Shown here piece after piece: positions 1-64,000 of a stretch of DNA of 64,000 nt. The stretch lies in the NCBI RefSeq assembly GCF_001307295.1, contig NZ_CP012700.1, positions 3,041,001 through 3,105,000 of the forward strand. Reading direction: 5' to 3'. The stretch's first letter is position 1. Each line of letters starts with the position of its first letter. This DNA comes from Sphingopyxis macrogoltabida (GTDB lineage: Bacteria; Pseudomonadota; Alphaproteobacteria; Sphingomonadales; Sphingomonadaceae). A program made the translations under genes and the position numbers. Below the pieces are notes generated by a model. The model did not search any database, was not told the DNA's origin, and saw only the letters and a list, made by a program, of their open reading frames with translations.

Positions 1-816
1 CTGGTAATGGATCGTCGGCGTGGTCAGCCGCTGGGTCTCGGCCGTGATGATCGCGTCGACCGGCCCGCGCTTCAGCCGGATCTGGCCGCGCAGTCCGTGG
101 CCCTTCTGCTGGTCGAAATAGACGTCGTTGTCGGGATTGTAGAAGAAGCCCTTGTCCTGCTCGACGAGATCGCCGCTGATGCGGATCGCCAGGCCATCGG
201 CGAGCGGGACATTGATCGCGCCCTGCGTCTGGAAGCTGTTGTTCTCGAAGCCATAGCGCGCGCTCGCCCAGCCCGAGAGATCGAATTCGGGCTCGGCCGA
301 GATGATATTGATCGCGCCGCCGACCGCGTTGCGGCCGTACAGCGCGCCCTGCGTCCCGCGCAGAACCTCGACGCGGCCGATGTCGAGCAGGTCGAGCCGC
401 GTGAAGTTGCGACCGCCCACCGGACCGCCGGCGATATAGGCACCGTTGCGATAGAGCCCGACGCTCGGGTCGCCATTGGTGGCACGCGCGGTCGACGAAG
501 CGCGGATCGAGATCTCCGACGTGACGGACGAGTTCAGATTGTTGAAGCGAACGCTTGGCTGATCGGCGAGGAGTTCGCCGCTGCCCGTGGCGCCGCCGCG
601 ATCGGTGAGCGACGTGATATCGATGACCGACGCCGCGGTCGGCACATCGGCCAGCCGCTCTTCGCGGCGGCGCGCCGTTACGACTATGGCGCCATCATCA
701 TCCGCTTCAGCCGCGTCCGGAAGAGCTTCGGACGGTGCGTCTTGAGCGAAAGCAGGCGGAGCGACGGCTACCCAAATCGCGGCCGTGCAGAAAAGAAGGT
801 TCGCTCTGCGTCCCAT
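1..816 (-). CDS. TonB-dependent receptor, N-terminal part (runs off the window)
   Basis: Outer-membrane TonB-gated receptor; only the first 272 codons are inside the window. Translation from ATG 816 gives a signal peptide ending near AFAQD, a TonB-box-like segment (GAIVVTARRREERLADVP) and a plug domain with the conserved RVEVLRGTQGALYGRNAVGG stretch. The barrel has begun where the sequence stops. A good ribosome site (GGGGAG) precedes ATG 816. It lies downstream of a GntR regulator and a peptidase-like gene on the same strand, with a 12-bp palindrome at 847-858 in its promoter gap, so the GntR protein probably controls it. The substrate cannot be told from this part. Family assignment is secure. 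Confidence 0.93.
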   Translation of the reverse strand, partial: MGRRANLLFCTAAIWVAVAPPAFAQDAPSEALPDAAEADDDGAIVVTARRREERLADVPTAASVIDITSLTDRGGATGSGELLADQPSVRFNNLNSSVTSEISIRASSTARATNGDPSVGLYRNGAYIAGGPVGGRNFTRLDLLDIGRVEVLRGTQGALYGRNAVGGAINIISAEPEFDLSGWASARYGFENNSFQTQGAINVPLADGLAIRISGDLVEQDKGFFYNPDNDVYFDQQKGHGLRGQIRLKRGPVDAIITAETQRLTTPTIHYQ

Positions 817-846
817 GGTCACTCTCCCCATCTTGTTATCGCAATT

Positions 847-858
847 ATTATCGATAAT
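847..858. promoter_or_regulatory. Perfect palindrome ATTATCGATAAT, probable GntR operator
   Basis: A perfect 12-bp palindrome lies 31 bp upstream of the TonB receptor start. The same 12 bp recur at 3048-3059 in front of gntR. AT-rich palindromes of this size are typical operators of FCD-type GntR regulators. That the two sites are identical is seen in the sequence; binding by the GntR protein encoded between them is inferred. Confidence 0.65.
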
Positions 859-922
859 TTTGTGCAAAACCGTCGGCAAGTCAAGCCGGAAAGCGCAATG
901 TCTTTGCAGGTGGTTCGCTGGT

Positions 923-2227
923 CTAAGAGACGACGGCGCTCAGCAGGTCGCGGACGCCCCGCGCCGTAGCGGCAAGGGGGTCAGGTGTGACCGTCGATAA
1001 ATCGTCGGTCACAGCGTGGTGATGACGGTGTGCGCCAAAGATGCCGGCATGACGCACGTAGCCGGCCTTTATCACTTCCGAGAGTTCGCCCGCTGTGCCT
1101 TCCGCCGAAGGATAGGCCATTTCCAACCCCGGCTGGCCTTTGAATATCTCGCGCGCACACGTCACGAATTCGGGCGATGTCATGAGAAAACGATAGGGAT
1201 CGGCGCTTGGCAGCGGCAGCAAGCGCCCCGGCATTTCCTGATAGTCACGTGCTGCCGCATTGGCGCCGAGATGAAACCAGAAAGCGGTCTCGCCGGGGGC
1301 TGGACCCACCTTGTCGGCGATATGGCTCGCACCGAGATTCTCATATTCATGCCCGCTGTTGCACAGGAAGAGCAGGCTGTGTTGCGGAAACGCTCGGGGC
1401 ATCCAGTCGGCAAGCGCGAGCCACATCGCGATACCCGGCCCCCGCTCGCCGGCGCAATCGGTCCAGCCTGAACGCGGCGTAGAGACGACGAGCCAAGGGC
1501 GACCGGAGCGAACGCGTCGCCCGATTATATTCTGCGCTGCCCGAATCCCACCGCGCCCGCGAAGCGCTAATTTCGCCGCGGCACCGTGGCGCGCGGCTTC
1601 AATCACCGGGGCGGCGAGTCGCGGCGCGAGCAAGGCAAGTGGCTTGTCCGATACAGGATGACCGGCCGGGACATTGAGGAGCAAGGCCTCGCCCGTCGGC
1701 CCAGTCGTAATGAGAATGACCCCGTTCGCACCGCGCGCAAGCGCATCGGCGAGCGGCTCGCGCACTGCACGATCTACGAGGCTCGACCAGCGGCGGAAAG
1801 GCAGGCGCACGACGGCGATCGCGCCGTCGAGGCGTTCAGGGATTTCTGCGAGGCGCAGCGGCGCAGCGAGACCGGCCTCGCCGGTTTCGACGGCGAGCGG
1901 CTGTGCGACGAGCGGTATCGTGTGGTCGCCGAGCGTAAGTTCGCAATGCGACGCCTCGAACCAAGGCACGTCAAACGTCTGGCGATCCACTTCGAATCCG
2001 GCACTGAACAGCCGCTTCGCTGTCCAGTCGGCGGTCCAGCGATCGCCCGCGCCGCCCGACTGCTTGTTGCCGGCCTCGGCATAGCTTTGGACGTCGGCGA
2101 AGAGGCGTCCGGGGCCGAACATGGTCAAATCCAGGGATACAGCGGCAGCGGAGTCAACCTGCAATGCGATCGGCGCCGCGAGGCCCGCCTTAAGCAAGGT
2201 GCGGCGGTCGGTCGGGAGACGGCTCAT
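923..2227 (-). CDS. M28-like secreted peptidase homologue with degenerate metal site
   Basis: 434 residues. The N-terminus has a twin-arginine-like signal (RRTLLKAG, then a hydrophobic Ala-rich stretch). The middle (about residues 110-220) looks like a PA-type insert, and the C-terminal half resembles an M28 zinc aminopeptidase. The first metal-binding segment, usually HYD..., reads STPRSGWTDCAGERGPG here; the usual EE pair reads HEYENLGA; a late His segment (HHAVTDD) is kept. It may therefore be inactive or use altered chemistry. The ATG overlaps the gntR stop (ATGA), so the two genes are translationally coupled. With the downstream TonB receptor it suggests uptake and processing of an amide or peptide-like substrate, which is inference. 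Confidence 0.7.
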   Translation of the reverse strand: MSRLPTDRRTLLKAGLAAPIALQVDSAAAVSLDLTMFGPGRLFADVQSYAEAGNKQSGGAGDRWTADWTAKRLFSAGFEVDRQTFDVPWFEASHCELTLGDHTIPLVAQPLAVETGEAGLAAPLRLAEIPERLDGAIAVVRLPFRRWSSLVDRAVREPLADALARGANGVILITTGPTGEALLLNVPAGHPVSDKPLALLAPRLAAPVIEAARHGAAAKLALRGRGGIRAAQNIIGRRVRSGRPWLVVSTPRSGWTDCAGERGPGIAMWLALADWMPRAFPQHSLLFLCNSGHEYENLGASHIADKVGPAPGETAFWFHLGANAAARDYQEMPGRLLPLPSADPYRFLMTSPEFVTCAREIFKGQPGLEMAYPSAEGTAGELSEVIKAGYVRHAGIFGAHRHHHAVTDDLSTVTPDPLAATARGVRDLLSAVVS

Positions 2228-2964
2228 GTCACTTTTGCGCGGCGGCGGCTGGGCTTAGGCTTTGCGTGGCGGGCCTTATATTCCTCGAGTGCGCGCCCAA
2301 AACTATTCTGAGTAACCCCGATCAGATCGCGCGCCACCGCATCGGCGGCATCGCCATCGCGCGCGACGATATGGCGGCAAAGCGCGTCGTAGAGGATGGC
2401 CGATCGCTTCGCCGCCTCGTTGCCATGCGTCTCGATATAGCTGTCAGTATAGACATTGTGCTGCCAGCGCGCGAGCAGCGCGACCCGATCGAGGAGCTCG
2501 AGCGCGAGCGGCGCATTGCTGCGTTTGGCGATAAAGCGACCGATGCGGTTCGAGACCTTGATATGCTCGAACGTATTGTCGGTGCGCTGGGTGACATCCT
2601 TATATTCGACAAGCCGGTGCATCAGTTCGCGCCCGTCGCGGTCGGTCATTTCGGCGGCCGCAAGGCGACAAACGACGCCGAACAGCGATTTCCACAGTTC
2701 ATAGACCTCGTTCGCAGCATGCTCGTCGATATCGATCACATAGGTGCCGCGCCACGGCACGACCTTGACAAGCCCGATCCGCGCGAGATGCCGGAACGCC
2801 TCGCGCACCGGCGCATGGCTCACTCCGAAGCGCGCGGCGATTTCGCGCTCGCGCAGCCACGATCCGGGCGGAATCCGCCATTCGACGATGTCGTCGGTCA
2901 AAAGGCGCGCGATCACGCGGTCCTGCGTCGGCGCGCTGTCGTCGTCGGTCTTCGTCGCGGCCAT
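2224..2964 (-). CDS. GntR-family transcriptional regulator, FCD subfamily
   Basis: 246 residues from ATG 2964, which has a GGAGAG ribosome site; an upstream in-frame start at 3018 lacks one. An N-terminal winged helix (about residues 15-80: LREREIAARFGVSHAPVREA) is followed by an all-helical FCD ligand domain (about 90-220). Such proteins sense small organic acids or sugars and usually repress neighbouring catabolic genes. It forms an ATGA-overlapping pair with the peptidase-like gene. The 12-bp palindrome at 3048-3059 lies just upstream and is repeated before the TonB receptor, which points to autoregulation plus control of the receptor and perhaps of the divergent hydrolase. Confidence 0.92.
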   Translation of the reverse strand: MAATKTDDDSAPTQDRVIARLLTDDIVEWRIPPGSWLREREIAARFGVSHAPVREAFRHLARIGLVKVVPWRGTYVIDIDEHAANEVYELWKSLFGVVCRLAAAEMTDRDGRELMHRLVEYKDVTQRTDNTFEHIKVSNRIGRFIAKRSNAPLALELLDRVALLARWQHNVYTDSYIETHGNEAAKRSAILYDALCRHIVARDGDAADAVARDLIGVTQNSFGRALEEYKARHAKPKPSRRRAKVT

Positions 2965-3046
2965 GTCTCTCCGTTCGGCTTTCCCTGCTCGCGGCGCCAT
3001 CCTAATCGGGCAGCGCACACGAGCAATCGATGATTGCGAATGAATT

Positions 3047-3060
3047 TATTATCGATAATA
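3047..3060. promoter_or_regulatory. Second copy of the palindrome, gntR/hydrolase divergent gap
   Basis: TATTATCGATAATA is a perfect 14-bp palindrome; its inner 12 bp equal the site at 847-858. It sits in the gap between gntR (minus) and the serine hydrolase (plus), about 38 bp before the hydrolase start, where a bound dimer could affect both directions. Confidence 0.65.
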
Positions 3061-3097
3061 TGGAGAATGACAAGCATCGGAAAATCGGAGTCGGATC

Positions 3098-4111
3098 TTG
3101 AAGCGCACCATCCTCTTTTTCGCAGCCGCGGTTGCGGCACAGCCAGCCGCGGCAGGCGAACCCGCCCCTCTTCCCGGCTGTGCCGAAGCGATCGCCTATT
3201 CTGAGGCTAATTCCGGCGTTGCGCTGCTGATACTTGAAGATGGCAAAGTGCGCTGCCGATCGGCAGACATCGCGACGCCGCAGGAACTCTGGTCGGGCAC
3301 CAAGAGCCTTGTCGGGCTGATGGCGGCGGCGGGCGCACAGGATGGACTTCTAACCCTCGACGAGCGGGCATCGGAGACACTCGCTGAATGGAGGGGCGAC
3401 CCCAAAAAGGAACAGATCACGCTTCGGCAATTGCTGTCGATGACGGGCGGCCAGGCATCGACCGTCGGCAGGGCCCAAGGGTATCTGGACTCGGTGAAGG
3501 CACCGCTCACGGCGGCGCCGGGCAGCAAATTCCAATATGGTCCCGCCCCGATGCAAATCTTTGGAGAGATCATGCGGCGCAAGCTCGTTGCCAAGGGCCA
3601 AGACGGCAACGCTCGCCATTATGTGGAGCGGCGCATTCTCACTCCGCTTGGGGTTACCATAGGCAGTTGGCGCAGCGGCCCCGATGGCGCACCGCTCATG
3701 CCGCAGGGCCTCGTGCTGGCAGCGTCCGAGTGGGCGAAGATCGGCGAGTTCGTCCGCGGCGGTGGGAAGCTCGACGGCAAGCCGCTTGTCGATGAACTGG
3801 CGTTCGCCGAGCTGTTCAAGGGTAGCCAGGCCAATCCGGCCTACGGTCTCACCTGGTGGTTGCCCCGTAGCACGCCGGCTGTCGATATTGTTACCCGGTC
3901 CACCGATATCACCAGTCATGCCAACGAACTCCCGGCGGATATGGTCGTCGCCGCCGGCGCGGGCGATCAACGCCTCTATATCATTCCGTCGCTTCGGCTT
4001 ACAATCGTTAGGCAGGCGAAACTCGATCTGGCGGCTTTGGCGGCGGGGGAAAAAGGCGATTGGTCCGATTGGCGGTTCCTGTCACTGTTGCTGAAAGCGG
4101 CGAGTGACTAA
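3098..4111 (+). CDS. Serine hydrolase, beta-lactamase/class C-like fold, secreted
   Basis: 337 residues from a TTG start with GGAG about 9 bases upstream. A signal peptide (MKRTILFFAAAVAAQPAAAG) precedes the domain. The nucleophile motif SxxK is present as S66-G-T-K69, followed by LVGLMAAAGAQDGLLTLDE, typical of class C beta-lactamase/EstB-like hydrolases. The second motif reads Y147-G-P instead of Y-x-N. An ester or amide substrate is more likely than an antibiotic, but it is unknown. It is divergent from gntR and shares the palindromic operator region, so it probably belongs to the same regulon as the receptor and peptidase-like gene. Confidence 0.82.
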   Translation: MKRTILFFAAAVAAQPAAAGEPAPLPGCAEAIAYSEANSGVALLILEDGKVRCRSADIATPQELWSGTKSLVGLMAAAGAQDGLLTLDERASETLAEWRGDPKKEQITLRQLLSMTGGQASTVGRAQGYLDSVKAPLTAAPGSKFQYGPAPMQIFGEIMRRKLVAKGQDGNARHYVERRILTPLGVTIGSWRSGPDGAPLMPQGLVLAASEWAKIGEFVRGGGKLDGKPLVDELAFAELFKGSQANPAYGLTWWLPRSTPAVDIVTRSTDITSHANELPADMVVAAGAGDQRLYIIPSLRLTIVRQAKLDLAALAAGEKGDWSDWRFLSLLLKAASD

Positions 4112-4325
4112 TTTGAAACGCGGCCGAAAACATGTCGGGGCCGATCGAACCTAGGCCGTGCCGCTGCAATATGATCATTGAGAATTGCTGGCCGAATGGA
4201 AACGCGGCACGTGGAGTTTGCCGCTGGACCAAAATGATGACGGTTATTGACAGCCCGCGCGGCAATCATACCCGAGGGGCGGAACCTTGCACGCGACGCC
4301 GCAGTGGGGCGAAGAAGGATGCAGC

Positions 4326-5939
4326 ATGTTACGGGGATTGATGCAGGACGCGCCGCTGCTGATCAGCGGAATATTGGAATATGCCGCGCGCGCGCACGGC
4401 GAGAGGGAGATCGTCTCGAAGGCTGTCGATGAGCCGGTTTGGCGGTATGACTGGCACCGCTGCGATCAGCGTGCGCGTCAGGCTGCGCAGGCCCTTGGTG
4501 TCCTCGGGATTGCAACGGGCGACCGCGTCTCGTCGCTCGCCTGGAACACGCACCGCCACCTCGAACTCTTCTATGCGGCGCCGGGCATGGGCGCTGTATT
4601 GCACACTGCCAACCCGCGTCTCAGCGACGAGCAAATCGCCTTTACTATCGCTCATGCAGGCAGCCGCATTCTCTTCTTCGAGCCCAATCTAGCCGAGCTC
4701 GTCGCACGGCTGCGCCCTCTCCTTCCAGGTATCGAGCGTTATGTCCTTCTCGCGGATCGCGGAGCGACCGCGCCAGATGTTGCTGACGCGTTGAACTATG
4801 AAGCGTTGCTGGCACGCCAGGACGGGGCCCTCACCTGGCCGAGCTTCGATGAAAAGGCAGCCGCATTTCTTTGCTACACTTCGGGGACGACGGGCGACCC
4901 CAAGGGCGTCCTATACAGCCACCGATCAATCGTTCTCCACGGGATGGCGGCCGGTCTGAGCAGTGCCTTCGGGTTCAGCGCTTTTGATGTCATCATGCCC
5001 TGCTCGTCCATGTATCATGCGACGGCATGGGGACTTCCGTTCACGGCAGCGATTAACGGCTGCAAGCTAGTGCTTCCTTGCGACAGGATGGACGGTGCCA
5101 GTCTCGCCGATCTGATCAACGAAGAGGGCGTCACCTTTTCGGGCGGTGTGCCCACGATCTGGACCATGTACCTCGCTCATCTCGACACCACGGGGACGGG
5201 GGTCGGCAATCTCAAGCGCCTCGTGATTGGCGGCTCGGCCGTCCCGCGGGCGATGGCCGAGACATTCCGCGCCAAATATGGTGTCACTGTGCTCCAGCTC
5301 TGGGGCATGACCGAAACCAATCCTCTCGGCGTGATTTCGACGCCCTCCCCGCTCCTGATGGCCGAAGGCGAGGATTTCGCGAACGATCTCCTGCTGACGA
5401 AGCAGGGTCGCATGCAATTTGGCATCGAACTGCGCATTATCGACGGCGATGGCACGCCGCTCCCCTGGGACGGTGAGCAGGCGGGTGCGCTCCAGGTCCG
5501 CGGACCGTGGGTCGTCGATCGCTATTTCCCCGATTTTGAGGGCGCCGGGAGCGATGGCTGGTTCGACACCGGGGACATAGGTACGATCGATCGCTTCGGC
5601 TTTCTCCGGCTGACCGACCGCGCGAAAGACGTGATCAAGTCCGGGGGCGAATGGATCAGCTCGATTGATATCGAGAATGCGGCGGTTGGGTACCCCGGCG
5701 TCCGGGTCGCCGCGGTCGTTGGCGTATATCATCCAAAATGGGAAGAGCGACCCCTTCTCGTGATTGAAACGCATGAAGGTCAAGCCGTCACAGCCGACGC
5801 AATTCGCGCGCATCTGGAGACGAAGGTTGTTCGTTGGTGGCTGCCGGACGACATCCTGTTCGCGACAGTACCGCTCACTGCAACGGGAAAGATCGACAAA
5901 AAGGCCTTACGCGAAGCGTATCGTAACCAACTCGCCTAG
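4326..5939 (+). CDS. Acyl-CoA synthetase (AMP-forming), AlkK-like
   Basis: 537 residues from ATG 4326, chosen because GAAGGA lies 8 bases upstream and the protein then begins [12 protein letters not shown] like AlkK-type medium-chain fatty-acid CoA ligases; a TTG at 4287 is less likely. It activates a carboxylic acid through an acyl-AMP to the CoA thioester in the cytoplasm. Visible motifs are the P-loop-like [12 protein letters not shown] (about residues 183-194), WGMTET, the WFDTGDIG segment and a C-terminal [10 protein letters not shown] with the catalytic Lys. It stands between the hydrolase gene and a TetR regulator; the acid freed by the hydrolase could be its substrate, but this is inference. 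Confidence 0.9.
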
Positions 5940-6110
5940 ATGAGATCACACTGCGTCCATTCCCTGCGAACGGCAGCGATCCTTTCAGGCAGGCAAAGTT
6001 CAGCGGGCCTCGTGGGTCTTGCATAAGCCCGGGCAATCTCGCGGGGGCGGGCTATACAATGCAAAGCGCTCTACGCTTGCAGCGCGGACAAGGTATGGCC
6101 AAGATGAGGC

Positions 6111-6788
6111 ATGACGTCGACCCAAAAAACCAAAGAACAAGCTTCCGGACGAACAGGGAGGCCTACTCGACAAGCCTCGCAAGCACTTTCGAGGAAAATT
6201 CTCCGTGTCGCCCGCGATGTCTTCTTTGCCGACGGATTCGGTCGTTCAACGGCGGAACGGATTGCTGCAAAAGCAGGCATCTCCAAGCGCACTTTGTACG
6301 CCCGTTACGGGAGCAAAAAGCTGCTTTTCGAGGCGGTAATACTCAGGGAAATCGAGGATCGGCTCTCCTTCCTCGAACAGCACGTTCCCGAACATGGCGA
6401 CGTTCGGCCCGAGCTTGAAGAGCTGTCCGATGAACTGCTATCCTGGATGCTTACCGACATTCATGTCGCGTTGGAACGCGTTGTAATGGCTGAGGCTGCA
6501 CGTTTTCCCGCTTTAGCGCGAAACCTTTACGAATTCGGCGTAGGACGCACGACGAGATTGGTGGCAGAGGTTTTGCGCAAAGCCGAGGAGAGGGGAGAAA
6601 TCAGGGTGTCAGACGCGAATTTTGCTGCGGAGCAGTTTATATCCAGCGTCATTTTGTCACCTTTTCGTCGGGCCGCTCTTGGAGTGGGAGTGACCAGTCA
6701 CAATGAAACCTCTTCAGCCCGAATGAGGCAAGCTGTGGATCTATTTGTGTACGGCTGCCGCCCCTCCCAGAAGGGGAGCCATCCATAA
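6111..6788 (+). CDS. TetR/AcrR-family transcriptional regulator
   Basis: 225 residues. The N-terminal helix-turn-helix is clear (about 30-75: ARDVFFADGFGRSTAERIAAKAGISKRTLYARYGSK), and the C-terminal half is a helical ligand domain of the AefR-like kind. It follows the acyl-CoA ligase on the same strand after 171 bp with its own probable promoter. Its end is 42 bp from the IS481 copy. Its targets cannot be told from the sequence. Confidence 0.9.
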   Translation: MTSTQKTKEQASGRTGRPTRQASQALSRKILRVARDVFFADGFGRSTAERIAAKAGISKRTLYARYGSKKLLFEAVILREIEDRLSFLEQHVPEHGDVRPELEELSDELLSWMLTDIHVALERVVMAEAARFPALARNLYEFGVGRTTRLVAEVLRKAEERGEIRVSDANFAAEQFISSVILSPFRRAALGVGVTSHNETSSARMRQAVDLFVYGCRPSQKGSHP

Positions 6789-6886
6789 CATTCCCGCTTC
6801 ATCTCGGGCTGGGCAGTTGTCACGACTAGGTGTTTAGTCCCAGCATGTGATGGTGTAAGCTTGTCATCGTCACAGCGGGAGGGATT

Positions 6887-7573
6887 ATGGGCCAGCTTCT
6901 ACACGGCAGCGCCAAGACCACGCACGCCGTTCGAGCGGAGCTACAGCGATCGCAAGCTCCGGTCGCGCAGCTCGCGAAGCGGTACGGGATCAACGAGAAG
7001 ACGGTGATCAAGTGGCGCAGCCGGCCGTCGGTCGAGGACATGCCGGTGGGGCCGAAGGAACGGCGCAGCACCGTGCTGTCGCCGATGGAAGAAGCCGCGA
7101 TCGTGGCGCTCAGGGTGCAGGCCCGGCTGCCGCTCGATGACGTCTTCATCGCGTTGAAGGACGTGATCCCGAACCTGACGCGCTCGTCGCTTCACCGCTG
7201 CCTGCAGCGGCACGGGATCAGCCGATTGCCGAAGGCGGATCGCGAGAAGCCGAAGAAGTTCAAGAAGTACGAGATCGGCTATTTCCACATCGATATCGCC
7301 GAACTGCGCTACGAAGGCGGCAAAGGATTCCTCTATGTCGCGGTGGACCGCACCTCGAAGCTGGTGTTCGCCCGCATCTATCGACGGGCGACCAAGCTCG
7401 CCGCGGCAGCCTTCCTGCGCGTGCTGATCAAGACGGTTCCCTACAGGATCCACACCATCCTGACCGACAACGGCGTGCAGTTCGTGCAGCGTGACCAGGG
7501 CGGCACACTGGGATGGATCGGCCATATCTTCGGCCGTGTCTGCGAGCAGAACGGCATCGAGCATCGCCTCACC
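6887..7573 (+). pseudogene. IS481-family transposase, 5' part (3' part at 10019-10290)
   Basis: The first about 229 codons of a DDE transposase: helix-turn-helix (AELQRSQAPVAQLAKRYGINEKTVIKWRSR), then an integrase core beginning FHIDIAELRYEGGKGFLYVAVDRTSK and continuing to LTDNGVQF. After HRLT the frame enters the IS66 element. The C-terminal part (KPYHPWTNGQAERMVRTIKEA to HHHMLGLNT) resumes at 10019-10290, with the catalytic Glu just after the junction. The transposase is therefore disrupted. Confidence 0.9.
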
Positions 7574-7659
7574 GTAACCGGTGTTTCCCTGCCACCTTGC
7601 GGGAGTGAAGCGTGGCGTCGATTTTCGCTAGCCCGATCAGGCTGGAGGATGCTGATGCT

Positions 7660-8103
7660 ATGATGATGACATGTGATGATGCTGGCACCAGCGTGGTTCG
7701 GCGTTTTGAGGTTTTCACAGGTGCGGGCCAGCGTCGGGAGTGGTCGCCTGAGGTAAAGGCGTCGATCGTCGCGGAGAGCTATTCGGGTCAGGAGACGGCC
7801 TGCGCGGTGGCGCGCCGTCATGGGCTTGCTCCGTCGCAACTATTCGCTTGGCGCCGGGATCTGCGCAAGAAGCTGGAGGACCAAGGGCTGACGCTTCCAG
7901 CGACGCCTGCGTTCGTGCCGGCGGTGATCGAACCGCTCCCTTCGGGTGATCCAGCCCCTGTCGCCAGGCGCGGCCGTCGCCGTCGGCGTCCCACAGTCAG
8001 TGCTGTCGAGCTGGAGATTGACGGCGTGGCGGTGAAGATCGGACGCGGGGCCGATGCGGCTGTGATCGCAGCGGTGATTGAAGCACTCAAGGCAACGCGA
8101 TGA
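7660..8103 (+). CDS. tnpA: IS66 accessory protein TnpA
   Basis: 147 residues from ATG 7660 (GGAGGA upstream; an earlier GTG at 7612 is possible). A helix-turn-helix region (REWSPEVKASIVAESYSGQETACAVARRHGLAPSQLFAWRRD, about residues 25-67) is followed by a linker and a C-terminal helix. TnpA is one of two accessory proteins that IS66 elements carry with the transposase; its exact role is not established. The stop overlaps the tnpB start by 4 bases. Confidence 0.88.
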   Translation: MMMTCDDAGTSVVRRFEVFTGAGQRREWSPEVKASIVAESYSGQETACAVARRHGLAPSQLFAWRRDLRKKLEDQGLTLPATPAFVPAVIEPLPSGDPAPVARRGRRRRRPTVSAVELEIDGVAVKIGRGADAAVIAAVIEALKATR

Positions 8104-8456
8104 TCGGACCTGGCGCTGGCGCGCGCGTGATGGTGGCGACGCGTCCGGTGGATTTTCGCAAGGGACCTGACGCCCTGGCCGCGCTGGTCGGCGCCGAGTA
8201 TGGCGGCGACCCATATTCAGGCGTGATCTACGTGTTCCGGGCAAAGCGTGCTGACCGGATCAAGCTGGTCTGGTGGGACGGCACTGGCCTGTGCCTGATG
8301 GCCAAGAAGCTGGAGTCCGGCGGCTTCCGGTGGCCGGGCATCCAGGACGGCGTGATGCGTGTGACCTCAGCGCAACTCGGCGCGCTTCTGGAGGGTCTGG
8401 ATTGGCGCCGGGTGCATGGCGGGCGCCGCCCGCAGGCCCCGCAGATTGCCTGTTGA
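8100..8456 (+). CDS. tnpB: IS66 accessory protein TnpB (Orf2 family)
   Basis: 118 residues of the IS66 Orf2 family, recognised by VMVATRPVDFRKGPDALAAL near the start and YVFRAKRADRIKLVWWDGTG in the middle. It starts inside the tnpA stop (ATGA), the coupling usual for IS66 elements. It is required with TnpA for transposition of family members that carry it. Complete and in frame. Confidence 0.92.
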   Translation: MIGPGAGARVMVATRPVDFRKGPDALAALVGAEYGGDPYSGVIYVFRAKRADRIKLVWWDGTGLCLMAKKLESGGFRWPGIQDGVMRVTSAQLGALLEGLDWRRVHGGRRPQAPQIAC

Positions 8457-8487
8457 CGGGGCGTTCCCAGACTGATTCACTGCTCCC

Positions 8488-10005
8488 ATGCTCATGGAAG
8501 CGGACCTGCCGGACGATGTTGACGCGTTACGCGCGCTCGTCCTCGAACAGGCCCGCAAGCTCGAGAGTGCCGACGCGGAAGCCGAACGCCTGAGGGCGAT
8601 CATCGAGGCTTTTCGGCGTCATCGGTTCGGCCGCCGTTCCGAGCAGCTCGATCAGGATCAGTTGCAGCTGGGCCTTGAGGATGCCGAGACGGCGCTCGCG
8701 GAAGCCGAGGCCGCCAGCGAAGCGAAGGCCGGACGGCCTCGCAGTGATCCTGTGCGCAAGACCAACCGCGGTTCGCTGCCCGCGCATCTCGAGCGGATCG
8801 AACAGATCGTTGACGTCGAGAGCAATGCTTGCCCCTGCTGCGGCGGCGCCCTCCACCAGGTCGGCGAGGATGTCGCCGAGCGCCTCGATGTGGTGCCGAC
8901 CACCTTCCGCGTCGTGGTCACCCGGCGGCCGCGTTATGGCTGCCGTTCGTGCGAGAGCGCGATCGTGCAGCCGCCGGCGCCGGCGCGGATCATTGAGGGC
9001 GGCATTCCGACCGAGGCACTGATCGCCCAGGTGCTGGTATCCAAGTATGCCGATCACCTGCCGCTTTACCGGCAGGCCCAGATATACGCCCGGCAGGGCA
9101 TCCGGCTCGACCGATCCACTTTGGCCGACTGGGTCGGGCGAGCGGCCTGGTATCTGCGCCCCTTGCGTGACCACATTCTCGACGAGCTACGACGATCCGA
9201 GCGGCTGTTCGCCGACGAGACGACCGCCCCGGTGCTCGATCCCGGACGCGGGCGGACCAAGACCGGCCAGCTCTGGGCCTATGCCCGCGACGACCGACCA
9301 TGGGGCGGCTGCGATCCGCCGATCGTCGCCTATGTCTATGCGCCAGATCGCAAGGCCGAGCGTCCCCAGTTCCATCTTGGTGATTTTGCGGGCATCCTAC
9401 AGGTCGATGGCTATGGCGGCTACGCCGCGCTCCCCCGGCGGCGCCAGCAGATCAGGCTCGCTTTCTGCTGGGCGCATGTGCGTCGCAAATTCTACGAACT
9501 GGCTGATACATCCCCGGTCGCTACCGAGGTGCTGCGCCGCATCGCCTTGCTTTACGCCATCGAGGACGATGTGCGCGGCCTCTCGGCCGAGCAGCGTCGT
9601 GCCGCTCGGGCCGGACGCAGCCGCGTCATCATCGACGATCTTCACCAATATCTTGCCGCCCGTGGCCGCCAGGTCAGCGCCAAGAGCAAGCTCGGCGAAG
9701 CGATCCGCTACGCACTCACCCGCTGGGACGGCCTCTCACGCTTCATCGATGACGGTCGCATCGACCTCGACTCCAATACCGTCGAACGATCGATCAGGCC
9801 GCTGGCTCGCAATCGCAAAAATGCCCTGTTTGCCGGTTCCGACGAGGGCGGCGACAACTGGGCGGTGATCGCCACGCTCATCGAATGTTGCAAGCTCAGC
9901 ACCATCAACCCCCACCAATGGCTGACCGAAACCCTCACCAGCCTCGCCAACGGTTATCCCGCCAACAGCGTCGGTGATCTCATGCCATGGACCGTCGTAG
10001 CCTGA
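8488..10005 (+). CDS. tnpC: IS66-family transposase TnpC
   Basis: 505 residues, full length for the family. Domains in order: an N-terminal coiled-coil (about 10-75), an IS66 zinc-finger segment with CPCCGG (about 113), a second Cys pair (YGCRSCES), then the DDE core with FADETTAPVLDPGRGRTKTG, LQVDGYGGYA, CWAHVRRKFYEL and IDLDSNTVERSIRPLARNRKNALFAGS near the end. No disabling change is visible, unlike the IS66 transposase at 30290-31923. The two proteins are clearly different, so these are separate IS66 elements rather than copies. Confidence 0.94.
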   Translation: MLMEADLPDDVDALRALVLEQARKLESADAEAERLRAIIEAFRRHRFGRRSEQLDQDQLQLGLEDAETALAEAEAASEAKAGRPRSDPVRKTNRGSLPAHLERIEQIVDVESNACPCCGGALHQVGEDVAERLDVVPTTFRVVVTRRPRYGCRSCESAIVQPPAPARIIEGGIPTEALIAQVLVSKYADHLPLYRQAQIYARQGIRLDRSTLADWVGRAAWYLRPLRDHILDELRRSERLFADETTAPVLDPGRGRTKTGQLWAYARDDRPWGGCDPPIVAYVYAPDRKAERPQFHLGDFAGILQVDGYGGYAALPRRRQQIRLAFCWAHVRRKFYELADTSPVATEVLRRIALLYAIEDDVRGLSAEQRRAARAGRSRVIIDDLHQYLAARGRQVSAKSKLGEAIRYALTRWDGLSRFIDDGRIDLDSNTVERSIRPLARNRKNALFAGSDEGGDNWAVIATLIECCKLSTINPHQWLTETLTSLANGYPANSVGDLMPWTVVA

Positions 10006-10308
10006 AAACACCGGTTACGCCTCACCAAACCCTATCACCCATGGACCAACGGTCAGGCCGAAAGGATGGTGCGCACCATCAAGGAGGCCACCGTCAAATC
10101 TTTCCATTACACGTCGATCAACGAGCTGCGCCGCCATGTCCGCGACTGGTTGGTCGCTTACAACTTTGCCAAGCAGTTGAAGGCACTGCGCTTCAAGACA
10201 CCCTATGAGGCCATCGAAGAACTCTGGAAATCCAAGCCGGATATCTTCAATATGGAGCCACACCATCACATGCTGGGACTAAACACCTAAGTTTCCATTG
10301 GCTACCCG

Positions 10309-10920
10309 CTAATTGATCACCGCAGCCGTCCAACTCGCGATTTTGTCGGCCATTTCAAGGCTCGCGCGATCAAAGGCTTCGACGATACTCGAAACGCTGT
10401 TTGCGCTTGCTGTCCTATCAAGGACGATGCGCGTGACTGCCAGTGGTTCCGATTCTTTGGATCGGCTTAGTTCCACTTGCGCGGCGATGCGAATGATCGG
10501 GGCCGCGTCGGGCCCCTGCTCGTAATAGGCTGCAAAAGAAGAAAGCCGTGCGGATAGGACGTAATGATCGGAAGCCACGCTCTGGACAGGGATATATGCG
10601 TGATCGATTTTGCGCGCTACGCTTCCGGCAATAGCCTCGCGGATCATCTCGGGCGCAGGCCTCATCCACCGTGCTTTGGCCAGATACGTGACTTCGCGAT
10701 TCTCGATCGTGAGGATCCTGTCTCCATCGGCCCCAGGCGGAAGCGTCGGTCGCGTAATATACACCGGAATCCACTGTCGTGCAATTTCACGCTCCGGTAC
10801 GGGCGTGCTGCTGATCCGGTACAACGTCGATTTGCCGCCAGTTCCCAGAATATTCCCGCAACCAGAAAGGCAAATTAGCGCGCCCGTCAGCAAAAACATT
10901 CTTGCAGAGATCGTTTTCAT
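10309..10920 (-). CDS. ABC transport auxiliary lipoprotein (PqiC/MlaD-operon type)
   Basis: 203 residues. A lipoprotein signal with lipobox LSGC (Cys21) is followed by a domain of the ABC-type transport auxiliary lipoprotein family, with TLYRISSTP near the mature start and a C-terminal segment SSIVEAFDRASLEMADKIASW. It is the last gene of an operon permease-ATPase-MlaD-lipoprotein; its ATG overlaps the mlaD-like stop. It is likely anchored in the periplasm as part of a Mla/MCE lipid shuttle. The IS481 right end is only 23 bp beyond its stop but does not cut it. Confidence 0.82.
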   Translation of the reverse strand: MKTISARMFLLTGALICLSGCGNILGTGGKSTLYRISSTPVPEREIARQWIPVYITRPTLPPGADGDRILTIENREVTYLAKARWMRPAPEMIREAIAGSVARKIDHAYIPVQSVASDHYVLSARLSSFAAYYEQGPDAAPIIRIAAQVELSRSKESEPLAVTRIVLDRTASANSVSSIVEAFDRASLEMADKIASWTAAVIN

Positions 10921-11825
10921 TGGGGGAGCTTCCTTTCACGAGGGGTCCGTCGTAGCTGGCCGGCGAGCTGCTCGATTTCCTGCGCCGCGCTATCGAGCGA
11001 TTTCAAAGTTGCAGCAATCCCGGAGCCGTCGGGCGCCGCCAATCCACTCGCGGCGTCATCAAGCCTGTGAATGACCACCCTCGCCTCGGCGATCCCCTCT
11101 CGAAGATCTCGAGCAGCTGCCGAGACATCGGCAAACGTCTTGCGACCGTCGCCATCGATCGCCGTGCGCGCCGATGCGGCCGCGGCCTCGATATCGGCCG
11201 CCGCCCGGTCCAGGCGTGCAAACGCTTGTTCAGCCTTGCTGAACATTCCGCGACTAGATCGCAATTCCGCCGTGGTAGCTCTTACATCCGCAATAGCAGC
11301 CGAAACATTTTCGATATTCTCGTCGGACAAGGTCCGGTTGACCCTTTCCAGGGCCTGCGAAGCGTCCGCCAACAATGCGCCACCTCCATCCATCAGGGAT
11401 TGTAGCGAACTTTTTTCCGCCTTAATCACTGGGAGCGTTTCCTTGGAAACCTCCTTCAACAACGGCTTAGAGGGCGTCCCCGCACTGATCTGGATGTAGC
11501 TTCCGCCGGTTATGCCTTGCGACTCCGTCGCGGCGGTAGAATCGACGCGCACAGGCGTATCCTCGCGCAGGCGCACCCCTGCAAGCACCCTGTTTGGATT
11601 TCTGGGATCAAGACTAATACGCGTGATTTCTCCCACCGGAATTCCGTTGAACTGCACCTCGCCTCCCTCGCTAAGACCGCGGACGGGACCATCGAAAATG
11701 ATCCGATACTCGTCGAAATTACGGGCGAATTGGGATTGACCGAGCCAGAGGATGAAGCCGAAAGCCGCCGCTAGCAGAGCCAGCGTCAGGCCCCCAATCA
11801 GACCGTAGTTCGCGTCGCGTTCCAT
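10917..11825 (-). CDS. MlaD/MCE-family lipid-binding protein
   Basis: 302 residues from ATG 11825, which overlaps the ATPase stop (TAATG). One N-terminal membrane helix (YGLIGGLTLALLAAAFGFIL) is followed by an MCE domain (about 40-120: YRIIFDGPVRGLSEGGEVQFNG, GSYIQI) and a long helical tail rich in Ala (about 150-290), as in MlaD-type proteins that form hexameric rings contacting the permease. It should bind and pass phospholipid or other hydrophobic substrates between the membranes. Permease supply is doubtful because mlaE is interrupted. Confidence 0.9.
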   Translation of the reverse strand: MERDANYGLIGGLTLALLAAAFGFILWLGQSQFARNFDEYRIIFDGPVRGLSEGGEVQFNGIPVGEITRISLDPRNPNRVLAGVRLREDTPVRVDSTAATESQGITGGSYIQISAGTPSKPLLKEVSKETLPVIKAEKSSLQSLMDGGGALLADASQALERVNRTLSDENIENVSAAIADVRATTAELRSSRGMFSKAEQAFARLDRAAADIEAAAASARTAIDGDGRKTFADVSAAARDLREGIAEARVVIHRLDDAASGLAAPDGSGIAATLKSLDSAAQEIEQLAGQLRRTPRERKLPQ

Positions 11826-12592
11826 TAACGGTTCCTTTCCTTGGCGCGCTCCGCCCGCCCTCCCAAAAACGCCCTGATCCAAGGATGGTCAGACCTCTCA
11901 AGTTCCGCGATTGGCGAAACCTCGACAATTTTCTGATCCGCAACCACGGCCACGCGGTCGCTGATGGAATACAGGCTGTCGAGATCATGGGTCACCATCA
12001 CGACAGTAAGCCCCAGCGTGTCGCTCAGCGTCCGTATCAGCTGGTCAAATTCGGCGGCGGCGATCGGGTCGAGGCCCGAAGTGGGTTCGTCAAGGAACAG
12101 CAATTCTGGATCGAGCGCCAAGGCCCTCGCTACGCTTACACGTTTTCGCATTCCGCCTGAAAGTTCAGCGGGCATTTGCCGGCCCACCTCGGCATCGAGT
12201 CCGACAAGGCCGATTTTCATCAGAGCCACGGCCTCGAGCCACGGCTCTCTAAGACGGGTATGTTCGATGAGAGGAGCCTCGACATTTTCTTGCACACTAA
12301 GAGAAGAAAAAAGCGCGCCATTTTGAAACATGACGCCAATTCGGTGATCAATTTCCGTACGATCAAAGCGACTCCCAATTTTTTTCTGAAAGATTTCGAT
12401 TGCCCCATGGCTAGGCGCAATCAGGCCCAAAATGGTGTTCATCAGGACGGATTTTCCACTACCGGACCCTCCGACGACACCAAGAATCTCGCCACGATGG
12501 ACTTCTAGGTTCAAATCCTGGTGGATAATGTGATCGCCAAATCGGGTTTTAAGATTCTCCACCCGAATAACGATGTCCGGATCGCAAATCAT
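11825..12592 (-). CDS. ABC transporter ATPase, MlaF-like
   Basis: 255 residues. Walker A GGSGSGKS (about 41-48), Q-loop FQNGALFSSLSV, signature LSGGMRKRVSVARAL, Walker B LLFLDEPTSGLDP and the switch His in VTHDLDSL are all present. The GALFSSLSV and LSGGMRKR wording is that of MlaF ATPases. It couples ATP hydrolysis to lipid transport with the MlaE permease; its start overlaps the permease end and its stop overlaps the MlaD-like start, so the operon is tightly coupled. Confidence 0.93.
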   Translation of the reverse strand: MICDPDIVIRVENLKTRFGDHIIHQDLNLEVHRGEILGVVGGSGSGKSVLMNTILGLIAPSHGAIEIFQKKIGSRFDRTEIDHRIGVMFQNGALFSSLSVQENVEAPLIEHTRLREPWLEAVALMKIGLVGLDAEVGRQMPAELSGGMRKRVSVARALALDPELLFLDEPTSGLDPIAAAEFDQLIRTLSDTLGLTVVMVTHDLDSLYSISDRVAVVADQKIVEVSPIAELERSDHPWIRAFLGGRAERAKERNR

Positions 12593-13031
12593 ATTTCGAG
12601 CACGTTGAAGAGAATTGCAAAGGCGGCATCCAGAAGGATGATTGCGAATAGCGCTTGGACAACGGCGACGGTCACCCGCCCGCCCAGATCCTCAACATCT
12701 CCGCGTACCGAAAGGCCGTGGCGACATCCGGCAAGCGCAATCACAATGGCCAGCACCGGTACTTTTGCCATTCCAACCCAGAAGTGTCGGATATCGACCG
12801 CAGCTGAGAGTCGTTCGGCGAAATATGTCGGGCTCACGTCGAGTATGCCCCAGCTGACGACAAGCCCGCCGGCCAAACCAGCCAGCATGGCAACAATCGC
12901 CAGGAGGGGCATAATTACAAGCAATGCCAATACGCGTGGCACAACCAGCGCGTCGAACAGGTCGATGCCCTGGCCTGCTGCCGGTTTGGTGGACACCGAG
13001 ATAGGGTGTTTCCACCTATCGGAGGTCCACA

Positions 13032-13322
13032 ATGCAAAGAAGGAAGTTCAGCCGCGAGTTCAAGCTTGAGGCGGTGAGGATGGTCCGCGAACGCGGGGTG
13101 ACGATCGCGCAGGCGTCGCGCGATCTGGATGTGCATGCGAACGTGCTGCGTAAATGGGTCCGGGAGCTTGCCGCCGATCCGGGTCATGCCTTTCCCGGTC
13201 ACGGTCAGATGAAGCCGGAGCAGATGGAGATCGATCGCCTGCGGCGCGAGCTGGCCAAGTTGAAGGCGGAGCGCGACATCCTAAAAAAAGCCGCCGCCTA
13301 CTTCGCGAGGGACTCGATATGA
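13032..13322 (+). CDS. IS3-family OrfA (helix-turn-helix protein)
   Basis: 96 residues: a helix-turn-helix (RKFSREFKLEAVRMVRERG, DLDVHANVLRKWVRE) followed by a leucine-zipper-like helix (MEIDRLRRELAKLKAERDILKKA). It binds the IS ends. Near its end a run of seven A followed by G (13283-13290) is a classical -1 slippery site that would fuse it to OrfB as the active OrfAB transposase. Confidence 0.93.
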   Translation: MQRRKFSREFKLEAVRMVRERGVTIAQASRDLDVHANVLRKWVRELAADPGHAFPGHGQMKPEQMEIDRLRRELAKLKAERDILKKAAAYFARDSI

Positions 13323-14179
13323 AGTTCCAGTTCATCGCGAAGCACCGAGGGATCTGGCCGGTGGCATGGATGTGCGGGGCGCTCGGTGTCTCGCGAAGCG
13401 GCTTCCATGCCTGGCTGATCCGCCCGCCGTCGCAGCGTGCCCGCGACGACGAGGTGATCGGTGCGAAGGTCCGTGCCAGCCATGTAGGAAGTTATCGCAC
13501 TTATGGCGCGCGCCGTGTCTGGCACGACCTGCTGGCCGATGGGGTGTCCTGCGGCCTGCACCGGATCGAACGGCTCATGCGGGCGCAGGGTCTGCGAGCG
13601 AGGCCGCGGCGACGCGGGCTTCCCAAGGATCACGGCGATCGTTCGGTCATCGCCGGCAACGTGCTCGATCGCCAGTTCACGGCAGACAGGCCGAACCAGA
13701 AGTGGGTGGCCGACTTCACCTATATCTGGACGGCCGAGGGATGGCTCTATGTTGCTGCGGTGATCGACCTGTTCTCGCGCCGGGTGGTCGGATGGTCGAT
13801 GACTCCCAACATGACAGCCCAGCTCGTCACCGATGCGCTGATCATGGCGATCTGGCGGCGCGGCAAGCCCGATGCTCTCCTGCATCACTCGGATCAGGGC
13901 AGCCAGTATACCAGCGAGCAGTTCCAGCGGCTCATGGCCGACAATGGGGTCACCTGCTCAATGAGCCGGTCCGGCAATGTATGGGATAATGCCGCCATGG
14001 AGAGCTTCTTCTCCTCGCTCAAGACCGAGCGGATCGGGAAGAAGATCTACCGCACGAGGGCGCAGGCGAAGGCCGACGTGTTCGATTATATCGAATGCTT
14101 CTACAACCCGACCCGGCGTCACTCGACCTTGGGTTACCTCAGTCCTATCGACTTCGAACGTGAAGCTGGGGTAGCCTGA
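13319..14179 (+). CDS. IS3-family OrfB transposase core
   Basis: 286 residues from the ATG overlapping the orfA stop (ATGA). An HTH_21-like region is followed by the rve integrase core: WVADFTYIWTAEGWLYVAAV (first Asp), LLHHSDQGSQYTSEQF (second Asp), and GNVWDNAAMESFFSSLKTER (Glu), then the terminal YNPTRRHSTLGYLSP. All three catalytic residues are present. The longer open frame upstream of the ATG continues through the slippery run, as expected for the frameshifted OrfAB product. Confidence 0.94.
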   Translation: MKFQFIAKHRGIWPVAWMCGALGVSRSGFHAWLIRPPSQRARDDEVIGAKVRASHVGSYRTYGARRVWHDLLADGVSCGLHRIERLMRAQGLRARPRRRGLPKDHGDRSVIAGNVLDRQFTADRPNQKWVADFTYIWTAEGWLYVAAVIDLFSRRVVGWSMTPNMTAQLVTDALIMAIWRRGKPDALLHHSDQGSQYTSEQFQRLMADNGVTCSMSRSGNVWDNAAMESFFSSLKTERIGKKIYRTRAQAKADVFDYIECFYNPTRRHSTLGYLSPIDFEREAGVA

Positions 14180-15296
14180 ATGAACTTATCTCGGTGTCCA
14201 CCAAACCGGCAGCAGGCCACCCATCACCTTCATTGCCTGCGTCTCTTGATTCATTCGCATTGCGCCGATCTGGGCCGCGAAAGTGGAAGCGGACCGACCG
14301 GCAAGTAGTATCGCGGGAATGAGGACGCCGAACTCGCGGAGGACGGATATGCCAACCAGTTCGACGACCAGTTCCGATGCACCCAATGTCTTGAGCAGAT
14401 CGCTTCCTATGAGAGCCACCACTGCGCCGATAAAGAATGTCATGATCGCTATGAGTGGCAGCGCATCGAAGCCGGCCTTCTGAATTGACGACGCCAGTGC
14501 GATCAATCGCATCCTTTTGGGATGTGCAAGAGATTTCATGAGCGCCACCTCAAGTTGGCCGAGAAATCGAGCGCTTGCGCCGATTTCCTGGACAGCTCGA
14601 TAAACTTTTTGGCCAAGACGCACGTGAAATGGGGGAGTTTTGATTGGCGGGACATCGCGGTCGGCCATGGCCGAGCCCACCAGCGCGAACAGATCAGCAA
14701 GATTGGCGGGCAGGTCTGCGGTAAATGCCGCATTGGGTGCGAGAGTCAGGATGGCGAGCGCGCCTGCGCTGTCTATCCTTCCCAGGTTTCCGAAGTCGCT
14801 TGAGAAGGAGAGGTTCGAGGGACTCAGAACATGCCCGGAAAGGCCTGCGATCGACATCGCTGTCCAGTCACCTTCAACGACCAACGTTGAAATGCCATCT
14901 CCTTCGCGAACGAAGATGTTCGGTGCTGTGCGCGCATTCATCGCAGCAAGTCTCCAACCGGTGTCGGGAGAGCGGATCGCCCGTGGCAACTCCCTCTCCC
15001 ATAACCCGTCATCGAGCGGATCATGCCAGCAAGCGGGACCACTGACCCCACACATTTAACCATGCCGATCCACACATCGCGCCTTGCCTCAATGACATTA
15101 TGTAAACGTCACCGTAGCGTTATATCAGGTCGCTTGCAAGGAGTATGCTGCGCACAAATCGGCCGACAGATCGTTTGAATAAGCACAGGATACTCTTGCT
15201 AAGGTTAGATAAAATTGTCAGTTGAAATCCCTATGAGATTCTTTCTGAACCGATATCGCACCTTAGAGTTCATATTAACGACACTCGTAGGTGACA

Positions 15297-16760
15297 TTAA
15301 ATCTTTGCTTGCACTTGCCATCCCAGGCCGAGTGATTTTTGCAGGGCGATCCATGACAGCGTGAGCGCCGCCTTTCCCCGGACGAGGTCGGTTGCCGCCT
15401 GCTGCTGTTTGCGAAGCGTGCGATTTAGGTCGGCGCGCGAGATCACTCCGCCGGCAAATCGTTGTCGATCAAGATCGGCTGCGCCATCTGCCTGGGACTT
15501 GATCTGCGCGAACGCCACCAGGGCAGAGCGCTGCTGGCTAAAGCGCGACAACGCGCGCTCGGCGTCCTGAAGTGCAGAAAGCACCGTCTTTCGATAGTTG
15601 GCAACTGCCTCGGCACGGACGGCGCTCGCCTGATCGACCGAGGCATCGACCCTTCCGAAATCGAGGAAGTTCCACTGCAACTGTGGAATGGCGAGAATTG
15701 ACGGATTGCTCACATCAAAGAGATCGTCTGGCGACGTTCCGCCAAGTCCCAAGATTCCCATGAATGACAGCTTCGGAAATCGTGCAGCCTCCGCAACACC
15801 GATCCGAGCCGTTGCTGCCGCCAGGCTGCGTTCGGCCGCGCGGATGTCGGGCCGACGTGCGACAAGGTTGGAGGGGTCGCCCACGGCGACCTGTTCCGGC
15901 GGGAGGGGAACATCGAAGATCTGTTTCAGCGCTTCGTCCGTTGTCCCTGGGATCTGTCCAGCTAGAATGGCAAGCGCATCGAGCAATACCGCCGTGTCAG
16001 CTTCGGCCTCGGCGAGCTGAGACTTGAGCAGCTCGAGCTCGGCATTTGCATTGCCGAGAGGGAACAGGGGCAACACGCCTTGCTGATACCGTTGATAGGT
16101 TAGCGAGAGGGTTTGCTGCTGCAACTCGCACTCGGTTCGGTACGCTTTGGCTCGAAACTGGGCCTCGCGCAGGTTGACATAGGCATTGGCAACTTCGGCG
16201 GTCAGCTGGACCTTGGCATCCTCCACATTGGCAACCGCTGCCGCGGCCTGAGCGTTGCCGGCCTCGATCCGTCGCTGCGTTCCTCCTGCGAAATCCAGCT
16301 CCCAGTTAGCGTTGAGCCCGAGATTGTAGACACTGAGGCTATCATCCGCCTGTCCCTGCGGACTAACAGGCGCGCTCGCCGAAGGCGGGGCACTGTTCTG
16401 AATATCAAGGCCCGGCAAGCGGCCCTGAATAGCCGTCGCCTGGGTTCCAAGCGTCGGAAATCTTCCGGCCTTCTCCTGTCTCACGGATGCCCGCGCCTGC
16501 GCAATCCGCGCTTGCGCAGCCTGAAGCGAAGGATTGTCCGATAACGCAGCCTCGATAAGCCTGGTCAATTCCGGATCGTTCAAAAGGAGCCACCACTCTG
16601 CCAGCTCGGGCTCGGTATCGATGATGTTACCGCCGGCACGGACAAAGCCGTCATTTCGGTTCGCCGAGAATACTTCTGGAGGCCCGGCGTAGTCTGGGCC
16701 CGCAACACAACCGGCCAGCAGAAACGAGGCGAGAAGCGATATTACAGATTTTCTTATCAT
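15297..16760 (-). CDS. Outer-membrane efflux lipoprotein, NodT/OprM family
   Basis: 487 residues from ATG 16760. The lipobox LLAGC (Cys18) and GPDY start are typical of NodT-type outer membrane factors; two OEP repeats follow (ALSDNPSLQAAQARIAQARASVRQ and its later counterpart PDIRAAERSLAAATARIGVAEA). It forms the trimeric outer membrane duct of a tripartite pump. It is the last gene of the operon HlyD-MFS-OMF and starts 7 bp after the MFS stop. The 240 bp between its end and the mlaE start hold no gene that I can see. Confidence 0.92.
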   Translation of the reverse strand: MIRKSVISLLASFLLAGCVAGPDYAGPPEVFSANRNDGFVRAGGNIIDTEPELAEWWLLLNDPELTRLIEAALSDNPSLQAAQARIAQARASVRQEKAGRFPTLGTQATAIQGRLPGLDIQNSAPPSASAPVSPQGQADDSLSVYNLGLNANWELDFAGGTQRRIEAGNAQAAAAVANVEDAKVQLTAEVANAYVNLREAQFRAKAYRTECELQQQTLSLTYQRYQQGVLPLFPLGNANAELELLKSQLAEAEADTAVLLDALAILAGQIPGTTDEALKQIFDVPLPPEQVAVGDPSNLVARRPDIRAAERSLAAATARIGVAEAARFPKLSFMGILGLGGTSPDDLFDVSNPSILAIPQLQWNFLDFGRVDASVDQASAVRAEAVANYRKTVLSALQDAERALSRFSQQRSALVAFAQIKSQADGAADLDRQRFAGGVISRADLNRTLRKQQQAATDLVRGKAALTLSWIALQKSLGLGWQVQAKI

Positions 16761-16767
16761 GTCAGGC

Positions 16768-18339
16768 TCAGTGCATCGAAAGGGAAACATTCTTGGGAAG
16801 CGGCTTCAAAAAGATGACCAAAGGAACGGTCATCAAGGTCAGGACGCCCATCACCAAGAATACATCATTGTAGGTCATTACGAACGCGTCCCGCTGGATG
16901 GTCCGGCCTAGCATCGACATGGCACCCTCCATCCCGCCGAAGCTTTTCGCGAGTTCATCAAGATAAATCTGGAGTGAAGCACTGTTGGCATTCAGCGTCT
17001 CTTCCATGCGCCGGCTATGGTGCCAGATCCGCTGGTCCTGAAACGAAGCCAGTCCGGCCAAAGCGAAAGATCCTCCGAGATTTCGAGCGGCGTTAAAAAT
17101 ACCGGAGGCATCGCCAGCATCTGTCTTTGCCACCGAGGCTACGGTAGCCTGGTTCAGGAACATCATGGCCAGAATCATGCCAACACCCCGAATAAGCTGG
17201 CTTTCGATGAATACGGCGCCCCCAGATTCCGCGGTGAGGCTTATGCTGACGAAACAGCTGGCCGCCATCAGAAGCATTCCGACACCGACGGCAATGCGAA
17301 TGTGGAGTCTGCGGATCATGAAGGGCAGGATCGGCATAAGCACAAAAGCCGGAATACCCATCCAAAATATAACGAGCCCGGTTTGAAAAGCGTTATAATC
17401 GGATATGATCGCAAGAAATTGGGGAATGACGTAGGTCGAACCATACATGACCATTCCCAGGGCGAGAGCCATCACCGCAACGCTTCCGAATTGGCGATTG
17501 AGAAGGAGGCGGAGTTTCAGGACGGGCTTCGACGCGTTCAGCTGCCCGTATATGAGTGAAGCGAAACCGATAACGGCAATGAGTGCCAGCCAGCGAATAA
17601 GAGCGGATTCAAACCATTCCTCGCGATGCCCCTCCTCAAGCAACACAGTCAAAGCGCCCAACCCCAGAATCAGGCCGGCAATGCCCGCCCAATCAGCATC
17701 GGTCAGATACTCCCACTTCGGCTCTTCGTGAGGAAGCCCGACGAATAGCAGCAGCAGCAGTACGGCGCAGATTGGAACATTGACAAAGAAGGCATAGTGC
17801 CAGCTCAAATTTTCGGTCAGCCAGCCACCGATCAGCGGCCCCATGACCGGACCCAGAATCACTGTCATGCCGAACAGCGCCATGCCGATCGGCTGTTGAT
17901 GGGGCGGCAATCTTTTCGCCACGATGGTCATCGCAGTTGGTATCAGCGCACCACCCATGAAACCCTGACCCGTGCGACCGATGATCATGGTCGTGAGGTC
18001 GGTCGCCATACCGCAAAGAATTGAGAAGCCGGTGAACGCGGAAACCGCAATGATGAGCAGGTTTCGCAGTCCAAAAAGGCGTTCAAGCCAGGCGCTAAGC
18101 GGAATTACCACAATTTCGGCAACGAGAAATGCGGTGGCAATCCAAGTGCCCTCGGTGCCGCTGGCTCCGATTTCGCCCTGGATCACCGGAAGCGCGGAAT
18201 TGACGATAGAGATATCGAGTGTTGCGAGCATGGCGCCAAGTGCACCCGCTGCGACCGCTATCCACGCGGTGATATCGGCATTCCGCCTTTCTGCAGTCGG
18301 AGTACCAGAGGCGCTGTTCGATGCCAACTCGGCGGTCAT
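16768..18339 (-). CDS. emrB: DHA2-family MFS drug efflux transporter (EmrB/QacA type)
   Basis: 523 residues with about 14 hydrophobic segments. Typical DHA2 signatures are visible: LATLDISIVNSALPVIQGE near the start, GRTGQGFMGGALIPTAMTIV and LGPVMGPLIGGWLTENLSWHYAFFVNVP (motif C). It is a proton-driven inner-membrane pump that passes hydrophobic drugs to the HlyD-type adaptor. Its start overlaps the adaptor stop by 4 bases, which marks a translationally coupled operon. A divergent MarR gene probably represses it. Confidence 0.94.
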   Translation of the reverse strand: MTAELASNSASGTPTAERRNADITAWIAVAAGALGAMLATLDISIVNSALPVIQGEIGASGTEGTWIATAFLVAEIVVIPLSAWLERLFGLRNLLIIAVSAFTGFSILCGMATDLTTMIIGRTGQGFMGGALIPTAMTIVAKRLPPHQQPIGMALFGMTVILGPVMGPLIGGWLTENLSWHYAFFVNVPICAVLLLLLFVGLPHEEPKWEYLTDADWAGIAGLILGLGALTVLLEEGHREEWFESALIRWLALIAVIGFASLIYGQLNASKPVLKLRLLLNRQFGSVAVMALALGMVMYGSTYVIPQFLAIISDYNAFQTGLVIFWMGIPAFVLMPILPFMIRRLHIRIAVGVGMLLMAASCFVSISLTAESGGAVFIESQLIRGVGMILAMMFLNQATVASVAKTDAGDASGIFNAARNLGGSFALAGLASFQDQRIWHHSRRMEETLNANSASLQIYLDELAKSFGGMEGAMSMLGRTIQRDAFVMTYNDVFLVMGVLTLMTVPLVIFLKPLPKNVSLSMH

Positions 18340-19463
18340 TTGTCGGTACTCGAGATCTCTTTCAGCTCTCCGGCAGCGTTTCGCGTGTCGACAACTGCCA
18401 CAACCGACATGCCCGGGACGAGCAGACGACGCACTTTGGGCGAGGCTATTATCGCGATACGAACCGTTATCCGCTGAACAATCTTGGTGAAATTCCCTGT
18501 GGCGTTTTCGGGCGGCAGGATCGAAAATTCTGCTCCGGTTCCGGGCGAGATGCTCTCAACGCGTCCAGCAATCTCAAAGTCGGGAAGAGCATCGACCTCG
18601 AGCCTGACCGGTTGCCCCGCCCGCAAAAGGCCGACCTGCGTCTCCTTGAAATTAGCGATGACGTAGATTTCGTTTACCGGAACCACCGTCATCAATCGCT
18701 GACCGGGCTGAACGAATTGGCCGACCCTTACTGTTAGATCGCCAACGCGACCTCCCTTGCTGGCTCGCAGCAGAGTCGATGTGACATCTAGGTCGGCCGC
18801 TTCCAGCTGCGCGCGGGCCGCGTCAGCTTGGGCTTCGGTCTGGTCGATCTGTTTGAACAAGGTGGCCCTCCGACCGTTGGCAGCAGAGACTGCTGCCTGG
18901 GCAGCAACAAAGTCGGCGTGCGCTTGCTGCGCCTGTGTCTCATATTGTTGAAGCTTTTCTCGCGGCTCCGCACCGGTCGCGGCAAGGGGGCGATACCTCG
19001 CTACCTGCTCATTGGCGAGGTCGAGCGCCGCGCGCTTGGCGGCGAGTTGGGCCCGCGCCTGCCGAATCGCTGAGTCCTGTTCGGTTACTTGCGAGCGGAT
19101 TGTGTCGGCGCCGGCCAGCGTCGCCGCAATTTGCGCACGCGCCTGTTGCGCCTGGGCTCTATAATCTCGCACATCCAGTTGCACGAGCGCCTCGCCGGGA
19201 CTGACCCGCCCGTTCTCAGAGACGAGCACCGCGTCCACGTATCCGGCCACTTTTGATGAAACCACAACGCTGTCGGCCGCGACATAGGCGTTGTCGGTCG
19301 ACTGCATGTACTGCCCATAGGTGACATGCCTGTAATACCACCAACCACCTGCAATCAGCGCAGCAGTGATGGCTATGATGAGGATGAGGCGAAATTTGGG
19401 TTGCGATTTCAGGCTGGATGCGGGCGCGCGATCCTGTTCCCGCTCATTTGGTTCGTCGGTCAT
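18336..19463 (-). CDS. emrA: HlyD-family membrane fusion protein (EmrA type)
   Basis: 375 residues from ATG 19463, which has AAGAGG upstream; a start at 19490 has no ribosome site. One membrane helix (about 25-45), a lipoyl half-motif (DNAYVAADSVVVSSKVAGYV), a long alpha-hairpin coiled coil (about 90-210) and a beta-barrel (GQRLMTVVPVNEIYVIANFKETQ) are in the EmrA order. It bridges the MFS pump and the outer membrane factor. It is first in the operon, facing the MarR gene across about 130 bp that should contain both promoters. Confidence 0.93.
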   Translation of the reverse strand: MTDEPNEREQDRAPASSLKSQPKFRLILIIAITAALIAGGWWYYRHVTYGQYMQSTDNAYVAADSVVVSSKVAGYVDAVLVSENGRVSPGEALVQLDVRDYRAQAQQARAQIAATLAGADTIRSQVTEQDSAIRQARAQLAAKRAALDLANEQVARYRPLAATGAEPREKLQQYETQAQQAHADFVAAQAAVSAANGRRATLFKQIDQTEAQADAARAQLEAADLDVTSTLLRASKGGRVGDLTVRVGQFVQPGQRLMTVVPVNEIYVIANFKETQVGLLRAGQPVRLEVDALPDFEIAGRVESISPGTGAEFSILPPENATGNFTKIVQRITVRIAIIASPKVRRLLVPGMSVVAVVDTRNAAGELKEISSTDK

Positions 19464-19594
19464 CTGCCTCTTTCGAAGGATTTTGGACATGTGCTAAGTC
19501 GCTTCATGGCGTGGCGTAGACCGTTCCATCCGGTTAGTAAAATCGTTTAGTAATTTGCGTTTTGGCATTCCCACGAAACGGACTAGGCAGCGGT

Positions 19595-20083
19595 ATGAAC
19601 GCAAATCTCGACACAATGCCGCCACGGCTTCGCGAAGGCGCCCTCACCGACGACGACCGTATGCTATATTTGATGGACGAGATTAGTCGGGGGGCGAGGC
19701 GCGCTTATGACGCACGGATTGCCAAGATTGGCCTCAATCAGACGCAGTGGCGCATCATCGGACAACTTCTCCGCGAACCATCGTTGACGCAGGCCGGAAT
19801 TGCCAAGCGACTAGAGTTGGAATCCGCCACGATCGGTCAAGCCGTCGCTGGCCTTTGTGGGAAAGGATTGATGGAAAGGCGACGAGCCAAAACGGACGGC
19901 CGGGCATGGCAGCTCATCCTGACCCAGGAGCTCGACAGGTTGTTGCCCCAACTGAGAGAATCCGCGGACGGGCTGCATAGGGTCCTATGGCGGAACGCCA
20001 CGCGCGACGAAAAACGGACGTTGCTGGACATTCTTGTGCGGATTGCGTCGAATCTCGATCAGAGCCGGACCGATGCGGAATAG
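19595..20083 (+). CDS. MarR-family transcriptional regulator
   Basis: 162 residues from ATG 19595 (a start at 19562 is also possible). A winged helix (NQTQWRIIGQLLREPSLTQAGIAKRLELESATIGQAVAGLCGKGLMERRRAKTDGRAWQL) is flanked by dimerisation helices. Divergent to emrAB, the usual place of an EmrR-like repressor that senses the pump's substrates. Only 5 bp separate it from the UbiB-like gene, so the two are probably co-transcribed. Confidence 0.93.
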   Translation: MNANLDTMPPRLREGALTDDDRMLYLMDEISRGARRAYDARIAKIGLNQTQWRIIGQLLREPSLTQAGIAKRLELESATIGQAVAGLCGKGLMERRRAKTDGRAWQLILTQELDRLLPQLRESADGLHRVLWRNATRDEKRTLLDILVRIASNLDQSRTDAE

Positions 20084-20088
20084 GACAT

Positions 20089-21678
20089 ATGCCTGGGTTC
20101 CGAGATAAACCGATAGGAGACATCGCACGCGCCGCCGAGATAGGACAGATTCTTGTCCGGCACGGCGCCAAAAGCCTGGCGGGCGCTCTCGGAGTCATTC
20201 CGCATCCGGCCAAGTCAATCGATCCAGGTGAATTGCGGCCGGCGGCGGTCGTCGCACTCCTGCGCGACATTGGTCCGGTCGGAATAAAGCTTGGACAGCT
20301 GCTGGCGACGCGCAGCGATCTGTTTTCCAGGTCCTGGATTGCTGCCTTCGCGACGCTCCACGATCAGGTTTCTCCGGTGCCATTCGAAGAAATCGAGCCC
20401 ATCCTTGCCGCAAGCTGGGGAGCTGACTGGCGAGGGGAATTCACCCAATTCGATGAACAACCACTGGCTTCGGCTTCGGTAGCGCAGACCTACTCTGCTT
20501 CGCTGCTCGACGGCGCCGACGTTATCATAAAGGTGCGGCGTCCGGGCACTGCTGCGCGAATGGAGGCCGATGTGCGGCTCCTGACGCGCCTCGCCGCCGT
20601 TGCCGAGGATCGATCCCCTGAAATCGCCCGCTATCGCCCCGTAGAGTTCCTGCGAACCTTTGGCAGAAATCTTGCCTGGGAAATGGATCTGGCAGCAGAA
20701 GCTCGTGCATGCGAGCGTATCGGTGGCTATCTTGATACGCTTGGGATCAAGACTCCAACAATTCATTGGGAACTGACGGGGATACGGGTCAACGTCCAGG
20801 AGCGGCTGTATGGAACGCCCGCGTCTGCGATCGAGGCCGAATCGACCGACCCACGCGTGGCGGCGTTCGCGAGACAATATGCGAATGCAGTCCTGCGCAT
20901 GATCATTCTGAATGGCGAATTTCATGGCGATCCGCATCCAGGCAATGTTTTCCTTATCGGGGAACAGGATGTGGGCTTTATCGACTTCGGATCGGTCGGC
21001 ACTCTCACAAAGGCGAGGCGCGAGGAACTGGTACGACTTGTCATGGCTATAGCCGACGAAGACACAGCAGACGTCGCGAACGTGTTGCTCGAATGGGCTG
21101 GAGATCCGAAAGTTGACCGTGATGGGCTCACCCAGAATTTGGACCAGCTGATCGGTGAGTTCAGGGGAACGGTCCTTTCGGGGATTGAGTTCTCGCATAT
21201 TTTCAGCCGCGTGTTCGATCTCCTGCGAGACTATCAGCTCGCACTTCCGCCTGATCTGGCGATCCTTCTTCGAACATTGCTCACGGCGGAAGGGTTTGCG
21301 CGTTCCTTTGCGCCTGACTATAATATCGGGGAGGAAACACGCCCCATCATGTTGGAGCTGTTCGCAGAAAGATTCTCCCTTGGCAGGAATCGCGCCAATT
21401 TAAAAAAAGTTCGCCGACAACTCCTCGCCCTAGCGGCGATCATGCCTGACCTTCTCGATAACGCCGCCGCTATAGCCAAGTCCGGGCATGTGCCTGTCCA
21501 GATTGATCCGGCAAGTTTTGAGAAGCTCGCAGCCATTCGCCGCGCGAGCCAGCCTGTCAAAGGTCCTGTGGCGGCCGCACTTATCGTCTCCGCGGCGCTG
21601 CTTGCGAATCAATCCTGGGTGCTTGCAAGTGTTGCAGTGGCTCTTGCCGGGTTGGTTCTTCTGCGCAAATGGCGATAA
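20089..21678 (+). CDS. ABC1/UbiB-family protein kinase-like ATPase
   Basis: 529 residues from ATG 20089. The UbiB signatures are present: a KxGQ-type motif (VGIKLGQLLATRSD, about 62-75), the Ala-rich loop (ASASVAQTY), a VIIKVRRPG lysine strand, HGDPHPGN (about 280) and GFIDFGSVG. Two C-terminal hydrophobic helices (AALIVSAALLANQ, VAVALAGLVLL) anchor it in the membrane. Family members support ubiquinone synthesis or lipid handling with ATPase activity. Being next to a MarR-controlled drug pump suggests an accessory copy that responds to membrane stress, which is inference. Confidence 0.88.
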   Translation: MPGFRDKPIGDIARAAEIGQILVRHGAKSLAGALGVIPHPAKSIDPGELRPAAVVALLRDIGPVGIKLGQLLATRSDLFSRSWIAAFATLHDQVSPVPFEEIEPILAASWGADWRGEFTQFDEQPLASASVAQTYSASLLDGADVIIKVRRPGTAARMEADVRLLTRLAAVAEDRSPEIARYRPVEFLRTFGRNLAWEMDLAAEARACERIGGYLDTLGIKTPTIHWELTGIRVNVQERLYGTPASAIEAESTDPRVAAFARQYANAVLRMIILNGEFHGDPHPGNVFLIGEQDVGFIDFGSVGTLTKARREELVRLVMAIADEDTADVANVLLEWAGDPKVDRDGLTQNLDQLIGEFRGTVLSGIEFSHIFSRVFDLLRDYQLALPPDLAILLRTLLTAEGFARSFAPDYNIGEETRPIMLELFAERFSLGRNRANLKKVRRQLLALAAIMPDLLDNAAAIAKSGHVPVQIDPASFEKLAAIRRASQPVKGPVAAALIVSAALLANQSWVLASVAVALAGLVLLRKWR

Positions 21679-21739
21679 GATCGTTGCTCAGCTTGAACGG
21701 GCCAGCGTCCAATATCAGGCCAACTGAGAACTGGAGTTT

Positions 21740-22513
21740 ATGATGACACTGCAGAAGCCAGTCGATCCGGTCCCCGCAGCCACCATGCTGTTGCTTCGCG
21801 ACGAGCCGGAGTTCCAGGTGCTGATGGTCAAGCGGCATCACCAGATCGATTTTGCATCCGGCGCGCTGGTCTTTCCCGGTGGAAAGCCTTCTGCTGCCGA
21901 TGAAGCGCCTGAATGGGCCGATTATTGCAGGGGCTGGAAAACGCTAGATCCTACGCAGCGCACCCTTCGGATTGCCGCGATTCGTGAAGCCTTTGAGGAA
22001 GCAGGCATCCTGCTGGCCGATCATCGCGACGGTAGCGAGTTCGAGGATATTTGCGATCTTGAAAGCCGCAAAGCCGTCGAGCGAGGCGAGCGCGAATTTT
22101 TCGACATTGTGCGCGAGGCCGATGTGCAACTGCGCCTTGATCGCCTGAGCGAGTTCGCGCGGTGGATCACGCCCAGCTTTATGCAAAAGCGCTTCGACAC
22201 TCATTTCTTCGTCGTTCGCGCCCCAGAGCGCCAGATCGCAGCATGTGATGGATATGAAACCGTTGATGCGGAATGGCTTTCGCCAAGCAAAGCCCTGAAA
22301 CTGGGTGTCAGCGGTGAACGAACGATCATCTTTCCCACGCGATTGAACCTGCAACTGCTAGCCGAAGCTGCGAGCGCAGACGATTGCGTCGCGCGGGCCA
22401 AGGCTCGCGAAATCGTGCCGGTCCTTCCAGAAGTCATCCAGCGAGACGGCAAGAACATCCTCACTATCCCCGCCGACGTGGGATACGGCACAGCCTTCGA
22501 AGTTATCAGCTGA
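21740..22513 (+). CDS. NUDIX hydrolase
   Basis: 257 residues. The N-terminus (VPAATMLLLRDEPEFQVLMVKR) and the Nudix box, split by an insert (FPGGKPSAADE ... REAFEEAGILLADH), are clear. The long insert between the GG and the REAFEEAG helix is seen in NUDT7/NUDT19-like CoA or dinucleotide hydrolases. It should cleave a nucleoside diphosphate linked to another moiety. A GGAG site precedes ATG 21740. It follows the ubiB-like gene after 61 bp on the same strand. Confidence 0.87.
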   Translation: MMTLQKPVDPVPAATMLLLRDEPEFQVLMVKRHHQIDFASGALVFPGGKPSAADEAPEWADYCRGWKTLDPTQRTLRIAAIREAFEEAGILLADHRDGSEFEDICDLESRKAVERGEREFFDIVREADVQLRLDRLSEFARWITPSFMQKRFDTHFFVVRAPERQIAACDGYETVDAEWLSPSKALKLGVSGERTIIFPTRLNLQLLAEAASADDCVARAKAREIVPVLPEVIQRDGKNILTIPADVGYGTAFEVIS

Positions 22514-22611
22514 GATAGAAGCAAGCAAGCGGGGGCAAACTCTTACGATCCGTAGCCGGGTAACTGGGGGAATGGCTTGTTTTATCCCAGTATTTCTTGT
22601 CGCATAGTCTA

Positions 22612-23452
22612 GGGTCAGGACTCATTGATCAGAGCCAGAAGATGACGGTTGCGGCGAGTGCGACGGCGGAGAAGAAGGCCTTCGGGCAGCGATCGTAGCG
22701 TGTTGCGACCCGCCTCCAGTCTTTGAGGCGGCCGAACATGATCTCGATGCGGTTACGGCGTTTGTAGCGGCGTTTGTCGTACTTTACGGTCGTGTTCCGG
22801 ATTTTTCAGCCCGGGATGCAGGGCGTGATACCCTTCTCCTGCAGGGCGTCGCGGAACCAGTCGGCATCATAGCCTCGGTCGGCCAGCATCCATTGCGCGT
22901 TGGGCAGACTGTCGAGCAAAGCGGCCGCGCCAGTGTAGTCGCTGACCGGTCCGGCGGTCAGGAAGAAGCTGATTGGACGACCATTCGCATCACTCACGGC
23001 ATGAAGCTTGGTGTTCATGCCGCCTTTCGTCCGGCCGATCAGGCGTCCTGGACCCCCTTTTTTACCCGCAGGCTCGACGCCGTGCGGTGCGCTTTAAGAT
23101 AGGTCGCGTCGATCATGATCGTCTTGCGCTCGGGAGCCTGAGGTGTCGCCAGGCCTTCCATCATGCGGATGAAGATGCCTTTGTCGCTCCACCGCTTCCA
23201 GCGATTGTAGAGCGTCTTCGCCGGGCCGTATTCCCTCGGCGCATCGCGCCACCTCAGCCCATTGCGGTTGACGAAGATGATCCCGCTCAAAACGCGCCGA
23301 TCATCAACGCGCTCGCGGCCATGGCTCTTGGGAAAATAGGGCTGAAGCCGAGCCATCTGCTCGTCCGTCAGCCAGAATAAATCGCTCAAATTCAGGCTCC
23401 TTCGCAGCCGCCTGAATCACAGCCATCACCGCAAATCAATGGGTCCTGACCC
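22612..23452 (-). mobile_element. IS5-family (IS427-like) element with damaged transposase
   Basis: 841 bp with inverted ends starting GGGTCAGGAC, flanked by TA. The transposase is encoded in two frames on the minus strand: 5' frame at 23389-23039 and 3' frame down to 22629. It abuts the next IS5 element with only TA between. Confidence 0.88.
22629..23389 (-). pseudogene. IS5-family transposase, two frames, with an internal stop
   Basis: The 5' frame (23389-23039) starts SDLFWLTDEQMARLQPYFP and runs to DATYLKAHRTASSLRVKKG; members of the IS427 group join it to the second frame by programmed frameshifting. The second frame gives GGMNTKLHAVSDANGRP, LADRGYDADWFR and then CIPG followed by TGA (about 22812), after which the frame continues KIRNTTVKYDKRRYKRRN to VIFWL. 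Relatives I know have Arg (CGA) at this place, so a C-to-T change probably made the stop. The catalytic Glu region lies beyond it, so the enzyme is likely dead. Confidence 0.8.
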
Positions 23453-23454
23453 TA

Positions 23455-24303
23455 GGCCGTGTTGACAAAAGGGATTCCCAAATCCTCCTCCTTCTGATTC
23501 AAGACTGCTTTTTGAGGATCAGTCATGGGTCGCGGGGATTTGTCGGATGCGGAGTGGGACCTGATTGGGCCGCTGCTGCCGCCTGAACGTGGTCGCTGGG
23601 CGCGGCCGTCGGGCGATAATCGTCGCTTTCTCAACGGCATGCTTCACGTGCTGCGGGTCGGCTGCCCTTGGCGCGACATGCACGAGCGCTACGGCAAGTG
23701 GAACTCGGTCTATGTCCGCTTCCGGCGCTGGGCCGAACAGGGTGTCTGGGATGCCCTGCTGCAAACGCTGGTCGATCTGGGTCTGACCGACGACTGGCAA
23801 CATATGATCGACAGCACCAGCGTTCGCGGCCATGTTTCGGCAGCGGGCGGAAAAGGGGGGCTTGTGCGAACGCTCTTGGTCGATCACGCGGCGGCTTTAC
23901 GAGCAAAATCCACGCCCGCTGCGACAATCAAGGACTGCCTGTCGGCTTCATCCTGACCGGCGGCGAGGCTTCTGATTACACCGCTGCCGAACCGCTGATG
24001 GCGATCCCCGTCGCCACACCCAAGGCGCTGCTCGCGGACAAGGGCTATGATGGTGATCGCTTCCGGGAAAGCCTGCTGACCCGGGGCATCCTGCCGATCA
24101 TCCCGCCCCGCTCGAACCGCAAGGTGCCAGAGCATCCCGACTATCGCCGTTACAAGGACCGCAACCGCGTCGAGCGCATGTTCGGAAAGCTCAAACAGCA
24201 ACGACGCATCGCCACTCGATATGACAAAACCCTTCTCTCGTTCGAGAGCTTCCTAAACCTCGCCGCCACGCGGCTATGGCTGAAGTCTTTTGTCAACGCG
24301 GCC
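23455..24303 (+). mobile_element. IS5-family element, second type
   Basis: 849 bp with inverted ends GGCCG(T/C)GTTGACAAAAG, flanked by TA on both sides (CTAG context). Its left TA is the right TA of the preceding IS5 element. It encodes a two-frame transposase on the plus strand. Confidence 0.88.
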
Positions 24304-24306
24304 TAG
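23525..24306 (+). CDS. IS5-family transposase, two overlapping frames
   Basis: Frame 1 (23525-23956) gives GRGDLSDAEWDLIGPLLPPE and HMIDSTSVRGHVSAAGGKGG with the first Asp. At the run GGAAAAGGGGGG (about 23849-23860) translation must slip into the second frame, which gives LGRSRGGFTSKIHARCDNQG, LLADKGYDGDRFRE (second Asp) and NRVERMFGKLKQQRRIATRYDK (Glu), ending LWLKSFVNAA at 24306. The layout is the normal two-frame design of such elements, so the product can be functional by frameshifting. Confidence 0.85.
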
Positions 24307-24328
24307 GGACCTCACCGGCGGATTTCCA

Positions 24329-24601
24329 TCAAGGCCAGCGGCACTCAAAACGCCGCACAAACAGGCCGGACATATGAAAGCAACCGATCAAAGCCATCGC
24401 GACCACAAAGCCCTTGCCATAGGGGGCGTCCACATATGAATCAGAAAACCGCCCAAAAAAGAATCCCCTTTGAATCAGCCAAATGTCATCCCGCTCTAAC
24501 TCCTCGCCCAGCCAATGATATCTACGGCGGAAAACTCTAACCGCAACTGGTCCAGAATTCAGGTGGCAGAGCACCTGAAATGGAGGCGGCGCCGTTCTCA
24601 C
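24329..24601 (-). CDS. Small hypothetical protein, doubtful
   Basis: 90 codons from a GTG just after the stop of the secreted-protein gene on the same strand. The C-terminal two thirds (HWLGEELERDDIWLIQRGFFFGRF, GKGFVVAMALIGC) look protein-like, with a possible membrane segment, but no family is recognised and the start has no clear ribosome site. It could be a real small gene or chance reading. It is the only candidate in the 300 bp between the IS5 pair and 24605. Confidence 0.35.
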   Translation of the reverse strand: MRTAPPPFQVLCHLNSGPVAVRVFRRRYHWLGEELERDDIWLIQRGFFFGRFSDSYVDAPYGKGFVVAMALIGCFHMSGLFVRRFECRWP

Positions 24602-24604
24602 AGG

Positions 24605-25927
24605 TCAGAGCCGCACGCATCCCCGCAGGGTATCGCGCAGCACTGCAATTGAATTGCTGAGCGAGGCTTCGCCTTCCAGCCGCCCGTTGATACGTAGCAT
24701 CACCGTCCCGCTTTGCTGCATGAGCAGGGGAACAAGTTGCGTACCCGTCACGCCGCCGATCCATTGAGTGCCGTTCGCATTGGCGCGCTGAACGGATATG
24801 CTAACGAGCCGACCGGAGAAGTTCCACGTCATCGTCATCGCATTGTCGGCGGAGGGCTTGTTGAGCAGCATCGCCATGTAGGGCTTTCCGCCTTCACAAT
24901 AGAGACTGAGGGCTTCGATGTTGGGCGATGCCGCGGCGCTCACATAAGCCATGGGCGCGCGACCTTGCACCGGTACAACTTCCCAGGGTGTACCGGGAAG
25001 CGGCACTGCCGTTTCGGGCGGGCTTTTGTCCAACAGCGTCTTGATTTCCGGCGCAATCGGCAGCCTAACGCCCGAAGCAGACGGATAAACTGTTAGCTTG
25101 CCGCGCTCCCAAAGGCCCACCTGCACCGCACGGCGCGCCGGGTCTATTATTATATAGGCCTGCTCCACACCGCCCTGATGCTGCGCATTGCCGGAAAGAT
25201 AGTAATAGTTCCCAGCCCGCTGCAATGGCGAGACGGCTGAGAGATTGGTCCGCAGCGCAGCCATCTTCGGCCCCATCCGGGCCTTCAATGCCGCAGCCAA
25301 GGTACCCTTATCGAACAGGTCGATATTGTCCTTGGCGTAGCTTCCCGGATATTTGCCGACGAGGCTGGCGAGATTGGTCCATTCCGCTGGAATGCCTTGC
25401 ACGGCCACCGCCGGCTCAGGCCGTGGCGGCAGTGGCGTGCCAGCAAGAGCGCTGCCCTGGCAGAGCGTGAACGGGCCGCCACCCGTGAAGGCCGCATGGA
25501 AAGAAGCCGGGCGTTGGCCGCGCGGCAGATCGGATTCAAAGCGGATGACACCGCGCTTCTCGTCGTCGTTCACATACATGAGAACCCGACCAAAATCATT
25601 GCTGCTAACTGGAAAGGGAAAAAATACTGCCATGATGCCGTCATAGCTCTGGCCCATGAAGGTGAGAGCATATTCCACCCGAGGGGGCTTTATTTCCCGA
25701 CCATTGGCGCGGAACGTCATGCCCTTTTCATCGATGGTTACGCGCGGTTCCTTTGAGCAGTCGCCGCGCGGGGCGTAGCTGCCAAAGATATGGTCGACGC
25801 CCTGATCCTTGAAGCTGGATAGTGGTAGCGCCTGCGCACTTGCGGCAGCAATCGTGGCAATCGCACAAGCGGCAAGACCTACACCCGAAAGGCGGATTGT
25901 GGACGGCATGTGAAATGGCAATGTCAT
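24605..25927 (-). CDS. Secreted protein of unknown function
   Basis: 440 residues from ATG 25927. A signal peptide (IRLSGVGLAACAIATIAAASAQA) precedes a mature protein with no motif I recognise. A first half (about 30-160, with GSYAPRGDCSKEPRVTIDEKGMTF) and a later beta-rich half (AYIIIDPARRAVQVGLWERG, MAMLLNKPSADNAMTMTW) are likely two periplasmic domains. It has a few Cys (CSKEP, TLCQG, YCEGG, GCVRL) that could pair. No neighbour gives a functional hint. Between its start and the TonB receptor lie about 690 bp with a gene remnant and a hairpin. Confidence 0.75.
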   Translation of the reverse strand: MTLPFHMPSTIRLSGVGLAACAIATIAAASAQALPLSSFKDQGVDHIFGSYAPRGDCSKEPRVTIDEKGMTFRANGREIKPPRVEYALTFMGQSYDGIMAVFFPFPVSSNDFGRVLMYVNDDEKRGVIRFESDLPRGQRPASFHAAFTGGGPFTLCQGSALAGTPLPPRPEPAVAVQGIPAEWTNLASLVGKYPGSYAKDNIDLFDKGTLAAALKARMGPKMAALRTNLSAVSPLQRAGNYYYLSGNAQHQGGVEQAYIIIDPARRAVQVGLWERGKLTVYPSASGVRLPIAPEIKTLLDKSPPETAVPLPGTPWEVVPVQGRAPMAYVSAAASPNIEALSLYCEGGKPYMAMLLNKPSADNAMTMTWNFSGRLVSISVQRANANGTQWIGGVTGTQLVPLLMQQSGTVMLRINGRLEGEASLSNSIAVLRDTLRGCVRL

Positions 25928-26189
25928 GTCGAATCCCCATCGAAGTGGTGACGGTTTTCGCGCGCACATGGCTCAGTCACGAGGTAAATTGGTGCGCCGG
26001 TCGCCTTGATCCTATTTGGCCAACAGGATAGCTGACTTAAGGGATGGTTTGGTTCTGGTCATGGATGCCCCCACGTGAAAGCCCTGCCCGGCAGGGACCG
26101 TGACGTGGTTAATACGATCTTGATGACTCTAAAATGAACGGGAAGGAATAGGTGAACTGACCTGACCCCCTGGTTTCCACCAGCCGGGA

Positions 26190-26330
26190 TCAGAGCCCGG
26201 CCTTTTGCACTGCTATCCAACTTTCGACCACGCGGGTCATGCGCTCCGGATCGGGCATGCCGTACCGCAGCCGCATCCAAAAGTCGTCGGCGCGCGCTCG
26301 ACCGCGCCAAGGCTGAAGCGCTGACAGCAA
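26190..26330 (-). pseudogene. Possible C-terminal gene remnant
   Basis: On the minus strand this reads RGRARADDFWMRLRYGMPDPERMTRVVESWIAVQ...AGL and then a stop, which looks like the end of a real protein, with high third-position GC. No start or N-terminal part is found upstream, where the sequence becomes AT-rich. I do not recognise the family; chance is possible. Confidence 0.3.
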
Positions 26331-26512
26331 GCATCGGATGTATAAACTGATATCTTCGGATCTGAGATGGCACACCTCCCACCGCCCCGAGCAAAATAAT
26401 AAAGTGCCATAATAAAGTTCTTTACCAAATGCCGAAAAACTGCTCATCTTCCAGCCGAGCGGCGAGAATCTTTTCCTCTCCGGAAATCTCCTTCTGGCCA
26501 CTCCTCAAACTC

Positions 26513-26535
26513 GGGGCAGCTCGGCGAGCTGCCCC
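26513..26535 (+). terminator. Perfect hairpin followed by ATTTTTG in a TonB receptor leader
   Basis: A 10-bp perfect stem (GGGGCAGCTC / GAGCTGCCCC) with a 3-base loop is followed by ATTTTTG. It lies 80 bp upstream of the receptor ATG with no plus-strand gene before it, so it is either an attenuator in the leader or the terminator of a lost gene. Confidence 0.6.
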
Positions 26536-26614
26536 ATTTTTGAACATCGACAATCGGGGACAAGGACGGGTTCGCGCAAGAAACGAAAAAATCGAGACAG
26601 GGAGAGATAGGGTG

Positions 26615-29551
26615 ATGAATAAGAAAGCCTATTGGTTGGCAAGCGCCGTCGTGATGGCGTTGCCACAGGTCTCAAATGCTCAGGAAGTCATAGCCGAAGA
26701 GCCAGATGGCGGTGACAATGTCATCGTCGTGACAGCGCAACGTCAGGCGCAAAGCTTGCAAGACGTACCGATCGCTGTCAGCGCATTCAGCGCTGAGGCG
26801 CTTGAAAGCCAGCAGATCGAAAATGCCTCGGATCTACAGCTGACGCTGCCCAATGTATCTTTCTCGAAAGGCAATTTCACCTCAGCTTCATTCACTATTC
26901 GCGGCGTTGGCGACCTGTGCGTCGGCGTCACCTGCGATGCTGCGACCGCAATCCATGTCAATGGATCCCCCTTGTTCGGAACACGCCTGTTCGAGACCGA
27001 ATATTTCGATCTGGAAAGGATTGAAGTCCTTCGCGGACCTCAAGGCACCCTGTTCGGCCGGAATGCGACCTCCGGGGTCGTGAATGTTGTGACCGCGAAA
27101 CCCAAACTCTCCCGTTTCGAGGCTGAAGCGCAATTCGAGTATGGCAATTTCAACAGCATCGAAGCGCGTGGCATGGTCAACGTCCCGATCGGGGATATGA
27201 TCGGCGTGAGGCTGGCGGGCATATATGTGAACCGCGACGGTTATACGACGAATCTCTATGATGGATCGGACATCGACGCTCGGGACCTCTATGCGTTGCG
27301 AGGCTCCCTTCGTTTCGAACCCGGTCCTGATACGACGATCGATCTCATGGGCTATTATTTCCGGGAAAAGGACACGCGCCTCAGAAACCAGAAACAAACG
27401 TGCCAACGCGATCCATTGGGCGTGCTCGGATGCCTGAACAATCGACGTGATTTCGATACCACGAACGCAAATTCAACGGTCGGTGCGACGCTCAGTTCAT
27501 CCGAGTTCTTCGCCATTCAGGGCATTCCCGCCGTGCTCGGCCTCGGCAGCCTTTATGGCCCTGATGGGTTTTCCGGGTTTCAGGAGCCTGGCGATGTGCG
27601 TGTCGTCAACACGGCCTATACCCCTTTCTATTTTGCCGAAGAGCTACAGGTGCAGGCGCGCCTTGAGCAAAAATTCGGCGCGATGACCCTGACGGCCACC
27701 GGCATTTATCAGGATACTGAAGTCGATTCCAGGCAGGACTATTTTCTTGGAATTCAAAGCCGTGCCGGTTTCGCCCCGGCGCTCAATACGTTGGACTTTT
27801 TTGCGGCTAACGGATTACCGACAGGTCTTGCTCCGCCGGCGCCAGCCTTCATTCCCGGCTCTTCGGCCTATTTTTCGCCGATTGCCGGCGCTCTAATCCC
27901 GGACGGTCCGCAGGGCGTGCTGTGCACGTCGGATAATGATGATGGAAGCAGAGGCGCTTTCGAAGGGAACTCGCTGTGTTCCGAAACGCCGCTTTCTTTC
28001 GATCGATCTTCGGAACAACGCGAATCGTGGAGCGGAGAGCTCATCCTCACGAGTGACTTCGACGGGCCGTTCAATTTCCTGTTGGGCGGAATTTACGCGA
28101 AATCGAAAACCACCGACAATAGCTATTATGTGAACTCGTTTGCGCTCGATTACGCCAGTGCCGTATTGGGTTCATTCGGCTCCTTGTCGGGCGGCCTTCC
28201 GCCATCCTATTTCGCGACGTCGATGTATCGGAACAACTCGCTGGAATCGAATCTAGAGAGCTATGGCATTTTCGGCGAGGTCTATTTCGATCTAAGCGAC
28301 CGGCTGACGTTGACCGGGGGGCTGCGTTACAATAATGACAAGAAGGATGTGACGGCGCGTACGACGCTGATCAGTTTCCTGAACCCTTATGCCAATGATG
28401 GAGATCCGTTCGATACCCCGATAACGCCCCTCACCGGGCCGTCTGGGCTTTTCGATGCCGACCCGGGGACGCCGGGCCAACAGCTCGCCCAGTTTCGCGA
28501 AGTAAGCTTCGACGAAATTACCGGACGAGCAGTTCTGGCCTTCGAGGTTACGCCGGACAATTCACTCTATGCATCTTATTCTAGGGGTTACAAATCCGGC
28601 GGGATCAATCCTCCGCTTTCTCCGATTTTCGCCGTCAGCGAGAGTTTCGGCTCTGAAACGATCGATGCCTTCGAGATCGGCTCCAAGAACGTCTTCGCAA
28701 ACGGCGCGTTACAACTCAATGCCACCGCATTTTACTACAAATATAGTGGACTGCAGCTCAGCCGCATCGTGGCAAGAACGTCCGTGAATGACACGGTTGA
28801 CGCCAATATCTGGGGTGTCGAACTGGAGTCTGTCATCAGGCCGGACCCGAACTGGCTTATCAATCTGTCCTTCAGCTATCTCAATGCCAAGGTCGCCGGC
28901 GATCAATTCTTCTCCAATCCGCGTGATCCGGGCGGCGGGGATCCTGATGCCGTGATTATCAAGGACATCAGCAATGGTGCGCACTGCGCTGTCACGGGAC
29001 CTGCGCCTGGCGTTGCTGATGCGTTCGTTGCGGGCGTAAATGCGGCTCTCGGCCTTCGCGCACCGCAGGAATTTCCTTCGGACGGCAATATCGCCTCCAG
29101 CGGCGCGTTCGGCATTTGCGGTGTCCTCGCGAGCGCTATCCCTGCGAACAGCGGGATCCAGGTATTGAGTCCTGGCGTCGAGGTTAACATCAAGGGCAAC
29201 ACATTGCCGCAAGCGCCGAATGTCAAGGTCTCGATGGGCGTGCAGTACACGGCAGAGGTCGGGAATGGTATGACACTCGTCCCCCGCGTCGACATTTCCA
29301 TGACCGGAAAGCAATATGGCAATATCTTCAACGGCAGAATTAATCGCATCCAACCTTTCGTACAGGCTAATGCAGTTTTGCAGTTGAATGGTGCCGACGA
29401 GCGCTGGTTTGTCCGGGGGTTCGTTCAGAATATCTTCGATAGCAACTCAGTTACCGGACTTTATGTCACCGATGCATCTTCCGGTAATTTTACAAATATC
29501 TACACGCTTGATCCGCGGCGTTATGGTGTCGCGATCGGCGCAAAATTCTAA
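26615..29551 (+). CDS. TonB-dependent receptor, complete
   Basis: 978 residues from ATG 26615 with a GGGAGAG-type ribosome site; the reading frame is open further upstream but lacks a signal peptide there. Signal peptide MNKKAYWLASAVVMALPQVSNAQ, TonB-box-like DNVIVVTAQRQAQSLQDVP, plug with RIEVLRGPQGTLFGRNATSG, then a long barrel ending with ...YGVAIGAKF, an aromatic C-terminus as required for outer-membrane insertion. Extracellular loops contain several Cys pairs (CVGVTC, CQRDPLGVLGC). It is of the sphingomonad type often linked to uptake of plant or aromatic compounds, but no substrate can be assigned. A strong hairpin follows at 29603. Confidence 0.95.
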   Translation: MNKKAYWLASAVVMALPQVSNAQEVIAEEPDGGDNVIVVTAQRQAQSLQDVPIAVSAFSAEALESQQIENASDLQLTLPNVSFSKGNFTSASFTIRGVGDLCVGVTCDAATAIHVNGSPLFGTRLFETEYFDLERIEVLRGPQGTLFGRNATSGVVNVVTAKPKLSRFEAEAQFEYGNFNSIEARGMVNVPIGDMIGVRLAGIYVNRDGYTTNLYDGSDIDARDLYALRGSLRFEPGPDTTIDLMGYYFREKDTRLRNQKQTCQRDPLGVLGCLNNRRDFDTTNANSTVGATLSSSEFFAIQGIPAVLGLGSLYGPDGFSGFQEPGDVRVVNTAYTPFYFAEELQVQARLEQKFGAMTLTATGIYQDTEVDSRQDYFLGIQSRAGFAPALNTLDFFAANGLPTGLAPPAPAFIPGSSAYFSPIAGALIPDGPQGVLCTSDNDDGSRGAFEGNSLCSETPLSFDRSSEQRESWSGELILTSDFDGPFNFLLGGIYAKSKTTDNSYYVNSFALDYASAVLGSFGSLSGGLPPSYFATSMYRNNSLESNLESYGIFGEVYFDLSDRLTLTGGLRYNNDKKDVTARTTLISFLNPYANDGDPFDTPITPLTGPSGLFDADPGTPGQQLAQFREVSFDEITGRAVLAFEVTPDNSLYASYSRGYKSGGINPPLSPIFAVSESFGSETIDAFEIGSKNVFANGALQLNATAFYYKYSGLQLSRIVARTSVNDTVDANIWGVELESVIRPDPNWLINLSFSYLNAKVAGDQFFSNPRDPGGGDPDAVIIKDISNGAHCAVTGPAPGVADAFVAGVNAALGLRAPQEFPSDGNIASSGAFGICGVLASAIPANSGIQVLSPGVEVNIKGNTLPQAPNVKVSMGVQYTAEVGNGMTLVPRVDISMTGKQYGNIFNGRINRIQPFVQANAVLQLNGADERWFVRGFVQNIFDSNSVTGLYVTDASSGNFTNIYTLDPRRYGVAIGAKF

Positions 29552-29602
29552 TGCTTTAGCTGTCCCAATCGATCGGGAAAAATTATACCGCATGAAAATC
29601 GC

Positions 29603-29637
29603 GGCGTCGGAGGGCCAGTAGCAGGCCCTCCGACGCC
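29603..29637 (+). terminator. Strong bidirectional-type hairpin after the TonB receptor
   Basis: A 14-bp perfect stem (GGCGTCGGAGGGCC and complement) closes a 7-base loop; the pairing extends imperfectly outward (CATGAAA...TTTCATG). No long T run follows, but strength and place 51 bp after the stop support a transcription end. Confidence 0.7.
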
Positions 29638-29797
29638 GATTTCATGCGCCAATTGCAGTCTTGGGCGAGGAATGGGTGTGAGATACGTCCGGCGTGCGCA
29701 CTGCGGAAACTTGCGTCTCGCGCGAGCGATATGGGAGGCACATTGGCTCCTGCCCCTCGAATCTGACCGGCCCCCACCGAGTGGTCCGCGTGGACTG

Positions 29798-30151
29798 TTA
29801 GGTGTTTAGTCCCAGCATGTGATGGAGTGGTTTCATATTGAAGATATCTGGCTTGGATTTCCGGAGCTCTTCGATGGCCTCGTAGGTTGTCTTGAAGCGC
29901 AGAGCCTTCAACTGCTTGGCGAAGTTGTAAGCGACGAGCCAGTCGCGGACATGGCGGCGCAGTTCATTGATCGACGTGTAATGGAAGGATTTGACGGTGG
30001 CCTCCTTGATGGTGCGCACCATCCGTTCGGCCTGGCCGTTGGTCCATGGGTGATAGGGCTTGGTGAGGCGATGCTCGATGCCGTTCTGCTCGCAGACACG
30101 GCCGAAGATATGGCCGATCCATCCCAGTGGCCCGCCTTGGTCCCGCTGCAC
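29798..30151 (-). pseudogene. IS481 transposase copy 2, C-terminal part
   Basis: This reads from RDQGGPLGWIGHIFGRVCEQ through HPWTNGQAERMVRTIKEA to HHMLGLNT, nearly identical to copy 1. The middle part (RLPLDDVFIALKDV to IKTVPYRI) lies at about 34035-34370 beyond two inserted elements, and the N-terminal about 75 codons are gone. Non-functional. Confidence 0.88.
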
Positions 30152-30289
30152 GAACTGTACGCCGTTATCTGTCAGGATGGTGTGGATCCTGGTAAGTGAT
30201 AATTTTCCCCCACGCGGGGCGGACGGGCGCGGGCTTCGATTAGAAGCTGGCGCCTAATTTCGTTGTATCTAATTTCGATCGTGCTTTGC

Positions 30290-31923
30290 TCAGGCGGCGT
30301 TGGCGGTGGCACTCGTTTCGAACGTCATTTCGGCGGCCTTTGTATCGACCCAGTTCCCAGGTAGCAGGTCATCGATGGGCTCGCCGTCGCCGCGGGTGAC
30401 GATGCGGGCAAGGACGTCGGCCAGGTAGGCGGCGGGGTTGATCGCACCCAGCTTGCAGGTCTCGATCAGCGACGCGATCGCCGCCCAGTTCTCGGCGCCC
30501 AGTTCGTGGCCCGCGAACAACGCATTTTTCCGTTGGAGTGCGATCGGCCGCATCGACCGCTCCACCGGGTTGTTGTCGATGTCGATCCGGCCATCGTCGA
30601 GGAACCGGACGAGCCCGGCCCAGTGGCTCAGTGCATAGTTGATCGCCTTGAGGGTCGGCGAGCCGCTGAACATGCGCCGGCGCTTGGCGTCGAGCCAGTC
30701 ATGCAGCTCGTCGACGATCGGGCTGGACCGCGCCTAGCGGACGGCAAGGCGCTCCTCGGGCGTGCGACCGTGGATCTCGCGCTCGATGTTGTAGAGCAGC
30801 CCGATCCGGTGCAGCGCTTCGGTGGCGATCGGCGCGCCATCGCCCTTGCCGCCGGCGTCGAAGAAGCCGCGGCGAACATGCGCCCAGCAATAGGCCAGCA
30901 CCGAGGGTCCGCCGGGACGTCCCGCCTTGCCGAACTGGCCATAGGCTTCATAGCCATCGACCTGCAGGATGCCGTGATACTCGCCGAGGAGCTTCGCCGC
31001 CCACATGCCGCCCCGGCCCGGCATGTAGCTGTAAACGATCGCGGGTGGATCGACCCCGCCATGCGGGCGGTCGTCGCGGACCATCGCCCACAGGTAGCCC
31101 GTCTTCGTCTTGCCGCTGCTCGGCGCCAGCACCATCGCGGTGGTCTCGTCGACGAACAGGCGATCGCTCTTCAGAAGCTCCGCCTTCTGCCGGTCGACGA
31201 TCGGCTTCAGATAGCCCGCCGCGCGGCCGACCCAGCCCGCGAGCGTCGCGCGATCGATCGTCACGCCCTGGCGCGCCAACATCTGCGCCTGCCGGTAGAG
31301 CGGAAGGTGATCAGCGTATTTCTTGACGAGGATATCGGCGAGCAGCGCTTCCCTCGGCAGGCCGCCCGGCACCACATGCGCGGGAGCCTTCGCCTGCGCG
31401 ACGCTATCGCCGCACGATCGGCACACCATCCTCGGCCGCACCGTCACGATGACGCGATATTGGGCGGGGATGATGTCGAGTCGTTCGGACCGATCCTCGC
31501 CGATCCGGTGCAGCGCACCGCCGCAGCCCGCGCAGCAGCCGGCCTCCGGCGCGATCTCGATCTCGTGACGCGGAAGATGCGCCGGCAGCGAGGCGCGGGT
31601 TCGTCCGCCGCACGCTTGCGCCGCGGCGGCGCGATGCCGGTGGCTTCCTCGCCCTGTTCGACCAGCAGTTCGGCTTCGGCCATCGATACGTCGCGATCTT
31701 CGAGCGCCAGCGCGAGCTGGCCGCTGTCGATCTTCTCCGACCGCTTGCCGAAGTGCATGCGATTGAGGACATCAAGAAGGTGCTGGAGCCGGGCGGAGCG
31801 GAGCCGTTCGGCGATGATCATCGCCTTTAGTGCCTCGACGTCGTCGGGCAGCTCTTCCACCCCCTCGCTCATGGTGCGGATGGATACATTATTTCGCGGT
31901 TTTCTGCCCGTTTTGTGCGGCAA
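30290..31923 (-). pseudogene. tnpC: IS66 transposase TnpC, broken by frameshift and stop
   Basis: The N-terminal frame (from 31923: EELPDDVEALKAMIIAERLR, MHFGKRSEKID) leaves frame near 31608, after RAADEPAPR. The true continuation is in the next frame (SLPAHLPRHEIEIAPEAGCC, GCGGALHRIGED, FVDETTAMVLAPSSGKTKTG, CWAHVRRGFFDAGG). That frame meets a TAG at about 30735 after RLAVR, beyond which it reads DELHDWLDAKRRRMFSGSP, then NPVERSMRPIALQRKNALFAG. Two independent lesions mean no active transposase. Confidence 0.88.
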
Positions 31924-31942
31924 GACGAGTCATTTTCACGGC

Positions 31943-32296
31943 CTATAACGCCATCACCGGACGCGCCACACGCGGGGCATGAACACGCGCCCAGTCGAGC
32001 CCTTCGATCAGCGCCGAAGCCTGCGCCGCGGTAAGGCTCATCACCCCGTCGCCGAAGCGCGGCCAGCGGAACGTGCCCGTCTCGAGCCGCTTCGTCACCA
32101 GCACCAGGCCGGTCCCGTCCCATAGCAGCAGCTTGATCCGATCGGCGCGCTTGCGGCGGAACACGAACATGATTCCGGAGAAGGGGTCGCGGTTCAGCTC
32201 GTGCTGCACGAGCGACGCCAGGCCCACCATTCCCTTGCGGAAGTCGACCGGCTTCACCGCCACCAGCACTTTGAGTGGTCCCGGCGGGATGATCAT
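31943..32296 (-). CDS. tnpB: IS66 accessory protein TnpB
   Basis: 117 residues from ATG 32296, overlapping the tnpA stop. It carries the Orf2 wording VAVKPVDFRKGMVGLASLV and FVFRRKRADRIKLLLWDGTGLVLV. Complete, but its partner transposase is broken. Confidence 0.9.
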   Translation of the reverse strand: MIIPPGPLKVLVAVKPVDFRKGMVGLASLVQHELNRDPFSGIMFVFRRKRADRIKLLLWDGTGLVLVTKRLETGTFRWPRFGDGVMSLTAAQASALIEGLDWARVHAPRVARPVMAL

Positions 32297-32697
32297 GTCG
32301 ACACCTGCACCGCGAGCAGCACCCGCTCGATATGGTCGGCAGTCACGCCGTCGGGAATGCGGATCGTCATGCCCTTGATGTTGATGCGGATCTCGGCGCC
32401 GCTGCCCTGCGCCTTCGGCTCCTCGACCATTGCCGGAACGAAGGCCGGCGCGTCGTCCGATTCCATCCGTTCGCGCGCTTCCCGGCGCCAGGCGTAGAGC
32501 TGCTGCGGCAGGATATCGTTCCGGCGCGCGATATCCGCGACGTTCGCCCGCGGCGCCATACTCTCGGCGATGATCCGGGCCTTCGCTTCCGGCGTCCACT
32601 GCCGACGCTCGCGACCCGCCGGGATCACCTCCATCGGGCGAGCACGACCGTTCCCGTTGCTTTCGAAGCTACTTTCGAACGTCGTTACATCGCCCAT
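32293..32697 (-). CDS. tnpA: IS66 accessory protein TnpA
   Basis: 134 residues with a helix-turn-helix (RRQWTPEAKARIIAESMAPRANVADIARRNDILPQQLYAWRRE, about 31-73) and a C-terminal IRINIKGMTIRIPDGVTADHIERVL segment typical of IS66 TnpA. Complete. Only distantly similar to the TnpA at 7660, which shows the two IS66 elements are different types. Confidence 0.88.
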   Translation of the reverse strand: MGDVTTFESSFESNGNGRARPMEVIPAGRERRQWTPEAKARIIAESMAPRANVADIARRNDILPQQLYAWRREARERMESDDAPAFVPAMVEEPKAQGSGAEIRINIKGMTIRIPDGVTADHIERVLLAVQVST

Positions 32698-32822
32698 CGC
32701 TAGTTACGCTCCCGATACAGAAGGCGCGCAACATAACGATCTCAGAACATTCGAAAATGTGGGGGTAAATTAGCGCTTACGGTGGCCTGCTGCCGGTTTG
32801 GTGGACACCGAGATAAGTTCAT

Positions 32823-33683
32823 TCAGGCTACCCCAGCTTCACGTTCGAAGTCGATAGGACTGAGGTAACCCAAGGTCGAGTGACGCCGGGTCGGGTTGTA
32901 GAAGCATTCGATATAATCGAACACGTCGGCCTTCGCCTGCGCCCTCGTGCGGTAGATCTTCTTCCCGATCCGCTCGGTCTTGAGCGAGGAGAAGAAGCTC
33001 TCCATGGCGGCATTATCCCATACATTGCCGGACCGGCTCATTGAGCAGGTGACCCCATTGTCGGCCATGAGCCGCTGGAACTGCTCGCTGGTATACTGGC
33101 TGCCCTGATCCGAGTGATGCAGGAGAGCATCGGGCTTGCCGCGCCGCCAGATCGCCATGATCAGCGCATCGGTGACGAGCTGGGCTGTCATGTTGGGAGT
33201 CATCGACCATCCGACCACCCGGCGCGAGAACAGGTCGATCACCGCAGCAACATAGAGCCATCCCTCGGCCGTCCAGATATAGGTGAAGTCGGCCACCCAC
33301 TTCTGGTTCGGCCTGTCTGCCGTGAACTGGCGATCGAGCACGTTGCCGGCGATGACCGAACGATCGCCGTGATCCTTGGGAAGCCCGCGTCGCCGCGGCC
33401 TCGCTCGCAGACCCTGCGCCCGCATGAGCCGTTCGATCCGGTGCAGGCCGCAGGACACCCCATCGGCCAGCAGGTCGTGCCAGACACGGCGCGCGCCATA
33501 AGTGCGATAACTTCCTACATGGCTGGCACGGACCTTCGCACCGATCACCTCGTCGTCGCGGGCACGCTGCGACGGCGGGCGGATCAGCCAGGCATGGAAG
33601 CCGCTTCGCGAGACACCGAGCGCCCCGCACATCCATGCCACCGGCCAGATCCCTCGGTGCTTCGCGATGAACTGGAACTTCAT
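32823..33683 (-). CDS. IS3-family OrfB transposase, copy 2
   Basis: 286 residues with the same sequence as the OrfB at 13319-14179, including the DDE residues (WVADFTYIW, HHSDQGSQY, NAAMESFFSSLK). Both copies are intact, so this family is the likely currently active element of the window. Confidence 0.93.
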   Translation of the reverse strand: MKFQFIAKHRGIWPVAWMCGALGVSRSGFHAWLIRPPSQRARDDEVIGAKVRASHVGSYRTYGARRVWHDLLADGVSCGLHRIERLMRAQGLRARPRRRGLPKDHGDRSVIAGNVLDRQFTADRPNQKWVADFTYIWTAEGWLYVAAVIDLFSRRVVGWSMTPNMTAQLVTDALIMAIWRRGKPDALLHHSDQGSQYTSEQFQRLMADNGVTCSMSRSGNVWDNAAMESFFSSLKTERIGKKIYRTRAQAKADVFDYIECFYNPTRRHSTLGYLSPIDFEREAGVA

Positions 33684-33970
33684 ATCGAGTCCCTCGCGAA
33701 GTAGGCGGCGGCTTTTTTTAGGATGTCGCGCTCCGCCTTCAACTTGGCCAGCTCGCGCCGCAGGCGATCGATCTCCATCTGCTCCGGCTTCATCTGACCG
33801 TGACCGGGAAAGGCATGACCCGGATCGGCGGCAAGCTCCCGGACCCATTTACGCAGCACGTTCGCATGCACATCCAGATCGCGCGACGCCTGCGCGATCG
33901 TCACCCCGCGTTCGCGGACCATCCTCACCGCCTCAAGCTTGAACTCGCGGCTGAACTTCCTTCTTTGCAT
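33680..33970 (-). CDS. IS3-family OrfA, copy 2
   Basis: 96 residues with the same sequence as the OrfA at 13032-13322: helix-turn-helix plus leucine-zipper-like helix, with the A-run slippery site near the end for -1 frameshifting into OrfB. Confidence 0.93.
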   Translation of the reverse strand: MQRRKFSREFKLEAVRMVRERGVTIAQASRDLDVHANVLRKWVRELAADPGHAFPGHGQMKPEQMEIDRLRRELAKLKAERDILKKAAAYFARDSI

Positions 33971-34370
33971 TGTGGACCTCCGATAGGTGGAAACACCCTA
34001 TCTCGGTGTCCACCAAACCGGCAGCAGGCCACGGATCCTGTATGGCACCGTCTTGATAAGCACGCGCAGGAACGCTGCCGCGGCAAGCTTGGTCGCCCGG
34101 CGATAGATGCGGGCGAACACCAGCTTCGAGGTGCGGTCCACTTCGACATAGAGGAAGCCTCTTCCGCCTTCATAGCGCAGTTCCGCGATATCGACGTGGA
34201 AGTAGCCAATCTCATATTTCTTGAACTTCTTCGGCTTCTCCCGATCGGCTTTGGGCAACCGACTGATCCCGTGGCGTTGCAGGCAACGGTGCAGCGACGA
34301 GCGTGTCAGGTGTGGGATCACGTCCTTCAGCGCGATGAACACGTCGTCGAGCGGCAATCGCGCCTGCACC

Positions 34371-34727
34371 GGACACCGGATGTGTTCGAGGTGCTGGAAC
34401 GGGGCTGCGCGCAAGTGGGTTATCCCGCCTCGATCAGGGCTGACAATGGCAGCGAATTTTATCTCCCGCGAGCTCGATCTGTGGGCCTACATGAAGGGCG
34501 TGACGCTCGACTTCTCGCGGCCTGGCAAGCCCACCGACAACGCGTTCATCGAGAGCTTCAACGGCAAGGAATGCCTTAACGCCCACTGGTTCATGAGCCT
34601 GGATGACGCGGTGCGAAAATGCGAGGCTTGGCGTAGGGACTACAACGAGGTACGACCGCACAGCGCGATCGAGAACAAATCACCGATATCGCTCATGTTG
34701 GCATCAGCGGCACATGGCCCGCCCTGA
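34371..34727 (+). pseudogene. IS3-family (IS407-like) transposase fragment
   Basis: The C-terminal part of another OrfB: RTPDVFEVLERGCAQVG, SIRADNGSEF, then in the next frame ISRELDLWAYMKGVTLDFSR, NAFIESFNGKE, CLNAHWFMSL and PHSAIENKSPISLM. A one-base gain near 34460 shifts the frame between GSEF and ISRE, and the segment after SFNGK lacks three residues usual in relatives. No N-terminal half is present. It marks the point where the IS481 copy 2 was cut off. Confidence 0.82.
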
Positions 34728-34924
34728 TGTCAGCACGCTGGAAGGCTGCCAGCAGGGCGGTCCAGAAACGGGTAGCAGCTCAGAAGCCATCGAGTATCTT
34801 GGCAAGTTCTGGACGATCCTGGGATGTCGGTTTGCCCCGAACTTCGTCGTTCTGATCGCAATGCAACTCGGGTACGCAAATCCTTGTCCCTGGTTCACTT
34901 GACAAATTTTCAGAAGTAGCAATT

Positions 34925-35401
34925 TTAGCTCCTATCCTGAGTAGCAGGTAAAGATTGTGCTGTTCTTGACTGATTTTCAGCAGGGACTCGAACCTCGGCG
35001 CGCAGAGGTTCCTGGGCGCGTTCAAATTCGCCGCGGTGTGCAGCCCATCCTGCTCGTCTGCCGATATGAGTCCAGATCAGATATTCGATGTCGGCCCATT
35101 CGAATGGCGCTGGATCGATCGACGAAGCTTGGCTGTAGTCAGGGTCCAACAAGGGAAGAAGGACGAACGCGGGCGCGAGACGGAGCGCCGCTGCGCAACG
35201 TAAATGGTCATCGAGCGCCACGGCCGGGTTACCGCTCTCGATCTCTCGTAGCCAACGAACGCTCAATCCAACTCTGCGGGCAAGATGCTCCTGACTCAAG
35301 CGACGGCGAAGACGCTCGCTTTCGATGCGCCGCCCAGAGAACTCCTTGAGCTGATCCAGCGAAGCGACGCCGCCCTTCTCGCATGTCCTGGTGTCCGACA
35401 T
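34925..35401 (-). CDS. XRE-family helix-turn-helix regulator
   Basis: 158 residues from ATG 35401 with GGAAG upstream. The helix-turn-helix is clear (about 25-75: GRRIESERLRRRLSQEHLARRVGLSVRWLREIESGNPAVALDDHLRCAAAL). The C-terminal half (FEWADIEYLIWTHIGRRAGW) is unassigned. It is divergent from the transfer operon and probably controls it; a 9-bp inverted repeat lies at 35560-35585 in the 364-bp gap between them. Confidence 0.85.
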   Translation of the reverse strand: MSDTRTCEKGGVASLDQLKEFSGRRIESERLRRRLSQEHLARRVGLSVRWLREIESGNPAVALDDHLRCAAALRLAPAFVLLPLLDPDYSQASSIDPAPFEWADIEYLIWTHIGRRAGWAAHRGEFERAQEPLRAEVRVPAENQSRTAQSLPATQDRS

Positions 35402-35559
35402 GAGCTTCCGTCCGAATAGTATGTGGTGCGCTAGCGCTCCATGCGAGGCTGGCTATCGCTGAGCGACACAGCAAGTAGAGATGCTTTCAGTCTATTAGCT
35501 TCGTTCATCTTCAAGGATTTCAGTCTGTGTCGCGCCTGACGCAATTCCCTTCAATTCAT

Positions 35560-35585
35560 TGATTCCAATATGAAAGTTGGAATCA
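35560..35585. promoter_or_regulatory. Inverted repeat TGATTCCAA-N8-TTGGAATCA before the transfer operon
   Basis: Perfect 9-bp arms with an 8-base spacer in the gap between the XRE regulator and the dsbC-like gene. Size and place fit an operator for a dimeric regulator; an oriT-related repeat is an alternative. The rest of the 364-bp gap shows only a short GCGCTAGCGC palindrome at 35428-35437. Confidence 0.55.
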
Positions 35586-35765
35586 CGATGCTCGGCTGCG
35601 GCACAATCGTGCCGCCTTGGGGAACGCGCCTGCCCTCACGATTGCCGCTGGCTCACAGCGCGTCCATCTATCCCTCCGTTCCGACCGGCTGACTTATCAC
35701 TGGCTGCCTCATCGGACGTTCACGCAACCCACATCGAACGGGCGCCGTCGCGCCAGGGAGGACTC

Positions 35766-36602
35766 ATGTCATGCGATTCCGCGAACGATCGTGCTGCGCC
35801 TCGATTCCGGTTATCGTCATTATCGGCGAACGGCCCCTTCAAGAAACCTGCCGTCTTACTGGCGGCGGCCGCACTTCTCGCCTCGCCGGTCGTTTGTGCA
35901 CAAGAGAAGACGGAGAAGGTGTTGCTGGCAAAAGCCGCAGCGGAGGCGGAGCAGCAACTCAAGCAAACCTTCACAAATCTCCAGTTCGATGATTTCGAAC
36001 CGGCGCCGGTGAAAGGCGCGATCTATCAAGCGAGTGCTGGCGGCCGGATCGTCTATTATGCGCCCGAGAGCGAGCATCTCTTGTTCGCGTCGATCTTCGA
36101 CAAGAACGGCGTCAATCTGACAGCCCTCGCGCAGGAAGCCGGCATCTCCAACCGTCTGAAATCGATAGACTCCTCACAGGCGCTTGAAATCGGCCCCAAG
36201 GATGCGCCGACGGTGATCGAATTTACCGATCCCGACTGCCCCTATTGTCGCGCGCTTAATCGATATTGGGCAGCGAAGGCCGCCGAGGGAAAACCGGTCC
36301 GGCGTCTCATATTCTTCGTGAGCGGCATTCATCCGGAAGCCGCGGCAAAGTCCGAGCACATCCTGTGCTCAGTCGATAAGGCGGTAGCCTTTAAAGCCAT
36401 CTATTCGGGTGCCGCGCCGACAGCGCTGCGAACCTGCGCTGAAGGCCGCGGAAAGGTCGAAGCTCACGCCAAAGTGGTCAGCGCCGCTGGTGTCAGCGGG
36501 ACGCCGACCTTGATCGCGGGCGGCAAGCTCATCTCCGGATTTCAGCAGGCCGAGATCGAGGCCTTTCTATCCTCGGCGAAGACCAACCGTGTCTCTCGCT
36601 GA
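35766..36602 (+). CDS. DsbC-like disulfide isomerase of the transfer cluster
   Basis: 278 residues from ATG 35766 (AGGGAGGA upstream). A membrane or signal segment (about 24-44: KKPAVLLAAAALLASPVVCAQ) is followed by a DsbC/DsbG-type dimerisation part (GGRIVYYAPESEHLLFASIFD) and a thioredoxin fold with the active site DCPYC (about 158-161) and the cis-Pro TPTL. It should isomerise disulfides in the Cys-rich TraU and TraN proteins encoded downstream. First gene of the transfer operon. An earlier in-frame start at 35577 would lie in the regulator gap and lacks a ribosome site. Confidence 0.9.
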   Translation: MSCDSANDRAAPRFRLSSLSANGPFKKPAVLLAAAALLASPVVCAQEKTEKVLLAKAAAEAEQQLKQTFTNLQFDDFEPAPVKGAIYQASAGGRIVYYAPESEHLLFASIFDKNGVNLTALAQEAGISNRLKSIDSSQALEIGPKDAPTVIEFTDPDCPYCRALNRYWAAKAAEGKPVRRLIFFVSGIHPEAAAKSEHILCSVDKAVAFKAIYSGAAPTALRTCAEGRGKVEAHAKVVSAAGVSGTPTLIAGGKLISGFQQAEIEAFLSSAKTNRVSR

Positions 36603-36786
36603 ATTCCATCTCTTCATGGCGGCTGCTCGGACGCAGAGAGCATCATCGCTCTCGGTCCCAACGCACCGGAATGCCGGCGGCGACGCCCCTTCGGGCCGTC
36701 CAGCACCGCCGTCGGCCGACAACGATCACCATCGATGCCGGCAGGCAGAGTTCAGGGCGGCCCAATGCCCAAGAAAGCAATCATTC

Positions 36787-37101
36787 ATGGTCAAAAAACT
36801 TACCAGAACCGTACTTTCGGCCGCCGATGTCGGCGTACCGGTCCTGCTTCTGTCGCTCCTCGCGGCAAGCGCCCACGCCTTTACCGCGCCCGTGGCGGGG
36901 GATCTCGGCTACGACATCTACGACATTGTCGTGAACCAGGGTGTCAAAGGCCCGCTCGGCTTCGTCGGGGGCGTCGCCGCCTTCCTGTTCGGCGTGTCGC
37001 GACTGTTCAGCAATATCATGATCGGCATCCCGACGATCGTCGCTGCCGTCTGCCTCATTAAGGCGGACAGCATCCTTCAAACCTTCGGCATGGTGATCTG
37101 A
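36787..37101 (+). CDS. traA: TraA-like F-type pilin
   Basis: 104 residues from ATG 36787. A signal segment (VGVPVLLLSLLAASAHAF) is followed by a short polar part and two hydrophobic segments (KGPLGFVGGVAAFLFGVSRLF and IGIPTIVAAVCLIKADSI). This size and layout, plus its place directly before traL, match F-type propilins. Sequence similarity to F TraA is too weak to see by eye, so the call rests on layout and context. Confidence 0.78.
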   Translation: MVKKLTRTVLSAADVGVPVLLLSLLAASAHAFTAPVAGDLGYDIYDIVVNQGVKGPLGFVGGVAAFLFGVSRLFSNIMIGIPTIVAAVCLIKADSILQTFGMVI

Positions 37102-37238
37102 CGGCATCGGAACGTGGGCAAGCATTCGGGTTCCACGCTCGCCCACGTTCCGGTCACCGGGAGGAAGTGCTCCCGGACCCTCGTCTTCGCTTTCGATTTG
37201 CTTCGCTGGTGAGGACCGTAGCAGGAGGAGAAGGGTCG

Positions 37239-37505
37239 ATGGACGAACGCTTGCCCCAATATCTGCACAAGCCGGTTCAGATCCTGTGGTTCGGATCGGA
37301 CGAGTTCGTGTTGGTGGTCACCACCATCTTCGTCGCCGTCATCGTCGGCGGACTGGTCGGTTGGGCGTTCATCGCGGCCCTTCTCCTTTTCCTGCCATGG
37401 AAGCGCGCGCAGCCGCGCGGTTTCCTCGCCCATCTCGCATGGCGCTGGGGGATGCTTCGCTTTCGCCATTATCCGGGTCCGACCCAAACCCGATTTTACG
37501 AGTGA
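37239..37505 (+). CDS. traL: TraL, type IV conjugative transfer protein
   Basis: 88 residues from ATG 37239, preceded by a strong GGAGGAGAAGG site. It starts with the TraL-type LPQYLHKPVQILWFGSDEF, then a double hydrophobic stretch (VLVVTTIFVAVIVGGLVGWAFIAALLLFL) and a basic C-terminus ending with YPGPTQTRFYE. TraL corresponds to VirB3, an inner-membrane part of pilus assembly. traE follows after 8 bp. Confidence 0.9.
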   Translation: MDERLPQYLHKPVQILWFGSDEFVLVVTTIFVAVIVGGLVGWAFIAALLLFLPWKRAQPRGFLAHLAWRWGMLRFRHYPGPTQTRFYE

Positions 37506-37513
37506 GGCCGCAG

Positions 37514-38155
37514 ATGTTCTCGCGTCATCGCAAACCCCGAAGCGCGCCGGTCGACCCGCTGCTCGGTAAACCCGCCAGCTTCGGGATCCATCGGTACATT
37601 CAGGGCTCATCGAACCTCTTCGAAGAGAACCGGCTGCTCAAGTTCGCGATCGTCGGGCTGTTCGGCATTACCGCGGTGCTTGGCACGGTCATTTACAGCT
37701 CGGACCAGAAAGAGCGCACGGTGGTCGTGCCGTTCGGTTCGGGCGGCGATCTCTATGTGACCGGCTCGAAGCCATCGGCCGCCTATATCCGCACGATGAC
37801 GCGCAATATCGTCGCGCTCGCCGGGACCTATTCGGCCTACTCGGCCGACCGGCAGTTCCAGGAACTGCTCTCGATCGTCCATCCATCGGCGTACGACAGC
37901 ATGCGCGACAGCCTGAACGGCATATTGGACGAGCTCGCGGGCAATCCGACGCTGTCGATCGCGACCTACATCCGCCCCGATCAGCCGGTCCAGTGGACCG
38001 AGCGTGACATCCTGGTCCCGATCGAGAAGGTCCGCGTGATCGGCGGTGTCATCCGCAAGTTCCGCGGCGAACTTCGCGTCCGCTACGCCGTCGAGAACGG
38101 ACGCTTCTGGGTCATTTCGCTCACCGAGGAGAAATTCGATGTCCAGCCTCGCTAG
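37514..38155 (+). CDS. traE: TraE, type IV conjugative transfer protein (VirB5/8-like role)
   Basis: 213 residues from ATG 37514. One N-terminal membrane helix (LLKFAIVGLFGITAVLGTVIY, about 40-60) is followed by a periplasmic domain of the TraE family (YIRTMTRNIVALAGTYSAYSADRQFQELLSIVHPSAY). TraE is a bitopic inner-membrane part of the F-type channel, structurally like VirB8. Its end overlaps the traK start by 17 bases. Confidence 0.9.
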   Translation: MFSRHRKPRSAPVDPLLGKPASFGIHRYIQGSSNLFEENRLLKFAIVGLFGITAVLGTVIYSSDQKERTVVVPFGSGGDLYVTGSKPSAAYIRTMTRNIVALAGTYSAYSADRQFQELLSIVHPSAYDSMRDSLNGILDELAGNPTLSIATYIRPDQPVQWTERDILVPIEKVRVIGGVIRKFRGELRVRYAVENGRFWVISLTEEKFDVQPR

Positions 38156-38903
38156 GCTCGCGGCGGCGCTGCCCGTTGCCGCGCTGCTGTTGCCCGCGCC
38201 CGCATCAGCGCAAGCCATCACCGTCCTTCCCGACCAGATGAGCACGATCCGCCTCTCAAACCGCGACGTCAATCATATCGTCTGCGTCGGCGGCGAGATC
38301 GAGGATGTAAAATTCTCGGCCGAGAAGGCGATCGCGGTCGAGCGCGCGGGCTCCGACGCCTGGATCAAGTTTCTCGTCAAGGAAGTCGACGATATGGGTA
38401 TGGTGACGCGCAGCTATGTGACGACACCCTCTGAGTTCTTCATCAGCTGCAACGGGGCCATCTATCCGCTCTATGCCGAGCCTACGGAAATTCCCGCGCA
38501 AACGGTCACGCTTGCTCCCGGACGGCCGCAGCGCGCACGGGCCAATGAGGAGCTGCTCGGGCCGCTAGTCGAGGAAGAGAGGGCAGTGTCGATCACGCTC
38601 GCGATGCTTCAGGACCGCGTGCCGGCAAGCTTCACCGAGGTCGCGCCGCGGTCGGGAACGATCACGATTGCCGGCCTCCCCTCGGCGCAGCTCGTCGAGC
38701 GCCGGCGTCTCGCGATCGAAGGCTCCGGCCTTTCCGTCTCCGAGTATCGCCTCGGTAGCGACAGCGATGTCGTGCTCGAGGAACAGCAGTTCCTCGACCG
38801 CGCGCTTGGCATCGACATCTTCGCAGTCACGCTCGACCGACTGAGCCTCAAGGCGGGCGAAAGCGCGCGGCTGATCGTTATCCGCCGGGGAGACGGCGAA
38901 TGA
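38139..38903 (+). CDS. traK: TraK, outer-membrane core protein (VirB9-like)
   Basis: 254 residues from ATG 38139, which overlaps traE. Signal peptide LAAALPVAALLLPAPASAQA, then a TraK-type beta-rich domain beginning VLPDQMSTIRLSNRDVNHIVC. In F-type systems TraK, TraB and TraV build the outer-membrane core complex. A four-base overlap with traB shows coupling. Confidence 0.9.
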   Translation: MSSLARLAAALPVAALLLPAPASAQAITVLPDQMSTIRLSNRDVNHIVCVGGEIEDVKFSAEKAIAVERAGSDAWIKFLVKEVDDMGMVTRSYVTTPSEFFISCNGAIYPLYAEPTEIPAQTVTLAPGRPQRARANEELLGPLVEEERAVSITLAMLQDRVPASFTEVAPRSGTITIAGLPSAQLVERRRLAIEGSGLSVSEYRLGSDSDVVLEEQQFLDRALGIDIFAVTLDRLSLKAGESARLIVIRRGDGE

Positions 38904-40192
38904 ACGACACGCCCGAACAAGAGCCGCTCGATCTCGGCGAGGTCGGCAAACCGCTTCCGCCCGAGGCCACTCGCGGCCCCGCTCTTCTCGCATTCAAGGA
39001 GCGCTGGGCGACGCTGGGCTCGAAACAGAAGCTGCGCGCCAAGCAGTTGAGTGTCGCGGGCGTCGTCGCGATGCTCGGTACCGGTCTCTACGCGGCGAGT
39101 ACAGGCGGAGATGAGAAGGCGCCCGAGGCGCCAGCGGTGACCAAGCTCGACATGGGCGCCGGCCTGCGCGGCGACAGCCTCGAGACCAAGCTGCGGGGCG
39201 ACCTCCAGAAGATTCTCGATGGCCAGACCTTGCTCGGCGACCGCGTCACCGCGATCGAGGAGGGCAAGGTCGTGCCCGGCAGCAAGCCAGGCGCACCTCC
39301 CGACGGCGACCCCGGGCTTCCCCCGGCTCTGCCGGGCGCGATACCGGATTATCCACCCGCGCCCGGCGATGCCGAAATCGCGACGGGCGAGATCCCGCCA
39401 CCTCCTTCACCACCCGCGGCGCCCCCTGCTCCTCCTGCGCCCCCAGTTGAAAAGGCCGTCGGCGCGATCGGCGCCGCGGTGACCGCCCCCGGCACGATTG
39501 CCGCGGCCGATGGCAAGGGCGCGCCGTCTGGCGCTAAAAAAAAGACCCGGACGATCTATTTGCCACCTGGTTTCATGAAGGCGCGGCTGCTGACCGGGAT
39601 CGACGCGCTCGCGAGCCGCGATGCTACCTCGAACCCCGAGCCGCTGATTGCGCGCGTCCAGGCGCCCGCCGTGCTGCCGAATGACGTCAAGGCCAATCTC
39701 TCGGGCTGCTTCGTCATCGGCAACGCGACGGGCAGCCTCGCCAAGGAGCGGGTCGAGGTCCAGCTCGTATCGCTGTCCTGCGTCGATTTCGACGAACGCT
39801 CGGTGGTCGACCAGCCGATCAAGGGTTTCTTCGTCGACACCGACGGCAAGAAGGGGCTGTCGGGCAAGGTGGTAACGCGCGCCGGCGCGAGTCTCGCGCG
39901 CGCCTTCATCGCCGGCACGATCAGCGGGATCAGCCAGACGGTCGAGAACACGGTCGGTGACGTGTCGACATCGGCCTTGGGTTCGGTGCGGACGCTCGAT
40001 GTCGGCGACGCCGCCAAGGTGGGGATCGCAGGCGGCCTCTCGAAGTCGTCCGACAAGCTCACCGACTTCTATCTCGATCTCGCGCGGCAGGCGGGACCTA
40101 TCGTCGAAGTGGGCGCCGCCAAGGACGTCGTCGTCGTCATCCAGGAAGGCGTCACGCTCGAGATCAAGCCGACCGCCGGGAGCAAGTTCTGA
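38900..40192 (+). CDS. traB: TraB, core complex scaffold (VirB10-like)
   Basis: 430 residues. An N-terminal cytoplasmic part, a membrane helix (about 50-66: QLSVAGVVAMLGTGLYAAST), a coiled segment, a proline-rich stretch (about 130-185, with PPPPSPPAAPPAPPAPP) and a C-terminal TrbI/VirB10-type domain (RTIYLPPGFMKARLLTGIDA, GCFVIGNATGSLAKERVEVQ). The order is that of TraB, which spans both membranes and links the inner-membrane platform to TraK and TraV. Confidence 0.92.
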   Translation: MNDTPEQEPLDLGEVGKPLPPEATRGPALLAFKERWATLGSKQKLRAKQLSVAGVVAMLGTGLYAASTGGDEKAPEAPAVTKLDMGAGLRGDSLETKLRGDLQKILDGQTLLGDRVTAIEEGKVVPGSKPGAPPDGDPGLPPALPGAIPDYPPAPGDAEIATGEIPPPPSPPAAPPAPPAPPVEKAVGAIGAAVTAPGTIAAADGKGAPSGAKKKTRTIYLPPGFMKARLLTGIDALASRDATSNPEPLIARVQAPAVLPNDVKANLSGCFVIGNATGSLAKERVEVQLVSLSCVDFDERSVVDQPIKGFFVDTDGKKGLSGKVVTRAGASLARAFIAGTISGISQTVENTVGDVSTSALGSVRTLDVGDAAKVGIAGGLSKSSDKLTDFYLDLARQAGPIVEVGAAKDVVVVIQEGVTLEIKPTAGSKF

Positions 40193-40221
40193 TGCCCCCG
40201 CCCATCCTCGGAGGAATATCG

Positions 40222-40830
40222 ATGACCGATATGTCAAACCGGCGCCGCGCGCGCCTCTGCTCAGCCGCACTCTTGCTTGCCGGCGTCTTGCCACTCTCAG
40301 GGTGCGCAACGCTCGGCTCAGCGATGTCGCCGTACAGCGAAAAGTTCAGCTGCAAGAACGACGATCACGGCCAGTGCATCCATCCCGAGAAAGCCTATGA
40401 GGATGCGGCGGAGGGCCGGGCTTCGCGTTCGGACCCGGCGGTGACACGCGACAAGATATTGCTCAAGGCGAACCAGCGCGGCACCGCGCGCCGAGGACGC
40501 AGCGATGCTGATGCCTATGGTGATTACCGCGACAGCGTCTACCGGGAGCTTCAGGGGCTGATCGAGGCGCCCGAGGCGCCGATGCTGCGGCCGGCGCAGG
40601 CGGTGCGAACACTGATCCTGCCCTATGCCGATCGGAACCGGCCCGACCGGCTCTATATGCCGCGTTTCGTCTATTCGGTGCTTGAGCCCCCCTCCTGGGT
40701 CGTCGGCGGCTATCTCGTGCCGCCGGTCTCAGCCGCGGCGCGCGTGCCGGTGCTCGAGCAGATCCGCGAGGTGCCCGGAAGCGAACTGACGCCGCCGGTT
40801 GTGCCCGCGCGCGCGGAGCCGCGGCCATGA
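40222..40830 (+). CDS. traV: TraV lipoprotein
   Basis: 202 residues from ATG 40222, which has a perfect GGAGGA site; a start at 40192 overlapping the traB stop is possible. Lipobox LSGC (Cys28), then the TraV-typical SPYSEKFSCKN with a second Cys and GQCIHPEKAYEDA. Outer-membrane lipoprotein of the core complex with TraK and TraB. The C-terminal half is Pro/Ala/Val rich. Stop overlaps the traC start. Confidence 0.88.
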   Translation: MTDMSNRRRARLCSAALLLAGVLPLSGCATLGSAMSPYSEKFSCKNDDHGQCIHPEKAYEDAAEGRASRSDPAVTRDKILLKANQRGTARRGRSDADAYGDYRDSVYRELQGLIEAPEAPMLRPAQAVRTLILPYADRNRPDRLYMPRFVYSVLEPPSWVVGGYLVPPVSAAARVPVLEQIREVPGSELTPPVVPARAEPRP

Positions 40831-43355
40831 AGGCGCCCGGAACCGGCGGTGGTCTTACCTTCTCCGACCTGCACCGCGCCGTTGCGCGCGACCGCTATTC
40901 GGATTTCCTCCCGCTCGTCGCCTGGGTCGAGGAAGAGGAAGCCTTTCTCTGCATCGATGATGGCTGGGGCTATGCTTGGGAGTTGACCCCTACCGCCTAT
41001 ATGTTCGCGCATGTTCACCAGGCGCTGCTCGGCCTGTTCAACGTCCAGTTTCCCGAGAACAGCGTCGTCCAGCTTATCAGCTTCGCCGACCCGCTGATTG
41101 CGCCAGCGCTCGACGCCTATCTCGACCTCAAGACCCGGCCAGATCCGCTGATCCAGGCATCGGCGCGCCGGACGCACGCTTATCTAAACGAAGGCCGGAA
41201 CGGGCTTGGCGCGCTCCACGGCATTCCGGTGCGTGATTTCCGGACCTTCCTCGCTGTCAAAACGCGCGCCCCCATGCACAGCGACCTGCGCCGCCAGATC
41301 GAAGAGCAGCTTGCCAAGCTCGGCATTCGCCGCGTCGAGCCGCACGAAATGATCTCCTTCTATCGCCGTATCTTCAACGGCGTCTTCGAGGACGCTCCTG
41401 GCGTATTCGCCAGCGGTGCAGCCGGGCACCCCGCCCCGCCGATCCGCAAGCAGATCGTCGATGCCGGCCCCGATCTCGCTTTCGACGGACCCGAAGTGTT
41501 CCTCGGGGGCCAGGTCGCACGCTGCCTGACGCCGAAAGCGCCGGCGAGGCGGGTTACCGCGGAACACATGAACCGGCTGATGGGCGGGATGCGCGGGAGC
41601 GCCGAGGACAGCGACCAGATTGGCGGCCCCTTCCTCTATTGCCTCAACATCCTCTTCGACCATTCGCAGTTCGAAATTCACAAGCGCGCCCAGATATTGT
41701 CGGCGCAGAAAGCGGCGGGCAGCTTTGCGGTCGAGGTCGGCAAACAGATCGAGGAAATCGGCTGGGTGCTCGACGAGGCCGGCAACAGCCGTTTCGTCTC
41801 GGTCATGCCGACCGTCTGGGTGTTCGGCCGCGATTCCCATCACGCCCGCGAGATGGCCGCGCGCGCCAAGCGCCTCTGGGAAAGTGAACCGCTGCCCTGG
41901 ATGGTGCAGGAAGAATCCTACCTCAATCCGATCTTGCTGACCGCGAGCCTGCCGTTCGGCCTTTATCCCGAGCGCCGAACGATCAAGATGCTCGAGCGCG
42001 ATTTCCGGATGCCGGTGAAGGCGGCAGCGCTGATGGCGCCGATCCAGACCGACTTTCGCGGAGGCGGCCGCCCTGCCCTGCTCTATGTGGGCCGCAAGGG
42101 TCAGCTCGTCACACTCGACCTCTTCGATCCGCGCATCAACAATTATAATTTTGTGGTCGCGGCCGAAAGCGGCGCGGGCAAGAGTTTCCTCCTCAACGAT
42201 CTCTGCCGGCAATATTATGCCCAGAACGCCCTCATCCGCATCATCGACATTGGCGGATCCTACCGCAAGCTCTGCACCCTCTGCTCGGGTCGTTATATCG
42301 ACGTCGGCGAGGAACGGCTGGTTCTGAACCCGTTCGACCTCGGGCTCGCGCTAGACGGCGAGGACAAGCATTCGGCGATCGCGATGGCGGTCGCGATCGT
42401 TGCCGAGATGGGGAACGCGGCGACGCGCAAAGGCGTTTCGACCTCAGAATGGAATCTCATCAAGTCGGCCGTCCAGTGGACGATCGATGGGGGCTATGCC
42501 GATGAAGGCATCGACTCGGTCCGCGCCTGGCTCGGTGCCTATCCGCAATTTGCCGCAGCCGATCTCGACCGTGTCGAGCATCTGAAGCCGGTCGCGCGCG
42601 AGCTCGCGTTCAATCTCAGGGATTTCGGCTCGGATGGCGCTTACGGGCACTTCTTCAACGGGCCGTCGACCTTCGACATCTCCGCCGACGAGTTCGTCGT
42701 CCTCGAGCTCGAGCGGCTGAAAGCCATGCCTGACCTGTTCAACGTCATCGTCATGGTGGTGGTAAATGCGGTGACGCAGGAGCTCTACCTCTCGGCGCGC
42801 GACCGGCCCCGCTTCGTGCTTTGTGACGAAGCAGCGCAGTTCATGACGAAAAGCGATGGTCAGGATCTGTCGCGGCTGGCTGAAGCCTTCGCACAAGGCT
42901 ACCGCCGTGCCCGCAAATATCAGGGCAGCTTCGGCATCGTCCTCCAGTCTATGAACGACCTCACGCTGTTCGGCGGCACAGGCCAAGTCATCCTCGAGAA
43001 TGCGGCAACGCGGTTCCTCCTGCAAGGCTCCACCTATGATCGTGCTGTCGAGAGCAAAATTCTTGACTATTCCGGGTTCGTCCTCGACCTCCTGAAATCG
43101 GTCCGCAACAACAAGCCGAACTATAGCGAGGTCTTCATCGACTCTCCGCTCGGGCTCGGGGTCGCGCGGCTTGTCGTCGATCCCTTCAGCTACTGGATCA
43201 ACACCAGCGCGCCCGGCGAAGTCGCGGCGTTCGAAGCACTGATCCGGGCCGGGCGATCGCCGCTCGAGGCTGTGTGCGAGCTCGCCGACGTCGATCCCCG
43301 CGAGATATTGGGCGATAGCCGCGACTTGCCGCGAGCATCGGAGCCAGCGGCATGA
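40827..43355 (+). CDS. traC: TraC, VirB4-type transfer ATPase
   Basis: 842 residues, full family length. The N-terminal TraC/VirB4 domain is followed by the ATPase core: Walker A AAESGAGKS (about 447-456), Walker B FVLCDEAAQFM (about 663), and a late RRARKYQGSFGIVLQSMNDL segment. It drives pilus assembly and substrate transfer at the inner membrane. ATGA overlaps link it to traV and to the next small membrane gene. No lesion seen. Confidence 0.95.
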   Translation: MKAPGTGGGLTFSDLHRAVARDRYSDFLPLVAWVEEEEAFLCIDDGWGYAWELTPTAYMFAHVHQALLGLFNVQFPENSVVQLISFADPLIAPALDAYLDLKTRPDPLIQASARRTHAYLNEGRNGLGALHGIPVRDFRTFLAVKTRAPMHSDLRRQIEEQLAKLGIRRVEPHEMISFYRRIFNGVFEDAPGVFASGAAGHPAPPIRKQIVDAGPDLAFDGPEVFLGGQVARCLTPKAPARRVTAEHMNRLMGGMRGSAEDSDQIGGPFLYCLNILFDHSQFEIHKRAQILSAQKAAGSFAVEVGKQIEEIGWVLDEAGNSRFVSVMPTVWVFGRDSHHAREMAARAKRLWESEPLPWMVQEESYLNPILLTASLPFGLYPERRTIKMLERDFRMPVKAAALMAPIQTDFRGGGRPALLYVGRKGQLVTLDLFDPRINNYNFVVAAESGAGKSFLLNDLCRQYYAQNALIRIIDIGGSYRKLCTLCSGRYIDVGEERLVLNPFDLGLALDGEDKHSAIAMAVAIVAEMGNAATRKGVSTSEWNLIKSAVQWTIDGGYADEGIDSVRAWLGAYPQFAAADLDRVEHLKPVARELAFNLRDFGSDGAYGHFFNGPSTFDISADEFVVLELERLKAMPDLFNVIVMVVVNAVTQELYLSARDRPRFVLCDEAAQFMTKSDGQDLSRLAEAFAQGYRRARKYQGSFGIVLQSMNDLTLFGGTGQVILENAATRFLLQGSTYDRAVESKILDYSGFVLDLLKSVRNNKPNYSEVFIDSPLGLGVARLVVDPFSYWINTSAPGEVAAFEALIRAGRSPLEAVCELADVDPREILGDSRDLPRASEPAA

Positions 43356-43684
43356 AGCGGCCTTCGCTCCATCCCGACGAGCTAGCGATGCAGCTCGACG
43401 CCATGTTGCCCGCCGATCGGGCGCTGTTCGACGCGGCCGTTGCGGCAGTGGCCGAGCGGCAGGCACTGGGTTGGCGGTTCCGGCTCGTCATGATCGAATC
43501 CGTCATGATGGCTGGCCTCGTTCTCATCGCCGGACTGCTGGTTGACCAGCCGACGTCGCTGTTTACGCAGGCGTCGGTGACGGTCGGAATCGCTTGCTTC
43601 GCAAGCGGGCTGGTCCTGATCTGGCTCTCGTCCGTGACGAGCGGTCTGATGCTCCGGTGGCGCGGTCATCGGCGGACACGATGA
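43352..43684 (+). CDS. Small two-helix membrane protein in the transfer operon
   Basis: 110 residues starting inside the traC stop. After a polar N-terminus (LHPDELAMQLDAMLPADRALFDAAVAAVAERQA) come two membrane helices (VMMAGLVLIAGLLV and VTVGIACFASGLVLIWLSS) and a basic tail. In F-type clusters trbI often lies here, but this sequence is not recognisable as TrbI. Unknown role; position and coupling argue for a transfer function. Confidence 0.75.
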   Translation: MKRPSLHPDELAMQLDAMLPADRALFDAAVAAVAERQALGWRFRLVMIESVMMAGLVLIAGLLVDQPTSLFTQASVTVGIACFASGLVLIWLSSVTSGLMLRWRGHRRTR

Positions 43685-43923
43685 ACGGCCTCCTCTCCCA
43701 CGCTCCTTCGCCCATCGCGGTCAGGTTGGCCGTCGGTGGCCTGATGCTCGGCCAGGCGCAAGCCCTCATCCTCTTCGCCGCGCCCGGCCCAATCGCGAAC
43801 TCGCCGCGATCGCTCATCGTCGTGCTGAGCCTTCTCTCGTTGGTTTCACTTGTCGGTGCGATCATCGGTGTTGGCAGCTCCGATCCGCGAGAAAGATGGA
43901 GGAGATATCGTCGTGGAACATGA
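43681..43923 (+). CDS. Small membrane protein before traW
   Basis: 80 residues from the ATG overlapping the previous stop. Two hydrophobic segments (VGGLMLGQAQALILFAAPG and IVVLSLLSLVSLVGAIIGVG) and a short Arg-rich tail. Its 3' end overlaps the traW start. No family recognised. Together with the gene before it, it fills the usual trbI slot. Confidence 0.68.
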   Translation: MNGLLSHAPSPIAVRLAVGGLMLGQAQALILFAAPGPIANSPRSLIVVLSLLSLVSLVGAIIGVGSSDPRERWRRYRRGT

Positions 43924-44596
43924 TCGCGGTAGCATTCGAGTGGCCGCCTGGCAGTTTGGCACCTCGTTGATGCTCGTGTTTGGGGCATTCGTCATCGCCG
44001 CCACGGCGCGTGGACAGACCGCGGCGATCGGGCGCACCTGGGCGATCGCTGAACCCGATGCCCTTTCTGAAATCGAGGCGCGCGTTGCGCAGCAGCCGAA
44101 AAGCATCGCGGGTCGTTTCGGTCCGCGTGAGAAGTGGAGCGCAATGCAGTCAGCCGCCCTCGGCGTTGCGCGCGCGAACAGGAAACGAAGCGTCGTGCCG
44201 TTCCACACGCTCGATTTTGAGGTCCGGTTGGACGACGGCAAACTGCTCTATCCCAAAGGCTACACCTTCAACCCCCTCACCTATGTGTCGATGCCGCAGC
44301 GCCTGATCGTGGTTCATTCGCGCGACCTGAACTGGGCGCTTGGCCACGCGCGGGCGAGCGACTGGATATTGCTCGCCGGAGGCGGCCCGGAGGTGACCGA
44401 CCCGATCGCACTCGGAGAGAAGGTTGCGCGCCCGCTGTTCATTCTCGAAGAGCGCGTGAAGGAGCGGCTCGATCTTCGCGTTGCGCCGGTCATAGTCGCG
44501 CAGGTCGGACAAAAGCTCGAGGTCAGCGAGTTCGCGCTTGAACGAAAAGGCCCGGCTCCCGCGAGCCAAATCCTACGCTCGGCGAGCACGCCGTAA
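43913..44596 (+). CDS. traW: TraW, pilus assembly protein
   Basis: 227 residues from GTG 43913 with GGAGGA 10 bases upstream. One N-terminal membrane/signal segment, then the TraW-type IGRTWAIAEPDALSEIE and YPKGYTFNPLTYVSMPQRLIVV. TraW is a periplasmic protein needed for F-pilus assembly with TrbC and TraU. A terminator-like hairpin follows at 44712, so transcription may pause before traU. Confidence 0.87.
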   Translation: MEHDRGSIRVAAWQFGTSLMLVFGAFVIAATARGQTAAIGRTWAIAEPDALSEIEARVAQQPKSIAGRFGPREKWSAMQSAALGVARANRKRSVVPFHTLDFEVRLDDGKLLYPKGYTFNPLTYVSMPQRLIVVHSRDLNWALGHARASDWILLAGGGPEVTDPIALGEKVARPLFILEERVKERLDLRVAPVIVAQVGQKLEVSEFALERKGPAPASQILRSASTP

Positions 44597-44711
44597 TTTC
44601 GCCAGCTCTTTTTTGGCGCCTTCATCCAATCGCAAATCCGGTCATCCGCCTATTCGGACGCCGCGACCCAGGGGAGCTCTAATCGGAAACGAAGACAGAG
44701 TTCTTCATCTT

Positions 44712-44750
44712 GACGCCCGCCTGGCTCCGGCTGGACGGGCGTCTTTTTTT
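44712..44750 (+). terminator. Rho-independent terminator between traW and traU
   Basis: An 8-bp stem GACGCCCG/CGGGCGTC with an inner Cys/Gly-rich loop that can pair further is followed by seven T (44744-44750). It lies in a 525-bp gap (44597-45121) which otherwise holds no gene that I can support; a second promoter for traU onward would be expected between 44751 and 45121. Confidence 0.75.
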
Positions 44751-45121
44751 ACTTCGATGAAGTTCGCAAGATTCCGCAGGGTCCCATTTGGCCCGATCGT
44801 CGACTTCGTTGATGCCTGGAGGAACTCGCTTCGCAAGAAGCGAGCTTTGGTGCCTTCCCTTCGCCATGGTCTGGTCCGCAAGGACGCGACGGGACCGCGA
44901 GCAGACATCTGATCGGCAAATCCAACCTCAGCGTCACGGAAGCCGGCCCCGCACCGCTGATAGCGGCAACAATGTGCCCATCCGCGGCATATCCTTTCCC
45001 ATCTGGTTGCGACGAGCATGTCGGCGGGTCCATCTCCGCTTCGGGCAGGCCAATCGCCCATACAGAGCGCCGAAGCCTCATCCAACCTTTTCAGCGCCCT
45101 ACCTGGCGGAACGGAGAAGTC

Positions 45122-46210
45122 ATGCCAGCTTGCCGACACTTGCGCGCGACTTCCGCATCGGGGAGCAGCGGCGCCAGGCGCCAAGTCGAGCCGAAGAAGA
45201 CGCGCCGGTCCTTTCGCTGGGCGGTACCTGTCGGGCTCGGCGCAGTTCTCGCTTTCATCCCCGCTCCAGCGCAAGCATCCAAATGTCCGAGCGACACGAT
45301 CTTCAACCCGATCACCAAGGTGCGTTGGAACTGCATCTTCCCCATCACCATCGGCGGCGTGCGCGCCGGCAGCTACGACAAGCTCGACAAGGCGCTCGAC
45401 GCACAATCGGCGTCGAAACCGCTGTGTGCGTGCCGCAAAGGTGCAACCTTCTGGTTCGGTGTCAAGGTCAGTTTCTGGACTCCGAACCGGATGATCGACG
45501 TGGTGACCGAACCCGGCTGCATGATGGCGCTCGGCACGGACATCATGGCGACCGGCGGCAAGCTCCAGGGCAGCCAGTCGTCGATTTCGGACGGCACGAA
45601 CACGACGAAGTTGTTCGCGCAGATGCACTATTATGTCGCGCCGGTCTGGAAGATGCTCGACATGTTCAGCGATCTTCCGTGCCTCGAGGATGACGGTTTC
45701 GACGTCGCGCTGATGACCGAGGTGATGCCGACCTGGCAGTCGGGGACGCTGGGAGCGATCATCCAGCCCGAAGGCATCCTGTTCGGCAATCCCGCGGCCG
45801 GCCTTGCCTGCATGTCCGACAGCGCCGCGGCGGCAGCGGGCAAGGTCATCGACCCGCTCTTCTGGTGCATGGGCAGTTGGGGAAGCACCTATCCTGTCGC
45901 CGGCGACATTCACATGGGCGACCGCGTCGAAGCCTGGGCGGGGCTGGCAGCGCGCGGCACGTTCATGATGGGCCGGCTCGGCGCGCTGACCATCCATTCG
46001 GCGGACGGCTGCTCGTTCAAGCCGCAGCCGATCTGGACCAAGAGCCGATACAAACTCCAGCTCATGGAGCCGGTGAAGGGCGGCAAGTGCGTCAACATCG
46101 GCCGTCCCGGCGCGCTCTGGACCTCCGGCAAACACGCGCCGGGCAAGGACAACGCCCAGTTCATGCTCTTCGAGAAAGCGATCTGCTGTGCCGGCATTTC
46201 GACGCCCTGA
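45122..46210 (+). CDS. traU: TraU, conjugal pilus assembly protein
   Basis: 362 residues from ATG 45122 (the frame is open further upstream). After a signal region (VPVGLGAVLAFIPAPAQAS) the mature protein has the TraU wording: CPSDTIFNPITKVRWNCIFP, PLCACRKGATFWFGVKVSFW, DPLFWCMGSWGSTYPVAG. About ten Cys are spread through it, which explains the disulfide isomerases in the cluster. Periplasmic, needed for DNA transfer and pilus assembly. Confidence 0.92.
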   Translation: MPACRHLRATSASGSSGARRQVEPKKTRRSFRWAVPVGLGAVLAFIPAPAQASKCPSDTIFNPITKVRWNCIFPITIGGVRAGSYDKLDKALDAQSASKPLCACRKGATFWFGVKVSFWTPNRMIDVVTEPGCMMALGTDIMATGGKLQGSQSSISDGTNTTKLFAQMHYYVAPVWKMLDMFSDLPCLEDDGFDVALMTEVMPTWQSGTLGAIIQPEGILFGNPAAGLACMSDSAAAAAGKVIDPLFWCMGSWGSTYPVAGDIHMGDRVEAWAGLAARGTFMMGRLGALTIHSADGCSFKPQPIWTKSRYKLQLMEPVKGGKCVNIGRPGALWTSGKHAPGKDNAQFMLFEKAICCAGISTP

Positions 46211-46301
46211 CCCGGCACTTCCCGATCGTCTCGTGCGCAGCCCGGAATCGGCCCGGTCTGCCCGCCACAGCCCCGGTGGCTGCCGGCAGGCGCGCGAGGC
46301 G

Positions 46302-46336
46302 GGAGCGGCGCCCTGCCCCCTCTCGGGCGCCGCTCC
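46302..46336. other. Perfect 12-bp hairpin between traU and traN
   Basis: Arms GGAGCGGCGCCC and GGGCGCCGCTCC with an 11-base loop, with no T run after. It lies in the 327-bp gap 46211-46537, where I see no gene. It may stabilise or process the transcript, or be a protein site. Confidence 0.5.
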
Positions 46337-46537
46337 ACCTGCAGACGATACGGGTAAATTGCCATCGCCACAAGCGAGACCGGCCCTGATCCCGCCGTGT
46401 CCTCGGGTAAAAGCGGTGCTCACGGTGTTCGACGGCCAGGCCGTCTATCGGCACCTCTCGCCCGGATCCGATGACTTCCGGGCGGGAGACCTGTTTCGGC
46501 TCGCGCATGGATCGCGCACTGTGGACGGTGATCGTTC

Positions 46538-48484
46538 GTGAAGCGCTCGGTTTCTCTCCTGTTGCTGCCGATGGCGGCAATGGCTTCCGCCAGCACACTG
46601 GCGCAGTCAGTCGAGGACCGCGCGCGCGCAGCCGCGGAAGCTTCTCGCGCGAAGTCCTCGACCAGCAAGGCGATCCAGGAGAATTACCTCACCCCCGGCC
46701 TCAGCGGACAGCCGATCGCGACGGTCGATCGCAGCCAGAGCTTTACGCCGAGTCTCGCCTGCCAGAAAACATCGAGCCTCCTCGAAATCCTGATCCAGCC
46801 TGACGGCACGGGCGACATCAACACCGTCCGCATCGCCCGCGACACCGATCTCGACGGCAGCTTCGACCGCGTGTCCACCTTGCCCGTGCCCGTCTCGGGC
46901 ATCTGCGCCAACGGCGTCATCGCTTGCCAGCCCGGAAGCTGGAACGCGTGCAACTATCATCGTTGGAACGTCGATGTCTCGGGCGACCTGGGGCTCGCCG
47001 CCGCCGAAATGGCCGAACTCGCGGGCTGTTACTGCGTCAACAACAGCTGCGGCGCGAATCTCGTGATGGACAATCTGCCGTCGGTGCTCAAGGATCTCGG
47101 CGGCGGCGCGATCGGCGCACTCACGAGCCACGATCCCCGCGTCGGCGTGGCCGAGGCGCGCATCAACGGCCCGCTGATCCAGTATGTCGGAGCGCAATCA
47201 ACCGCCTGCACGGCTTTGCCGGACCTTCCGCAAACAGCCTATCGCGGCCGTCCGACTTCGATCCTCGGCGACGCCGCGGCGACCGCAGCCGGAAGCTCGC
47301 TGTTCCAGAGCCTCAAGGGATCGCCCGCCGGCATCGGCAAGGCCGAACAGGTCCGCGCCTGCACGATCGAACGCGACGTCACACTGCGGCCGCTCGCGTA
47401 TGAGGATATCGTCTCCGCGACGGGCGTCATCTATTCGGTTCAGGGCTGCGGCGAAGGCTGCCGACGCTTTCGCATCATCGGAGATGGCAATTGCAGTAGC
47501 GCGCCGCCGATCTTCACCGCGCGCTTCGAAGTCAGCGACCCCGCGAAGCTCCTGTCGGCGCGGATCGTCGAGATGGGCGCCGACGACTGGGTCCAGGGCC
47601 GCATCAACGGCCGCGTCGTCGGCTCCGCGGGGCCGCGTCCGTGGCTGACGACAGGATTGCCTTCAGGCGACTGCCGCACCGATGGCGGCGCGGCGCGCAA
47701 TTACACCTCCTATGATTTTACCACCGACCTGCGGGCGGGGCCGACGACGGTGTCGGCACGCGTGCGCGGCGGCGGCGGCGGTGCGCCTCTCACGACCGAA
47801 TGGGGACTGGTCGACGTCGAGATTCGCGTTTCGGACGCATGCGAACCGAGCGACCGGCTCGTCGACCAGTGCGAAGATATTGGCGCCAATCAAAAGTGCC
47901 GCCTCGACAGCGAGAGCGTCGATGGCGTCCAGACGTTTCTGAACGGCGTCGGCACCGGCCTTCGCCCCCTCCCGCGGTCGCGCCAGTTCGGCACGGGCAG
48001 TTGCACCGCTACCCTTACCCGCGACTTTTTCCTGCGCCAGCGGACCTATAAATGCGCGATCGACACCGGCGCGATGCCCGAACCCGACCTGTCGCGCGGC
48101 GCCTATATCATCGATCGTTCGACCGAGACGCTGCTCGCCGACCGCGTTCGGACGGCCGACGGCGGCAGCGCCGCGTCTACGCGCGCCTTCGCGCTTCCCG
48201 ATCGCGGCTCGGTTCCAGCTTGCGAGGCGGTCTGCAAGACGCGCTCTGCGAAAGCCAATACCGACGCGGCGCCTGCGGGCGTCGTCGGCGCGCAGCAGAC
48301 CAGCCCGACCGGCTTCGACACCTTCTATCACGCCTGCTCACCGGGCAATGTCTGTCCCGCCGGTCCCGGCGAGACCATCGTCACGCCCTGCGGCTGCCTT
48401 GATACCTTTCCCGAGGCGGTGGTCATGATGCAAACGGTCAGGCTCGCTGGCGCCGATCTCGCCTGCACGGCGACAGCGCGATGA
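46538..48484 (+). CDS. traN: TraN-like mating-pair protein, N-terminal polypeptide
   Basis: 648 residues from GTG 46538. Signal peptide (SVSLLLLPMAAMASASTLAQ) and many Cys in pairs (CYCVNNSC, GCGEGCRR, KCAIDTG, GCLDTF). F-type TraN stabilises mating pairs from the outer membrane and is normally one long Cys-rich protein. Here the characteristic C-terminal part is on the next gene, whose ATG overlaps this stop by 4 bases. The middle region differs from classical TraN, so the name rests on context and Cys pattern. Confidence 0.72.
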   Translation: MKRSVSLLLLPMAAMASASTLAQSVEDRARAAAEASRAKSSTSKAIQENYLTPGLSGQPIATVDRSQSFTPSLACQKTSSLLEILIQPDGTGDINTVRIARDTDLDGSFDRVSTLPVPVSGICANGVIACQPGSWNACNYHRWNVDVSGDLGLAAAEMAELAGCYCVNNSCGANLVMDNLPSVLKDLGGGAIGALTSHDPRVGVAEARINGPLIQYVGAQSTACTALPDLPQTAYRGRPTSILGDAAATAAGSSLFQSLKGSPAGIGKAEQVRACTIERDVTLRPLAYEDIVSATGVIYSVQGCGEGCRRFRIIGDGNCSSAPPIFTARFEVSDPAKLLSARIVEMGADDWVQGRINGRVVGSAGPRPWLTTGLPSGDCRTDGGAARNYTSYDFTTDLRAGPTTVSARVRGGGGGAPLTTEWGLVDVEIRVSDACEPSDRLVDQCEDIGANQKCRLDSESVDGVQTFLNGVGTGLRPLPRSRQFGTGSCTATLTRDFFLRQRTYKCAIDTGAMPEPDLSRGAYIIDRSTETLLADRVRTADGGSAASTRAFALPDRGSVPACEAVCKTRSAKANTDAAPAGVVGAQQTSPTGFDTFYHACSPGNVCPAGPGETIVTPCGCLDTFPEAVVMMQTVRLAGADLACTATAR

Positions 48485-49590
48485 TGGGCCGCTTTCTCTT
48501 CTGGCCGTCGCGCCTCGCGCTGATCCTGTTCGGCATCGTCGCCTTCGCGCTCGCCGTTTACGCGTCGGCAGCGCAGGCGCAGCAGATTTGCGCGGTCGAC
48601 CTCAATGGCAATGGTGACGCCGACGACGCGGGCGAGACCGCTAGCTGCGTCGGGATGCAAGGTGGTAGCTGGCAGTGCCCGATCGAACGGGCATCGTGCG
48701 CGCCCGAGCCCGGCGGCGCGTCGTCCTGCCCGCTTGGTTCGCAATATGCGTGCGAGACGCTGGCGAGCGGCGGCGTGCCGAGTTGCTCGCCGAACGCCTG
48801 CATCGATACCGCGGCAAACCCGATCGAGGATGAACCCGTCGTCGACGATCCGGGCGCGCCCGCCGACGGCGAAGTCGACACCGACGGCAATTGTCTCGGG
48901 AACATCGAGATATTCGGCGGCCGCGCGCTGCGCTGCCGCCCAGCGGGCCTCAAGACAACCTTTTCCAACTGCTGCAAGGACAAGGGTAAGATCGTCAAGG
49001 ACGGAATGGGCTCGTCGATCGCGTCGACGCAGACGAAGATCGCGATCGCCAAGGGCGTGTTCACCGGAGCCCAAGCCGCCTATGCCGCCTTCCAGGCGGG
49101 CGCGACGGCAAGCCAGGCGGCGAGCGCGGGCGCCAATGCGATCATTGTCGGCATCGATCCGACCTCGATCGCGATCAGCCTCGCGGTCAACGTCATGATC
49201 GAGTTCCTCCTCTCCTCCTGCGACCAGCAGGACATGGAGACGGGCATGCTACGCGGCTCGGGCATGTGCGTCGAGGTCGGCTCCTATTGCTCGTCGAAGA
49301 TCCTCGGCATCTGCGTCCAGAAGTCGCGCAGCCATTGCTGCTTCAATACCAAGCTCGGCCGCATCATCCAGGAACAGGGCCGCCCGCAGCTGAAGTCGTT
49401 CGCGGATGGCTGGGGACCGGTGAAGACGCCGAACTGCCGCGGGTTCACGCCCGAAGAGTTCCAAGCGCTCGACTTCAGCCGAATGGACCTCTCCGAATAT
49501 TATTCGGAAGTTCAGGCCCGCGCGCAGGCCGACATCCAGTCAGACATGAAGGATCGTATCGATGCCTATATGCAGGCCATCGGCCGCTAG
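48481..49590 (+). CDS. traN: TraN-like mating-pair protein, C-terminal polypeptide
   Basis: 369 residues. It has its own signal peptide (LALILFGIVAFALAVYASAAQAQ), so the split is not a simple lesion. The end carries the TraN C-terminal wording: RSHCCFNTKLGRIIQEQGRPQL and CRGFTPEEFQALDFSRMDLSEYYSE. A hydrophobic stretch (IDPTSIAISLAVNVMIEFLL) lies in the middle. Starts inside the preceding stop and overlaps trbC by 29 bases. Probably acts as a complex with the preceding protein. Confidence 0.82.
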   Translation: MMGRFLFWPSRLALILFGIVAFALAVYASAAQAQQICAVDLNGNGDADDAGETASCVGMQGGSWQCPIERASCAPEPGGASSCPLGSQYACETLASGGVPSCSPNACIDTAANPIEDEPVVDDPGAPADGEVDTDGNCLGNIEIFGGRALRCRPAGLKTTFSNCCKDKGKIVKDGMGSSIASTQTKIAIAKGVFTGAQAAYAAFQAGATASQAASAGANAIIVGIDPTSIAISLAVNVMIEFLLSSCDQQDMETGMLRGSGMCVEVGSYCSSKILGICVQKSRSHCCFNTKLGRIIQEQGRPQLKSFADGWGPVKTPNCRGFTPEEFQALDFSRMDLSEYYSEVQARAQADIQSDMKDRIDAYMQAIGR

Positions 49591-50455
49591 GCGCCGCGCC
49601 GTACTCGCGGTGGCGCTCGCCGACGTAGCCGGCATCGCCGGCCTTGCCGCAGCGCAAATATCGCCGGGCATCGACGACAACCCGTCGGCGCGCGAGAAGG
49701 TAGAACGCGAGGGCGAAGCGGCGATGGACCGGCTGAAGGGCGCGGTGTCGCGCCGCAAAGCCCAACAGCAAAACGGCCCATCTGACCTGCCGAAGCCGAG
49801 CGAGGTCGAACGCCGGCGCGCCTTCGAGGCGATGCGCGACCGTGCCAAGTCGCCAGCGATGGAAGCCCGCGCCCGCGATGCGCTTGAGACCGGCAAAGAC
49901 CGCTTCGCCGCAGAGCGCGAGGCGATGGCGAAGCGGCTCGGCCAGGCACTCGGGCTCGAAGCGCCCGAGATCAAGGCCGTCGCCGATGCCGGTCCGGCGC
50001 CGGCGGCGAAAGGCTGGGTGCCTGTGCTGTTCGTCTCCTCGTCGATGCCGTCGTCAACGCTGCGCACCTATGCAGCGCAGCTCGAGAAGGCACGCGGTGT
50101 CCTCGCGTTTCGCGGCATGCCGGGCGGGATGGCCAAGGTCGCGCCGATGGCGAAGCTCACCGCCGAGATTCTCCGCCTCGATCCCGGCTGCGAGGGACCG
50201 GCATGCGTGATGCGCGACGTGCAGGTGATCGTCGACCCGCTGGTCTTTCGCCAGCACGGCGTCACCCGCGTGCCCGCGCTCGCCATGATCCCGGGCGATC
50301 CGGTGCTCCCCTATTGCGAGCGCGAGGAGGAAAGTCCGCGCGGGAGCCATATCGCTTACGGCGATGCCGCCCTTTCCGGTTTGCTCGAAGAAATTGCCCG
50401 CCTCGGCGGAAAAGAGGAGGTGCGCGATGCTCAGTCTCGCCTGGAAGGCCGGTAA
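49562..50455 (+). CDS. trbC: TrbC, F-type pilin assembly protein
   Basis: 297 residues. Signal region followed by a helical charged part (KVEREGEAAMDRLKGAVSRRK) and the TrbC_Ftype domain: VPVLFVSSSMPSSTLRTYAAQ, GVLAFRGMPGGM, VIVDPLVFRQHGVTRVPALAM. This domain is a thioredoxin-like fold without the CxxC. It works with TraW and TraU in pilus assembly. It overlaps both neighbours, so the operon is compact. Confidence 0.9.
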   Translation: MPICRPSAARRRAVLAVALADVAGIAGLAAAQISPGIDDNPSAREKVEREGEAAMDRLKGAVSRRKAQQQNGPSDLPKPSEVERRRAFEAMRDRAKSPAMEARARDALETGKDRFAAEREAMAKRLGQALGLEAPEIKAVADAGPAPAAKGWVPVLFVSSSMPSSTLRTYAAQLEKARGVLAFRGMPGGMAKVAPMAKLTAEILRLDPGCEGPACVMRDVQVIVDPLVFRQHGVTRVPALAMIPGDPVLPYCEREEESPRGSHIAYGDAALSGLLEEIARLGGKEEVRDAQSRLEGR

Positions 50456-51026
50456 GCATCTGGCGATCGGTTTGAAGGGACTGCCGCGGCGCGCAGCCGT
50501 TGCGCTCGGCAGTCCGGGGCTCGGCGAGCCCGCGCGCCCCGACCGGCTCTGGAAGGCGACGGCGATCGTTGTGCCACTCGGGCTTCTGACGTGCTGGGCG
50601 ATGCAGCAAGCCATTCTCGTGATGTCGCCGTCGATCGACGCCTGGGCGGTGCGCGCGGCGCCGGGGCCGATCGAGAAGGGCGATTTCGTCCTGTTCATGC
50701 TCTCCCATCCGCTGGCCGGCCCCGAACCGGTCAAGGTGACCAAGCGCGCGCTTTGCATGCCCGGCGAGCGCATATCGCTGATCGAGAAACCGTCGACGAT
50801 GGAGCCCCACGCCATGGACGGGTGGTATTATTGCGACGGCGTCCTGCTCGGCGTGACCAAGCCCTACGGGCGAAATGGCCAGCGGCTCGACTATTGGCGG
50901 CCCGATCACGGGCTGATCCCGCCGGGATTGATCTATGTCGGCTCGCTGCACCCGAGCGGGTTCGACAGCCGCTATTACGGACCGGTGCCGATCGCGCGCC
51001 TCACCCGCATGGAGAAGCTGCTGTGA
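50427..51026 (+). CDS. traF: TraF-type S26 signal peptidase of conjugation
   Basis: 199 residues from ATG 50427. One membrane helix (ATAIVVPLGLLTCWAMQQAIL), then S26-type motifs: MSPSID with the likely nucleophile Ser, KGDFVLFMLSHPL, and KVTKRALCMPGE with the general-base Lys, ending with SGFDSRYYGPVPIARL. Such TraF/TrhF peptidases mature pilin in RP4-like and some F-like systems. The gene name traF is shared with the unrelated thioredoxin protein that follows. Confidence 0.85.
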   Translation: MLSLAWKAGKHLAIGLKGLPRRAAVALGSPGLGEPARPDRLWKATAIVVPLGLLTCWAMQQAILVMSPSIDAWAVRAAPGPIEKGDFVLFMLSHPLAGPEPVKVTKRALCMPGERISLIEKPSTMEPHAMDGWYYCDGVLLGVTKPYGRNGQRLDYWRPDHGLIPPGLIYVGSLHPSGFDSRYYGPVPIARLTRMEKLL

Positions 51027-51901
51027 TCCGCCCTGCCCTCCTCGCGGCGCTCATCACGGCCTTCCCCGCCGCCGCGCAGCCGACCTCACCCACCCGCGAA
51101 CCGAAGCAGGGCTATTGGTGGTATCAGGCACCGCCGCCGGTCGAAGATGCGGATGCCGAGCCCGACGCGCTGATGAAGCCGGCGATACCGCCGATGGCGG
51201 AACTGGCGACATGGACGCCGCCCAAAATCCGCAAGCTGATCGAGCAGCAACGCGACTATGCAGCGACCGTGCTCACCGTCGACGCGGTCGCGGACTTCTG
51301 GCGGCTGCAGGACTTCGCGCGGCGCAAGGCACGTGCGTTCGCAGGCGTGACTCAGATCGCCTTGCTTCAGAACCCCGAACTCAATGCCAAGTCCGCCAAC
51401 CCGATCGTCGGCGACGCGCGCGCGGCGATGGGTGCCGAGAAGGAAGCGGTTCGCCGCCGGTATCTCCGCGCCCACGCAAGCCAGTTCGCGCTCGTCATGT
51501 TCTCGCGGAATTCCTGTGGCTATTGCCGGGTGCAATGGCCGATCCTCGAACGGTTCCGCGAGGAGACGGGCTGGCAGGTCACACAGATGGATCTCGAGCG
51601 CCGACCGGAGCTCGGACAGCGCTTCGGCGTCGAGGTGACACCGACGACGATGGTGATCCGCCGCGACAGCTCGGCAAGGATGGTGATCGCGTCGGGTGTC
51701 GAATCCTATCCCAATCTCGCGCAGACCACATACCAGGCCGTGCGGCTGATGCTCGGCGACATTCGGCCCGAACAGTTCCTGACCGGCGCGGGCGAGGAAG
51801 ATGGTTTCTTCGACGCACTCGGCAATGGGCCGGTTTCCGCGACCGATCCCCGTGTGTTGGGCGGCGACCTCGTCGGTGCGGGCTTGGAGCCGCGTCGATG
51901 A
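51023..51901 (+). CDS. traF: TraF, thioredoxin-fold conjugal transfer protein (F type)
   Basis: 292 residues from GTG 51023, overlapping the preceding stop. Signal peptide, the TraF entry KQGYWWYQAPPP, a helical linker, and a thioredoxin domain with FSRNSCGYCRVQWPILERF (CxxC about 165-168) and cis-Pro VTPTTMV. It helps folding of the Cys-rich TraU/TraN proteins and pilus assembly. The last 40 residues are followed immediately by the inverted vapBC pair. Confidence 0.92.
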   Translation: MIRPALLAALITAFPAAAQPTSPTREPKQGYWWYQAPPPVEDADAEPDALMKPAIPPMAELATWTPPKIRKLIEQQRDYAATVLTVDAVADFWRLQDFARRKARAFAGVTQIALLQNPELNAKSANPIVGDARAAMGAEKEAVRRRYLRAHASQFALVMFSRNSCGYCRVQWPILERFREETGWQVTQMDLERRPELGQRFGVEVTPTTMVIRRDSSARMVIASGVESYPNLAQTTYQAVRLMLGDIRPEQFLTGAGEEDGFFDALGNGPVSATDPRVLGGDLVGAGLEPRR

Positions 51902-51936
51902 CAGCGTCTATTGCCGAGCAGCGCAGCGCAGTTGGA

Positions 51937-52347
51937 TCAAGCTTTCGATTGATCGGGGTTCATCGCAGATTGCCCATGCTTTGCCAGAAGGCCAACAGCG
52001 CCTCGATCGAAGCTCACGAAGGTCTCGCCTCCCAGCCATTGGCCATCGTGGGCGATGACCCCATCAGCGAAGTCTCCACCTTGCTCCAGTATTGCAAGCC
52101 CCGCTTCAACAGCCTGTCGGTCCGCTGCGACATTGCCGGCGTCGATAAGCAATCTGACCGATGCAGCGACCCTTGCCGCCTCATAGCGATACACTTTTCT
52201 GAGCACCCAGCAGAACTCGCACAAGGCCGGAAGCGTCACAGCAACAAGTTCTGCTTCCTTCAGGAGCTTTTTTGCCAAGGGGCTTTGAACGGGATCGTCC
52301 AGCGTTGCGGATCGGACGAGGATATTGGTGTCGGCAGTAATTTTCAC
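51937..52347 (-). CDS. vapC: VapC-type PIN-domain toxin
   Basis: 136 residues from a GTG overlapping the antitoxin stop. PIN motifs are visible: ITADTNILVR (Asp6), ALCEFCWVL (Glu), DFADGVIAH (Asp), and a C-terminal SFDRGAVGLL Asp. VapC proteins are Mg-dependent ribonucleases cutting tRNA or rRNA. The pair is opposite to the transfer operon and separates traF from the last thioredoxin-fold gene, so it probably arrived later and aids maintenance of the element. Confidence 0.9.
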   Translation of the reverse strand: MKITADTNILVRSATLDDPVQSPLAKKLLKEAELVAVTLPALCEFCWVLRKVYRYEAARVAASVRLLIDAGNVAADRQAVEAGLAILEQGGDFADGVIAHDGQWLGGETFVSFDRGAVGLLAKHGQSAMNPDQSKA

Positions 52348-52595
52348 AGCTGTCCGGCCCAGCCCTTTTCAATGGCCTCATTCATCTCCTCGATCGAGAT
52401 GGGCCGCTGGCCTTCCCGCTTGAGTGACCCGAAGAAATCCTCAATCTTTCCGGAAGGCCTGATGGCCCGAATCTTGATTTCACCGCCGGGGAGTTTGTCA
52501 AAGCTGATCTTGTCGCCTGGATGGACGCCGAGATGCCTGAGCAATTCCTTCCGCAGCGTGACCTGCCCTTTCGCGGTAATGGTAACAGCGTTCAT
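52344..52595 (-). CDS. vapB: AbrB/MazE-type antitoxin partner of VapC
   Basis: 83 residues from ATG 52595 (AAGGACT upstream). The swapped-hairpin AbrB fold is clear: AVTITAKGQVTLRKELLRHLGVHPGDKISFDKLPGGEIKIR, followed by a linker and a C-terminal helix (SIEEMNEAIEKGW) that should bind the toxin. GTGA overlap with the toxin gene gives translational coupling and the usual autorepression. Confidence 0.9.
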   Translation of the reverse strand: MNAVTITAKGQVTLRKELLRHLGVHPGDKISFDKLPGGEIKIRAIRPSGKIEDFFGSLKREGQRPISIEEMNEAIEKGWAGQL

Positions 52596-52659
52596 GTGGC
52601 GAGTCCTTTCAATAGCACAAGGTAAGAGCAAATCCCCTTACCTGCAAGGCGAGTTCAGT

Positions 52660-53220
52660 ATGTTGGCGCGATGTGCAAGCGCGCTGAGCATGAGCATCCT
52701 AGTCATTTCGCCCGGCATGGCGCAGACTGTCAGCCGCGAGGATGCAGCGCGCGCCGCGATCCATCCGGTCGGAACAACTGCGGCGATGAACCACTGGCTC
52801 TCGCGCGTTCCGGTGACGCGCGCTTTCCCGCCGGACTTTACCGAGGAACTGCGCGGACGCAGTTCGGCCTTCGTCGTCGAGATGAGCACCGCGCCCGGCT
52901 GCGTTCCCTGCGCCGATCTCTGGACCAAGCTCGGAAGTCTGGGAAGGCGATATGGCTGGCAGGTCCGCGCCATTTCCGCGCAGGAAGCGATGCTGCGATC
53001 GGGCCGGCTCGGCTTGCCCTGGATCGGGCATCCGGTCGCATGGGTGCGTCCGATGAACGATACGAACCGGATCATTCCAATCGCCGTCGGGACCGATCAT
53101 GCGCCCAATTTAGCGCGCAACCTCTATCTCGCCGCGAAGATGCTGACGGGCGTTCGCCCAGCGGTAGGCGTCCGCGCACTCTCGAAATTCACTGGAATCG
53201 TTGGGGGCCCGTCGCGATAA
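52660..53220 (+). CDS. Thioredoxin-fold transfer protein with CVPC motif
   Basis: 186 residues from ATG 52660. Signal peptide (ASALSMSILVISPGMAQ), then a thioredoxin-like domain with APGCVPCADLW (CxxC about 81-84). A Pro after the Cys pair's place for cis-Pro is less clear (GHPVAWVRP). TrbB-like periplasmic redox role is likely. It continues the transfer operon after the vapBC insertion and is its last recognisable gene. Confidence 0.72.
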   Translation: MLARCASALSMSILVISPGMAQTVSREDAARAAIHPVGTTAAMNHWLSRVPVTRAFPPDFTEELRGRSSAFVVEMSTAPGCVPCADLWTKLGSLGRRYGWQVRAISAQEAMLRSGRLGLPWIGHPVAWVRPMNDTNRIIPIAVGTDHAPNLARNLYLAAKMLTGVRPAVGVRALSKFTGIVGGPSR

Positions 53221-53412
53221 GCCGGACGGAACTTTCTTAGCTCTGGCGCGGAATCTGCTTGAAACATCAAAGCCATGATGCATGCTTCATAAGCTGAATC
53301 TGGTCTTGTCATTATTGCCTCGCGTCGGGCGTAGGACGCGACCTGAGCGAGATTCTTGTTTTGATAACCGCTCGCGACTATATGAAAACAACGATCCAAA
53401 CAGGATCGTGTT

Positions 53413-53688
53413 ATGAGTGGAATGATGGCAAACGCTGTAACTCAAGTGCTGACGACGGTGAACGCCCCTTATGGGGCGGCCGTTTCCGCACATCAGCTTG
53501 CTGCCATGATCGTCGACTTGAAGAGCGCGATTGACTGCAACGCGCCGGTTTTCGCTTTCTTCTCCGAAGTGCCGCTGAACGTCCAGGAACAGTTCATGGC
53601 AGCGATGGGCGTAGACGCAAGTCAAGCGAGCCAAGTCGCCGATAAAATCTCCGAACTTTCGGGCTACACGCTACCGCTGGCGGCCTGA
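53413..53688 (+). CDS. Small protein paired with the AbiEii-type toxin gene
   Basis: 91 residues, no recognised family. It reads GAAVSAHQLAAMIVDLKSAIDCNAPVFAFFSEVPLNVQEQF and a C-terminal helix with DASQASQVADKISEL. Its stop is 4 bp before the GTG of the nucleotidyltransferase gene, so it may be the cognate antitoxin. The upstream 190 bp contain an AT-rich stretch that could hold the promoter. Confidence 0.65.
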   Translation: MSGMMANAVTQVLTTVNAPYGAAVSAHQLAAMIVDLKSAIDCNAPVFAFFSEVPLNVQEQFMAAMGVDASQASQVADKISELSGYTLPLAA

Positions 53689-53692
53689 CGCC

Positions 53693-54133
53693 GTGTCTGC
53701 AAAGCGGCCGAGCGAATGGCCGGTCCTTTTCAATCTCGCCGTAGATATTCTTGACCATTTCAGGAAGGCGAACGGCTTCGCGCCTCAGTGGAGCTTCGGC
53801 GGCGGAACCGCACTGATGCTGCAGATCGATCATCGTGAAAGTCACGACATCGACCTGTTTCTGGACGATCCACAAATCCTCCCATTTCTCAATCCGGAAA
53901 CGCAAGGCATCAAACTCGATCACGCTCCTGACAGCTATCAGGCAGGCACCGATATGCTGAAGCTTGCTTATCACGATCTGGGCGAAATTGATTTCATCTG
54001 CTGCGACAGCATCATTCCAGATCCAACACGAGCGCACGACGTTCAAGGTCATGTCAAACGGCGTTCAAAAGGGACCCCCGATCGGCGTCGAAGAGGGACC
54101 CCCTTTTCGGATAATATGATGCTGGTTTGTTGA
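53693..54133 (+). pseudogene. AbiEii/AbiGii-type nucleotidyltransferase toxin, truncated by IS21
   Basis: From GTG 53693 the native part (to about 54051) gives WSFGGGTALMLQIDHRESHDIDLFLDD, the GG...D.DLF nucleotidyltransferase site of the AbiEii (DUF1814) family, and IDFICCDSI. After AHDVQG the frame runs into the IS21 end and stops at 54133. Typical members are about twice as long, and the missing part is not found on the other side of the IS21 element. Probably inactive. Confidence 0.85.
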
Positions 54134-54229
54134 AGATGGCCTTGCGCTGCGTGCGGCGGAGGGCGGGCGTAGCCCGACCGGAGGCGCGCGCAGCGCAAGA
54201 TAGATTTTTGAAGGCGCCGAAGGTGGCTG

Positions 54230-54961
54230 TCAGCTGCGGTTTTTGAAGCGCCAGCTGTCGTTGCCCGTCTCGACGATATCGCAGTGGTGGGTGACGCGGT
54301 CGAGCAGCGCCGTGGTCATCTTGGGATCGCCGAACACGGTCGGCCATTCGCCGAAGGCGAGGTTCGTGGTGATGATGACGCTGGTCCGCTCATAAAGCTT
54401 GCTGATGAGGTGGAACAGCAACTGCCCTCCCGAGCGGGCGAACGGCAGATAACCGAGCTCGTCGAGCACGATCAGGTCGAGCCGCGACAGCTGCGCCGCC
54501 AGGGTCCCGCCTTTGCCGATCCGGGTCTCCTCTTCGAGGCGTGTCACCAGATCGACGGTGTTGAAGTAGCGGGCGCGAGCGCCCCTTCGCACGACATTGG
54601 CGGTGATCGCGATGGCGAGGTGGGTCTTGCCTGTCCCCGTGCCGCCGACCAGCACGATATTGCGGCGAGGCGGGAGGAAGGAGCCATCGTGAAGGGAGCG
54701 GATCATCTCCTCATTGATCGGTGTGCCCTCGAAGCTGAACCGCTCCAGGTCCTTCACCACGGGCAGCCTCGCAGCCGTCATCCGATAGCGGATGGAGGCT
54801 GCATCCCGGTGGGTCGCCTCAGCACGGAGCAGGTCGGTCAGTATCTCCATGGTGGTGCGCTTGCGCTGGAGGCCGGTGGTGACCGCCTCGTCGAACGCCG
54901 CCGCCATGCCCTTGAGTCCGAGGCCGCGCATCGTGTCGATCATATCATGCCGCTGCATCAT
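54230..54961 (-). CDS. istB: IS21 helper ATPase IstB
   Basis: 243 residues from ATG 54961, which overlaps the istA stop region. DnaA/DnaC-like AAA+ ATPase: Walker [13 protein letters not shown], Walker [13 protein letters not shown], sensor segment [18 protein letters not shown], and the arginine-rich end [17 protein letters not shown]. IstB loads on target DNA and activates the IstA transposase. Confidence 0.94.
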
Positions 54962-56459
54962 AGCCTCGCAGCAGATCATAGCGGGCACAGTCGGCGAGCG
55001 GAGGATGCTGCAGCATCCGGTCTTCCGAAGTGACGATGCTGTGGGGTGTCGCCGGCTCGCGGCGCCGGGAGAGGATGTTGAGGATCAGCTCGTCGCTGGC
55101 CGTTCCGTTCGCCAACGCTTCGCGCACGGCAGCCTCTACCGGCTCCAGGCCATCGGTGAGCACCGCCGAGAGGACCCGCACGAACCTGCGATCGGCCTCG
55201 TCCCCGGTGCCGAGCCTTCGCCGTAATCGGTGCAGGGCGGGCGGCAGATCCCAGTCCTGGAACGGTGCGCCGTTACGCAGCGCGCCGGGCTTGTGCGCGA
55301 GGACCGGCAGATAATGCCAGGGATCGTATATCGTGCGGTTCCGACCGAAGTGGCGCTCATGCTCCCCGACGATCGCATCGCCGCAGCGTATGACGATGCG
55401 ATCGGCATAGGAGCGCACCTGAACGGTCCGGCGTGCGGCCGTCGACATGACCGAGTAGCGGTTGCGATCGAAGCTGATGAGGCAGGTGCCGGTGACGGCA
55501 TGCTCGCTCTCATGGAAGCCGTCGAACGGTGCCAGGATCGGCTGCAGGGCCGGTCGCTCCATATCCAGCGCCTCGGCGACGGTAATATCCCCGCGTTCGG
55601 GATGGGCATGATGCTCGGCCCAGCGCCGGCACTCGGCCTCCAGCCACCCGTTGAGCTCGGCCAGGCTGGCGAACCGGAGTCGCGGCTGGAAGAAGCGGCC
55701 TCGGATCGTCTGGACCTGCTGCTCGACCTGGCCCTTCTCCCATCCCGCCGCCGGCGAGCAGGCGGTCGGCTCGACCATGTAATGATCGGTCATGATCAGG
55801 AAGCGGCGGTTGAACACACGCTCCTTGCCGGTGAACACGGCCGTCACCGCCGTCTTCATATTATCGTAGATACCGCGTCGCGGCACACCGCCGAAGAACG
55901 CGAACGCCCGGGCATGGGCATCGAACAGCATCTCCTGGCCCTCGCGCGGATAGGCCCGGACATAGGGTGCGCGCGAGTCGCAGAGACGCATATGCGCCAC
56001 CTTCACCCGCATCGGCTTGCCGGCGATCTCCACATCCTCGTGGCTCCAGTCGAACTGGTAGGCCTCACCCGGCTGGAAGGTCATCGGGATGAACGCCGGT
56101 GCGCCTTCGCCAGCATCCTTCCGCCGCGCAGCACGCCAGCGCGCCGCATAGCGGCGCACCGCATCATAGGATCCATCGAACCCCTCGCGCACCAGCAGGT
56201 CATGGATACGCGTCATCCGTAGCCGATCGCGGCGGCCGCGACCTTCGTTCTCCTCAAGCAGCGCATCGAGACGATCCTGATAAGGACCGATCCGCGGCAG
56301 CGGCTGGACTTTGCGCTGATAGTTGAACGCCGCCTCCGGCGACCGGATCGCTTTGCGGACGACCTTCCGCGACAAACGAAGGTCACGAGCGATCGCCTTG
56401 ATCGCCTTACCCGCTGCATGCTCACGCCGAATCCGAACCACTGTCTCCACGATCAACAT
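54945..56459 (-). CDS. istA: IS21 transposase IstA
   Basis: 504 residues. Helix-turn-helix ([27 protein letters not shown]), then the integrase core with [12 protein letters not shown] (first Asp), [12 protein letters not shown] (second Asp) and the Glu in [20 protein letters not shown]-terminal IstA domain follows. Complete. Confidence 0.94.
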
Positions 56460-56571
56460 CCCGTTCTCGCCAACTGATCAAAACCAGTCGGCCGACTAAA
56501 TCCCCGGGATGAAGGGGTCCTTTTTGCACGCCGATCACCCCACGAAGGGGGTGCCTATTGCACGCTGATCC

Positions 56572-57690
56572 TCAGTCAACCAGCCATTCGGGCCGGTGCT
56601 CCAATACCTGCACAGCAAAGTCGCTGGCCTCGACCTGCTCCTGCTCGCCCTCAATATACCGCAGGAACTGACGATATCCTTCCGGACGCACAGCGAAATC
56701 GTCGGGGAGTTCGATATGAACCGAGATGTGCTTCGCTCCGAACGGAATTCCGAACGTGGGCGCCTCGATCGTCCAATAACGACCCGACAGGACCCCGTAC
56801 ATCTCGCCGTGAAAGACAACCGCGCAGGTGCTGACATCGGAGGTGATCGAGCCGCTGACCGAGCGATTGTGCGAGGTGTCGTTGAACGGTTCGTCGTAGA
56901 TATAATGGATTTTGATGCCATTCGGCAGTTCGGCGGTCTCGTGGCGGGCGAAGGTGCCTTCTTCGCGCCGTTCGGAGATCGGCCGGAACCGCCGCGACCC
57001 AGTCTTGCGCGCATGTGTACCCTCCATGTGCCGAACTTCAACGTTGCCCGGCAACGTATAAAAGCGGTGATAAAGATAGTTCGCGAGCCAGAAGCGCTTC
57101 TGCAGTGGATCGCCGTCATAGGGATCCTCGACAGTGTTTTGCTCCATCCGGTTGCCAAGGAGCGTGACCTCGGTCCAGTCGGCATCGAGCGAGCGCTCGC
57201 CTTCACTGGCGATCAGCCCCGTCACCTCGACGACATCGCCGATGTCGTTTCCGTCGGTGTCGAAACGGCGTAGGCGACCGTAGACGCCTTCACGTTCGCA
57301 CAGGATGGTCTCGTGAACACGGCCGTCCTTGCAGGAGCGGTAGCGCAGGCCCCGCTTGTTGGACGGGAGCGACGCGACCTTGGCGCCCATTCCGAAATTC
57401 TTGTCGAGACCCTTTTCTTTGCGGATGGACGCCGCGAGATTGGTCATCCGTGCAAGCTCTTCCTCATCCATCCCAGGACCGTTGTTCCAGATCGTGAGCT
57501 TGGGGGTGCCTTGAACGTCGCTGACAAGGAATTCTACCTTTCCGTCCTCAGGCGCATCAGCGGCCGCTTCAAGAGCGTTTTTGAACAGCTCGCGGACCAT
57601 CATGACCTTGGGACAGCGTTCGATCGTGCTGGTGACCAGAAAGTCTTGGTCATCGACGCGAATGGCTGAAACCTGACTATCGGCGCTCAT
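56572..57690 (-). CDS. GHKL-type ATPase (MORC/Hsp90-like), possible defence protein
   Basis: 372 residues. The ATP site is in the N-terminal 110: N-box ELFKNALEAA (Glu34, Asn38), G1 box WNNGPGM where the usual Asp is Asn69, and G2 NFGMGAK (100-104). The rest has a transducer-like part (EVTLLGNRMEQNTVEDP, FWLANYLYHRFYTLPGNVEVR) without a recognised effector domain. GHKL ATPases of this kind occur in mobile elements and conflict systems. The stop codon TGA coincides with the outermost TGA of the IS21 end, so the C-terminus may be cut. It follows a small gene on the same strand by 9 bp. Confidence 0.78.
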   Translation of the reverse strand: MSADSQVSAIRVDDQDFLVTSTIERCPKVMMVRELFKNALEAAADAPEDGKVEFLVSDVQGTPKLTIWNNGPGMDEEELARMTNLAASIRKEKGLDKNFGMGAKVASLPSNKRGLRYRSCKDGRVHETILCEREGVYGRLRRFDTDGNDIGDVVEVTGLIASEGERSLDADWTEVTLLGNRMEQNTVEDPYDGDPLQKRFWLANYLYHRFYTLPGNVEVRHMEGTHARKTGSRRFRPISERREEGTFARHETAELPNGIKIHYIYDEPFNDTSHNRSVSGSITSDVSTCAVVFHGEMYGVLSGRYWTIEAPTFGIPFGAKHISVHIELPDDFAVRPEGYRQFLRYIEGEQEQVEASDFAVQVLEHRPEWLVD

Positions 57691-57699
57691 GCTCTCTCC

Positions 57700-57930
57700 T
57701 TAGAGTTTGAACCGGGCTCTCCGACGGGCATTCGGTCCTTGGAACCGCGCCTCGACCTTCCCGACCTCGTCCCGCAATGCCTTCAGGATCCTCTTCACCT
57801 CGGCTTCGTCCCAAGCGTAGAGCTGCGTATTCGAGAGATTGCCGATCCGCTCGATCGCTTCGAGAGCCTTGTCCGTGCGATTCTCTGCCAGCTCCCGAAA
57901 CTTGCCCCTCTTCTTGTCAGTATCCGCCAT
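57700..57930 (-). CDS. Small helical protein paired with the GHKL ATPase
   Basis: 76 residues from ATG 57930 (AAGG upstream). It reads KKRGKFRELAENRTDKALEA, RIGNLSNTQLYAWDEAEVKRI, then a basic end RRRARFKL. I have seen this FRELAENRT...IGNLSN type as a small gene near plasmid or island genes, but its function is unknown. It is 9 bp upstream of the ATPase and shares its promoter region (57931-58207), which also faces the next operon. Confidence 0.72.
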   Translation of the reverse strand: MADTDKKRGKFRELAENRTDKALEAIERIGNLSNTQLYAWDEAEVKRILKALRDEVGKVEARFQGPNARRRARFKL

Positions 57931-57979
57931 TTTTAACCTTCTGAAGCATGCATGATTCGCATTATGCCTACGCGAAAAT

Positions 57980-58012
57980 ATCATATTCGTCTAATACTGT
58001 GGAAAATATGAT
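57980..58012. promoter_or_regulatory. Inverted repeat ATCATATT-N17-AATATGAT in the divergent gap
   Basis: Perfect 8-bp arms in an AT-rich segment, 50-80 bp upstream of the small minus-strand gene and about 200 bp before the plus-strand operon. The 277-bp gap contains no gene. Operator role for a regulator not encoded nearby is a guess. Confidence 0.4.
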
Positions 58013-58207
58013 GCGCTGCCTTACATAATTTGCGGAAAAATTGGTGCAAATTTCCTCAATATGGATCGCAATCTTATGACACACTCCCCAATGGATGGCC
58101 CATAGAAAGGCACAAGGCGGAACGCTCCACAGCGGCAATGAGAGGATGACCCGAGCATTTTTAATAGTTATGGAAACGGTGCAGCGTCAGAACGGTGAGA
58201 TCAGCAA

Positions 58208-58936
58208 TTGCAGAACAGATATGTTGGCGACGCCGGCGACTATGTAAAGCTCGCCCTCCTTCGCGCGTTGTCGCCAGGCTTGAAGCTTGGCGTTGCTTGG
58301 TATTTGTACCCAGATGAGGGCCACAATGATGATGGGAAGCACATCGCGTATCTGAAAAACGCGTCACATTGGCGCCATCTCGACCCCACGCTGTTTGATC
58401 ATCTTGGCAGTATCGTGGAGTCGGGTCGAAATGTTGCGGCGATCGAGCGCAGGTGCGGATTGGAGGCCATGTATTCTAGCGAATTGCTAGATCACCAAAA
58501 GCTTCATTCTCGACTCCGGTCAGATGCACGCGCAGACTGGTTCGCCCGTGTGAACCAACAAATGCAGAACTGCGAGCTTGTCTTTGCCGATCCAGACAAT
58601 GGCCTAACCGACGACCAGCCAGCACGTCGTAGCAAGCCTCGCTTCGGGAAGAGCCTGCCTATCACAGAAGCGCTTACCCTCGCGGCAGGCCGATCCGCGC
58701 TGATCTACCATCATAATAGCCGGTTCAAGGGTGGCCATGATCTTGAAGTCGATCATTGGCTTGGCAAGCTCGGCGAGAACAGTCTCGCCATCCGTGCCAA
58801 CGCCTACAGCTGCCGAACGTTCTTTCTCGTCAATCCCACAAAGCTTTTGGTGGAACGGGCGCGCGCCTTCTGCGCGACCTGGCGCGATCACAAAGTTCGC
58901 CTGCACAAAAGAGCTGGCTCGTCCGCCTCGTCCTAA
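58208..58936 (+). CDS. Uncharacterised conserved protein, first gene of the 58-63 kb cluster
   Basis: 242 residues from TTG 58208 with GGTGAG upstream; the N-terminus MQNRYVGDAGDYVKLALLRAL is the conserved start of a widespread unnamed family, which supports the TTG. Later conserved-looking segments are CELVFADPDNGL and ALIYHHNSRFKGGHDLEVDHW. The FADPDNG strand-loop resembles the DPP-type site of Rossmann methyltransferases such as RlmJ, but I cannot show an S-adenosylmethionine site, so the function stays open. Next gene begins 126 bp downstream on the same strand, with lower GC than the transfer genes. Confidence 0.75.
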   Translation: MQNRYVGDAGDYVKLALLRALSPGLKLGVAWYLYPDEGHNDDGKHIAYLKNASHWRHLDPTLFDHLGSIVESGRNVAAIERRCGLEAMYSSELLDHQKLHSRLRSDARADWFARVNQQMQNCELVFADPDNGLTDDQPARRSKPRFGKSLPITEALTLAAGRSALIYHHNSRFKGGHDLEVDHWLGKLGENSLAIRANAYSCRTFFLVNPTKLLVERARAFCATWRDHKVRLHKRAGSSASS

Positions 58937-59062
58937 AATTGGCTCGGCGCCCTCCGATTTCCCATCTGTCCGATCGAGCCTAAGTGGCGTAACATAGTGG
59001 AGTCTCCCTCAACTTATGCAGCTCGGCCGAGCCGCGTCGGACAAATTTGAGTGAGATAGTTT

Positions 59063-60535
59063 TTGCCTTCCGTTGGAGCCAAGGGTTTTTGTCAGGATGA
59101 TCATCAAGCCATTCCTGACCTCAAAACTGATCTGGACGAGGGTAATCTGCTGATGCTGCTCGACCTTTTCTCTCCGACTGCGGAGAATAGCAGATTGGCC
59201 ATTACCGATCAGGAATCGAGGGTGGCTGCGAAACCTGCTCATCAACGGCCCAAATCTAGTGCCGATCTGACGCCGCTCTTCGTTCATCCTAACGAAGTGC
59301 TGTTTCTCGATATCGAAACTACTGGGCTGAGCCGCTATTATGACTATGTAACGCTCATCGGCTTCGCCATCGGCGGCAAATATGAGGTCGTTCTTGCGGG
59401 AGAGGATCCTCAGCCATTTCTTAATGCGCTCGCAAACGCTCACAGTTTGGTCACATTCAACGGCTCGGGATTCGACCTCGCATTTTTGGAAGATCTGATC
59501 GGAGAGATCCGGTGGCCCGCGCATCATGTCGATCTTCGATATAGTTGCCGGTCTATGGGGCTATCGGGAGGCCAGAAAGAGATAGAACGGATTCTGGGTA
59601 TCGATTGCCGCGCCGGTGTTGAGGACGTCGACGGGGCAGGCGCGGTTATTCTCTGGCACCGCTACATGCGCGGCGATCGGATCGCTTTGCGGCAACTTAT
59701 CGAATATAATCGTGCGGACATCCAAGCGATGCAGCTAATTCTCGATCACGTAGTTCGAGCGCGGACGACTAGCGACCTATTCTTACGGCCAGATCAGTTG
59801 CGAGGCTTATGCCTCGCGCGATTGAAACGATCAGGTTTCGCAAATGCCGATGCAGTCCTGCCCCCGCCTCCAACAGATCTTCGCAGCGTCGTTCACTTTA
59901 TGGACTTGTTCGGAGGCACGCCTGCTGAGACCGCAACCGTGGTCGGCCTCGATCTCACCGGGTCGGCAGAACGGCTTTCCGGCTTTTGCCGCATGCGCGG
60001 ATGCGAAGCCGAGACAACTACATTAGGCGACGACTCTGCGATTATCGATGCCGTCTTGGCGTCTGAACCGGATCTGGTTTCGATCGACTCACCGCTCTGC
60101 TTGCCGGTGGGCAGGACTAAGGTGACAGACGACGACCCCGCCCGAAATGAGGCTGGAATTTTGCGAGTCAGCGAGCGGATACTCAAACGGAGGGGCATCA
60201 ACGTCTATCCCTGCCTGTTGCCGAGTATGCAAAAGCTTACCGAGCGCGGAATCAGGCTGGCGGCCGCCCTGCGCAATCAGGGCTTGCAGGTGATCGAATG
60301 CTATCCTGGTGCTGCCCAAGATATCATGGGGATCCCACGCAAGGGTGCGGGTGAGGAATGGTTGAAGCTAGGACTGTCGGAATTTGGCGTCACCGGACGG
60401 TTCAAAAACGACAAGCTCACGCATGACGAACTTGATGCGATTACCTGTTCTCTTGTAGGGTTTTTCCATCTGGCTGGCCGCACCGAAGCGCTCGGCGGAG
60501 AAGGCGAAGAACCGATGCTAGTACCAAAGATATGA
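59063..60535 (+). CDS. DEDD exonuclease-like domain fused to DUF429 nuclease-like domain
   Basis: 490 residues from TTG 59063; ATG 59153 with GAGG upstream would remove 30 residues and is equally likely. Domain 1 (about 75-235) is a YprB-type RNase H-like fold with VLFLDIETTGL (Asp83, Glu85), VTFNGSGFDLAFLE (Asn133, Asp138) and EYNRADIQAM (Asp219). Domain 2 (about 290-475) is DUF429, also RNase H-like, with VVGLDLTG (Asp297), VSIDSPL (Asp342), VIECYPG (Glu412) and THDELDAI (Asp455/458). Both acidic sets look complete, so two nuclease sites in one chain. The kinase gene starts inside its stop (ATGA). Confidence 0.85.
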   Translation: MPSVGAKGFCQDDHQAIPDLKTDLDEGNLLMLLDLFSPTAENSRLAITDQESRVAAKPAHQRPKSSADLTPLFVHPNEVLFLDIETTGLSRYYDYVTLIGFAIGGKYEVVLAGEDPQPFLNALANAHSLVTFNGSGFDLAFLEDLIGEIRWPAHHVDLRYSCRSMGLSGGQKEIERILGIDCRAGVEDVDGAGAVILWHRYMRGDRIALRQLIEYNRADIQAMQLILDHVVRARTTSDLFLRPDQLRGLCLARLKRSGFANADAVLPPPPTDLRSVVHFMDLFGGTPAETATVVGLDLTGSAERLSGFCRMRGCEAETTTLGDDSAIIDAVLASEPDLVSIDSPLCLPVGRTKVTDDDPARNEAGILRVSERILKRRGINVYPCLLPSMQKLTERGIRLAAALRNQGLQVIECYPGAAQDIMGIPRKGAGEEWLKLGLSEFGVTGRFKNDKLTHDELDAITCSLVGFFHLAGRTEALGGEGEEPMLVPKI

Positions 60536-61065
60536 GCCAAGCCCGCGTGATCGTGATTAGCGGTGAAGTGGCCGCAGGGAAGACAACCGCGGCGAAATTG
60601 CTTCGCAGCCAAGGGTTCCAATATGCACGCATAAGTCAGGCAATTCGGACGCGCTGGGACGGCTCATTTGGGGAAAAGCCGCCCCGAAGCTGGTACCAAG
60701 ACATGGGGATGCAGCTGCATCGCGAAATCGGGCAGTGGGCGCTGTGCCAAGAGACCCTCGATCTCATACCCGACCCCTCGGTGGATTTCGTGATCGACGG
60801 CGCCCGATGGCATGAGGACATATCTTTTTTCAGGACGCAATTTGGATCGGATATGCTACATATCCACCTAGTCGCATCCGCCGACGTGCGCAAAATGCGC
60901 TTCGACGCGCGCGAAAAGGATGTCTCTTTCGAAGAGGCTGATGCAGACGAGGTCGAGCTTGAGGTCAAAGAGCTGAACCTGAATGCCGACATGGTCTTCG
61001 ATAATAGTACGAACGATCTCTCCAAGCTGGAAGAGTTTATCAATTTCGTCATGAAAAAGGTTTGA
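60532..61065 (+). CDS. P-loop nucleotide kinase, deoxynucleotide-monophosphate-kinase-like
   Basis: 177 residues. P-loop VISGEVAAGKTTAAKLL (10-18), then ARISQAIRTRW, a middle DFVIDGARWHEDISFFRTQFG with the substrate/Walker-B-like Asp, an Arg-rich lid (RKMRFDAREKD) and VFDNSTNDLSKLEEFI. The layout is that of dephospho-CoA kinase / phage deoxynucleotide kinase relatives. It should phosphorylate a (deoxy)nucleoside monophosphate, perhaps the product of the next gene, 3 bp downstream. Exact substrate unknown. Confidence 0.82.
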   Translation: MSQARVIVISGEVAAGKTTAAKLLRSQGFQYARISQAIRTRWDGSFGEKPPRSWYQDMGMQLHREIGQWALCQETLDLIPDPSVDFVIDGARWHEDISFFRTQFGSDMLHIHLVASADVRKMRFDAREKDVSFEEADADEVELEVKELNLNADMVFDNSTNDLSKLEEFINFVMKKV

Positions 61066-61068
61066 ATC

Positions 61069-62121
61069 ATGCCCGTTAGCATCGTCGTCGGTGGCCAATA
61101 TGGATCCGAAGGCAAAGGCAAGGTAGCGCTAGCGCTAGCGCGGCAGGAACGCGGCGAAGCTGTGGTGGTGAGGGTCGGCGGCCCCAATTCCGGTCATACC
61201 GGTTATGACCGAAGCGGGCGGCGCTGGGTATTGCGACAGCTCCCCGTTGCAGCGGTCGACGGAGTTCGCCTGATCGTGCTCCCCGCGGGATCTTATCTTG
61301 ATCCCGACCTGCTACTTGAAGAAATCGCATCGCTGGGCCTTGCCCCGGAGGATGTTGCCATTAGTCCGCAAGCGCGCGTCATTACATCTGGACATATCGA
61401 CCATGAGGTGAACTCCAAAATCAACCAGTCCATCGGCTCAACCGCGACTGGTACCGGTGCTGCGGTCGTCGCGGCCATTCAGCGGGGCGCGCCAGATGCG
61501 GGCCCGGCCGCTGCCTTCGCTAAGAATGACGATCGACTTAAACCCTATGTCAAATCCACGATTGACCTCTTGCGCCAAGCTCTGGACGAAGGTCGCCGGG
61601 TCATCATCGAAGGAACGCAGGGCTTTGGGCTCTCTCCGCTCCATTCCCCGCATTGGCCCAATGTGACGAGCCGCGACACCAGTGCAGCGGGCTTCCTATC
61701 GGAAGCCGGCCTGGCGCCCACTGATGTCGACGATGTAACACTTGTGCTGCGATGCTGGCCCATTCGGGTATCGGGAAACTCGGGGCCGTTGGAAACCGAG
61801 ACCGATTGGGAGACGGTAACGCGTGAAAGCGGAGCGCACATCGATCTCAGCGAATTTACGAGTGTTACCAAGAAATTACGAAGAGTCGGCCGCTTTGAAT
61901 TCGATATCGCGAAGCAAGCGATCGCGGTGAACATGCCGACGAGGATCGTCCTCAATCACCTCGATCATGTCGATTGGCGCTGCCACGACGGCGCGCTTAC
62001 AGGTGCAGCGCAGGAATTCATTCACTTTGTCGAGCGGGGGCTGAACCGACATGTCGATTGGGTTGGCACGGGTGTGGACAGCTTTGTCAAGCTGGGCCTG
62101 CTATCTGCTCTTCGGGCCTAA
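61069..62121 (+). CDS. Short adenylosuccinate-synthetase homologue, PurZ-like
   Basis: 350 residues, close to phage PurZ and archaeal short PurA, against about 430 for bacterial PurA. The GTP/IMP loop reads GGQYGSEGKGK (8-18): Ser13 replaces the catalytic Asp13 of PurA, a change I recall for PurZ enzymes that make 2-amino-adenylosuccinate from dGMP. His43 (NSGHT) is kept, as are EGTQGFGLS, RVSGNSGP and the C-terminal LRRVGRFEFD. It should join aspartate to a purine nucleotide. A housekeeping copy is unlikely given size, residue change and island context. The downstream gene overlaps it by 71 bases. Confidence 0.88.
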   Translation: MPVSIVVGGQYGSEGKGKVALALARQERGEAVVVRVGGPNSGHTGYDRSGRRWVLRQLPVAAVDGVRLIVLPAGSYLDPDLLLEEIASLGLAPEDVAISPQARVITSGHIDHEVNSKINQSIGSTATGTGAAVVAAIQRGAPDAGPAAAFAKNDDRLKPYVKSTIDLLRQALDEGRRVIIEGTQGFGLSPLHSPHWPNVTSRDTSAAGFLSEAGLAPTDVDDVTLVLRCWPIRVSGNSGPLETETDWETVTRESGAHIDLSEFTSVTKKLRRVGRFEFDIAKQAIAVNMPTRIVLNHLDHVDWRCHDGALTGAAQEFIHFVERGLNRHVDWVGTGVDSFVKLGLLSALRA

Positions 62122-63079
62122 GCCTGTTCCCGCCGTGCCGAAAGCCCAGCCAGCCGATGCCCGCTCTTTGGACCCGGCAACGACGAAGAAAGACTTCGAT
62201 GATCGAGCGGATTGGTGGGAATTCACGGATCCTTTTGATGACTTGGACCCGGCGCTACTGACGGCAGAACAGATCAACAATTATGCGCGTGTTACCGGTC
62301 TTATTCGGCCTTTTGATGAGAAGCTGTTGAAGGGAGCCACCTACGAGATCGGCGTAGGGGGCAATGTATATTCTTGGGATGACAAGAAAAAGAAGAAGGT
62401 CTTACCGGTGGCAAATGTCGGCGAGAGCGGAATCGTTCTCGAGGCGAACTCGATCACGTTTGTCGAGACCGACGTGGAGTTTCGCCTACCGCAATATATC
62501 GCGATGCGCTTTAACCTTCATATCAAGCTGGTTCATCGCGGTCTCCTGCTCGGCACAGGCCCGATCGTCGACCCGGGTTTTCGGGGACGCCTGCTTATCC
62601 CCCTGCACAATCTGACGAGTCAGCCGCTTACCATCAAACAGGGCGAGAAAATCGTCTGGATTGAATTCACCAAAACCTCGTTTGGCCAGTCATCGGATCG
62701 CGAGGGCTATCGCAAAGAGCTCCCGAACTTCAAAGTCTTTCCGAAGAACAAAAGATGGATCGAGGCGGAGGCCTACCTACAAAAAGCCAACTCGGGCAAT
62801 CCTATCATGAGCTCGATTTCTGGATTTATTTCCAAAACTAACAAACAATTAAAGAGAAACACCAGATGGGTGAATACGCTCGGAATTACGGGCTTCATAA
62901 GCATTGCGCTGACCGTGTTTGGCGGTCTCTACGCAAGCTTGACCGTCCTCAACAATGCATGGACCGCTGTGAACACAGACGTTGCTCAGCGCAAGGAGCT
63001 AGAGGCCCGGCTACAACGTCTTGAACGATGCTTAAAGACCGCGAAGGTTACGAACAAACCGCCCACACCCGACTGCTGA
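62051..63079 (+). CDS. dCTP-deaminase/dUTPase-fold protein with C-terminal membrane helix
   Basis: 342 residues from ATG 62051, deep inside the preceding gene; a GTG at 62132 without a ribosome site is the alternative. The trimeric deaminase fold runs from IRPFDEKLLKGATYEIGVGG (85-104) to IVDPGFRGRLLIPLHNLTS and KQGEKIVWIEF (about 206). The catalytic Glu of E. coli Dcd (in VLEFYN) is Pro184 here, and the RSS...R motif reads FNLHIKLVHR, so deamination is unlikely. A membrane helix (about 274-300) and a coiled tail (about 312-330) follow. It could sense a nucleotide at the membrane. Confidence 0.83.
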   Translation: MSIGLARVWTALSSWACYLLFGPKPVPAVPKAQPADARSLDPATTKKDFDDRADWWEFTDPFDDLDPALLTAEQINNYARVTGLIRPFDEKLLKGATYEIGVGGNVYSWDDKKKKKVLPVANVGESGIVLEANSITFVETDVEFRLPQYIAMRFNLHIKLVHRGLLLGTGPIVDPGFRGRLLIPLHNLTSQPLTIKQGEKIVWIEFTKTSFGQSSDREGYRKELPNFKVFPKNKRWIEAEAYLQKANSGNPIMSSISGFISKTNKQLKRNTRWVNTLGITGFISIALTVFGGLYASLTVLNNAWTAVNTDVAQRKELEARLQRLERCLKTAKVTNKPPTPDC

Positions 63080-63165
63080 TCGCTGAGTTCTAGCGGGCGT
63101 CGATTGAATTGATGTTCGGAGTTTGCGCTTGGCGCCCATTGGCGCGGCGAGCAAACGCCGATCGT

Positions 63166-63867
63166 CTATAGCCAGAGATGAAACAGACTTATCGGCCCTG
63201 GCTCGCAGCTATAACTATCCCCCACATATCTGAAATCCCGTCGATGCGACGACTGCTGGGCAGTCGGGTGGAGATCGGGCCTTGCTACGGGGTGGGAAAG
63301 CGTCTGCATTGTGTCTGAACGCGCGCGCGCGCATTTGATGAGATGGGGTGCGAGCCTACTCGTCACGCTCGAGCCATCGCGGACATAGGCTAGCATGATC
63401 GCCGATCGGTGCGCCCAAGCATATTCCCCGGCAACAAAGCGCGCGATGCCCTCTTTGCAGTATAGGCTAACACGCTTTGCGTTCGGATGGTCGATGATCT
63501 TGCACTCGACTAAGAATGGGAAATTGCGGTTGCCGACGGTGAATACGAGCGACAGATCGGGTCGCCCTTCGATTTTGGCGCCGTTATAGCTCATCGACTC
63601 CCGGCCCCGGTGCACTGAGTGGACCAGATCCTTCCAAAGCTTCTGTGTTTGGCAGAAATGATTGAGTCGTGGCTCGAGGAGGGCGTTGACCTCAGCCTCG
63701 TCTCCGCTAAGCAAAGCCGGAGCTCCATTGGCGAGAAGCTCATGCCATGCCAGCGAGATCGTCTCGAGGATGATCTTCAAATGACGATCGTCGATCTGAA
63801 CCAGAGGCAAACGCACACCGCTGGTTAGCTCCGCTATATGGTTGGGGCGCGCCTGCTTGACCGCCAT
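63166..63867 (-). CDS. PD-(D/E)XK nuclease-like protein
   Basis: 233 residues from ATG 63867 (an upstream start at 63927 is possible). The nuclease core reads KIEGRPDLSLVF (Asp104), then FPFLVECKIID (Glu121, Lys123), a standard D...ExK site; Glu64 (LLEPRLNHF) may be the first acidic residue. N-terminal helices (LKIILETISLAWHELLANG) precede it. It is convergent to the nucleotide-metabolism genes, 86 bp from the deaminase-fold gene. Restriction-like or defence role is likely; the last 130 bp of the window after it hold no gene that I can support. Confidence 0.8.
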   Translation of the reverse strand: MAVKQARPNHIAELTSGVRLPLVQIDDRHLKIILETISLAWHELLANGAPALLSGDEAEVNALLEPRLNHFCQTQKLWKDLVHSVHRGRESMSYNGAKIEGRPDLSLVFTVGNRNFPFLVECKIIDHPNAKRVSLYCKEGIARFVAGEYAWAHRSAIMLAYVRDGSSVTSRLAPHLIKCARARSDTMQTLSHPVARPDLHPTAQQSSHRRDFRYVGDSYSCEPGPISLFHLWL

Positions 63868-64000
63868 ATTATGTAGTGCGCCTGCCCGACAGAAAATCGA
63901 CATTATCCCAAATAATGCGCCGCGCAACGAGACGCGCTTGGCTAACCGACCAATAGCGCGCCTGATTAAGCCGGCCTACGAAGAGGCAATCCAATTGCTC

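Follow-up and report, generated by a model that had tools for sequence, protein, structure and literature searches.

CBASS and other nucleotide second-messenger systems with membrane effectors share a layout in which a signal maker is paired with a membrane-anchored receptor. Kongming is built from a KomA-type deaminase, a HAM1-type KomB and a SIR2-type KomC. In this system (KomA, KomB, KomC), dITP is the immune signal, according to a review (PMC12948488). In phages, all 98 PurZ0 genomes carry dutZ, and two tested DutZ-type enzymes hydrolyse dATP, dGTP and dUTP (PMC12884076).

Here we analyse an operon of Sphingopyxis macrogoltabida in a window of 64,000 nucleotides, by which we mean the whole stretch of DNA studied. 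A first-pass annotation had described five plus-strand open reading frames, and all of them are present at the positions claimed:

58208..58936, plus strand: gene 1 (242 aa), an accessory gene; methyltransferase fold of RlmJ type predicted, motifs altered
59063..60535, plus strand: gene 2, at most 490 aa; exonuclease domain of the RNase H fold, DEDDy type (~59300-59752), and DUF429-like domain (~59936-60472)
60532..61065, plus strand: gene 3, 177 aa; P-loop protein, deoxynucleoside-monophosphate-kinase-like
61069..62121, plus strand: gene 4, 350 aa; putative PurZ-clan succino-nucleotide synthetase; Ser13 codon at 61105-61107
62051..63079, plus strand: gene 5, 342 aa; dCTP-deaminase/dUTPase-fold (DCD) domain at ~62258-62674; Pro184 codon at 62600-62602
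~62894-62950, plus strand: membrane stretch of the gene 5 C-terminal membrane helix, inside an 80-residue helix

The operon looks like a mobile, candidate undescribed nucleotide-based defence or signalling system, because a fixed order in distant bacteria pairs a PurZ relative with two partners, a nuclease-kinase and a deaminase-fold protein that is anchored in the membrane and apparently inactive. Our literature search, with thin coverage of subscription journals and preprints, found no description of it. Like phage PurZ or PurZ0 with DutZ, it has a synthetase of the same clan with Ser13 and a partner of the dUTPase/DCD fold, in a nucleotide-pool context. Unlike the phage genes, gene 4 is bacterial, lies on a mobile island, forms its own clade and falls below the NCBIfam PurZ cut-off; the operon also has a fused nuclease-kinase, and its partner of the Dut fold carries Pro in place of the deaminase Glu, together with a membrane helix. 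The likeness to Kongming is one of concept, in that a dNMP kinase helps to make a non-canonical deoxynucleotide that serves as the signal, whereas genes 1-5 have no Pfam match to the deaminase, HAM1 or SIR2 families, and the operon has its own kinase gene, a synthetase of different chemistry and a membrane protein as likely effector. With CBASS it shares the predicted layout of signal maker and membrane-anchored receptor, but genes 1-5 gave no CD-NTase match (Pfam, PADLOC), and the predicted signal would be a mononucleotide made from dGMP.

Distribution and transfer of the operon

The loci compared here are a sample, because 57 of them came from scanning with two short peptide patterns seeded on gene 5; with locus L006 they number 58. 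In 50 of the 58 loci, genes 2/3, 4 and 5 follow one another in this order within 1 kb, and gene 1 sits between genes 4 and 5 in six of those 50. The clustering of the operon genes is far beyond chance, and the view that they form one conserved system is borne out by this comparison of gene order across genomes. The proposed five-gene system has, on the other hand, to be narrowed to a core of three proteins (nuclease-kinase, synthetase and membrane DCD protein), gene 1 being an optional neighbour found near 22 of the 58 loci. It is also evident that the gene 5 family, in the 22 genomes checked in full (22 of the 57 loci), is confined to the locus or to an adjacent second copy (four genomes). 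Genes 4 and 5 are present in L018 and the plasmid locus L064, where gene 2/3 was not detected, and gene 3 is absent from L026; the nuclease-kinase is therefore not strictly needed.

In a draw of 299 genomes from the phylum, the only carriers of gene 2 (E ≤ 1e-40), of gene 5 (E ≤ 1e-20) and of a type A gene 4 are the same two genomes, G000 and G069. The presence across the genus is patchy (3/80). Positions 56575..64000 of the window are part of a 10,571-bp block that is 100% identical in another species of the genus, and one 7-kb sample of the backbones of these two species is 82% identical. Judged by this comparison, the operon therefore moved recently. The shared block carries a methyltransferase gene alongside the operon, and the sequences of the window and of L007 diverge at 56575. 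The mobile surroundings of the first-pass annotation are consistent with this 10.6-kb block common to two species and with the restriction genes near 10 of the 58 loci.

A phage derivation of the operon was also considered and rejected. A search of 50,697 phage records gave no gene 5 match at E ≤ 1e-5, none of 42 pattern matches in IMG/VR was confirmed as gene 5, and the only local similarity, a weak one, was to the dUTPase of phage Glenn (31% over 71 aa).

Gene 4 is identical in L019 and L020, which bear different phylum labels; one of these MAG labels is therefore probably wrong.

The synthetase and other bacterial PurZ genes

Gene 4 matches Pfam Adenylsucc_synt with 153.9 bits. With the NCBIfam PurZ model NF038379 (succino-amino-deoxyadenylate synthase) it scores 238.9 bits, below the 300-bit cut-off and on a par with its score against the archaeal-type PurA NCBIfam model (238.3 bits). 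Residue 13 is Ser in 55 and Gly in 2 of the 57 type A gene 4 rows; it is Ser in all 8 phage PurZ rows and Asp in all 27 PurA rows. All 57 type A rows also have F/Y11, Ser124 and Ile232, where the 27 PurA rows have Trp, Thr and Thr (gene 4 rows of at most 300 aa, namely L051, were dropped). A 49-row tree that included archaeal PurA, and left out 30 of the 57 type A rows, 19 of the 27 PurA rows and the two PurZ-Ham1 rows, groups gene 4 with phage PurZ, the PurZ-type rows splitting from bacterial and archaeal PurA with support of 100/99. A 99-row tree without archaeal PurA does not place type A with either PurZ or PurA (54/7). Type A gene 4 forms its own clade in the two trees (98/90 and 99/97).

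Judged by residues and phylogeny, gene 4 is a member of the PurZ clan and not of PurA, and its synthetase active-site residues are intact. The earlier description of a PurZ-like synthetase with Ser13 is thereby retained, with gene 4 outside the PurA clade. Housekeeping PurA was rejected as its identity in view of the residue 13 swap, the tree split and a separate PurA in the host genome (575.6 bits).

Elsewhere in bacteria, PurZ genes occur as fusions with a related kinase, and their partners differ from those of the operon: DUF7002 in four loci and a weakly peptidase-like protein in one. These fusions agree with the earlier suggestion that kinase and synthetase belong together, and the varied partners are as expected if kinase and PurZ make a signal and the partner is the effector. 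DatZ was sought in two genomes with a PurZ-Ham1 arrangement and none was found, a result that is uninformative taken alone.

The membrane DCD protein

Gene 5 belongs to the DCD superfamily (PF22769, 42.9 bits versus a cut-off of 27). Its AlphaFold model (pLDDT 88.9) has as best Foldseek match the dCTP deaminase-dUTPase of M. tuberculosis (2.4e-11, TM 0.80 to the target). Gene 5 thus shares the fold of housekeeping dCTP deaminases and dCTP deaminase-dUTPases, but it differs from them in its score with TIGR02274 (45 bits, cut-off 92.8), in Pro for Glu and in an added membrane and coiled helix. The Glu in question, the catalytic residue of dCTP deaminase, is replaced by Pro in all 58 loci (Pro184 in the window). 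A membrane helix, around residues 282-300 in the window, occurs in 56 of the 58, and the gene 5 frames of L013 and L025 stop before it, near contig ends. The reading of gene 5 as a membrane-anchored deaminase-fold protein lacking the catalytic Glu is therefore well founded in these comparisons.

The pocket has a conserved motif of its own, VHRGLLLGTGP..DPGF.G...P.HN, and the Asp of VDPGF is kept in 58/58. The stretch matching the phosphate-binding RSS of dCTP deaminases is altered as well, and gene 5 may therefore bind something other than a dNTP. Neither gene 4 nor gene 5 has a PADLOC match at E ≤ 1.

The nuclease-kinase

Gene 2 matches RNase_H_2 (PF13482) with 103 bits against a Pfam cut-off of 22, and D83, E85, D138, Y215 and D219, together with D297 and D342, are found in all 52 aligned rows, in keeping with the DEDD exonuclease first noted there. 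In this alignment, fused rows of at most 590 aa were dropped (L026, L029, L034 and L051), and L013 and L018 have no row. The second domain of gene 2 in the window has a weak PDC-S44 match and no match to Pfam PF04250 (DUF429, cut-off 23 bits), which scores 23.3 bits in L012 and 20.5 bits in L024. Gene 3 matches phrog_139 (5.8e-7), with Pfam AAA_18 below cut-off, and its P-loop G16, K17 and T18 are kept in 52/52 rows; the label of a deoxynucleotide-kinase-like protein is consistent with both. Across the 52 rows, the active-site residues of exonuclease, DUF429 and kinase are all kept. PADLOC support for gene 2 is single and weak.

Genes 2 and 3 form a single frame (DEDDy exonuclease, DUF429, kinase) in 52 of the 58 loci, and the ATGA split in the window is therefore an exception. 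Most relatives are gapped at the first residues of gene 2, so that its TTG start has probably been placed too far upstream. Tight coupling of the last four genes had been claimed: genes 2/3, 4 and 5 do lie together, but the split is atypical and the 71-base overlap of genes 4 and 5 depends on the first ATG of gene 5, whose residues 1-60 are poorly conserved.

Gene 1 and the neighbourhood

Gene 1 has DPDNG where RlmJ sequences have DPPF. Its identification with RlmJ at the sequence level was not upheld (17% in a profile comparison), the likeness being one of predicted fold. The genes beside the operon are as follows:

56572..57690, minus strand: GHKL ATPase, HATPase_c (Pfam); 372 aa, 3' end lost beside a transposase-like pair
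57700..57984, minus strand: 94-aa protein adjoining the GHKL gene; in L024 and L033, relatives are found close to gene 1 too
63166..63927, minus strand: 253-aa ORF downstream; earlier labelled PD-(D/E)XK; an N6-methyltransferase gene is next, beyond the window

The GHKL ATPase said to adjoin the operon is present, but here it is a truncated neighbour, at 372 aa versus 607 aa for the intact version in Sphingopyxis sp. H115 (L007). The PD-(D/E)XK family of the downstream ORF was not confirmed (VRR_NUC, E 0.23); a relative with 42% identity stands beside the system in L062, and the N6_Mtase gene of L007 is at 9819-12863.

Type I restriction genes were found in 10 of the 58 loci versus 0 of 20 control stretches (P = 0.04, one-sided Fisher's exact test, with loci that are not independent); this excess is barely significant and stems from few lineages. 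PADLOC models matched number 303 around the loci versus 21 in control stretches, in a comparison of 20 of the 57 loci with one 1956-aa ORF dropped from the control set (125 vs 126). The flanking ORFs were called by a codon-usage script and may contain errors. A PF01712 deoxynucleoside kinase relative is present in 11 of the 58 loci, and the housekeeping gene rlmJ is near 12, which means that some of the sites are not defence islands.

Discussion

We propose, with a probability of roughly 0.4, that the operon is a mobile defence-type nucleotide-signalling system in which a nucleotide made by PurZ and kinase is read by the membrane DCD protein. The scheme that we infer extends to trigger, substrate, product, ligand, oligomer, membrane action and anti-phage benefit. 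Stress, most likely phage infection, would free deoxyguanylate from DNA broken by phage nucleases or by the exonuclease domain of gene 2. Gene 4 would join dGMP and aspartate to 2-amino-N6-succino-deoxyadenylate (dSMP), which the host PurB could convert to dZMP. Phosphorylation towards a triphosphate with no counterpart in healthy cells would then fall to gene 3 or, where genes 2 and 3 are fused, to the kinase part of the joint protein. Gene 5, as a predicted dCTP-deaminase-fold oligomer lacking the catalytic Glu, would bind the product and act on the membrane via its long C-terminal helix.

The same genes could instead serve dZTP supply or the depletion of purine dNTPs. Gene 5 would then be a DutZ-like diphosphatase, held at the membrane and still active, which converts dGTP to dGMP and eliminates dATP. 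Gene 4 would make dSMP and gene 3 would lift dZMP; Z in DNA, or the loss of dATP and dGTP, would harm the phage with no sensing involved. This is suggested by the phage PurZ0 genomes, all with dutZ, and by the activity of the tested enzymes on dATP and dGTP (PMC12884076), as well as by the invariant VDPGF Asp and the match of gene 5 to bifunctional dCTP deaminase-dUTPases. We regard it as unlikely, since Pro stands for the catalytic Glu throughout, the RSS stretch has changed, a pool enzyme would hardly be expected to conserve a membrane helix, and profile searches of genes 1-5 found no polymerase or DatZ-type gene. A toxin-antitoxin arrangement would also account for the DCD fold with a membrane helix and no Glu, for the mobile distribution and for genes 4 and 5 being the least separable pair (L018, L064). 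Here an ordinary deoxynucleotide (e.g., dGTP or dGMP) would activate gene 5 as a membrane toxin, and the synthetase and kinase would hold down the level of this nucleotide, or block its binding, until a phage disturbs the pool. The second gene 5 copies and the varied PurZ-kinase partners suit a signal maker better, and this arrangement seems improbable.

That genes 3 and 4 and the fold of gene 5 all belong to nucleotide-enzyme families, with a deoxynucleoside kinase relative or rlmJ near some loci (11/58 and 12/58), would fit a deoxypurine salvage or nucleotide house-cleaning operon that rides on islands and has no anti-phage role. This reading is a long shot given the patchy occurrence (2/299 in the phylum, 3/80 in the genus), the recent transfer together with a methyltransferase gene, the restriction-gene neighbours and a membrane-anchored DCD protein with no Glu. 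The notion of gene 4 as a spare adenylosuccinate synthetase (PurA) amid coincidental genes draws on the Adenylsucc_synt match and on the nearly equal PurA and PurZ scores (238.3 and 238.9 bits). It is largely contradicted and very improbable, as Asp13 is replaced in 57/57 rows, the split from bacterial and archaeal PurA has 100/99 support, the genome has its own PurA at 575.6 bits, and gene order is kept in 50/58 loci.

Within the signalling reading, a more specific proposal is that a 2-aminoadenine deoxynucleotide (dSMP, dZMP or dZTP), known until now as a building block of phage DNA, is made from dGMP that DNA breakdown sets free and is a bacterial immune second messenger, that a Glu-less membrane protein of the DCD fold is its receptor, and that the same module, as kinase-PurZ fusions, feeds several other effectors; we hold this tentatively and consider it somewhat doubtful. 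Even should the signalling reading fail, a bacterial PurZ clade that is widespread and keeps the same partners, and of which the literature searched gives no description, would be new. If the proposal is true, bacteria would have a counterpart, used in conflict with phages, of the 2-aminoadenine pathway hitherto studied as a phage device, dUTPase and dCTP-deaminase folds would gain a role as nucleotide receptors, and the appearance of dGMP from broken DNA would be a simple immune trigger.

Gene content and gene order of the operon

The five plus-strand open reading frames reported at 58208-63079 by the first-pass annotation were all found in place. An RlmJ fold is predicted for gene 1. Gene 2 combines two domains: an RNase_H_2 exonuclease (103 bits in a profile search with the window protein) and a DUF429-like domain, which is weak in the window protein (PADLOC model PDC-S44, E = 1.6e-4) and scores at or close to the Pfam cut-off in relatives. 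Gene 3 is a P-loop kinase with its top PHROG match to phrog_139, a phage deoxynucleoside monophosphate kinase family (5.8e-7); gene 4 is a PurA/PurZ superfamily synthetase (Pfam, 153.9 bits; phrog_1211, 1.9e-75); and gene 5 is a DCD-fold protein (Pfam, 42.9 bits) with a single C-terminal membrane helix. A separate housekeeping PurA (575.6 bits) is encoded elsewhere in the genome. The GC content is 55.7% in the operon and 60.8% in the window.

A pattern scan with the gene 5 profile over 84,980 species, one genome each, yielded 57 loci, to which L006, from another genome of the genus, was added (n = 58). The recurrence of the same gene order in other genomes, proposed earlier as a check, is borne out: genes 2/3, 4 and 5 are consecutive on the same strand, no more than 1 kb separating genes 4 and 5, in 50 of the 58 loci, and gene 1 sits in the gap between genes 4 and 5 in 6 of those 50. 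Genes 2 and 3 form a single open frame in 52 of the 58 loci and are separate in three (L007, the copy in Sphingopyxis sp. H115; L012; and the fragmented L051). L026 has no gene 3, and genes 2/3 were not seen in L018, nor in L013, a contig of only 3.5 kb. According to record titles, the loci belong to Alpha-, Beta- and Zetaproteobacteria, and further titles, mostly of MAGs, name Gammaproteobacteria, Nitrospirae, Geobacter, Syntrophobacteraceae, Verrucomicrobia, Bacteroidetes, and Dehalococcoidia or Binatia. Since gene 4 is identical in L019 and L020, one of their taxon labels is suspect.

Twelve of the 58 loci (L011, L014, L016, L023, L024, L027, L032, L037, L045, L046, L047 and L054) have an rlmJ gene close to the operon, which may reflect either an insertion site or a functional link. 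A second gene of the gene 5 type adjoins the operon in five loci, and the two DCD proteins may form a two-part receptor.

Second DCD gene beside the operon (locus:coordinates)
L010:9066-10256, second DCD gene
L011:9192-10331, second DCD gene
L014:4869-6335, second DCD gene
L024:9147-10355, second DCD gene
L062:9180-10340, second DCD gene

Gene 4 is of the PurZ type

Residue 13 of the gene 4 family (type A) is Ser in 55 of 57 sequences and Gly in two; it is Asp in all 27 PurA and Ser in all 8 phage PurZ sequences. The change is accompanied in 57/57 type A sequences by Trp11 to F/Y, Thr124 to Ser and Thr232 to Ile, and Asn40, His43, Arg233, Arg271 and Arg272 are invariant in the type A alignment. 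In S-2L PurZ, a tyrosine-glycine-serine pocket adjoins the 2-amino group of dGMP (PMC8342488); type A has F/Y-G-S there, with S or G as the last residue. In a 49-row tree including archaeal PurA, type A, the other bacterial PurZ-type proteins and phage PurZ fall on one side (support 100/99), and type A is a single clade (99/97); without archaeal PurA, the PurZ/PurA split had no resolution for type A. The 100/99 branch contradicts a clustering with housekeeping PurA, and together with Ser13 it upholds the earlier description of a PurZ-like synthetase. Judged from its sequence, gene 4 is a PurZ-type synthetase; we call it PurZ-like rather than PurZ because its score is below the NCBIfam PurZ cut-off (239 vs 300 bits). 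Type A has N296-H297-x-D299 at the site of T-K-x-D in PurA, and Asp299, by inference from PurA structures, points to GTP and not ATP as the probable energy donor.

Distribution, mobility and surroundings

To avoid the bias of gene 5 seeding, the PurZ model was run on 299 genomes of the phylum. No housekeeping PurA exceeded 139.8 bits in this set, and five genomes had a PurZ-type gene that scored clearly above that level (at least 172 bits). When the same 299 genomes were queried separately with gene 2 by itself (E <= 1e-40) and the gene 5 profile (E <= 1e-20), both queries picked out two genomes, G000 and G069, which are the pair carrying a type A gene 4. Among 385 genomes of the class (PurZ model, E <= 1e-44), seven gave matches, with type A only in the window's own and the synthetase of one (G585) placed among PurA. 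The gene 5 family is confined to the locus in 22 locus-bearing genomes, with an adjacent second copy in 4 of them. The operon is present in 3 of 80 genomes of the genus.

The operon set moves between genomes. It lies in a 10,571-bp block, also containing an N6-methyltransferase gene, that is 100% identical between this genome and Sphingopyxis sp. H115, a different species; a single 7-kb sample of the two backbones is 82% identical. A MobA/MobL relaxase-helicase gene is located just outside the block in H115.

Type I restriction genes occur at 10/58 loci versus 0/20 control stretches of the same contigs (one-sided Fisher p = 0.04, treating the loci as independent, which they are not). The 126 nearest neighbours (20 loci) matched 303 PADLOC models, a count inflated by redundant restriction models, versus 21 models for 125 control genes. 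The GHKL ATPase gene noted beside the operon is present, but its 3′ end is truncated in the window (607 aa in H115), at what we take to be an istA/istB-like transposase pair; the pair and the GHKL gene together span 54230-57690. The suspected broken AbiEii toxin is indeed an AbiEii-family fragment (53693-54133), which matches over residues 19-69 alone (36.5 bits) and lies to the left of that transposase pair.

Other bacterial PurZ arrangements

Flank inspection showed that in other bacterial PurZ-type genes a kinase is fused to the PurZ N-terminus.

Kinase-PurZ fusion loci (locus:coordinates)
L106:6991-10368, kinase-PurZ fusion
L107:7076-11427, kinase-PurZ fusion
L108:5136-9481, kinase-PurZ fusion
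L116:5644-9275, kinase-PurZ fusion
L117:5006-9347, kinase-PurZ fusion

A DUF7002 gene adjoins the fusion in L107 (by Pfam) and in L108, L116 and L117 (42-57% relatives); L107, L108 and L117 also have a YfbR-like HD gene and an unknown 450-aa gene nearby, and L106 has a second kinase before the fusion and a weakly peptidase-like protein after it. As the kinase is fused to PurZ in differing arrangements, the two belong together and the partner varies. An M78-Macro domain protein is encoded upstream of the fusion in L116.

On the conjugative plasmid pMl2 of Sinorhizobium medicae (L064:7181-11823), genes 4 and 5 lie beside a ThiF-like gene and a YfbR-like HD gene, the latter a 37% relative of the HD gene beside the fusions; gene 2/3 was not found in this locus. 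A deoxynucleoside kinase relative also occurs in 11/58 type A loci.

Two small genomes of the class pair a PurZ-type gene (Ser13) with a Ham1-family gene (L114:6331-8675, by Pfam; L115:6533-8920, a 50% relative), preceded by what is presumably a cytidylate-kinase-like gene and followed by a presumed rpsA-like gene. No DatZ relative was found in either genome. Shorter DCD-fold proteins, with the catalytic Glu absent and hydrophobic stretches at the end (by eye), are encoded on a Priestia plasmid (L065:8977-9765), near a DUF4062 gene, and on a Rhizobium plasmid (L066:8995-9768), near an AAA ATPase and UvrD helicase pair; they perhaps represent another DCD-receptor system.

Possible function

What the evidence shows is a mobile gene set of fixed composition that handles deoxynucleotides and is at times found near restriction genes; one of its products is a membrane-held protein of nucleotide fold whose catalytic residue has been lost. 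In the mechanism we propose, PurZ and the kinase would make a signal, perhaps fed with dGMP by the exonuclease, and gene 5 would be the receptor-effector. In the main rival reading, gene 5 has remained an enzyme and resembles phage DutZ, the Dut-fold companion of phage PurZ0; all 98 PurZ0 genomes studied in PMC12884076 also encode DutZ.

The operon is not described in the literature searched. To our knowledge, Kongming is the single precedent for a modified deoxynucleotide as an immune signal, and that idea is what our proposal shares with it. Proof of a 2-aminoadenine signal would bring the operon near to being a new kind of system.
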